32,616 nucleotides of DNA, taken from assembly GCA_002084585.1 (NCBI GenBank), contig NBLM01000010.1, positions 1-32,616 on the forward strand. Reading direction: 5' to 3'. Source of the DNA: Planctomycetales bacterium 4572_13. Its GTDB lineage: Bacteria; Planctomycetota; Phycisphaerae; Sedimentisphaerales; Anaerohalosphaeraceae. Position numbers and translations under genes: made by a program. Position 1 is the first letter of the stretch. Each line of letters opens with the position of its first letter. Below, in pieces: positions 1-32,616 of this stretch. The notes beneath the pieces are model-generated. The model ran no database searches and was not told where the DNA came from. It saw only the letters and a program-made list of their open reading frames with translations.

Positions 1-105
1 GGTGTCTGACCCCTTAAATTTTCTTCCGAATATCCCTCTAAGGCCTGAACTCTTACCGAGCGAGTGATGACGCCGGCGTTTTGTCGTACCGCACTCGGGC
101 TATTG

Positions 106-369
106 TTATTTCGGCGGGTTCTGATTGAGGCGTTTTCGCAGGTCGTTGTTTTCGCGGCGAGTGGCTTCGAGGTCGAAGATGAGATACTTTAATCCCAGCC
201 GCAACGAATCGAGAGAGTTTTGAAGATTGCCGAGCTTTTCCTGAAGCAGGTCGCGGCCTTTTTGGGTCTTCCTGGTGAGCCGGATGATCTTGTCTTTGTT
301 TGGAGCGGTTACGCCGTCAATATCTTTCATCAGTTCAAATAGTTTTTCACGGAAGTCTGCGTTGTCCAT
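106..369 (-). CDS. Small coiled-coil protein of unknown function
   Basis: An 87-residue, highly charged protein that I do not recognise. It is rich in Lys, Arg, Glu, Asn and Leu. Heptad-like leucine spacing from about residue 35 to the end (LQEKLGNLQNSLDSLRLGLK, then a Glu/Arg/Asn-rich stretch) suggests a long alpha-helix or coiled coil. There is no signal peptide or membrane segment. The frame is open from a GTG at 378, but the ATG at 369 is the better start because a GGGG Shine-Dalgarno-like tract (378-381) lies 8 bases upstream of it. The gene stands alone on the minus strand, and a possible extended -10 lies about 150 bases upstream. It could be a structural or DNA-binding accessory protein, but no function is assigned. 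Confidence that it is a real gene is moderate, based on the start context and non-random composition. Confidence 0.55.
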   Translation of the reverse strand: MDNADFREKLFELMKDIDGVTAPNKDKIIRLTRKTQKGRDLLQEKLGNLQNSLDSLRLGLKYLIFDLEATRRENNDLRKRLNQNPPK

Positions 370-525
370 ATTTATCACCCCTGATAATAGTTACCATTTC
401 TCCGAAGCCAAACTCGCGCTGGTCATTCGCTGGGGAGTCCGTTACCCAAAAATGCTGTTTTCAGCCCTGAAAACGCCACACCTTATGTTGCTGCTGTATG
501 CTTTGTTCCCCCGAAGCACAGGTGC

Positions 526-531
526 ATTATA
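526..531 (-). promoter_or_regulatory. Possible extended -10 promoter for the small coiled-coil gene
   Basis: Read on the minus strand, TATAAT is preceded by TGC, giving an extended -10 (TGnTATAAT). It lies about 155 bases upstream of the ATG at 369. No good -35 box is visible at 16-18 bases. The rest of 379-660 holds no gene I can support. Confidence 0.3.
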
Positions 532-660
532 GCAAATAACACCCTTTGAAGCTGAAAAAAACCGGATATTGAGCGTTTTTCGTGAGAAATAGTCGGTCGT
601 CAGACAGAGATGGGGATCTTATCGGCCCCAGCGGATTTTTTTTTAGGTACGGCCCGCTTG

Positions 661-1719
661 CTAAGGTCGGTAGTCTCGCCTGGCTGGATGGGCGGCGACA
701 TACTCGACGATGAGCTTGACGGTATTGTCCAAGTCCTTTGTTGAGATAACTTCTACCGGTGTGTGCATATAGCGGTTGGGGATGCTGATGAGTCCGGCGG
801 CGGCCCCGCCGCGAGAGAGCTGCATGGCGTTGGCATCGGTGCCGGTGCCGCGCGGTTCGGCGGTTACCTGATAAACAATCTTTTTGGCCTTGGCGATTTT
901 GAACAGTTCGGCCTCCATGATGGGGTTGATATTGGGGCCGCGATGCAGGACCGGACCCTTGCCGAGTTTGACTTCGCCGGTTTTTTTGGGATTGGTGTCG
1001 GGATGGTCGCTGGCGAAGGTTACATCGACAGCGAATCCGGCATCGGGGTTGACGGTATAGCTGGAAGTAATTGCGCCGCGCAGGCCGACTTCCTCCTGCA
1101 CCGTGGCCACGCCCATGACACAGACATTCAGCTTGCGGCGGGACAATTGGCGCATGACCTCGGCGACAACAAACGCACCGGCCTTGTCATCGGTGGCGCG
1201 GGAGACGATTTTGTCGCCGTTAAGCTTTCGGCAGGCCACATCCACCACGATAGGATCGCCAATGGCTATGCGCTTTTCGGCGGCTTTTTTTGTATCGCAA
1301 CCAATGTCGACCCAGATATTGTCCATATCGACATTTTTCTTGCGCTCTTCGGGCGTCATCTGGTGAATCGCCTTGCGTCCGATGACGCCGAAGACCTCGC
1401 CCTTTTGGGTGATAATTCGGACCCGCTGACCAATCAGCAGAGCCGGGTCCATCCCGCCGATTTGGGCGGTGTAGAGATACCCCTTGTCGTCGATGTGCGT
1501 AATCATCAGGCCGATTTCATCAATATGTCCGGCGAGCATAAACTTGAACTCCGCATCCGAGTTCAGCACAGCGATGCTGTTGCCATGGACATCGCCGGTC
1601 AGCTCGTCGGCATAGGGCTTGACATAATCACGCCAGATCTTGGCGGCGGGCTGCTCAAAGCCGGACGGGCTGGGAGCGGCGAGTAATTCGGTTAGAAATT
1701 CATGGGCCTGTTTATTCAT
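661..1719 (-). CDS. M42 family metallo-aminopeptidase (glutamyl aminopeptidase/FrvX-like)
   Basis: A cytosolic dinuclear-metal aminopeptidase of 352 residues, the usual length for family M42 (TET-type peptidases). These remove N-terminal residues from peptides released by proteasome-like proteases. The expected metal and catalytic residues are in order: H65 in AGHIDEIG, D177 in TDDKAG, the catalytic E209 and ligand E210 in VQEEVG, D232 in AVDVT and H319 in YMHTPVE. The segment between about residues 70 and 160 is the beta-rich dimerisation insert of this family. There is no signal peptide. The ATG is preceded by AAAGG at 7 bases. The exact substrate (Glu, Leu or Lys aminopeptidase) cannot be told from sequence. 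The gene is a single transcription unit with about 200 bases free upstream and no clear terminator downstream. Confidence 0.93.
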   Translation of the reverse strand: MNKQAHEFLTELLAAPSPSGFEQPAAKIWRDYVKPYADELTGDVHGNSIAVLNSDAEFKFMLAGHIDEIGLMITHIDDKGYLYTAQIGGMDPALLIGQRVRIITQKGEVFGVIGRKAIHQMTPEERKKNVDMDNIWVDIGCDTKKAAEKRIAIGDPIVVDVACRKLNGDKIVSRATDDKAGAFVVAEVMRQLSRRKLNVCVMGVATVQEEVGLRGAITSSYTVNPDAGFAVDVTFASDHPDTNPKKTGEVKLGKGPVLHRGPNINPIMEAELFKIAKAKKIVYQVTAEPRGTGTDANAMQLSRGGAAAGLISIPNRYMHTPVEVISTKDLDNTVKLIVEYVAAHPARRDYRP

Positions 1720-1926
1720 TATGTACCTTTCAATCGATTAGGATTATCCACACTCTGTTTGTACTCGAAGGTGATTTTATCATATCCTGCGTAAAAATAA
1801 AGAAGGTTTTGTCGTAAAAACCGTACCCTTCGGAACTGATGAGGAATAGCTATTTTGTTGCCGGCTAAAAGCTGTTTACGGTTACGCAAGCGTTATCATC
1901 GGGCGGTTTGCACCGCCGCGCTGTTG

Positions 1927-2157
1927 TTAAAAGCGGTTGCGGATGTAGTTCAGTGCTTCGCTGGTGGTCAGTGGGCGTGTGCCGGGCCCTACGCGAACAT
2001 AAAAATCTTCTTTTCTGTCATGTGTCACATAAACCGGTACGGGAGATGGGTTGCAATCGACAATCAAGATGATGCCGTTTTCGAGATGTCGAATATCAAA
2101 TGAAAAGCTGTCCACGGTTTCCAGACCCAAGTGCTGATTAATAAGATTGAGCCCACT
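1927..2157 (-). pseudogene. C-terminal remnant of an AlbA_2 (Schlafen-type) domain protein
   Basis: About 77 codons are open after an in-frame stop at 2158-2160. The translation (NQHLGLE..., then VDCNPSPVPVYV, KEDFYVRVGPGTRPLTTSEA, LNYIRNRF, stop) matches the usual C-terminus of AlbA_2/Schlafen-type putative DNA-binding proteins, where a Pro-Val-(Tyr/Phe)-Val strand is followed by FYVRxGxxTRPLxxxEAxxYI. The N-terminal part, including the domain's nucleotide/DNA-binding loop, is missing: the sequence upstream in this frame is closed. The natural stop is kept, so this is a 5'-truncated gene. A small hairpin (GGCGGT/ACCGCC, 1902-1917) lies just past the stop but has no T tract. It abuts the damaged 3' end of the Cache gene at 2243, so this looks like an old recombination junction. 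Translation from the ATG at 2130 cannot be excluded. Confidence 0.65.
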
Positions 2158-2242
2158 CTAAAAAGGGTGGTTGAAAAAAGACGAAAGATTCCGTTTTTTC
2201 TTGATTTTTTGGGTGAACTTTGTATGATATATACGACTGAAA

Positions 2243-3295
2243 TCACTGATCTACGCAAAGGGAAAAGGATGTTCCGAAAAAATACCTCACACCTGCAATC
2301 GTCGTTGTTTGGCATTGCGAGCCAGTTGCCCAAAGCCAAGCTGAAAAAGACGAAAACCACACAAATGACAGAGGGCCTTTTTGCATCGCAGCGATCATTT
2401 CGGACTCCGGCATAATCAGGCCGGAATAGAGCGGCTTGTTTTTAATCTGCAATGGACGAATTGAAACCCACCACTGTTTTCCATTAAATGGCATACGGAA
2501 TGCTTCGTTGCTATTTGTTTTGCCGCTTTTCCACTGCGTAAAAACCGCCAGAATCAGCGGGTCATTTGTTTCTTCAATGTCGGGTTTGTCACTGTCGGTT
2601 ATAAGGAACTGCTGGGGCAATCGTCCCGGAAGATCAGAGAGCAGAAACAGGCGAGCCTCCATGTGTTTTTTGAGGCCGGCAAAGAAATCTGTCGCATCTA
2701 TATTCAGCGCAACGGCATAGGACTTGTTGGATTTTTGATTTCGAAAAACAGTTGCCGCAAAAATGGTTGACTTGTGACTCTCTGAATTTAAGTCGTCGGG
2801 ATGCCAGTCGATCTTATTTGGGTCGGCTTTCTTTAGTGTTTTGTCAAGAAGTTGGCTGCATTGGTCTTGGGTTATTTTTTCGGGGCCGGTACAGCCGTTT
2901 TCGTTTAGTGTATAAACGGTCGTTGTTTCACCGTCCCAGAAAAGAACCTGATTAACATTTTGAAGATAAAATCCAGAGAATCGCTCCAGAAAATCTCGAA
3001 CATCTTCGGAGTTTTTGGGATTCAACCGTTCTTTTGTATTTCCCCGGGCCTGTAAATACCGGATGTCTCGAAAAATCGGCTCAAAGAAAAGGGTGATTCG
3101 CTTGTTGGCGTTTCCGCTCTGGTCATATATCTTATCTTTGGCAACTTCTGTTTTTGTCGCGGCAATACTAATAATCGAATAAACCGTCAGAATTGTCATT
3201 AACGGCAAAACAGCAAGCAGCATAAGCCGCAAGATTTTTTGTTCAGTGTTCCTCGGGGGTGTTTTTAGAAAAGTCAGTATTTGCATGGGTGTCAT
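2243..3295 (-). CDS. Membrane-anchored Cache-like sensor protein, C-terminus probably truncated or frameshifted
   Basis: 350 residues. An N-terminal membrane helix (about 23-46) is followed by a periplasmic region (about 50-300) with the composition and layout of a Cache/dCache ligand-binding domain: helical start with IYDQSGNANKRITLFF, then YAVALNIDATDFF and a late GKQWWVSIRPL strand. A second hydrophobic stretch begins at about residue 305 (LSFVWFSSFSAWLW) where a TM helix and cytoplasmic output domain would be expected. Instead the frame runs on for about 25 residues of unlikely sequence (GSQCQTTTIAGVRYFF...) and stops. A neighbouring frame across 2300-2360 encodes a better TM segment (VFVFFSLALGNWLAM), which suggests a frameshift near the 3' end. 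The start lies 3 bases past the phosphatase stop, so the two genes are probably translationally coupled. No output domain remains, so it may act as an accessory sensor or be non-functional. Confidence 0.65.
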   Translation of the reverse strand: MTPMQILTFLKTPPRNTEQKILRLMLLAVLPLMTILTVYSIISIAATKTEVAKDKIYDQSGNANKRITLFFEPIFRDIRYLQARGNTKERLNPKNSEDVRDFLERFSGFYLQNVNQVLFWDGETTTVYTLNENGCTGPEKITQDQCSQLLDKTLKKADPNKIDWHPDDLNSESHKSTIFAATVFRNQKSNKSYAVALNIDATDFFAGLKKHMEARLFLLSDLPGRLPQQFLITDSDKPDIEETNDPLILAVFTQWKSGKTNSNEAFRMPFNGKQWWVSIRPLQIKNKPLYSGLIMPESEMIAAMQKGPLSFVWFSSFSAWLWATGSQCQTTTIAGVRYFFGTSFSLCVDQ

Positions 3296-3298
3296 TCC

Positions 3299-5434
3299 TT
3301 ACAAAGCTTTAATGATAATCAGCGTCACATCATCGGATGGCGGGATGGGGTTGGAGAACGCCTCGACCGAAGCGATAATCGCATCGACCATCTGTTCGGC
3401 TGAGCTTTCAGCATGTGACCTAAGCATCTCATGCAGCCGATCCTTGCCGTAGGGTTGGCCGGATGGGTCTTCGGCTTCCCATATGCCATCGGTTCCCACC
3501 AGCAGAATATCGCCTGCTTCGAGGGTGATCGGCCCGTCCTGATCATAGGTCATGTTTTTCATATATCCGGTTAACGGGCCGGTGTTGGGCAATTCCTCAA
3601 ACGCATCCTGTTTGCAGTGATACCACAGGACCGGATCATGTCCACCGGAAGCCCAAATCAGCGACCGGCTCTCACTTTCCAATATGCCATAAAATAGCGT
3701 CATAAATTTATCATCGCCGGTGTCTTCGGATAGCTGGTCATTGAATTGGCTCATCAATTCCGCCAGATCGCCGGTAAAGTGAAGTGAGGCGTTTCGCAAG
3801 ATGCTGCGAGCCGACGCCATCAGCAAAGCGGCCCCGACGCCGTGACCGGTTACATCGCCCAGCACAATACCAACCCTGTTTTTTTCCGACTCCGGCAAAT
3901 GAATGAAATCAAAATAATCGCCGCCGGTTTCATCGCAATAACGACATCGACCGGCAATGTCAAAACCGGGCAACTCGGGCGCTCGCTGCGGCAAAAGATT
4001 TTGCTGGATAGCCCGCGCTAAGGCAAGCGAGCGTTGTGTTTTTTCATGCTCGTGCAGTTTGGGGCCGAGATCGTTGAACACTTCGGCGAGCCGCTGGAGT
4101 TCATCGCCGGTGTGAATATCGGCACGGGCGGAAAAATCCCCTTCGGCAAGTGTGTTGGCCGCAAGGGCAAGTTGATTGATGGGTCTGGTGAACTTCTTGG
4201 CTTTGAAAAACGAAAGAATCGCGGCGACGGCGATAATCACAAAGACAAGAAGCCCTGATCTTTGCAAATGTTTAATAGTCTCATCCAGCAATGTCGCCTG
4301 TGTTTGTTCAGCAAGGTGGAGTACGATACCATATGGGACGATCATCACCAGTGCCGTCTTGCGTCCGATGCGGTTGCTATAGACCCAAATCGCCTTTTCG
4401 CCATTGTATTCCATTATTTTCAGGCCGGCCTTTTCAGATTTGAGGTCTTCGATAATTTCTCTCAGTGCATCGGTATCTGCCGAAAGCAGTTTTGGCATCT
4501 TGACTTTCGTCCGCCAGTTGCCGGCGGTGTCCGTATCCCGACTATGCATTAAAATATCCAGCTCGTCAGCAATCTCAGCTTCCGGTTTGCCCAGTGTGAC
4601 CAGAAATAATTCCGCCTTGTCCTCCAGGGCCGAAGGGATCTTCAGACCGGCAAACATATTGTCCATTGTCATGTCAATCGCGGTGACACCCGCAAAGACC
4701 CGGCCGGGCCGGAAGACGGGAGCCGAAACAGTCAGGACAAGCTTTTGAGTTGCGACATCGATGCCTACCGACGGCGGGACCCAGTCGTCCTGCCTTTCTT
4801 TGGCCGCACGATACCAATTGCGCAGTCGCGGGTCATAATCCGCAGGAAGCGGGGACATTTTTTCGCTGGGATAACCGGTATAGAGACCATTTTCAAGCCC
4901 TGTGTAGAGCCAAAAGATCCTGCCGCGATTGGATTCGTACAAATCATGGTAGGTCGGCGTCATCGTCCACAGGCGAGCTGCGTCTTTTTGGATTTTTTGG
5001 GGGACACCATCTTCGGCAAGGAATAGGGTCTGCTGCCGGAAGTTGAGATTTTTGGAATACGAGCGACCCTCTTGTGGCCGGAATGTTTCGTTTATAGCAG
5101 ACAAATCGGTCAACGCGTCATAAAATCCATATGCCACCTTCTCCGAAACTGGGTGTGGCGGCGGACTTTGGATTGCCAATCGGTTTTCGATTTCGCGCAC
5201 CTGTAATTGCAGACTGACTCGCAATGCACTGACCGAACCCATGATCGCTTCGCGATAATTGTGAACATGAACGGTAAGGCCTTCGGTGGCATCCCGAAGC
5301 TCTTTAGTCTGGATATCGTTGGAAATCTGCGAAGCGAGGTGCCTGATCGAAATGCGTGTCAGAAAAACGATCGCTAACACCGGCAGTAGTGACACCGTCA
5401 GCAACAGAACCAGTAATTTACTTCGTATCTTCAT
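3299..5434 (-). CDS. Membrane Cache-HAMP-PP2C (SpoIIE/RsbU-type) serine phosphatase
   Basis: A 711-residue sensor phosphatase. TM1 spans about 7-26, a periplasmic dCache sensor about 40-385, TM2 about 393-410, a HAMP linker about 411-463, and a PP2C-type SpoIIE/RsbU domain about 480-711. Metal-binding acidic residues of the PP2C fold are visible: D506 in GGDYFDF, D527 in GDVTGHG, D649 in GTDGIWE and D701/D702 in PSDDVTL. The family dephosphorylates a phosphorylated STAS anti-sigma antagonist and so releases a sigma factor or another target. A STAS gene lies immediately upstream (8-base gap), making it the obvious substrate. The periplasmic Cache domain implies that an envelope or extracellular ligand controls the phosphatase through HAMP. 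All domains appear intact, in contrast to the next gene. No anti-sigma kinase (HATPase) is seen in the window. Confidence 0.92.
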   Translation of the reverse strand: MKIRSKLLVLLLTVSLLPVLAIVFLTRISIRHLASQISNDIQTKELRDATEGLTVHVHNYREAIMGSVSALRVSLQLQVREIENRLAIQSPPPHPVSEKVAYGFYDALTDLSAINETFRPQEGRSYSKNLNFRQQTLFLAEDGVPQKIQKDAARLWTMTPTYHDLYESNRGRIFWLYTGLENGLYTGYPSEKMSPLPADYDPRLRNWYRAAKERQDDWVPPSVGIDVATQKLVLTVSAPVFRPGRVFAGVTAIDMTMDNMFAGLKIPSALEDKAELFLVTLGKPEAEIADELDILMHSRDTDTAGNWRTKVKMPKLLSADTDALREIIEDLKSEKAGLKIMEYNGEKAIWVYSNRIGRKTALVMIVPYGIVLHLAEQTQATLLDETIKHLQRSGLLVFVIIAVAAILSFFKAKKFTRPINQLALAANTLAEGDFSARADIHTGDELQRLAEVFNDLGPKLHEHEKTQRSLALARAIQQNLLPQRAPELPGFDIAGRCRYCDETGGDYFDFIHLPESEKNRVGIVLGDVTGHGVGAALLMASARSILRNASLHFTGDLAELMSQFNDQLSEDTGDDKFMTLFYGILESESRSLIWASGGHDPVLWYHCKQDAFEELPNTGPLTGYMKNMTYDQDGPITLEAGDILLVGTDGIWEAEDPSGQPYGKDRLHEMLRSHAESSAEQMVDAIIASVEAFSNPIPPSDDVTLIIIKAL

Positions 5435-5442
5435 AGAACTTT

Positions 5443-5835
5443 TTACTGACTGGAATCAAACGAGCCGTCGTCCCGAATTCGCTGTTGGATTTTGATGAGA
5501 TAGTTGTCCATTTCCTGCGTGTTATCAAAAACCTGCAAGGTTGGCAGCAGGCGAACGATCTCGAATACTTTTTTTATCTGTGGCTGCATGTTCAGCATCA
5601 TCAAGTCGCCGCCGCGTTTGGCCACTGAAGTTTGAGTCTTCATCACAACACCCACACCAGCACTGGTGATCATTTTCAAATCGGCCATATCAAGGATAAT
5701 AATGCCCATCCCATCCAATAACGCCTTTTGTATCTGCTGGTCCAGAGCGGGCGTCGTCTCGGAGTTCAGTTGGCCAGACAGTGTGAAGCTGATGGTGTGC
5801 GTATTCTTTTGCGTCGGCGTAATTTTTAGAGTCAT
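5443..5835 (-). CDS. STAS-domain anti-sigma factor antagonist
   Basis: A single STAS domain of 130 residues, of the RsbV/SpoIIAA class. The start is taken at the ATG at 5835, which has AAAGGA at a good distance; a TTG two codons upstream is also in frame. The conserved loop reads DMADLKMITSAGVGVV, with the phosphorylatable serine at S58 in the TSAG motif. The family switches partners: unphosphorylated STAS protein binds the anti-sigma kinase, and phosphorylation by the kinase frees it until a PP2C phosphatase resets it. The matching phosphatase is the next gene downstream, 8 bases away, so the pair very probably forms one switch. The C-terminal tail (about residues 115-130) is polar and extends past the core domain. 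Confidence 0.92.
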   Translation of the reverse strand: MTLKITPTQKNTHTISFTLSGQLNSETTPALDQQIQKALLDGMGIIILDMADLKMITSAGVGVVMKTQTSVAKRGGDLMMLNMQPQIKKVFEIVRLLPTLQVFDNTQEMDNYLIKIQQRIRDDGSFDSSQ

Positions 5836-5862
5836 ATTCAATCCTTTCCTATTGTAGTCTGT

Positions 5863-6867
5863 TTAGAATTTGTAACGAATACCCGTATGAATTCTTGTAT
5901 CATTTTTATCTTTGCCCGGATCGACAACCGACTGGTACTCATGCAATATACCCAAAACGAAGCTAAGGTTTATCTCATCGCTTAATAGATAATCCCAGTC
6001 GAATGTCGTCCGTGTCCGGTGGTCACTGAAATCGGAAATCGCCGCATAGAACAATGTCGAGAAGCTGTATGTCTGCCTTGCCGTCGGCTTCCACTCAAAG
6101 CTCGTGCCGGCGATCCCTTCAAACTTGGGGTCCGTATTGTCGGAACCCCACTCCTTACGAACACCCGGCCCGGCCCGCAGATCCATCCAAAAGTCCGGCT
6201 TCTGGATGAGCTTATAGCCCGGCCCTAAGTGAAGCCCGACACGATGCCGCCAGGACTCGAATACATCGTAGTCATAACGACCCATCATAAAGAAAAACCA
6301 ATCTGAATCTTTGAATGTTTGATCCCGCAGAAGACCGATTGTTAATTTGTCGTCTGTTTTTTCTCCATCCGATTCTTTATTATAATAAGCCAGATCGCTT
6401 ACAAACTTCATATTGGATAACTCTCGACCGAGTTTAAACCCCATGCGGAATGACCGTTCGTCCGTATTGCCGGTTTCTGAGGTCAGGGACGCATTGATGC
6501 TTGATGACCAACCCTTTTCTTTGGCACGGGCGGAAAATGCCTTTAGCTTGTCAAATTCCGGTTCTTTGACCAAATGGCTGGGGGCCGGCGGGCCTGTTTC
6601 CGGTTCGGCTGGCTCATCGGCTTGTATTATTTCATCCGAAATTAGTACGGACGCGACCTTGTCCGAAGGTATCGTGATCGGGCCGAGGTCAGCATGCTCT
6701 AACAGAACGCTGTTGGCATCTTGTATAATGACTTTGCCGTGAATAACATCGCCGCTTTTGAGCGTTACTTCGTCGGCATACGACAGCGATACTGTCGCTA
6801 TGATAAAAACACACCCCATACAAAAAACTGTGTCGAATTGACCAAAGAACCGCTTATAAAATCGCAT
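5863..6867 (-). CDS. DUF481 outer-membrane beta-barrel protein
   Basis: 334 residues. An N-terminal signal sequence is likely cleaved near residue 31 (SLSYA|DE). A small SH3-like beta domain follows (VTLKSGDVIHGKVI..., about 33-75), then a Pro/Glu linker and, from about residue 115, a DUF481 barrel (YdiY-like). The barrel shows alternating aromatic strands such as GMxxRYDYDVF, RVGLHLGPGYKLI and SFSTLFYAAIS, and ends in a terminal aromatic (YKF) typical of outer-membrane insertion. DUF481 proteins are outer-membrane proteins, some salt-induced, with no settled biochemical role. The gene sits between a membrane lipoprotein (16-base gap) and the STAS gene (about 27-base gap). This is unusual company for a signalling pair and suggests that the switch monitors or adjusts the envelope. 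Confidence 0.85.
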   Translation of the reverse strand: MRFYKRFFGQFDTVFCMGCVFIIATVSLSYADEVTLKSGDVIHGKVIIQDANSVLLEHADLGPITIPSDKVASVLISDEIIQADEPAEPETGPPAPSHLVKEPEFDKLKAFSARAKEKGWSSSINASLTSETGNTDERSFRMGFKLGRELSNMKFVSDLAYYNKESDGEKTDDKLTIGLLRDQTFKDSDWFFFMMGRYDYDVFESWRHRVGLHLGPGYKLIQKPDFWMDLRAGPGVRKEWGSDNTDPKFEGIAGTSFEWKPTARQTYSFSTLFYAAISDFSDHRTRTTFDWDYLLSDEINLSFVLGILHEYQSVVDPGKDKNDTRIHTGIRYKF

Positions 6868-6883
6868 CTGTACCCTTAATCAC

Positions 6884-8002
6884 TTATTGATTTTTCTTCG
6901 CTTTGGCTGTTTGCAGCTTTTTGATGATGAACCGGCTGCCCCAAACCAACACCAACACAGCCAGCACCAGTTCAAACAATCGCCATATAATATGATCGAT
7001 CAGTAAACGAAGCTGTTTTTGCATTTCCGCAGCATCAACCGTCTGCTGAATTTGAGCTACGGCATTGCCTACTTTGTCAGCCGTTTGGCCGGCATTGAGC
7101 AGTAGGGTATCAAAATCACGCATTCCAAAGCCCGGCGGGGCGTTCGGGTCTTTCGGCATCTGCTCGGGCATGGTGTCTAAGACCTCAACAAGTTGAGTAC
7201 TGCTTTGAGAGAAGTCGTTTAAACTTTCAAGGAATGACTGTGTCATCTCAGACTCTTCAAAGTCATCGACCAGGATTGACATCTGCCATCGCGTTGATTC
7301 CGGCATCTGCTCGGCGATATCGGTGAAGCGACCGATTGAATCGCTCACTTTACTGATTGCATTGGCGGTGTTATCCACACCTTCCAACGCCCGAATCGGA
7401 GCCATCGGGATACGGAGTGTCTGCATCAGCACACCGGCTTCACTTTCCTCTTGCTGTGTTGCATAGACGACGAGGCTCGCATAGTCCCTCTCGATGGGAT
7501 ACTGTTGCGCAAATCGGTAAATACTTTTTTTGAGTTCTTCAAATTGTTTTGGCTTTAAGAAAAGCTGGCCGATGCGATCGATATTTTCTTCGGCTGTGTT
7601 AATAAACGCAATGACCTGCGACTGCTGGTCTCCATAGGCGGATTGGCCAGCGCCTTTCTCGAAATAGAGCCGCAATCGCACCACCAACCCCCATGTATCA
7701 AAAAACGCCGTAACCGCATCATCTGATGCTGTCATCGCGTGCAGCGACTCAACGATCTTTGTCTGCATTCGTGTACTTGACCGTTTGCTGCGGCGTGTTC
7801 CGCTGGCCGCATTGATGCTATCGATAGTCTGTCTCATCCTGGAAATAAATGAATACTCGAATTTATCCAATTCATTCCGAAGCTCTTCTTTGCTGATTTG
7901 GCCTTTTGTTGGCGTCTGACTCCGGCCAATAGTCTGCTTGGAGCCGCCGCAGCCGGATAAAACAACCATTATCAAAACAACTGCTATCAAGAATCTGCGC
8001 AT
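6884..8002 (-). CDS. Lipoprotein with C-terminal membrane helix, function unknown
   Basis: 372 residues. The signal sequence ends in a lipobox (VLSGC, lipidated C18), so the N-terminus should be acylated. The middle (about 40-330) is largely alpha-helical and Gln/Glu-rich, with repeated phrases on incomplete heptads (VGNAVAQIQQTVDAAEMQKQ). A strongly hydrophobic helix near the C-terminus (about 341-360, LFELVLAVLVLVWGSRFIIK) is followed by a Lys-rich tail. The protein would therefore be tethered at both ends, by a lipid at the N-terminus and a TM helix at the C-terminus. I do not recognise a named family. It is the second gene of the cluster containing the DUF481, STAS and PP2C genes. AAAGGG lies 8 bases before the ATG. 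Confidence 0.75.
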   Translation of the reverse strand: MRRFLIAVVLIMVVLSGCGGSKQTIGRSQTPTKGQISKEELRNELDKFEYSFISRMRQTIDSINAASGTRRSKRSSTRMQTKIVESLHAMTASDDAVTAFFDTWGLVVRLRLYFEKGAGQSAYGDQQSQVIAFINTAEENIDRIGQLFLKPKQFEELKKSIYRFAQQYPIERDYASLVVYATQQEESEAGVLMQTLRIPMAPIRALEGVDNTANAISKVSDSIGRFTDIAEQMPESTRWQMSILVDDFEESEMTQSFLESLNDFSQSSTQLVEVLDTMPEQMPKDPNAPPGFGMRDFDTLLLNAGQTADKVGNAVAQIQQTVDAAEMQKQLRLLIDHIIWRLFELVLAVLVLVWGSRFIIKKLQTAKAKKNQ

Positions 8003-8034
8003 TGAAAAAACCCTTTCGATAAGATGCCGCCTTA

Positions 8035-8355
8035 TTATGGCCGTTTCAGTGTACCGGCGAGGCCTTTCATTCGCCAGTGCAGCGATGTTTCCGGCTCCGT
8101 TCGTTTAACATCCATTGGCAGCTCTTTTCCTGTAACCAGTTCGTATCCTTTTTCGCGCATACACTGGGTCATAAACTCGAACTCATAATTGCCTGTGTTT
8201 TTGAAATCGGTCCGTTTTTGCAACTCCCGAAAACAATCCTCGCGATCCTTTAGGCACTGTTTATGGGAGACGCCCTCTTGATACCAATACTGTGTACAAC
8301 CGGACATGAATATCCCGCAGGCCGCCAATACTAAGATAATGCGTCGATTCGCCAT
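8035..8355 (-). CDS. Small cysteine-containing lipoprotein, function unknown
   Basis: 106 residues with a signal peptide and lipobox (IFMSGC, lipidated C20). The mature part is short and carries three further cysteines (about C34, C41 and C65) within helices: HKQCLKDREDCFREL and FMTQCMREKGYELV. This pattern resembles small envelope lipoproteins that form disulfides or pack as helical hairpins. A MREKGYELV phrase after a cysteine is common in small proteobacterial and planctomycete lipoproteins of unknown function. It is the first gene of the minus-strand cluster, about 40 bases from a good promoter, and is followed by another lipoprotein after a 32-base gap. Confidence 0.7.
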   Translation of the reverse strand: MANRRIILVLAACGIFMSGCTQYWYQEGVSHKQCLKDREDCFRELQKRTDFKNTGNYEFEFMTQCMREKGYELVTGKELPMDVKRTEPETSLHWRMKGLAGTLKRP

Positions 8356-8403
8356 TGTTATTCTCTCGTTGAATATTGTTTTTCAATACCACTACGGGGC
8401 TTC

Positions 8404-8432
8404 ATTCTATACATATACGAGGTGTGCTTCAA
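8404..8432 (-). promoter_or_regulatory. Promoter of the envelope/STAS-PP2C cluster
   Basis: On the minus strand, TTGAAG (8432-8427), a 17-base spacer and TAGAAT (8409-8404) form a good sigma-70-type promoter. Predicted transcription would start near 8397, about 40 bases before the first ATG at 8355. Confidence 0.55.
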
Positions 8433-8674
8433 GAGATTTCGCGCCTTTATTGTTTCGCCAAGGGTGAACCAATAAAAGACTACCCAAGTCTAATATTGAA
8501 TCCTTATCGGACATTTAGAAATGGCCAAGGTGGCGTCGGACATTTTCCAAACGCTCCCTATCGAAGCATTGGCTTTTCCAGGCGGCCTTGGCCGGAAGCA
8601 AAAAAACACCCCTGCTCGAAAAAATAAGGATATTATCGGTCAAATCTCATCCAAAAGGAAAACTCGGCGATATT

Positions 8675-8703
8675 TTGACCCGGGCGGTGTTATTTTTTAC
8701 ATT
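8675..8703 (+). promoter_or_regulatory. Candidate promoter for the pilus operon (distal)
   Basis: TTGACC at 8675-8680, a 17-base spacer and TACATT at 8698-8703. The -35 box is close to consensus and the -10 weaker. Transcription would begin near 8710, about 160 bases before pilM. Confidence 0.4.
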
Positions 8704-8743
8704 TTATGTGGACTGTCGCGAGCATTAATGCGGCCGCTTGAGT

Positions 8744-8771
8744 TTGCATGGTTAATCCGGCGGGTTATATA
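8744..8771 (+). promoter_or_regulatory. Candidate promoter for the pilus operon (proximal)
   Basis: TTGCAT at 8744-8749, a 16-base spacer and TATATA at 8766-8771, about 100 bases before the pilM start. It is an alternative or additional start to the distal candidate. Confidence 0.35.
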
Positions 8772-8870
8772 GACGACAGAGCAAGAGGCACTCTTGATGG
8801 GCCGCTTATGGATTTTGGCCTGACGGGAAAAGATTTGAGCAGCACAACTGGTAAAACAAGGAACCAATAG

Positions 8871-9845
8871 ATGTTCGGGACAAGCGGTAAAAAAAACTGT
8901 CCGATCGGAGTTGATCTGGGCAGCGGATATTTGAGGATCGTCCAATTGGGCCGGAACGGACAGGGGCTGTTTCTGCAATCAGCCGCACTGTGTGCCAACC
9001 CCGAAGGCACTGAATTTCGCAGTGCCGCCTGGCAACACTGGGCCGCTGAAACCACTCGGAATCTTGTTCGGGAAAATGATTTCAGAGGAAAATCCGTTGT
9101 TACCGCCATTCCCTCGGATGATCTGTTCATTGATCCGGTCAAAGTTCCGCGCTCAGCACTGAAACAGATCAACGAAGTACTTCCTCAAAAACTCCAAAAG
9201 CGGTTGCCTTTTCCCATCGAGAACGCTCTGTTCCAGCATGTTGTGATTGACTCCGGCGAACAAAACCAGTCGGACATCGCCGATGTATTGGCTATTTCGG
9301 CCAATCGCGAAGATGTCAATCGACATCTCGCTATTTTTGAAAAAGCGGGTCTTGAAGTCGCGGGAATCAGTATTTGGCCAACGGCTATGATCAGCAGTTT
9401 TATGAGTTTTTTCTGCCGACGAAAGAATGAAGCGAATACGGTCGCGATCCTGATTAATGTCGGCACCAACCATACCAATATTGTCATCGCCCGCGGAGCC
9501 AATCTATTGTTCGCCCGCGTGGTGTCTATCGGCTACGCGCAACTCGAGGCCGGACAGATGGTTCAGCGGCTGTTCTCCGAGATTGACGCTTGTCTGCAAT
9601 ACTTCGGAGACAGCACGGCGGCGGCTCCAATCGGTCGGATTGTGTTTTTGGCCGGCGCCGGCGCCAGCCGAACACTCTGCGATAAGCTGGCCGGATTGGC
9701 CCAAAAAATGCAAGTGGCCGCACAAATTGGCGATGTTTTAAGTGCCATTGAAATCAATCATAGCCCGAACTGTCTGATTGACCGCCGCAACTGTAAGGTT
9801 GATTGGGCCACGGCATTCGGGTTGAGCTTGGACGGATTTAATTAA
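8871..9845 (+). CDS. pilM: Type IV pilus assembly protein PilM (actin-like ATPase)
   Basis: 324 residues. The actin/FtsA-like fold is shown by the first phosphate motif IGVDLGSGYLRIVQ (about 12-25), a second phosphate motif INVGTNHTNIVIARG (about 194-208) and the adenosine motif LAGAGASRTL (about 259-268). PilM sits on the cytoplasmic side of the inner membrane and binds the N-terminal tail of PilN, linking the PilNOP alignment complex to the motor. The next gene encodes a PilN with the expected tail, which supports the call. It is slightly shorter than the roughly 350 residues of proteobacterial PilM. The ATG is preceded by AAGGAA at about 6 bases. It is the first gene of a nine-gene operon with short gaps. 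Confidence 0.88.
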   Translation: MFGTSGKKNCPIGVDLGSGYLRIVQLGRNGQGLFLQSAALCANPEGTEFRSAAWQHWAAETTRNLVRENDFRGKSVVTAIPSDDLFIDPVKVPRSALKQINEVLPQKLQKRLPFPIENALFQHVVIDSGEQNQSDIADVLAISANREDVNRHLAIFEKAGLEVAGISIWPTAMISSFMSFFCRRKNEANTVAILINVGTNHTNIVIARGANLLFARVVSIGYAQLEAGQMVQRLFSEIDACLQYFGDSTAAAPIGRIVFLAGAGASRTLCDKLAGLAQKMQVAAQIGDVLSAIEINHSPNCLIDRRNCKVDWATAFGLSLDGFN

Positions 9846-9861
9846 AATGAGGTGAATCACT

Positions 9862-10557
9862 ATGGCTATGATCAATTTTGTTCCAGACGATTATGTACAA
9901 CAACGACGAGCCAGTCGTGCTAATGTACTCTATTTAATGCTGCTATTGGCCATGCTTGGCGCTATCGGCATGACCTTTGGCTTCATCAAGATTCGGCAGC
10001 GGGCCGTCGCGACGGAGTTAGCACAGCTCAATCATCGGATGACCGAAGCGCAGCAGCAAATCACTCAGTTAGAAGAACTCAAAACAAAAAGCAAGGCCAT
10101 GATGAAAACCATGGTGATGACCGCCGAACTGCTCGAGCCGGTCCCCCGCAGTATCATTCTGGCGTCCTTGACAAACAACCTGCCTTCCGGCGTTTCACTG
10201 CTGGATTTTGGGTTGAAAGAAAAAGAAATTCAGGTGTACAAACCCGCTTCTAACACGACGGGCAGTCGGTACAGTAAATCGAATACGAAGGCCGCCGCAA
10301 GCGCACCTGAGAAAATAATTGCGACCCATCTTCAGATCAAAGGCCTTGCCCCCAGTGATATTCAGGTCGCCGGTTTTATCGCTAATTTGAGTAACGCGAT
10401 CCTGTTTGACGAGGTTTCGTTGGTCGAGTCCAAAGAAGTTGAAATTGAGAAGATCAAATATCGCGAGTTTTATCTGAAAGCGAACATTCGACCCGAACTG
10501 ATGCTGACCAAAGAGAATATTGACATGATCCGCGAAAAGCGGGAACAGACCACATAG
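9862..10557 (+). CDS. pilN: Type IV pilus alignment protein PilN
   Basis: 231 residues and a bitopic inner-membrane protein. A short cytoplasmic N-terminus carries INFVPDDY (residues 4-11), matching the INLLP-type motif that PilN inserts into PilM. A TM helix (about 23-43) is followed by a periplasmic coiled coil (about 46-90, LNHRMTEAQQQITQLEELK) and a ferredoxin-like domain to the C-terminus. PilN pairs with PilO to align the inner and outer membrane parts of the pilus machine. The region near residues 115-150 holds a basic, low-complexity insertion (SNTTGSRYSKSNTKAAASAP). The start has GAGGTG at 7 bases. The gene lies 16 bases after pilM. Confidence 0.87.
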   Translation: MAMINFVPDDYVQQRRASRANVLYLMLLLAMLGAIGMTFGFIKIRQRAVATELAQLNHRMTEAQQQITQLEELKTKSKAMMKTMVMTAELLEPVPRSIILASLTNNLPSGVSLLDFGLKEKEIQVYKPASNTTGSRYSKSNTKAAASAPEKIIATHLQIKGLAPSDIQVAGFIANLSNAILFDEVSLVESKEVEIEKIKYREFYLKANIRPELMLTKENIDMIREKREQTT

Positions 10558-10590
10558 GAATCAGACAAACGATACCGAAAGGATCTTAAA

Positions 10591-11121
10591 ATGAACAGTA
10601 GTCTTCGATACCTCATCTTTTTTATATTGATCGTGGGAATGGCGTATGTGTCATGGGCCTATATGATTAAGCCGGCGAATGAGCATCTGACACAGGAACG
10701 GTCCAAAATGGAAGTGATGCGCGCCAAGCTGGGTGAATTGGAACGCGCGACCGCTGCCGCTAAGGATCTGGCCGGCCAGCTCAAAAAAATCGAAGAAGCG
10801 ATTGAGGCATTTGAAAGCAAGCTGCCTCCCAGCAGCGAAATCCATACCGTTCTTGAAGATGTTACCCTGATCGCCCAACGACACGGTCTAACGCCCAAGA
10901 GCATACGAACCCATAATAACAAGGACAATCGCGGCTATATCGAGCAACCCCTCGCGATGGAGCTGACCGGTAATTTCAACTCGTATTACGCCTTTCTGCT
11001 TGAACTGGAGCAACTGGACCGCATCACGAAGATTCGGGAGTTGGAATTAAAAAAGGCCAGACAGGAAGGTCAGACAGAAGCGACTTTTGTCATGAGTATT
11101 TTCTTCCAGAACGCCGCTTAA
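10591..11121 (+). CDS. pilO: Type IV pilus alignment protein PilO
   Basis: 176 residues. An N-terminal TM helix (about 6-26) is followed by a coiled coil (about 32-75, ERSKMEVMRAKLGELERATA) and a C-terminal ferredoxin-like domain (LTGNFNSYYAFLLELEQLDR is a characteristic PilO/GspM-type helix). It has the same architecture as the preceding PilN, as expected for its heterodimer partner in the inner-membrane alignment complex. AAAGGATC lies 8 bases before the ATG. The operon position between pilN and a PilP-like gene matches the canonical order. Confidence 0.87.
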   Translation: MNSSLRYLIFFILIVGMAYVSWAYMIKPANEHLTQERSKMEVMRAKLGELERATAAAKDLAGQLKKIEEAIEAFESKLPPSSEIHTVLEDVTLIAQRHGLTPKSIRTHNNKDNRGYIEQPLAMELTGNFNSYYAFLLELEQLDRITKIRELELKKARQEGQTEATFVMSIFFQNAA

Positions 11122-11152
11122 ACTCAATACTAAAAATTTATGGAGAATGGCT

Positions 11153-11791
11153 ATGTTATCGTATCTGAAAGATGGAAACTCAGTACCTGCGTCATCTGAT
11201 ATGCCGGGCAGCGATCAGTCGGCAAGCAGTACAGAAGATTATCTAACCGTCTCAGGTCAGAGCCAAAAAGTTCGCCGGAGTACTATGATATTGGTGGTTC
11301 TGTTCGCTGTCGGGGCGATTGGGATATGGCTCATGGTCAAAAAAACAACCCCCACTACGGCCAATGCCGAACCCAGTCAGGATCAGGTCCAGCTTGAAAC
11401 AGCGCTGGCCCAGTTAGACAGTATGCAGAGTGAAATGGATGCTCAGATAAACTCTGTTGCCGGGCGTTTTTCTCGCTTTAACAATGTTGATCAAGTCGCT
11501 GTCGATGAGCTGAAAAAGAATCCGTTTATCAGAAAAGGACTGGATTATGCCCCCTCGAGTGGCGCCGGAACGCAACAACACGAACAAGCCCGACAGGAAG
11601 CACAGATCATCGGAATGGGTGTGGAGCTATGGAGCATTACGGCAACGCCCAAGGGGATGTGCTGTATGATCGATGATACCGTGCTGTACGAAGGGGACAC
11701 CTATAGAAGCATGACTGTAAAATCCATTGTGGGAGAAATCGTTACGCTGGAATACAAGGGCATTGATATTGAACTGAAGATGAACGAATGA
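11153..11791 (+). CDS. PilP/GspC-like inner-membrane alignment protein
   Basis: 212 residues from the ATG at 11153. An ATG two codons upstream leaves no room for the GGAG at 11142-11145, so the second is chosen. A cytoplasmic Ser-rich tail precedes a TM helix (about 44-62), a helical periplasmic linker (VQLETALAQLDSMQSEMDAQ) and a small C-terminal beta domain (about 148-212, VELWSITATPKGMCCMIDD..., then VKSIVGEIVTLEYKGIDIEL). That domain resembles the HR (homology region) of PilP and GspC, which contacts the secretin. Classic PilP is a lipoprotein, whereas this one is anchored by a TM helix like GspC. No secretin gene is in the window. Its stop overlaps the pilB start (ATGA). The name is inferred from position and layout. 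Confidence 0.65.
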   Translation: MLSYLKDGNSVPASSDMPGSDQSASSTEDYLTVSGQSQKVRRSTMILVVLFAVGAIGIWLMVKKTTPTTANAEPSQDQVQLETALAQLDSMQSEMDAQINSVAGRFSRFNNVDQVAVDELKKNPFIRKGLDYAPSSGAGTQQHEQARQEAQIIGMGVELWSITATPKGMCCMIDDTVLYEGDTYRSMTVKSIVGEIVTLEYKGIDIELKMNE

Positions 11792-13686
11792 AGCGACTAT
11801 TCGGAAAAAAGACGGAACAACCACAGGCGGATTATTCTGCCGTGCTGGATCTGGACGCCGGGCAAACGGATCTTACGCCGGGCCTGCAGAACCTGTACAG
11901 TCCCCAAACCACGACCCAGACTCGCATTCGCGATGTCGCGGATATTCTCCTGGAAGATGAACTGCTTTCGGCTGATCAACTGGACGCTATTCGCCATCAA
12001 CAGCAGGAAAACGGCGCGGACCTTGAAACTCTGCTGACCGAACAGGGGGTTGACACGGAACTGCTCCTCCGGGCCAAGGCCAAATTATATGGTTATGAAT
12101 TCAGAACGATCGTTCCCGAACAAATCGACCATAAAGCGTTCTCGCTAATGGATATTAAAACCATCCGTGAGAATCAGGTGATGCCGATCAAGATCGCCGA
12201 GAACGGTGTTTTGTTGGTAGCCACGACACAACCGTCCAATGTTTTCGCCATTGACGATGTGAAGCGGCAGACCGGCATGACGGTGGATGTGGTGGTTTGC
12301 GTTGCTAACGATATCGAGGCGGCCTGCGAAGAATTGGACGACGGCAAGTTCGACTATAATGTTGATGATCTCATGATCGAGCTGGACGATATTGAACTGG
12401 TGCAGGATGACGAGGAAGATGTTGAAGACCTCGAAAAGAGTGCCGGCGAGTCGCCTGTCATTAAATTTGTCAACTTTCTGCTGAGTAATGCCCTGCATGA
12501 AGGCGCCAGTGATATTCACATCGAACCCAAAGAAAAGTTTACCAAGATCCGCTATCGTATCGACGGTATTTTATTTGATACCAAGCAGGCGCCTTCCAAG
12601 ATGCACGCGGCGATTGTTTCCCGTATCAAAATTATGTCAAATCTGGATATTTCCGAACGGCGTATCCCTCAGGATGGCAAGATCGCCGTCATCATGGGCG
12701 GCCGCGGCGTGGACCTGCGTATATCGGTTTTGCCCACCAGTCACGGCGAAAAAGTCGTGATTCGACTGCTGGACAGCAAGAGCATTATGATCGGACTGGA
12801 CGATTCCGGTATGCAGCCGCGAATCCTCGCCGCGTTTCAGGAACAGATCGCCCAGCCCAACGGGATTCTGCTGGTTACAGGCCCCACTGGTTCCGGTAAG
12901 AGTACGACACTCTATTCGGCACTGGCCCAGATGGACAGCGACACTTTGAATGTCTCAACGGTGGAAGACCCTGTTGAGTATAATCTTGAATTCTGTAACC
13001 AGGTTCAGGTCAATGAAAAGGCCGGGCTGACATTTGCCGGCTCACTGCGGTCGCTGCTCAGACAGGATCCTGATATTATTATGATCGGCGAAATCCGCGA
13101 CCAGGAAACTTCGCGCATCGCCGTGCAGGCCGCTCTGACCGGGCATTTGGTTTTGTCCACACTGCACACGAACGATGCTCCCGGCAGTGTATCTCGACTG
13201 GTGAACATCGGCATTGAACCGTATCTGATCGCCGCATCACTGAACGGCATTCTCGCTCAGCGGCTGGTTCGCCGGATTTGTACAAATTGTAAGGAACCGT
13301 TTACGGCGCCGGATAACCTTCGTAAATATCTGGACGGTGCACAGATCGAACAACATGAACTGATGCACGGGGCGGGCTGCGATCAGTGTCGCGACAGCGG
13401 ATATTCCGGTCGTTTAGGCATTTATGAACTGCTGGTCATCGATGAAGAGTTCCGTCAGATCATTAACACGGATTCATCGGTCAACAGTATACGCGCCGCC
13501 TTCCGCAGGAGCGGCTGGCCCAATCTGTTCGAGGACGGACTGCTGAAAGTCAAAGACGGACTTACAACGATTGAGGAAATCCTGCGTGTGGCCGAGGTGG
13601 GCGACGCGGTCGATGCGCAAACAACAGAACCCACCCATAATTCGGAAAATGAGGCGTCTGCCGAAGATCAACAAGGCGATTGCTGA
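11788..13686 (+). CDS. pilB: Pilus extension ATPase PilB/GspE
   Basis: 632 residues, longer than typical PilB (about 560-570). A charged, poorly conserved N-terminus (1-45) precedes a GspE-N/MshEN domain (about 48-165) and an acidic linker (about 205-225, DDEEDVEDLEKS). The secretion ATPase core shows Walker A GPTGSGKST (365-373, K371), an Asp box around EDPVEY, Walker B IIMIGEIRD (E435) and a His box GHLVLSTLHT. A zinc-type cysteine set follows (ICTNC... and CDQC). It powers pilin polymerisation from the cytoplasm. The start overlaps the PilP-like stop by 4 bases and no strong ribosome site precedes it, which suggests translational coupling. The last 25 residues are hydrophilic. Confidence 0.93.
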   Translation: MKRLFGKKTEQPQADYSAVLDLDAGQTDLTPGLQNLYSPQTTTQTRIRDVADILLEDELLSADQLDAIRHQQQENGADLETLLTEQGVDTELLLRAKAKLYGYEFRTIVPEQIDHKAFSLMDIKTIRENQVMPIKIAENGVLLVATTQPSNVFAIDDVKRQTGMTVDVVVCVANDIEAACEELDDGKFDYNVDDLMIELDDIELVQDDEEDVEDLEKSAGESPVIKFVNFLLSNALHEGASDIHIEPKEKFTKIRYRIDGILFDTKQAPSKMHAAIVSRIKIMSNLDISERRIPQDGKIAVIMGGRGVDLRISVLPTSHGEKVVIRLLDSKSIMIGLDDSGMQPRILAAFQEQIAQPNGILLVTGPTGSGKSTTLYSALAQMDSDTLNVSTVEDPVEYNLEFCNQVQVNEKAGLTFAGSLRSLLRQDPDIIMIGEIRDQETSRIAVQAALTGHLVLSTLHTNDAPGSVSRLVNIGIEPYLIAASLNGILAQRLVRRICTNCKEPFTAPDNLRKYLDGAQIEQHELMHGAGCDQCRDSGYSGRLGIYELLVIDEEFRQIINTDSSVNSIRAAFRRSGWPNLFEDGLLKVKDGLTTIEEILRVAEVGDAVDAQTTEPTHNSENEASAEDQQGDC

Positions 13687-13714
13687 ACAGGAAAATCAGA
13701 TACAGGAGTCAATA

Positions 13715-14803
13715 ATGATTGATATAAAACAAATGCTGGCGATGGCCATTGAAGCAGGGGCGTCGGATGTTCACATTAACATCGAAATGCCTCCCATTAT
13801 GCGTATTAACACCGAGCTGATGATGATGGATCTGCCCGAAGTATCCAACGATGATGCGGGCAAGATGATTCTTGAGTTGATCGGCGAAGACAAGTTCAAA
13901 AAGTTCCTCGAAAAACGGGACTGGGACTTTTCAACGATGATCGATGACGGAAGCCGATTTCGGGTCAATGCCCATTTCCAAAAAGAATCGTTCGCGCTTT
14001 CGTTTCGTGCGATTTCAAACCATATCCCTGACATTGAAGAGCTGCACCTGCCCGAAGTGGTTACAGAGTTGACAGATCTGCCTCGCGGACTGGTCGTGGT
14101 AACCGGACACACCGGTTCCGGTAAAAGTACCACACTGGCGTCGATGGTCGATGTCATCAATCAGAAAAATCGCAAGCGCATCATCACGCTGGAAGACCCT
14201 GTTGAGTACCTCATGGAAAACAAGTCCTGTATGATCGAGCAGCGGGAAATGGGATCGGACTGTACCTCATTTTCTTCCGGCCTTCGCCATGCATTGCGTC
14301 AGGATCCCGATATCATTCTTGTGGGTGAAATGCGCGACTTGGAAACCACCAGCTCGACAATTACCGCCGCCGAAACCGGTCACCTGGTTTTCTCGACACT
14401 GCATACGGTCAATGCCTCGCAGACCGTTGAACGAATTATCGATATTTATCCCGCCAGCCAGCAAAACCAGATTCGTGCGATGCTGTCCAATACGCTGCAA
14501 GCGGTGATTTCGCAAACGCTGTTCCGTCGTGTGGATCAGCCCGGTATGGTTCCCTGTTGTGAAATTTTACTGTGTACCTCAGCGGTTCGCAACTGCATCC
14601 GCGAAAACCGGATTTTTGAAATTCCCAATATCATCGAGACTTCACGGCGGTTGGGGATGCAGACGATGGATCATAGTATCCAGCAAAACTATATGAAGGG
14701 TTTTCTGGATCGCGAAGAGGCGATTATTCGTGCCAGCAACCCCGGCAAAATGGAAAAACTTCTGCCCGCGACCCCACAGCCCCAAGTAGCTGAACAGGCA
14801 TAA
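13715..14803 (+). CDS. pilT: Pilus retraction ATPase PilT
   Basis: 362 residues from the ATG at 13715, chosen because AGGAG (13704-13708) is 6 bases upstream. The open frame extends back into pilB, but that stretch is not PilT-like. Motifs: Walker A GHTGSGKSTT (131-140, K137), EDPVEY, Walker B IILVGEMRD (E205) and the His box GHLVFSTLHT. The C-terminal AVRNCIRENR corresponds to the AIRNLIRE motif that separates PilT from PilB. There is no N-terminal MshEN domain, as expected. PilT hexamers depolymerise the pilus for twitching. The gene is 28 bases after pilB. A PilU-like paralogue is possible, but the AIRNLIRE-like motif favours PilT. Confidence 0.92.
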   Translation: MIDIKQMLAMAIEAGASDVHINIEMPPIMRINTELMMMDLPEVSNDDAGKMILELIGEDKFKKFLEKRDWDFSTMIDDGSRFRVNAHFQKESFALSFRAISNHIPDIEELHLPEVVTELTDLPRGLVVVTGHTGSGKSTTLASMVDVINQKNRKRIITLEDPVEYLMENKSCMIEQREMGSDCTSFSSGLRHALRQDPDIILVGEMRDLETTSSTITAAETGHLVFSTLHTVNASQTVERIIDIYPASQQNQIRAMLSNTLQAVISQTLFRRVDQPGMVPCCEILLCTSAVRNCIRENRIFEIPNIIETSRRLGMQTMDHSIQQNYMKGFLDREEAIIRASNPGKMEKLLPATPQPQVAEQA

Positions 14804-14820
14804 AACAACGGAGCAACTCG

Positions 14821-15990
14821 ATGTCACTATTAGAAAAATTTAAATCACAGAATACCCCCCCTAAAGCCGAACAGCGGAGCCATCATGCTGCGGCTGCCAT
14901 TTCCTCGACAACCACCAGCACAACCGCAAAGGGTGGATTTCGGGTTGAGTTTGGACCCAGTCGAAAAGATATTCTGAATTTCACCAACCAACTGGCCGTG
15001 ATGATCCGCGCCGGTATCAGTTTACAGGACTCGCTGGAATCGGTTGGCAGCCAGATCGAGAAAGAAAAATTTCGCTTCGTCGTATTGGACCTGAAAGCCC
15101 GCATCGAAGCGGGGCAGAGTTTTTCTCAGGCACTGGCCGAGCATCCGGAAGTATTTAACAACCTCTATATTAATATGATTGCGGCGGCGGAAATCTCCGG
15201 TTCCATGAGTTCAATGCTCAGGCAGTTGACCGACTATCTGGACCAAGAGGCGGAAACACGCAGCCAGGTCATCAGCGCGATGGTGTATCCCGGCATTATT
15301 GCCACCATGGCAGTTACCTGTGTGACCTTTTTGATGACATTCGTGCTGCCTCGATTTTTGAAAGTCTTTGCTGGAAAGGAACACCTTCTTCCCGGTCCTA
15401 CAAAGGCCCTGATGATGTTGAGTGGAGTGATGACCAATTATTGGTTCATTGTTTTCCCCAGTATCGCCGGTACCATTGGCGCTTTCTGGTATTTTACCAG
15501 CAAGACCGATGCCGGAAAAGCATGGTGGGATTTGATGAAACTACGACTGCCTTTGCTGAAAATGCTGTGCCGCAGTTTATATATCACGCGCAGTATGCAC
15601 ACCATGGGCGTATTGACGAACGCGGGCGTGCCTATTCTCGATACCTTATCGATCACCGCGCATATTACCGGCAATCGCCTCTATGAAGATATGTGGAAAG
15701 GCGTTTATGAAGAAGTCCGGCAGGGTAAAAAGATCGCCGGAAGCTTGGCCAGCTATGGGCTGATGCCCGGCAATGTGGTTCAGATGATCCAGTCCGGCGA
15801 AGAATCCGGAACGCTGGGTGATGTTCTGAGCGATATTGCTGATTTCTATGGACGGGAACTGAAAACAGTGATTAAAACCGTAACGGGTATGATCGAGCCC
15901 ATTATGATCGTCTTGATGGGTGTGCTGGTCGGCTTTATCGCGATGAGTATTATTCTGCCCATCTTCAAGATGTCCGCTGTTGTATCGTAA
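14821..15990 (+). CDS. pilC: Pilus inner-membrane platform protein PilC/GspF
   Basis: 389 residues with two tandem GspF domains (about 48-175 and 254-382). Both carry the usual phrase on gathering at the membrane: LAVMIRAGISLQDSLE and MGVLTNAGVPILDTLS, then GSMSSMLRQLTDYLDQEAE and GTLGDVLSDIADFYGREL. Three TM helices are predicted at about 158-177, 207-225 and 358-380. PilC is the rotor-like platform that couples the PilB and PilT motors to the growing pilus. The N-terminal 45 residues are polar and rich in Ala, Ser and Thr. GGAG precedes the ATG at 8 bases. The stop (TAATG context) abuts the next gene's region. Confidence 0.92.
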   Translation: MSLLEKFKSQNTPPKAEQRSHHAAAAISSTTTSTTAKGGFRVEFGPSRKDILNFTNQLAVMIRAGISLQDSLESVGSQIEKEKFRFVVLDLKARIEAGQSFSQALAEHPEVFNNLYINMIAAAEISGSMSSMLRQLTDYLDQEAETRSQVISAMVYPGIIATMAVTCVTFLMTFVLPRFLKVFAGKEHLLPGPTKALMMLSGVMTNYWFIVFPSIAGTIGAFWYFTSKTDAGKAWWDLMKLRLPLLKMLCRSLYITRSMHTMGVLTNAGVPILDTLSITAHITGNRLYEDMWKGVYEEVRQGKKIAGSLASYGLMPGNVVQMIQSGEESGTLGDVLSDIADFYGRELKTVIKTVTGMIEPIMIVLMGVLVGFIAMSIILPIFKMSAVVS

Positions 15991-16013
15991 TGACTCTATC
16001 GGAGATCGTAGAT

Positions 16014-16457
16014 ATGAAAAATACAGCTAAAAAACATAAAACACGCGGCGGCTTTACGCTGATCGAGGCCCTGTTCGCGGCCATGCTGCTGGGCTTAGTG
16101 ATCGCTGCATTAGCGGCGGCCAGCACCTCCTTCACCATGGCCAATGGCTACGGCGTGGACCTGTCCACGGCAGAGTTTTTGATCGAAGAAATGCGAGAAC
16201 GCACGGCCAATATCGATATCGATACACTCCTCGCCAGTTATGAAGGGCAAACATTCAGCCCTCCTGTTGATGTTAGCGGGGCCGATATGGCTGACTTTGG
16301 CCAGTTCGCTCAGCAGGTTGAAATCGCTTTTGTGGAGTCCGGCAATTTCTCCAATACTGTTACCGGACCCACTGATTTCGTCCGTGTAACCGTAACCGTA
16401 ACCAAGGGCAGCCAACCCATCAGCAACACAAGCTGGATTCGGGCTCGGCTGAACTAA
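16014..16457 (+). CDS. Type IV prepilin-like protein (PilV/GspI-like minor pilin)
   Basis: 147 residues. A short basic leader (KHKTRGG) ends in the prepilin peptidase site G13|F14, followed by FTLIEALFAAMLLGLVIAAL, the N-methylated hydrophobic spine with the conserved Glu at mature position 5. The ATG at 16014 is chosen because GGAG (16001-16004) lies 9 bases upstream; an ATG at 15990 overlapping the pilC stop would give an odd acidic leader. The C-terminal part (FVRVTVTVTKGSQ...ISNTSWIRARL) resembles the beta strands of GspI/PilV minor pilins. It probably primes or caps the pilus. No prepilin peptidase is encoded in the window. Confidence 0.8.
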   Translation: MKNTAKKHKTRGGFTLIEALFAAMLLGLVIAALAAASTSFTMANGYGVDLSTAEFLIEEMRERTANIDIDTLLASYEGQTFSPPVDVSGADMADFGQFAQQVEIAFVESGNFSNTVTGPTDFVRVTVTVTKGSQPISNTSWIRARLN

Positions 16458-16472
16458 AAAGGGGACACTGCA

Positions 16473-17024
16473 ATGAAAACTCTTACACATCAAAATAAGA
16501 GCGGTTTCACGATGGTCGAGGTGTTGATTTCGCTGACCATTCTGGCAACATTAATGGCGGCGGTAGCGTTCGCGTTCGATGCGGCCGTTACCAATTACCA
16601 GACCAATAAGGGCATCTATGAAACCGTCAATACCGGTCGTCAGGCCCTGCTGCGAATGACCAATGATCTGCGAACCGCGAGCATCGTCGCGTTGGAGGCA
16701 GACGATTCACCTGATCAAAATACGAAAATCAGTCTCATTAACAACAACGGCGACAACATCACCTATCGATTTGATAACACGGACAATACATTGTATTACG
16801 ATGACAACAGTACGACCCCTCCCACCCCCTACACGCTATGCAAAAATGTAACCGCAGGGACATTCAACCGCACCGAACACACTATTGACCGGGACAACGG
16901 TCTTGGTGGAACCGAACCGGTACAGGCCATCCGAGATGTCCGGATCGTGCTGACTGTAACTGATGATGCCGGCGACATTTCCCAGACACTGGCGGCGGCG
17001 ACGCTGGTGCGTAAAAACCAATAA
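16473..17024 (+). CDS. Type IV prepilin-like protein (PilW/GspJ-like minor pilin)
   Basis: 183 residues. The leader ends at G11|F12 (KSG|FTMVEVLISLTILATL), with the conserved Glu at mature position 5. The mature domain is rich in Asn, Asp and Thr and contains phrases typical of the GspJ/PilW class, such as GRQALLRMTNDLRTAS and ITYRFDNTDNTLYY. A TPPTP loop lies in the middle. AGGGGA lies just upstream and the gene starts 15 bases after the previous pilin. It is the last gene of the operon and is followed directly by the terminator pair. The pairing of an I/V-type with a J/W-type minor pilin fits an initiation complex. A major pilin would have to be encoded elsewhere. Confidence 0.8.
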   Translation: MKTLTHQNKSGFTMVEVLISLTILATLMAAVAFAFDAAVTNYQTNKGIYETVNTGRQALLRMTNDLRTASIVALEADDSPDQNTKISLINNNGDNITYRFDNTDNTLYYDDNSTTPPTPYTLCKNVTAGTFNRTEHTIDRDNGLGGTEPVQAIRDVRIVLTVTDDAGDISQTLAAATLVRKNQ

Positions 17025-17027
17025 GCA

Positions 17028-17056
17028 TAAAAAAAGCCCGGCTTTCCAGTCGGGCT
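17028..17056 (-). terminator. Rho-independent terminator for htrA (minus strand)
   Basis: AGCCCG (17035-17040) pairs with CGGGCT (17051-17056) around a 10-base loop. The run of A on the plus strand (17028-17034) gives a T tract at the right place for minus-strand transcripts. It lies beyond the plus-strand terminator, so the two convergent terminators are interleaved. Confidence 0.7.
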
Positions 17057-17058
17057 AC

Positions 17059-17116
17059 TGGGAACGCGACCGTCTCGGTCGCATTTTTTAGTGCGGGCGA
17101 GACACCCGCGCTCCCA
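17059..17116. repeat. 58-base palindromic (REP/MITE-like) element
   Basis: Ten-base imperfect terminal inverted repeats (TGGGAACGCG at 17059-17068 and CGCGCTCCCA at 17107-17116, one mismatch) enclose two hairpins: GCGACCG/CGGTCGC (17066-17082) and GCGGG/CCCGC (17093-17109). It ends exactly next to the htrA stop codon. Similar strings are, from memory, scattered in many environmental bacterial genomes. Confidence 0.6.
17066..17089 (+). terminator. Rho-independent terminator of the pilus operon
   Basis: A perfect 7-bp stem GCGACCG/CGGTCGC with a TCT loop (17066-17082), followed by A and six T (17084-17089). It lies 41 bases after the last minor-pilin gene and is formed by the left arm of the palindromic element. 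Confidence 0.8.
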
Positions 17117-18562
17117 TTACTCTTTAATCTGCAGAACCACATACTGGGCGTACCGTCCGGTGCCAACCAACAGCAGTGCCTTTTTGCTTTCCTCTGATTC
17201 TTTCATTGCTTCATTGAATTCGCCCACATTGGCAACCTCGTTCCGGTTAACGCTGAAGATGACCATCCCCCCGCGAATGCCCGCCCGCGCCGCAGGGCTG
17301 CCGGGTTTGACCTTGACGACGACAACACCCTCGCCTTCGGTTGCCTTATATGGGTCGGCAGCGGCCTCATCAATTGTTTTAACCGTCAGGCCGAACTTTT
17401 GACCCAAATCAGATGTGTCCGCCAATTCACTATCGGCCTTGGAGCCAACCTTGACGGTGACTTTCTTTTCCTTGCCATCACGGATGATAGTAAACTCCAC
17501 TTCTGTCTCCGGCGTGGTGAACCCGATGATGTTTTTTAAGTCTTGGGGGGCTTCGACTTTTTTATCATCAATCCCAATAACGACATCGTCTTTTTTTAGC
17601 CCCGCTTTATCCGCCGGACTGTTTTCGGTGATACGGGTAACCAGTACCCCTTTATTATTTTCGAATTTAAAAAAATCGGCCATATCTGACGAAATATTCT
17701 GCATTCCAATACCGACATAACCCCGCTGGACCTTGCCCGTTTCGATCAACTGTTCCTTGACCGCTTTGGCCATATTGGCCGGAACTGCCAAGCCAATGCC
17801 CATGTAGCCGCCGTCTCCGGTAATAATTGCCGAGTTAATTCCGATGACTTCACCGTCGAGATTGAGCAGCGGCCCACCGGAGTTACCCGGATTGATCGCT
17901 GCGTCTGTCTGAATGAAATCCTGGTAAACATCTTCGCCTCTGTGCATGACATCGTTGCGACCCAATGCGCTGACAACTCCTACGGTCAGGGTTTCGGTCA
18001 GACCAAAAGGATTGCCGATGGCGATCACCCATTCGCCGATCTGGAGTTGGTCGGAATCGCCTAATTCTAAAAACGGCAGATCATCGACATCTTTAATTTT
18101 CAACAGGGCCACATCCGCTTTGTCATCGGAGCCGACCAACTCAACATCTTCGTATTTATTCCCACCATCGGTAATGATCGTGATTTCGTCAGCGTCATCA
18201 ATGACATGATGATTGGTCAGAACGAAACCATCGGCACTGATGATAAAGCCCGATGCCTGTCCCTCGCGATATTGTGGGGTGTCTGGTCGCTGCCTGCGAG
18301 GAGAGCGGCCACCAAAAAACCGTTCAAAAAAATCATCGTCAAACGGTGAGCCGGATCCAAAGCCAGATATCTGCTGATGAACTTTAGCCCGCACATGCAC
18401 CGCAACCACCGCCGGCGTTGCCTGCTCAGCGACAGCCGAAAATGCCTTACTGGTCTTACGAAGCGTTTCGATACCGTTGGTGTCCACATCGGCGGCCTGC
18501 ACCCAAACCATAGTTGTCAGGATAAAAAGAACCACGCTTTTGAATACATTTCTCGCTTTCAC
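17117..18562 (-). CDS. HtrA/DegP-family periplasmic serine protease
   Basis: 481 residues from a GTG at 18562, chosen because AGGAAAGGG stands just upstream and the protein then begins with a proper signal peptide (KARNVFKSVVLFILTTMVW, cleavage near VQA|AD). The frame is open back to 18631 but that extension is implausible. The trypsin-like domain has H119 (TNHHV), D150 (KADVALL) and S228 (GNSGGP), and two PDZ domains follow (about 270-370 and 385-480). A Phe/Gly/Arg-rich loop (SGFGSGSPFDDDFFERFFGG, about 66-85) matches the LA-loop region of DegP. It degrades or chaperones misfolded envelope proteins. It lies head-to-tail after ftsH on the same strand, separated by about 325 bases of repeats. 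Confidence 0.93.
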   Translation of the reverse strand: MKARNVFKSVVLFILTTMVWVQAADVDTNGIETLRKTSKAFSAVAEQATPAVVAVHVRAKVHQQISGFGSGSPFDDDFFERFFGGRSPRRQRPDTPQYREGQASGFIISADGFVLTNHHVIDDADEITIITDGGNKYEDVELVGSDDKADVALLKIKDVDDLPFLELGDSDQLQIGEWVIAIGNPFGLTETLTVGVVSALGRNDVMHRGEDVYQDFIQTDAAINPGNSGGPLLNLDGEVIGINSAIITGDGGYMGIGLAVPANMAKAVKEQLIETGKVQRGYVGIGMQNISSDMADFFKFENNKGVLVTRITENSPADKAGLKKDDVVIGIDDKKVEAPQDLKNIIGFTTPETEVEFTIIRDGKEKKVTVKVGSKADSELADTSDLGQKFGLTVKTIDEAAADPYKATEGEGVVVVKVKPGSPAARAGIRGGMVIFSVNRNEVANVGEFNEAMKESEESKKALLLVGTGRYAQYVVLQIKE

Positions 18563-18671
18563 AATTTTCCCTTTCCTGTGTCTTTTTTGTAAAAATTCGT
18601 AAAGAAAATACTTTGAGATAATACGCCCCAAAGATTCATTTGTTCAAAAAACCGTGGTGCTTTCATTGTTA

Positions 18672-18878
18672 GAGCCGAAGGCTCGTTATACAGTAGCCGG
18701 GGGTGAAACCCCCGGTTGAGAATACCCCTAATCATCCAAAGCCCCAACGGGGCGAGATATTCTGCTATATTTCGCACTCTTCCGGTTCCGTTTCGCCCTG
18801 TTCAGGGCTAATAGGTGCATGGGAACCCCAATACCGGCGGTTATCACCACCGGCTATTATATTAAAGCCCTTCGGGCT
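18672..18878. repeat. Cluster of short palindromes between ftsH and htrA
   Basis: Within about 207 bases there are at least five clear hairpins: GAGCC/GGCTC (18672-18684), CCGGGGG/CCCCCGG (18697-18715), GCCCC/GGGGC (18741-18753), GCCCTG/CAGGGC (18795-18808) and AGCCC/GGGCT with a UUCG-like loop (18866-18878). A looser CCGG pair lies near 18834-18854. The regions between them are AT-rich. This looks like one copy of a dispersed composite repeat rather than a gene. It accounts for the 325-base gap between ftsH and htrA. Roles in mRNA 3' protection or transcript attenuation are possible but unproven. Confidence 0.7.
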
Positions 18879-18886
18879 TCATCATG

Positions 18887-20929
18887 CTACGAATCATCTG
18901 CTTCATCCGAATCGTTCTGCTCTGAATGGTCGTCGTTACCGCTGTTCTCAGCGGGAGCATTGTCGCCGTCATCAGCGGTCTTTTTTGCCGCTTTTTCCTG
19001 TTCCAGCTTTAACAGGTCGGCCACCGTTGGCTTGTCCAGTGTTTTGCCGTCGAGGATTCGTTTGACATCTTCGGCATCCAATGTCTCGTACTTCAGCAAC
19101 GCCTGGGTCAATGCCTCTACCTTGTCTTTCTGGGACTCAATCAAGTCCTTAACCTCCGCATAAGCGGCATCAATCAGCCGCTTGATCTCACAGTCAATGG
19201 CTTCAGCTGTTTTTTGCGAATACTCCGGTCCCATGCTGTAGTAGGCCTCTGGTCCGGAGTCCGGGGAATACTTGATCGGTCCCAGTTTTTCGGCCATGCC
19301 CCACTCGGTCACCATTTCGCGTGCGATGTTGGTGGCCTGCTGAATATCCGACTGCGCCCCGCTGGTGATGTCGTCGCAGAACAACTCCTCAGCCACGCGC
19401 CCGCCAAAGCAGACCTGCAAATTCGCGAGGCAGTATTTTTTCGAATAGTACAATCGATCCTTTTTTGGCAGCGAAAAAGTCGCACCGCCCATCGGGCCGC
19501 GCGGGATGATGCTGACCTTATGCAGCGGATCCGCGTCTTCCAGAATCGACTGTACCAGTGCGTGTCCGGCTTCATGATAGGCCGTCATCTTACGATCCTG
19601 ATCGTCCACTTCCCGGCTGCGTTTGGCCCGGCCCCATCGAACCTTGTCGCGGGCCTCCTCAAAGTCAGACATCTCAACAAAATCCTTATCCTGCATACTG
19701 GCACTGATGGCCGCTTCGTTGATCAGTGCTTCCAGTTCAGCGCCGCTGAACATTGGCGTCCCGCGGGCCAACCGCTCAAAATCAGTATTCGGATCATATT
19801 TGACTTTCTTGGCGTGGATCTGCAGGATTTTCATTCGCCCTTTCAGATCAGGCAGCGGCACCACCACCGTTCGGTCAAATCGACCCGGTCGAGTCAATGC
19901 GCCGTCGAGAATGTCGCCGCGGTTGGTTGCGGCCATTACGATCACCTGATCGTCTGTCCCAAACCCATCCATTTCTACGAGAATCGCATTGAGTGTTTGT
20001 TCCCGTTCATCATGGCCGCCGCTGGCAAAACCGGGTCCGCGTTTTTTACCGATAGCATCCACTTCATCCAGAAAGATGATACAGGGCGCGTTTTCTTTGG
20101 CCTGCTTGAACAGATCCCGAACGCGGCTGGCACCAACACCGACAAACATCTCCACAAAATCACTGCCCGCGATACTGAAAAACGGCACATCCGCTTCACC
20201 CGAAATGGCCTTAGCCAGCAGCGTCTTACCGCAACCGGGAGGGCCCACAAGAAGCACGCCGCGAGGAATACGCCCACCCAGTTTTTTGAACTTTTTTGGA
20301 TTCCTTAAAAATTCGATAATCTCAGCGACCTCGTCTTTGGCTTCTTCGATTCCGGCGACATCATCAAAGGTCATTTTGGATTCTTTGCCTTGCATCTTGT
20401 GCTTGCTGCGGCCAAAGTTCATCAGCATCCCCCCCCCGCCCTTCATATTCCGGATAAAGAAAAAATAGACCAACCCCACGATCAGAATCAGCGGCAGCAA
20501 ATTGACCAACAATGGCAGCACCCAGCTTTCGCCGGTACTGTCATATTCGGCAACGCCATTGTCTTTGAGCCATGTTGAGAAGTTTTCCGGCAGCATCTCC
20601 GGCGCATAACCTACCTCATAAACCTTTGCCGCCGCCTTATCGCCCTGATTTAGAAGCTCGACCGCTGCGTCTGTAAGCTCCCCCTTGATCTTTCGGGCGG
20701 ATTCATTTAACTCCGCACTCTGGACATAGCGCTGCTCTACATAGGTCTCAAACTCAGAATACTTCAGTGGCTGTACGCGGTTCATTTTCGTGAGTGTCAT
20801 CAAAACAAACATGACGACCAAGCCGATCAGCAACCAGCTAAACGGCCCCCGGCTGTATTTAGGCAGCGGGGGCTTGGGGCCGGATGGTTTGAGCGGTTTT
20901 TTTTGAGGCGGTATTGGTTTTTCAGTCAT
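18887..20929 (-). CDS. ftsH: ATP-dependent zinc metalloprotease FtsH
   Basis: 680 residues. A Pro/Lys-rich cytoplasmic N-terminus (1-28) precedes TM1 (about 31-46), a periplasmic domain and TM2 (about 137-159). The AAA+ module has Walker A GPPGCGKT (229-236, K235), Walker B IIFLDEVD (D288, E289), the pore loop [14 protein letters not shown] and the SRH with arginine finger region TRPGRFDR. The M41 zinc site is HEAGH (452-456), with the third ligand in SGAQSDI (D528). The C-terminal tail (about 630-680) is highly acidic and rich in Asp, Asn and Ser. FtsH degrades membrane and short-lived cytosolic proteins, including LPS-synthesis regulators in other bacteria. ATG start at 20929. Confidence 0.97.
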
Positions 20930-20937
20930 ATCTTTTT

Positions 20938-20969
20938 AGTTCTTAGTTTTGAGTTTTAAGTTCTTAGTT
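20938..20969. repeat. AGTTCTTAGTT direct repeat
   Basis: The 11-mer AGTTCTTAGTT occurs at 20938-20948 and 20959-20969 in an AT-rich stretch just upstream of ftsH. It may be part of the same class of dispersed intergenic repeats found elsewhere in the window. Confidence 0.5.
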
Positions 20970-21059
20970 AAAATTTAACGGCGCGAGAGGACGATTACAT
21001 CAGCATCCGTCGGTAGGCGGATTCCATCTATTTAATATTGGCTCTTTAATCTTTTTATT

Positions 21060-21569
21060 CTACCAAGGTGTTTCCATCAGTTCCACGACCCGGACGGCCA
21101 CTTTATTCACGGCCCGGTTGATGGAATACTCAAATGTTTGCCCCAGCGGATCCGAATAGCTGCTTGAGGCGTAAACTTTTTCTCCATCAATCAGCAATCG
21201 CCCGGTTTTCAGGTCTTTCCAGGTAACCCGAACATTGACGAGTGTTTCCTGCTCGATCGGCTTGGCCGAATAGCGATCTGTCGCCAAGACACTGGAGCGG
21301 ATACCCAGCTGGCCGCTGAGAACCGAATCGGCGATATTCCTGTCAGAAACGATTTTGTAAGGGGTCTGTGATTCAATGCGTTTACAAATCGCATCGGTCA
21401 GCACAAACTCATGCCCGCGGCGAAAGCTCGTCGTATCGAACATTTCTACATACACCGTTTGCACCTGTTCAGGATAGAGCCAGTTATTCTGATAGCCGCC
21501 ACAACCGGCCACCGGCAGCAGGGTTGCCGCACCGAACACAACGATAACTGATAACAGTGTCTTTTTCAT
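21060..21569 (-). CDS. LptE-like lipoprotein (LPS assembly)
   Basis: 169 residues. A signal peptide and lipobox (LPVAGC, lipidated C23) precede a compact alpha/beta domain with the LptE pattern: VQTVYVEMFDTTSFRRGHEF (strand then helix), LTDAICKRIESQTPYKIV, then SDRNIADSVLSGQLGIRSS and VNVRVTWKDLKTGRLLIDG. LptE plugs the LptD outer-membrane translocon that inserts LPS. The match is to the planctomycete/Bacteroidetes-style LptE family by eye, with no close E. coli likeness. It follows a BamD-like gene by 15 bases, so the two are co-transcribed, and both belong to outer-membrane assembly. An alternative is an outer-membrane lipoprotein of unknown function with the same fold. Confidence 0.75.
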   Translation of the reverse strand: MKKTLLSVIVVFGAATLLPVAGCGGYQNNWLYPEQVQTVYVEMFDTTSFRRGHEFVLTDAICKRIESQTPYKIVSDRNIADSVLSGQLGIRSSVLATDRYSAKPIEQETLVNVRVTWKDLKTGRLLIDGEKVYASSSYSDPLGQTFEYSINRAVNKVAVRVVELMETPW

Positions 21570-21584
21570 ATCGATTGCTTCCCG

Positions 21585-22649
21585 CTACTGTTTGGATTCC
21601 GATTTGTTTTTAGAGCTAAATAACGGTTCCAGATAAAACCACTTGTCCAGAAACTTTGTTGTTCCGGTCACAGTTCGTCGCCGCAGGTTCATTTTAATCG
21701 GCGAAACCGCATCCGGCATCAGTCGTGCCTGTGCCATTTGTGCCGCCTTGCTGTCGGGCCATTGGGCCAGCACCTTATGATACGACCGGTTTGCCGCATC
21801 CAAATGCCCCGTCCGTTCGTAGTAAAAACCCGTTTCGTATTCCTTGTAGGCCAGTTGCTCGGCGATCAGAGTGATAGTTTCGTTGATTTCCAGCCGTTCT
21901 GCATCCTGCGGATACCGCGTTTTGTAATCCTCAAAATACGAACGGGCGCTGGCCAGAACCGTCGCGTCATACGGAGTACCATCATAGGAAGCGTGAAGGG
22001 ATTGAGCCATCCGCAACACGGCCCTCTGCCGGGTTTGGCCGGTGGGCCAGCGGTCGGCAATCTCCTGCCATGTGTAATAGGCCTCCACGAATTGCTCTCT
22101 GCGTTCCTGATTTTCGGCCAGCGTCGTCAGCGACCGCAGCGCAATCGGCGCGTTTCCGGCACGATCCGTAACATCCCGCATCAGTTCAACACCTGTATCA
22201 AACGCCGGCAATCTGATAATCTTTATGAAGCTGCGTTTCTGTCCCTGCAAGTAAGCGGTTCCAATCGAATAAATCCGCTCCAATGCCGCCGGTTGCAAAA
22301 CACTAACCGGCCAGGCATCGATAAACTTCTTATATGCAGTCGCGGCCTTATACCATTTGGCGGCGGCATACAGCTTTTCAGCATCCAGATAGGCCTGTAT
22401 CTCGGCCCCCGCCATATCAGGAAAATCGCTTTTGATCTGCTCCAGTGCGCTGACCACATCGGACTTCTTACCCGTCAAAAGCTGCTGTTTGATCTTCGAT
22501 ACGGCCAACAAATACTCGCCCTCGGGCGTATCGGCCGTGTTCCGCCAGCTATTTTCACCGCTGAGATGGTAGGTTTCAGCCGCAACAACCCCAGCCAGAA
22601 TTGACAGTGCCACCAAAACCATCCAAATCTGTTTGATTTTTGAAACCAT
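21585..22649 (-). CDS. TPR/BamD-like periplasmic protein
   Basis: 354 residues with a signal peptide (cleavage near VVAA|ET, residue 24). There is no lipobox cysteine, unlike classical BamD. The rest is alpha-helical with TPR-like repeats: AAKWYKAATAYKKFIDAWPV (about 94-113), a QERREQFVEAYYTWQEIADRWP helix pair, ARSYFEDYKTRYPQDAERLE and GFYYERTGHLDAANRSYHKV, each followed by a WP or YP turn as in outer-membrane lipoprotein/BamD TPRs. The C-terminal 50 residues are basic and unstructured. It probably scaffolds outer-membrane protein assembly or cell-envelope complexes, supported by the LptE-like gene 15 bases downstream. The exact partner is unknown. Confidence 0.75.
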   Translation of the reverse strand: MVSKIKQIWMVLVALSILAGVVAAETYHLSGENSWRNTADTPEGEYLLAVSKIKQQLLTGKKSDVVSALEQIKSDFPDMAGAEIQAYLDAEKLYAAAKWYKAATAYKKFIDAWPVSVLQPAALERIYSIGTAYLQGQKRSFIKIIRLPAFDTGVELMRDVTDRAGNAPIALRSLTTLAENQERREQFVEAYYTWQEIADRWPTGQTRQRAVLRMAQSLHASYDGTPYDATVLASARSYFEDYKTRYPQDAERLEINETITLIAEQLAYKEYETGFYYERTGHLDAANRSYHKVLAQWPDSKAAQMAQARLMPDAVSPIKMNLRRRTVTGTTKFLDKWFYLEPLFSSKNKSESKQ

Positions 22650-22838
22650 AAGTGCTTTCCTACAATACAGTTAATGTACACCGCCGGACGAGGCCCTCAA
22701 TATGACGGCCAGTCATCCATTTTTCTTCCAAACCGCACATTATATCGATGTTAGAGCCGGTTGCAACCGAATGTTGCGGCTTTTTAGCTCCGACAACGGG
22801 TGGCATAGTCAAGCTATGCTTGGCCATGTGGGATTCCG

Positions 22839-23363
22839 TTAATCTGTAATCCCAAGATCGTCTTTGGTAATAATACTGTCAAAAACCTGTCCCGCAGCTT
22901 CGACATTTTCACGACCGCCCTGCTTGCGGTCGATGACACAGACGATCTTTTTAACCGTCGCTCCGGCCTCGGTGATAATCTTAGCCGCTTCCAGCACTTG
23001 TCCGCCGGTGGTGGCAATATCCTCGACCAGCAGCACGACATCGCCGGCTTTAATCACACCTTCAACCATTTTGCTCGTGCCGTAGTCCTTTTTGCTGTTG
23101 CGAACAATGATCCATGGCAAATTGGCCTCCATCGCCGTCGCCGCGGCCAGTGCCACCCCGCCCAGCTCCGCCCCGGCGATCAGCGTAACATCGTCGGTCA
23201 GATGCTTGCAGAATTCCTTGCCCAATTCCCGCAATATATCCGGCTGGGTCTCGAACAAATACTTGTCCATATAATATTTACTGCGTTTGCCGCTGCGAAG
23301 AAGAAAATCCCCTTCCAGATAAGACGCTTCCTTGATCCGTGCTGTAAGTGCTGTTTTGTCCAT
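22839..23363 (-). CDS. pyrE: Orotate phosphoribosyltransferase PyrE
   Basis: 174 residues from the ATG at 23363, preceded by AGGAGAT; the frame extends to 23417, but the extra residues are not family-like. PyrE joins orotate and PRPP to make orotidine 5'-phosphate in pyrimidine synthesis. The PRPP-binding loop is VVLLVEDIATTGGQVLEA (about 109-126, with E114, D115 and TTGG). The flexible catalytic loop RNSKKDYGTSK (about 88-98) corresponds to the KKxHG loop, with Tyr where His is common. The substrate region is SGKRSKYYMDKYLF. It is at the short end of the PyrE range, as in many bacteria. It lies next to purB but is separated by a repeat. It could act on other bases, but OPRTase is much the best fit. 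Confidence 0.9.
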   Translation of the reverse strand: MDKTALTARIKEASYLEGDFLLRSGKRSKYYMDKYLFETQPDILRELGKEFCKHLTDDVTLIAGAELGGVALAAATAMEANLPWIIVRNSKKDYGTSKMVEGVIKAGDVVLLVEDIATTGGQVLEAAKIITEAGATVKKIVCVIDRKQGGRENVEAAGQVFDSIITKDDLGITD

Positions 23364-23391
23364 TTTATCTCCTGTGTTAATGCTTTTATTT

Positions 23392-23503
23392 TGTCCACAG
23401 ATTTCACTGATTAACACAGATTTTCTTTTATATTTTAATCCGTGAAATCAGTGTAATCGGTGGACTATATTTTCCGTGTATTTCCGTGCATTCCGTGGTT
23501 AAA
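23392..23503. repeat. Dispersed TCCACAGATT-type intergenic repeat, copy 1
   Basis: Three related blocks: TGTCCACAGATTTCACTGAT... (from 23392), AATCCGTGAAATCAGTGTAA... (from about 23438, roughly inverted to the first) and a triple TTCCGTG...TTCCGTG...TTCCGTGG series (23471-23496). It runs to the very end of purB. From memory, this string family is common between genes in environmental genomes. Confidence 0.65.
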
Positions 23504-24932
23504 CTTTTAACTCTACTTTCTTATTCAACGCCTTTCGGTATTTCCTCCGCACTGGGGTAACAACTTCGGCGATGAACTCATTGACCTGTTCCGGACTGCG
23601 GCCGATATAGGCCTTGGGGTTCATGACCTTTTTGAAGTCCACCTTTGCAAACGCCGGGTCCGCTTTGAGGCGGTCGAGAAGATCGTTTTCTTTGCCGTGC
23701 TGTTTGACCTGTGCGGCGGCTTCGTGGGAATAGACGCGGATCAGTTCGTGCAGTTCCTGCCGATTGCCGCCGGCCTGCACCCCGGCCATCATGATGTTTT
23801 CGGTCGCCATAAACGGCAGTTCGCTCATCACCCTTGCGGCGATGACCTTGGGATAGACCACCAAACCCGATGCGACATTAATCATAATCTCCAAAATGCC
23901 GTCGGTGGCCAAAAACGCCTCGGCAATGCTAACCCGCCGATTCGATGAATCATCCAGCGTTCGCTCCAGCCATTGTTCGGCGGCGGTCATTGTCGGGCTG
24001 CTTGCAAGCGACATCACCAAACGCGCTAACCCCGTCGTGCGTTCGCATCGCATGGGGTTGCGTTTGTAGGCCATGGCCGACGAGCCGATCTGTGATTTCT
24101 CGAACGGTTCCTCAAGCTCTTTTAGATTCGCCAGCAGACGGATGTCGTTACACATCTTGTGTGCCGACTGCGCGACCGATGCCAGTGCATCAACGGCCAG
24201 CTTATCGATTTTTCGCGGATAAGTCTGCCCCGTTACCACGCAACGATTTTTAAAACCAAATGCCTTAGCGACCCTCTCATCCAGCCGCTTGACCTTATTG
24301 TGATTGCCGTCAAGCAAAGCAAGGAACGATGCCTGCGTACCGGTCGTGCCTTTGACACCGCGGAACGGCATGGTTTCGACTCGACGCTGAATATCCTCCA
24401 GGTCCATTGCGAAATCGTAGCACCACAGCGTGGCGCGTTTTCCGACGGTGGTTAATTGCGCGGGCTGATAATGCGTAAAGCCCAGCGTCGGCATCGCGCG
24501 ATATTGCTTTGCGAACTTACCCAGCCGGTCGATCAATGCCGCCGTCTTGCTCGCGAGGATTTCCAACCCCTCACGCATAATGATCAGGTCTGCGTTGTCA
24601 CCCACATAGCAACTCGTCGCGCCCAGATGAATGATCGGAGCCGCCTTCGGTGCCACATCGCCAAAGGTATGCACATGCGCCATTACATCGTGGCGAAACT
24701 TCTTTTCATAGCGGGCGGCCTTTTTGTAATCAATATCGTCCAGATGCTTTTTCATCTGATTAAGCTGAACATTGGTAATTTTCAGCCCCAGCTTTTGCTC
24801 GGCCCGTGCCAACTCCAGCCATAACCTGCGCCAGGTCGAAAACTTTTTGTCCGCACCAAACAAAGCCGACATCTCCGGCGAAGCGTTCCGTTCAACCAAT
24901 GGGTTTGTATAATTGACCGTATCTTTTGCCAT
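23499..24932 (-). CDS. purB: Adenylosuccinate lyase PurB, animal-like subtype
   Basis: 477 residues. The fumarase/aspartase-superfamily signature is [18 protein letters not shown] (281-298), containing the catalytic serine loop. [16 protein letters not shown] (151-166) carries the general acid His154, and [12 protein letters not shown] (80-91) the other active-site His. The enzyme cleaves SAICAR and adenylosuccinate in purine synthesis. The phrases [20 protein letters not shown] and [20 protein letters not shown] match the human-type ADSL sequence as I remember it more closely than the shorter E. coli or Bacillus enzymes, and the length agrees. AAAGGAAAG precedes the ATG. The gene is flanked on both sides by members of the TCCACAGATT repeat family. 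Confidence 0.95.
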
Positions 24933-24948
24933 ACTTTCTTTCCTTTTC

Positions 24949-25052
24949 TGTCCACAGATTGCTCAGATTATTTATATTTACCATGAAGAACTTGAAGTTT
25001 TATTATTTTATCTTCATTTCCTTCATGAGCTTCATGGTTGAGAAATCTGCGG
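24949..25052. repeat. Dispersed TCCACAGATT-type repeat with long imperfect hairpin, copy 2
   Basis: Starts with TGTCCACAGATT (24949-24960), as in copy 1. An imperfect inverted repeat, ACCATGAAGAACTTGAAG (24980-24997) against CTTCATGAGCTTCATGGT (25021-25038), is enclosed by CCACAGATT and AATCTGCGG (about 25044-25052). It lies 16 bases upstream of the purB start, so it sits in the purB promoter/leader region. The remainder of 24933-25163 shows no gene. Confidence 0.6.
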
Positions 25053-25163
25053 CTAAGATAATACCGTTTCAATTTCCTTTATATCGTCTGCGTCCAACGG
25101 CGGCAGTGTACCACGAAACACACCATCCGGCAATGAATCAATCAGAAATTGAACTGGACAATT

Positions 25164-25868
25164 TTACCCATAGCTGATGCCGCGGACGAAATACAGTGCA
25201 TTCAGGGCCAATAGATGAATTGGACCAAAGATACGGCCCATGACCATCCACGCGATTAAGATGCCGAACATCCGCAGGGTCGGATGCGACATCAGTTGTC
25301 GGTATTTGTAGAGCATTTCACCCTTGAAGACAAACTCCCCGATGGCCATTCCATCCAGCGGCGGCACAGGGATCAGATTAAATACCAACAGCACCAGATT
25401 CAGCGTAAACAGGATGCTAACCAGAACCGCCAGTCCCATCGGAAAGCCATCGGCGTTGGCTTCGACAACGGTTGTAAAACCGAGCTTCTCCGGCGGACAA
25501 AACAGCCCCGCCGCGATGCCAAGGTGAATCAGCAAACCCGCGAGAACAATCAACGCCAAATTCGCCGCCGGGCCGGCCAGCGACATCATCGCTGCCTGCT
25601 TGGGATGCGCTCGCGACCAGTATGGATCATACGGCGTACTGGCCCAGCCGATCATCCACCCGGCTCCGACAAACGACAGCAGCGGCACGACAATCATCCC
25701 GACCGGCGACCGCTGAATATGCGGCACCGGATTCAGCGTCGCCAGGCCATGATGGGCCGCCGTGTGGTCACCATATAAATAACCCACAAACGCATGCGCA
25801 TACTCATGCAGCACCACGGAAAAAACAAACACAATATACCACAAAATACACAGCTGTAACGGTTCCAA
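25164..25868 (-). CDS. M50 family (site-2-type) membrane metalloprotease
   Basis: 234 residues with about five or six TM helices. The zinc motif HEYAH (H21, E22, H25) sits in the first helix and the third ligand motif is NLIPVPPLDG (164-173, D172), as in SpoIVFB/rhomboid-independent M50B proteases. The intervening MSLAGPAANLALIVLAG helix is typical. There is no PDZ or CBS domain, so this is the minimal form. These enzymes cut substrates within the membrane; the substrate is unknown. The start is a TTG at 25868 with AAGGAG (25875-25880) 6 bases away, and no ATG fits. Possible minus-strand promoters lie in the adjacent transposase remnant (TTGATA, 17 bases, TAAGAT). Confidence 0.9.
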   Translation of the reverse strand: MEPLQLCILWYIVFVFSVVLHEYAHAFVGYLYGDHTAAHHGLATLNPVPHIQRSPVGMIVVPLLSFVGAGWMIGWASTPYDPYWSRAHPKQAAMMSLAGPAANLALIVLAGLLIHLGIAAGLFCPPEKLGFTTVVEANADGFPMGLAVLVSILFTLNLVLLVFNLIPVPPLDGMAIGEFVFKGEMLYKYRQLMSHPTLRMFGILIAWMVMGRIFGPIHLLALNALYFVRGISYG

Positions 25869-25905
25869 ATGCGACTCCTTTTTTTAATTAGGGACAAGGG
25901 GGGTG

Positions 25906-25934
25906 TTGAAAAAGCCCCCTGCATCCAGTATAAT
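25906..25934 (+). promoter_or_regulatory. Near-consensus promoter reading into the transposase remnant
   Basis: TTGAAA (25906-25911), a 17-base spacer and TATAAT (25929-25934). A hairpin (AGGGGG/CCCCCT, 25897-25920) overlaps it. It points toward the IS1634 fragment and, beyond it, ppdK. Confidence 0.5.
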
Positions 25935-25941
25935 ATCATCT

Positions 25942-26451
25942 TACATTAACCCAAGAGTAATATCAAGCACGGAGGTTGATACTGCCAATATCCGCGTTGA
26001 GAATCAGTTGGACTTTGGCAGACCATGGCTCGCGTTGCAACTGATACATAAACTCAAGTTTGATGAATTACTCGAAACGGTAATACCGCAGGGAAGGGAG
26101 GAGATACCATGGTCGAAAATGGCACTGGTACTTGCGATATGTCGGCTGTGCAATCCCTCAAGCGAGCTTTATATTGCTGAACATTATTATAAGAGTACCG
26201 CTATGCCGGAGCTATTGGGTGTACCGTCAGAAAAGGTTTATGATGAACGGTTGTATCGTGCATTGGACAAACTTCTACCTCACAAAAAAGTTTTGGGGAA
26301 ACATTTAAAGGCCCGTCTCAGCAGTCTGTTCGGCTTGAAGTATGATTTATTGCTGTACGATGTTACCAGTACATATTTTTCCAGCCAAGTCCCCGAATGT
26401 CATAAATGCCATATAGCGTTTCGCAAAATCGCCGAAAAACCAATGAGATGA
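25942..26451 (+). pseudogene. IS1634-type transposase fragment
   Basis: The open frame from 25903 covers about 182 codons. The segment from roughly 25942 to 26385 translates to DFGRPWLALQLIHKLKFDEL, ICRLCNPSSELYIAEHYYKS, EKVYDERLYRALDKLLPHK and LLLYDVTSTYF, typical of the internal region of IS1634/IS4-superfamily DDE transposases; YDVTSTYF normally continues with a Glu/Gly-rich catalytic stretch. Here it breaks off after STYF and runs into about 20 unrelated codons. The N-terminal roughly 90 residues and the C-terminal two-thirds with the remaining catalytic acids are absent, so it is inactive. No terminal inverted repeats or target duplication are visible. It separates the M50 gene from ppdK and may be an old insertion scar. 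Confidence 0.8.
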
Positions 26452-26625
26452 CAACTACCGCACTATCCAGAACTGCCCCAATATCACCTCGCCCAATCGC
26501 TCTAACTCTCGCTAAAATAACACCTTGTCCCACATAATCCCGCGCACGCTCGGCCAATCCCGCACACATCCGCTGTGCGCCATCTTGCATTTCGTTCTAC
26601 ACCCGATGCAATATATTTTTCGGTG

Positions 26626-26654
26626 TTGACATTGAGCGGCTTTGGGTCTATAGT
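26626..26654 (+). promoter_or_regulatory. Strong promoter of ppdK
   Basis: TTGACA (26626-26631), exactly 17 bases, then TATAGT (26649-26654): five of six matches in the -10 and a perfect -35. Transcription should begin near 26661, giving a leader of about 120 bases before ppdK. This is one of the best promoters in the window. The rest of 26452-26782 has no supportable gene apart from two mini-ORFs in the leader. Confidence 0.75.
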
Positions 26655-26782
26655 CCACACTCATTTTATGCGACTACGGAAAATTACTGCGCATATGAGA
26701 CCCGATTCTGTATAAGGTCGGGGACAAAAAATATGAAAATTACGAAATTTTAACCGTTAAAACGCTACAGGAGAGTTACGAA

Positions 26783-29533
26783 ATGGCAAAGAAGACAGCT
26801 ACTAAAAAAACAGCGAAGAAAAAAACTGCTAAGCGGGTGTATTTCTTCGGCAACGGAAAAGCCGAAGCAAATGCGAAGATGAAAGAATTGCTCGGCGGCA
26901 AAGGGGCTAACTTGGCCGAGATGAGCAGATTGGGCGTTCCGGTTCCTCCGGGATTTACCATCTCAACCCAGACCTGTCATGACTTTAATAAGCTCGGCCA
27001 AAAATGGCCCCGCGGCCTCAAGGTCGAAGTCGAGAAAAATGTAGCCAAGCTCGAAAGAGCCATGAAAGCCAAGTTCGGCGATCCAAAGAAGCCGCTGCTG
27101 GTTTCGGTTCGTTCCGGCGCTGCTGTTTCGATGCCGGGAATGATGGACACCGTCCTGAACCTGGGCCTTAATGATGATGTCGTCGCTGGTATCATCAAAA
27201 AGACCGGCAACCCCCGCTTTGCGTATGACATTTACCGCCGCTTTATCGATATGTTCGGCGATGTCGTAATGGGCTGTCATCATGAAAAATTTGAGCACGC
27301 CATCGATGCCGCTAAGAAAAAGGCCAAGGTTGCTAACGACAACGAACTGTCCGCAGATCAATTGAAAGCCGTTGTTGATGATTACAAGAAGATTTACAAA
27401 AAAGAAATCGGCAAGATGTTCCCGCAGAATCCGATAGATCAGTTGACACTGGCCGTTAATGCCGTCTTCGGAAGCTGGGACATTCCTCGTGCTGTTAAGT
27501 ACCGCAAACTGAACGACATCACCGGCCTGCTTGGCACGGCGGTCAATGTTCAGGCGATGGTCTTTGGCAACATGGGCGACGACTGCAGCACAGGCGTATG
27601 CTTTACACGAAACCCCAGCACCGGTAAGAAAGAATTTTACGGCGAATACCTCATCAACGCCCAGGGCGAAGATGTTGTCGCCGGTATCCGCACACCGCTG
27701 GACCTCAAGCATCTCAAGAAAGACATGCCCAAGGCCTACAAAGAGCTGACCGCGCTGATGACCCGGCTGGAAAAGCATTATAAAGATATGCAGGATATGG
27801 AATTCACCGTTCAGGAAGGTGTCCTGTACATCCTGCAGACCCGTAACGGCAAACGGACCGCCGAAGCGGCCGTTCAGATCGCAGTTGATATGGTCAAAGA
27901 AAAAGTGATCAAGCAAAGCGATGCTGTGATGCGGGTAACACCCAAACAGCTTGACCGTCTGCTGCATCCGCATTTCGACGCCAAGGCCACCCGTAATGTC
28001 ATCACCACCGGTCTTCCGGCTTCTCCAGGAGCGGCGGTTGGACAGGTTGTCTTTGACGCTGACACTGCTGAACAGTGGCGTGACAAGGGCAAAAAGACCA
28101 TTCTCGTCCGCATCGAAACCAGCCCCGAAGACATCGGCGGCATGGACGCGGCGGTTGGCATTCTGACCCAGCGCGGCGGAATGACTTCGCACGCGGCGGT
28201 GGTTGCTCGCGGAATGGGCAAATGCTGCGTAGCCGGTTGCGGCGACATGACCATCAATTATAAAGCCAAAAAGTTCACCGTCGGCGGTAAAACAGTCAAA
28301 GCCGGCGACTGGATCAGCTTAGACGGTTCACTCGGCCAGGTCATTCTCGGTCAGGTCCCGACCGTTGAGCCAAAACTCGCCGGTTCGTTCGGACAGTTCC
28401 TGAAGATGTGCGACAAGTTCCGCACGCTGGGCGTTCGCACCAATGCTGACACGCCGGGCGACAGCAAACGCGCCCGCGACTTCGGCGCCGAAGGCATCGG
28501 CCTGACGCGAACCGAACATATGTTCTTCGAGGGCGAACGCATCTGGCCGGTTCGTGAGATGATTCTCGCTGCCGATGACTATGCGGCCCTGCTGACCGGC
28601 CTGGCAGACACCCGCGATAAAAAGGAAGCCGCCGCTCTGAAGAAACAGTATGGCGGAGCCAAAAAACAGTTTGAGGGTGCATTGAAGAAATTGCTGCCCT
28701 ATCAGCGAAAAGACTTTGTCGGCATCTTCAAGGCGATGGCCGGCCTGCCGGTAACGGTGCGTCTGTTAGATCCTCCGCTGCATGAGTTCCTGCCGCAGGA
28801 AGAAAAGAACCAGAAAGAAATGGCCAAACGGCTGAAGATCAGCCCGAAGGTCGTTAAAGAGCAGGTCGAGGCCCTACACGAATTCAACCCGATGCTCGGC
28901 CATCGCGGCTGTCGCCTGGCGATCACCTATCCGGCGATCTACCGGATGCAGGTGCGGGCGATCATGGAAGCGGCTCTGCAGGTCAAAAAGTCCGGCAAGA
29001 AAGTCCTGCCGGAAATTATGATCCCGCTGGTCGGTTCGATCGAGGAATTGGCGATCATCAAAGCCGATGTCATCGACGAGATCGAACAGGTCTTCAAGGC
29101 CAAAAAAGCCAAGATGCCGTATATGATTGGTACGATGATCGAGGTCCCGCGGGCAGCATTGACTGCTGACGAAGTGGCGACCGAGGCGGAGTTCTTCAGC
29201 TTTGGTACCAACGACCTGACACAGATGACGATGGGCTTTAGCCGCGATGATGCGGGCAAGTTCCTCGGCGAATATGTCAAACAGGGCATCTATGCGGTTG
29301 ACCCGTTCCAGGCATTAGACCAAAGCGGTGTCGGCAAGCTCGTTGAGGTCGGTATTCAGCTTGGCCGGACTACTCGTCCAAAGTTGAAAATCGGTATTTG
29401 CGGCGAGCATGGCGGCGAGCCGAGCAGCATCGAGTTCTGCCACAAAGCGGGCATGAACTATGTAAGCTGTTCTCCGTTCCGCGTACCCATTGCACGACTG
29501 GCCGCCGCACAGGCCGCCATCAAGAACAAGTAA
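26783..29533 (+). CDS. ppdK: Pyruvate phosphate dikinase
   Basis: 916 residues against about 874 in the classic bacterial enzyme. It interconverts pyruvate, ATP and phosphate with PEP, AMP and pyrophosphate. After a Lys/Ala/Thr tail (residues 2-17) the family start RVYFFGNGKAEANAKMKELL leads into the ATP-grasp domain. The phosphohistidine domain has GGMTSHAAVVARGMGK with H470 (H455 in Clostridium symbiosum). The PEP/pyruvate TIM barrel ends in CGEHGGEP with C873 (C831 in C. symbiosum). The offset grows from about 15 to about 42, so besides the tail there is an insertion of about 27 residues near 597-637, rich in Ala, Lys and Gly. AGGAGAG precedes the ATG. It has its own promoter and terminator, and supports pyrophosphate-linked glycolysis or gluconeogenesis. 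Confidence 0.96.
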   Translation: MAKKTATKKTAKKKTAKRVYFFGNGKAEANAKMKELLGGKGANLAEMSRLGVPVPPGFTISTQTCHDFNKLGQKWPRGLKVEVEKNVAKLERAMKAKFGDPKKPLLVSVRSGAAVSMPGMMDTVLNLGLNDDVVAGIIKKTGNPRFAYDIYRRFIDMFGDVVMGCHHEKFEHAIDAAKKKAKVANDNELSADQLKAVVDDYKKIYKKEIGKMFPQNPIDQLTLAVNAVFGSWDIPRAVKYRKLNDITGLLGTAVNVQAMVFGNMGDDCSTGVCFTRNPSTGKKEFYGEYLINAQGEDVVAGIRTPLDLKHLKKDMPKAYKELTALMTRLEKHYKDMQDMEFTVQEGVLYILQTRNGKRTAEAAVQIAVDMVKEKVIKQSDAVMRVTPKQLDRLLHPHFDAKATRNVITTGLPASPGAAVGQVVFDADTAEQWRDKGKKTILVRIETSPEDIGGMDAAVGILTQRGGMTSHAAVVARGMGKCCVAGCGDMTINYKAKKFTVGGKTVKAGDWISLDGSLGQVILGQVPTVEPKLAGSFGQFLKMCDKFRTLGVRTNADTPGDSKRARDFGAEGIGLTRTEHMFFEGERIWPVREMILAADDYAALLTGLADTRDKKEAAALKKQYGGAKKQFEGALKKLLPYQRKDFVGIFKAMAGLPVTVRLLDPPLHEFLPQEEKNQKEMAKRLKISPKVVKEQVEALHEFNPMLGHRGCRLAITYPAIYRMQVRAIMEAALQVKKSGKKVLPEIMIPLVGSIEELAIIKADVIDEIEQVFKAKKAKMPYMIGTMIEVPRAALTADEVATEAEFFSFGTNDLTQMTMGFSRDDAGKFLGEYVKQGIYAVDPFQALDQSGVGKLVEVGIQLGRTTRPKLKIGICGEHGGEPSSIEFCHKAGMNYVSCSPFRVPIARLAAAQAAIKNK

Positions 29534-29560
29534 CATTGTTCAAGCAAACGCAACACCAAA

Positions 29561-29590
29561 GGGTGTGCCAGAAATGGCACACCCTTTTTT
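29561..29590 (+). terminator. Strong Rho-independent terminator of ppdK
   Basis: A perfect 10-bp stem GGGTGTGCCA/TGGCACACCC with a GAAA loop (29561-29584), then six T (29585-29590), 27 bases after the ppdK stop. Confidence 0.92.
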
Positions 29591-29628
29591 CATTGGATAT
29601 TGCTTATTGTAGATTGTATAATGGAGAT

Positions 29629-29895
29629 ATGATACAAAAAGCAGCTACATTACCCACAGACACATCGAAAGAAGCCGCAGAAGTACAAGCCGAGGCCCTC
29701 CGGCGTATGGGGCTGTCCGGCCGGGCCGAATTGACAATGCAGCTTTGCGATAATCTTCGCGAAATCACCAAAGCAGGCATCCGCCATCGCCACCCGGACT
29801 ATACCGACCAGCAAATTACACAGGCCTACCTGCGGCTGATCCTCGAATCCGAACTGTTCCAACAGATTTTTCCAAATTGTGAGATTTTAGTATGA
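29629..29895 (+). CDS. Small protein paired with a nucleotidyltransferase, possible antitoxin or partner
   Basis: 88 residues, start at the ATG at 29629 with GGAG at 29623-29626; the longer upstream frame overlaps ppdK and its terminator and is rejected. The protein is helical: RRMGLSGRAELTMQLCDNLR, then GIRHRHPDYTDQQITQAYLR and LILESELFQQIFP. I know this type of short protein mainly as the upstream partner of a minimal nucleotidyltransferase gene, but it has no settled function. Its stop overlaps the next start (ATGA at 29892-29895), so the two are translationally coupled and probably act together. A TATAAT (29617-29622) abuts the Shine-Dalgarno, so a transcript could begin almost at the ATG. 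Antitoxin or regulator is a guess from gene order only. Confidence 0.65.
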   Translation: MIQKAATLPTDTSKEAAEVQAEALRRMGLSGRAELTMQLCDNLREITKAGIRHRHPDYTDQQITQAYLRLILESELFQQIFPNCEILV

Positions 29896-30452
29896 CGGGT
29901 CAAAACGCATTTCTTGAGCGCATCATCAATGCACTTGAGGATGCGAACATCCCCTATATGATTTCCGGCTCAATCGGTAGCAGCTTTCACGGCCAGCCGC
30001 GAGCAACCAATGACGCCGATATTGTCATTGACCCAACCGTACAACAACTATCCGTTTTTATTGAATCGCTGGGGCCGGAGTATTATGTGAGCAAAGAAGC
30101 AGCCCAACAGGCAATCCAAAATCGTTCCATGTTCAATGTAATCGATATTCAGCTTGGCCACAAAGCGGACTTGATTGTCCGAAAAGACCGACCCTATAGT
30201 CAGCAAGAGTTTTTAAGAAAGACGCGTGCAAATTTTCTGGGAATTGACACCTATGTTCTTTCGCCGGAAGATTCAATTTTAAGCAAACTTGAATGGAGCA
30301 AAGGCCGTCAATCCCAAACACAATTCAAAGACGCCTTGGGTGTGCTGATAGCTCAAAAAGATGCGCTAGATTTTGACTACCTGAAAAAATGGGCAAAAGA
30401 ATTGGGCATTGAGGATACCCTCAAAAATCTTTTTGAAGAAGCCATTTCATAG
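29892..30452 (+). CDS. Minimal nucleotidyltransferase (AbiEii-like/DUF6036-like)
   Basis: 186 residues. A polymerase-beta-type nucleotidyltransferase core is suggested by SGSIGSSFHG (25-34), NDADIVIDP (40-48, with D41/D43 as metal ligands) and the later strand KADLIVRK, probably giving the third acidic residue. The tail motif SPEDSILSKLEWSKGRQSQ followed by FKDALGVL is typical of this group. Relatives occur in toxin-antitoxin and phage-defence pairs such as MNT/HEPN and AbiE, where the enzyme adds nucleotides to a protein or tRNA. No HEPN partner is seen; the co-encoded protein is the 88-residue one overlapping its start. A defence or toxin role is therefore an inference, and a housekeeping modification role is also possible. 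Confidence 0.75.
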   Translation: MTGQNAFLERIINALEDANIPYMISGSIGSSFHGQPRATNDADIVIDPTVQQLSVFIESLGPEYYVSKEAAQQAIQNRSMFNVIDIQLGHKADLIVRKDRPYSQQEFLRKTRANFLGIDTYVLSPEDSILSKLEWSKGRQSQTQFKDALGVLIAQKDALDFDYLKKWAKELGIEDTLKNLFEEAIS

Positions 30453-30522
30453 GCAGACGGTCGGCCCGATTTTGACCGGCACACTTTCTAAGCGTAAACG
30501 ACGCCGGCGGAAACAAAAATAA

Positions 30523-31488
30523 ATGATCGATTATTTAGATTTTTTTACATATCTGAAAACAACCGAATTAGGTGATTTCGCACAAGCGATTCACAGGACT
30601 ATGGAATCGGCGATGCGGGAGTTGTCGCATGGGGATTTGGGCCGGTGGTGCGGGGCGATTGAGGGGATGCCGGAGGGAACGGTTTCTGAAATTGACTTAG
30701 CAAACGATACGATAACGGTTGCGGGCGATATGGATGCTGCAAAACGAGCGACTCTCAAGCAGCATCTAAAAGAGCTTTGTCCATGGCGGAAAGGGCCGTT
30801 TGATCTGTTCGGGGTCCACATCGATACCGAATGGCGATCGGATTTGAAGTGGGCACGGCTTAAGGATCATATTGACTTACAAGATGAACGCGTCCTCGAT
30901 GTCGGCTGCGGCAACGGGTATTACCTGTTTCGGATGCTGGCCGCCGGGGCGAGGGCCGCCGTGGGGGTCGATCCGACCCTGTTGAGTGTGATGCAGTTTC
31001 ACGCGGTCAATCGCTATGCGAGAACCCACCGTGCCGCCGTTTTGCCGCTGGGGGTGGATGCCGTTCCGGCGGACTGCGGCTGCTTTGATACGGCGTTCTC
31101 AATGGGGCTTCTCTATCACCGCCGCGATCCGAAAGAACATCTCAAACAGCTGCACGGCTTTGTCAAGCCCGGCGGCCGGGTGGTGCTGGAAACGCTCGTG
31201 TTGGATACCGACAAAGAAGAATGGCTTGTCCCAAAGGAGCGTTATGCGAAAATGCGCAATGTTTGGGCCATCGCCTCGCCGGGGCTTTTGCAGAAGTGGC
31301 TCACCGATTGCGGCTTTGAAAATGTGCAGGTGATCGACCTCACCCAAACAACCTCAACCGAACAGCGAAAGACCGACTGGATGACCTTCGAATCGCTCGC
31401 CGACTTCCTCGACCCCGCCGATAACACCCAAACCATCGAGGGCCACCCCGCCCCAGTCCGCGCCATCCTGACCGCACAAAAACAATAG
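30523..31488 (+). CDS. cmoB: tRNA U34 carboxymethyltransferase CmoB
   Basis: 321 residues, the normal CmoB length. CmoB transfers a carboxymethyl group from carboxy-SAM to 5-hydroxyuridine at the wobble position of tRNAs. Signature parts: LCPWRKGPFDLFG (85-97) and DTEWRSDLKW (101-110), which are specific to CmoB rather than other methyltransferases, then SAM motif I VLDVGCGNGYY (124-134) and VGVDP (147-151), with MGLLYHRRDP and FVKPGGRVVLET later. The C-terminus carries MRNVWAIASP and RKTDWMTFESL, also CmoB-like. Its partner CmoA, which makes carboxy-SAM, is not in the window. There is no strong Shine-Dalgarno. It follows the nucleotidyltransferase by 70 bases and may be read from the same or its own promoter. 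Confidence 0.92.
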   Translation: MIDYLDFFTYLKTTELGDFAQAIHRTMESAMRELSHGDLGRWCGAIEGMPEGTVSEIDLANDTITVAGDMDAAKRATLKQHLKELCPWRKGPFDLFGVHIDTEWRSDLKWARLKDHIDLQDERVLDVGCGNGYYLFRMLAAGARAAVGVDPTLLSVMQFHAVNRYARTHRAAVLPLGVDAVPADCGCFDTAFSMGLLYHRRDPKEHLKQLHGFVKPGGRVVLETLVLDTDKEEWLVPKERYAKMRNVWAIASPGLLQKWLTDCGFENVQVIDLTQTTSTEQRKTDWMTFESLADFLDPADNTQTIEGHPAPVRAILTAQKQ

Positions 31489-31590
31489 ATTATCACAAAC
31501 ACAGTCAATCTATTGTCGAAATATTGTCCGATAACTTCGGTTTTTTGTGTGCGGGGACCGCTGTTTCTTCCCAGAGAAAGTATTATTTTC

Positions 31591-31619
31591 TTGAAATACG
31601 ACAAGGAAAATGGTATAAT
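31591..31619 (+). promoter_or_regulatory. Extended -10 promoter of the dockerin-cyclophilin gene
   Basis: TTGAAA (31591-31596), 17 bases, TATAAT (31614-31619), with TG one base before the -10 (TGGTATAAT). The predicted start near 31626 lies after the ATG at 31622, which rules out that ATG for this transcript. Confidence 0.75.
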
Positions 31620-31660
31620 GAATGCGTCTTTTTTGTATGCGAATACCTTGGGGGTCTAAA

Positions 31661-32557
31661 TTGAAAATCTTTGTTGCTGTAACAATCCTTTGTTTGTTCT
31701 CGCTAACTGCGTTTTCGGCGGGGCTGGATGTGGGTGATATCAATCAGGATAGGCGTGTGGATTTTCAAGACTTCGCTTATCTCGCCACCGACTGGCAGGA
31801 ATACACGACGCGGTCGGATATAACCTCCGATGGGGTTGTCAATGGTTACGACTTGTTGCTGCTGGCTGAGGATTGGCTAAAAACAACCCATCCAGACAAT
31901 CCCGAAGTAACCCTGCACATCACCGGAGCCGTTAACGGGACCATCGTCGTCGAACTGTATGCTGACGAAGCCCCCGTTTCAGTTGAAAACTTTCTGGATT
32001 ATGCAGAGACCGGTTTCTATGACGGGTTGATTTTTCATCGTGTGATGAAGGATTTTATGGTTCAGGGCGGCGGCTTCGATACGGACCTCGTTAAGAAAGC
32101 TCCCGGCGAATCAATTATCAACGAAAGCTCCAACGGCCTGTCGCATCTTCGCGGAACCCTTGGGATGGCTCGAACATCGCAACCTCATTCGGCAACTTCG
32201 GAGTTTTTTATCAATCATATGGACAACGCTTTTCTCGATCGCGCCCCCATTGTCTATGACGGACAGAACAATGCTTACATTAAATACGGTTATTGTGTAT
32301 TTGGCAAAGTACTTAGCGGGATGGATGTTGTTGACGCGATTGCCGCCGTGGATGTACACTATGTAAACGAAAACTTTGAAACTGTTCCCATCGACGATGT
32401 GATTATCCAAAGTGCTGTCATTACACGCGACGCGCCTGTCTGTGCGGAAAAGCTCGAAGGGGATGTGAACGGCGATTGCAGTGTAAATCTCGCTGATTTT
32501 GCCAAGCTTGCCCAGAACTGGCTGGTGTGCAATTCGATTACTTCCGTCTGCAATTAA
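31661..32557 (+). CDS. Secreted cyclophilin-type peptidyl-prolyl isomerase with dockerin-like repeats at both ends
   Basis: 298 residues from a TTG at 31661. GGGGG lies 6 bases upstream, the promoter start rules out the ATG at 31622, and this start gives a clean signal peptide (KIFVAVTILCLFSLTAFSA). An ATG at 31637 is the alternative. Mature order: two dockerin-like calcium repeats (GDINQDRRVDFQDFAYLATD, 25-44, and SDITSDGVVNGYDLLLLAED, about 52-71), a cyclophilin domain (about 84-256) and one more repeat (GDVNGDCSVNLADFAKLAQN, 267-286). Cyclophilin active-site residues are present: FHRVMKDFMVQGG gives R127, F132, M133 and Q135, and EFFIN gives F183. The Trp of cyclosporin-sensitive forms is Phe here (NAFLD). 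It should act outside the cytoplasm, perhaps docked to other proteins. No cohesin is visible nearby. Confidence 0.92.
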   Translation: MKIFVAVTILCLFSLTAFSAGLDVGDINQDRRVDFQDFAYLATDWQEYTTRSDITSDGVVNGYDLLLLAEDWLKTTHPDNPEVTLHITGAVNGTIVVELYADEAPVSVENFLDYAETGFYDGLIFHRVMKDFMVQGGGFDTDLVKKAPGESIINESSNGLSHLRGTLGMARTSQPHSATSEFFINHMDNAFLDRAPIVYDGQNNAYIKYGYCVFGKVLSGMDVVDAIAAVDVHYVNENFETVPIDDVIIQSAVITRDAPVCAEKLEGDVNGDCSVNLADFAKLAQNWLVCNSITSVCN

Positions 32558-32616
32558 GTGACAAGACACAGGCCAAAACCATCACCCCTATAACGGCTGC
32601 AAAACCGCCGCATAGC

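What the first reader, a model, noticed from the sequence alone, without database searches (positions are those of the whole stretch)
31661..32557. Cyclophilin flanked by dockerin-like repeats at both ends
A secreted peptidyl-prolyl isomerase with two EF-hand-like dockerin repeats at the N-terminus and one at the C-terminus is unusual: dockerins are best known on glycoside hydrolases, usually as a pair at one end. Here the folding enzyme itself seems able to dock. The catalytic residues look intact, so it could be a foldase recruited to extracellular or periplasmic protein assemblies. The split 2+1 repeat layout also raises the question of whether the halves pair across the domain.
Basis: partly seen in the sequence, partly recalled or inferred. 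Interest (0 to 1): 0.7.

Follow-up and report, generated by a model that had tools for sequence, protein, structure and literature searches.

The report
Secreted cyclophilin with two dockerin-type ends
This is a secreted protein-folding enzyme from an uncultured planctomycete that carries a calcium-binding docking module at its front end and, at its back end, a shortened cysteine-rich version of that module which its relatives use as a tail on many secreted proteins, apparently without the usual docking partner.

Summary
ORF 31661-32557 (TTG start, 298 aa) is signal peptide, canonical two-repeat dockerin, cyclophilin with intact active site, and one more dockerin-type repeat at the very C-terminus. 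The "2+1 split dockerin" reading is not supported. Orthologous cyclophilins keep the C-terminal repeat without any N-terminal dockerin; the N-terminal pair was gained once and is found in only three species of one genus. The C-terminal repeat belongs to an order-wide class of about 38-residue tails: single repeat, usually close to the stop codon, Cys replacing Gly6 of the EF-loop together with an upstream Cys (68 both, 0 one, 10 neither), and a second Cys pair after the helix. This predicts a self-contained module stapled by disulfides. Several relatives carry 130 or more matches per genome. Outside the order the tail is almost absent (2 weak hits in about 280 phylum genomes). Cohesins are missing from this genome and from 93 of 98 genomes searched, including complete genomes rich in tails, so classical cohesin docking is unlikely to be the main mechanism. 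Best reading: a surface or matrix foldase displayed through a cohesin-independent attachment tail, receptor unknown. The anatomy is solid; the function is inferred.

The parts
31661..32557 (+). CDS, 298 aa, TTG start (alternative in-frame ATG at 31622), stop TAA at 32555-32557
   Evidence: start supported by ATG at the same position in orthologs L002/L003
31661..31720 (+). signal peptide (LKIFVAVTILCLFSLTAFSA)
   Evidence: read from sequence; N-terminal hydrophobic helix in the AlphaFold2 model; no signal-peptide predictor was run
31727..31885 (+). N-terminal two-repeat type I dockerin module; Ca-loops 31736-31771 and 31817-31852
   Evidence: Pfam Dockerin_1 31.1 bits for the pair alone; loop ligands; two helices 35-48 and 62-76 after the loops in a low-confidence part of the model (pLDDT about 50-60)
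31904..32428 (+). cyclophilin (Pro_isomerase) domain with the FHR..F-M-x-Q-G-G-G, M-A-R and E-F-F-I-N active-site motifs
   Evidence: Pfam 3.5e-43; PDB alignments to E. coli PPIases; model pLDDT mostly over 95, Foldseek best hit 1j2a E=1.7e-22
32441..32554 (+). C-terminal single-repeat mini-dockerin tail, CAEKLEGDVNGDCSVNLADFAKLAQNWLVCNSITSVCN; Ca-loop 32462-32497 with Cys at loop position 6
   Evidence: conserved in the ortholog clade; order-wide tail family; one helix 277-290 at pLDDT about 70
32441..32443 (+). Cys261, proposed disulfide partner of Cys273
   Evidence: co-occurrence of the two Cys in independent tails: 32/0/2/8 in contiguous stretches, 68/0/0/10 in the wider set
32477..32479 (+). 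Cys273 at EF-loop position 6 (replaces Gly)
32528..32530 (+). Cys290, proposed disulfide partner of Cys297
   Evidence: among tails with the loop Cys the downstream Cys number 2 or 0 (17 and 13 of 30 close to the stop; 46 two, 20 none, 2 one)
32549..32551 (+). Cys297, proposed disulfide partner of Cys290

Best explanation
A secreted cyclophilin peptidyl-prolyl isomerase that is held in the cell-surface or extracellular matrix of the bacterium by dockerin-type calcium-binding modules. The ancestral anchor is the C-terminal tail, a single EF-hand-type loop-helix repeat that does without the second dockerin repeat because two disulfides (Cys261-Cys273 and Cys290-Cys297) hold it; the same tail type is used on many secreted lectin-like, Ig-like and hydrolase proteins of this order and probably binds one common, still unknown, non-cohesin receptor or surface component. 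In one genus a canonical two-repeat dockerin was later added at the N-terminus, giving a second attachment point. The foldase would then act locally on other displayed or secreted proteins. Shown: domain anatomy, orthology, single gain of the N-terminal pair, tail class, cysteine co-occurrence, order restriction, lack of cohesins. Inferred: calcium binding, disulfides, attachment, catalytic activity and substrate.
For: Cyclophilin and dockerin domains. The tail is conserved in 13 orthologs counting the window protein, and the clade holds together in a tree of the whole proteins (93/89). The N-terminal pair maps to one gain. The tail profile rings 17 times in this genome and 131-152 times in six of the relatives searched (some capped). 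Of 294 phylum genomes it matches all 10 sampled genomes of the order and only 2 others, once each. In 1.2 Mb of contiguous sequence from three complete genomes, 38 of 42 single repeats lie within 25 aa of the stop codon, and loop Cys and upstream Cys co-occur 32/0/2/8, p=4e-7. Cargo of 37 such ORFs: 20 with Laminin_G_3, 10 with Ig_3, glycoside hydrolase family 2, CBM_4_9 and others. Cohesins are absent from this genome by Pfam and by an order-specific profile, and from complete genomes G046 and G050 that have 147 and 131 tail matches.
Against: No receptor or sorting enzyme was identified, so attachment is inferred only from position, breadth of use and resemblance to dockerins. The genome is a fragmented MAG (83% complete). 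Some tails lack the second Cys pair, and some single C-terminal repeats lack all four Cys. The model of the N-terminal dockerin is low confidence and no coordinates were available to measure Cys-Cys distances. The tails could be structural only.
Confidence: 0.45

Rival explanations
1. Classical cohesin-dockerin docking: the N-terminal dockerin (and perhaps the tail) plugs the foldase into a cellulosome-like scaffold whose cohesin lies in the missing 17% of the MAG or is too diverged to be recognised.
For: The N-terminal module is a bona fide two-repeat dockerin by Pfam. Five of 98 genomes, one of the same genus, have Pfam cohesins over the cut-off, and several cohesin proteins in G085, G015 and G041 carry dockerin-type repeats themselves. 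A cellulosome survey lists Limihaloglobus sulfuriphilus with a two-cohesin scaffoldin (PMC11557425), and a cohesin-dockerin 'planctosome' was proposed for freshwater Planctomycetes (PMC6461901).
Against: No cohesin in this genome, none in G002, a 99%-complete congener with the same 2+1 cyclophilin, none in complete genomes G046 and G050 that have more than 130 tail matches.
Confidence: 0.2
2. The repeats are calcium-stabilised structural caps or spacers of a secreted protein, with no specific partner.
For: EF-hand-like repeats can be purely structural (established knowledge); disulfides and calcium would stabilise a terminal module; no receptor was found.
Against: The same tail sits on unrelated cargo mostly at the extreme C-terminus, and is nearly confined to one order, which fits a tag better than a stabiliser.
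Confidence: 0.25
3. Split dockerin: the C-terminal repeat pairs with the N-terminal repeats across the cyclophilin domain.
For: Three repeats are present and the termini of cyclophilins can be near each other; the model does not exclude contact.
Against: The N-terminal pair is already a complete dockerin. Ten of the 13 clade members first analysed have a C-terminal repeat but no N-terminal dockerin. Free-standing tails of this type are found on many other proteins with no second repeat nearby.
Confidence: 0.04
4. The tail is a processed sorting signal, cut off or cross-linked by a dedicated enzyme, as PEP-CTERM is by exosortase.
For: C-terminal position, use on diverse secreted cargo, and two relatives of this cyclophilin in the same family carry a PEP-CTERM-like end instead (L021, L030).
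Against: No transmembrane segment or basic end in the tail. Exosortase and PEP-CTERM proteins coexist with the tails in this genome, so the tail does not replace them. No co-restricted processing enzyme was found or sought genome-wide.
Confidence: 0.06

Closest known systems
Type I dockerin (Pfam PF00404), as in cellulosomal enzymes
   Same: N-terminal module: two repeats with EF-type Ca-loops, helices and the WL pattern, over the Pfam cut-off
   Different: It sits at the N-terminus of a foldase; no cohesin in the genome; the C-terminal repeat is single, below the cut-off, with Cys at loop position 6 and two Cys pairs
GC-type dockerin domain-anchored proteins (NCBIfam NF041540)
   Same: The best NCBIfam dockerin match of the N-terminal pair (23 bits when given alone, cut-off 29); by its name also seen as an anchoring domain
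   Different: 67-position model that the N-terminal pair fits below its cut-off; the C-terminal tail gives no match
Single-repeat dockerin Clocl_2271 of Clostridium clariflavum (PMC4582956)
   Same: One dockerin repeat only
   Different: One N-terminal exception among about 75 dockerins of a cellulosome with cohesins; here a C-terminal tail repeated many times per genome in a whole order
Proposed 'planctosome' of freshwater Planctomycetes (PMC6461901)
   Same: Planctomycete secreted proteins with dockerin modules not linked to cellulose
   Different: That model rests on cohesins and peptidases; here no cohesin and the cargo is a foldase
E. coli cyclophilins PpiA/PpiB
   Same: Fold and active site
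   Different: They have no docking modules; this genome has two further cyclophilins on contig C69 whose matches stop near the end of the cyclophilin domain

Membership tests
Cyclophilin (PF00160) | domain score over the curated cut-off | tested here: met
   148 bits against 21.7, E=3.5e-43
Cyclophilin (PF00160) | active-site residues (Arg, Phe, Met, Gln of FHR..FMxQ; Ala of MAR; Phe of FFIN) | tested here: met
   aligned with E. coli PPIases of known structure; invariant or nearly so in 37 homologs
Cyclophilin (PF00160) | peptidyl-prolyl isomerase activity | not testable with these tools
   needs an assay
Type I dockerin (PF00404), N-terminal module | two repeats with Ca ligands at 1, 3, 5, 9, 12 | tested here: met
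   31.1 bits, over the cut-off; loops
Type I dockerin (PF00404), C-terminal tail | two repeats / score over cut-off | tested here: not met
   one repeat, 19.6 bits against 22.9
Type I dockerin, functional sense | a cohesin partner encoded in the genome | tested here: not met
   no match to PF00963 at E<=1 nor to an order-specific cohesin profile; the genome is only 83% complete
Cellulosome component | multi-cohesin scaffoldin | tested here: not met
NCBIfam NF041540 GC-type dockerin | score over the curated cut-off of 29 bits | tested here: not met
   21-23 bits for the N-terminal pair, none for the tail
PEP-CTERM sorted protein | PEP motif, transmembrane segment, basic end | tested here: not met
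   no such sequence in the C-terminal 38 residues; the nearest relatives with a PEP-CTERM-like end are L021 and L030

The most novel reading that the evidence does not exclude
The C-terminal repeat exemplifies a cohesin-independent attachment system private to one planctomycete order: a disulfide-stapled single-repeat mini-dockerin used as a C-terminal tag on many secreted proteins per genome, with an unknown receptor; the cyclophilin is a surface foldase of that system.
Probability: 0.4. Interest if true: 0.7.

Novelty: new variant of a known kind. Interest (0 to 1): 0.5.

Why it matters
Dockerins are treated as markers of cohesin docking. Here a whole order uses a reduced, cysteine-stapled dockerin repeat on many secreted proteins while nearly all its genomes lack recognisable cohesins, so annotation of such proteins as cellulosomal would be wrong and a different partner must exist. 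A foldase carrying the tag suggests that protein folding on the cell surface or in the matrix is organised by the same system. The tail, only about 38 residues, would also be a compact calcium-dependent tag for engineering if its partner is found.

Tried and rejected
Split-dockerin pairing across the domain: rejected on orthologs with the C-terminal repeat only. First AlphaFold2 run with 13 sequences (mean pLDDT 54): not used; the second with 37 sequences (78) supports the cyclophilin and one helix in the tail but gives no coordinates, so disulfide geometry and domain contacts could not be measured. One 49-residue entry (protein 3) was a mistyped mixture and is ignored. Adding two-repeat dockerin segments to the structure alignment misaligned them, so they were left out. 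Exosortase as an alternative to the tail: both coexist. Genome neighbourhood: the CmoB-like gene upstream is shared with L003 but not L002, so no operon signal. Descent of the single tail from a two-repeat tail by loss of one repeat: L098, L101 and L010 have a two-repeat tail whose outer parts match the single tail (10/16 and 16/22 identical for the window tail against L098), but on the cyclophilin tree these lie inside the single-tail clade, so the direction may be the reverse and is left open. Literature: no paper held combines dockerin and cyclophilin in this sense; Peer et al. 2009 on noncellulosomal dockerins is not held.

Full report
Observation. The window's last gene, 31661-32557 (+), reads through 298 codons from TTG; an ATG lies 39 bases upstream in frame, but orthologs L002 and L003 start with ATG at the position of the TTG. 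Pfam finds Pro_isomerase (3.5e-43) and Dockerin_1 (2.6e-10, two stretches). Three EF-type loops are present with ligands at 1, 3, 5, 9 and 12: two at the N-terminus (31736-31771, 31817-31852), one at the C-terminus (32462-32497). The N-terminal pair is a full dockerin by itself (31.1 bits, cut-off 22.9); the C-terminal repeat alone stays below (19.6). The cyclophilin active site matches E. coli PPIases in the key motifs, and the model of that domain is very confident (pLDDT mostly over 95, Foldseek 1.7e-22 to 1j2a). The N-terminal dockerin part of the model is of low confidence (50-60), with two helices after the loops; the tail has one helix at about 70.

Host. The window lies in a 1.81 Mb, 83%-complete MAG. 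Relatives G018, G085, G058 and G040 have contigs of the same lengths as public Phycisphaerae/Planctomycetes MAGs (JAAYVQ010000045, PLLP01000021, JALWYQ010000010, MHYB01000057), so the host is taken to be a member of class Phycisphaerae; order Sedimentisphaerales is my inference.

Orthologs and history. The search in 98 genomes (97 relatives and the window's own) found cyclophilins in nearly all. In a tree of the best matches, 13 form one clade (93/89) that shares the C-terminal repeat; more distant groups carry other repeat arrangements (two to four repeats at the C-terminus, or repeats around long repeat domains) or a PEP-CTERM-like end. Only the window protein and the orthologs in G002 and G009, all of one genus, have the N-terminal pair; G005 of the same genus lacks it in this gene. 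On a tree built from the cyclophilin domain alone the N-terminal pair needs one change. This genome has two other cyclophilins on contig C69, matched only over the cyclophilin domain.

The C-terminal repeat is a distinct tail class. Its 38 residues contain four cysteines. A profile of the clade's tails rings 17 times in this genome, 48 in G002 and 131-152 times in G050, G015, G046, G018, G041 and G005 (scoring partly capped at 150). A profile built from diverse cargo (A4) over 294 genomes of the phylum matched all 10 sampled genomes of the order, and only two others of the class with one weak hit each (counts per genome capped at 25). To avoid selecting for cysteine, I took six contiguous 200-kb stretches of three complete genomes and searched with a profile of one repeat in which the loop-6 column was masked. 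Of 59 ORFs with repeats, 42 have one, 38 of these within 25 residues of the stop codon. Cys at loop position 6 and a Cys up to 18 residues upstream occur together in 32, loop Cys alone in 0, upstream Cys alone in 2, neither in 8 (Fisher p=4e-7). Among the 30 of these tails that lie near the stop codon, the downstream Cys number two (17) or none (13), never one. Over all held loci, a set partly chosen with the tail profiles, the counts are 68/0/0/10 and 46 two, 20 none, 2 one; in 25 C-terminal two-repeat modules the last repeat never has the loop Cys. Paired presence and absence is what two disulfides predict. Position 6 is normally Gly in EF-type loops (established knowledge), so Cys there is a specific change. 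Cargo of 37 single-repeat ORFs: Laminin_G_3 in 20, Ig_3 in 10, glycoside hydrolase family 2 in 2, CBM_4_9 in 2, an M12 peptidase, BNR and beta-helix proteins: typical secreted or surface proteins.

Partner. All 98 genomes have dockerin-type matches but only 5 have a Pfam cohesin over the cut-off. A cohesin profile made from the order's own cohesins finds the same genomes among the 18 searched and none in this genome, in G002, or in complete genomes G046 and G050. Where cohesins exist, several of the proteins bear dockerin-type repeats themselves, as adaptors do. A published survey lists Limihaloglobus sulfuriphilus as having a two-cohesin scaffoldin (PMC11557425), and a cohesin-dockerin 'planctosome' was proposed for freshwater planctomycetes (PMC6461901). 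So classical docking may exist in a few genera but cannot explain the bulk of the tails, nor, on present data, this protein. Exosortase is near-universal in the order and PEP-CTERM proteins occur in this genome, so the tail is not a substitute for that system.

Mechanism. Shown: anatomy, conservation, single gain of the N-terminal pair, tail class, cysteine co-occurrence, order restriction, cohesin absence. Inferred: the tail folds alone around one calcium with two disulfides and attaches the foldase to a common surface or matrix component; the added N-terminal dockerin gives a second, perhaps different, contact.

Novelty. Dockerin-type repeats and cyclophilins are known; single-repeat dockerins have been noted as exceptions (Clocl_2271, PMC4582956); NCBIfam has a 'GC-type dockerin domain-anchored' model, which this protein does not reach. 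A cysteine-stapled single-repeat tail used order-wide without cohesins, and a foldase bearing it, were not found in the literature held. I file it as a new variant of a known kind.

Noticed in passing
L028 (G007), 579-aa ORF on the minus strand around 846-1355: A cyclophilin domain fused behind what looks like a glycoside hydrolase (GH5-like by eye) in a genome of the same genus.
   Followed up: no
L021 (G023) and L030 (G030): Cyclophilins from genomes of the same family that end in a PEP-CTERM-like sorting signal instead of a dockerin-type tail.
   Followed up: partly
L017, L027, L029: Cyclophilins followed by a dockerin-type repeat, a long FG-GAP-like repeat region and a further C-terminal dockerin-type repeat (about 640 aa).
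   Followed up: no
alignment A7 members (G015, G041, G046 stretches): One protein with a single-repeat dockerin-type tail matches the type VI secretion Hcp family (PF05638, 4.9e-27).
   Followed up: no
L010, L098, L101 C-termini: Orthologs with a two-repeat tail; in L098 and L101 the first loop carries Cys6, and in all three the second repeat ends in the same WLxCxSITxxC motif as the single tail; looks like unequal recombination between repeats.
   Followed up: partly
G022:C142 around 140187 and G052:C10 around 28049: Dockerin-type matches inside open frames of 14,875 and 11,126 codons: giant, probably surface, proteins.
   Followed up: no
L003 2461-2832 and L004 995-1360 (minus): A small membrane protein (DUF1294-like by eye) directly downstream of the cyclophilin in two congeners; the window contig ends before that position.
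   Followed up: partly
window 30523-31488: CmoB-like tRNA methyltransferase (PF08003, 4.4e-114) upstream of the cyclophilin; neighbour kept in L003 but not in L002.
   Followed up: yes
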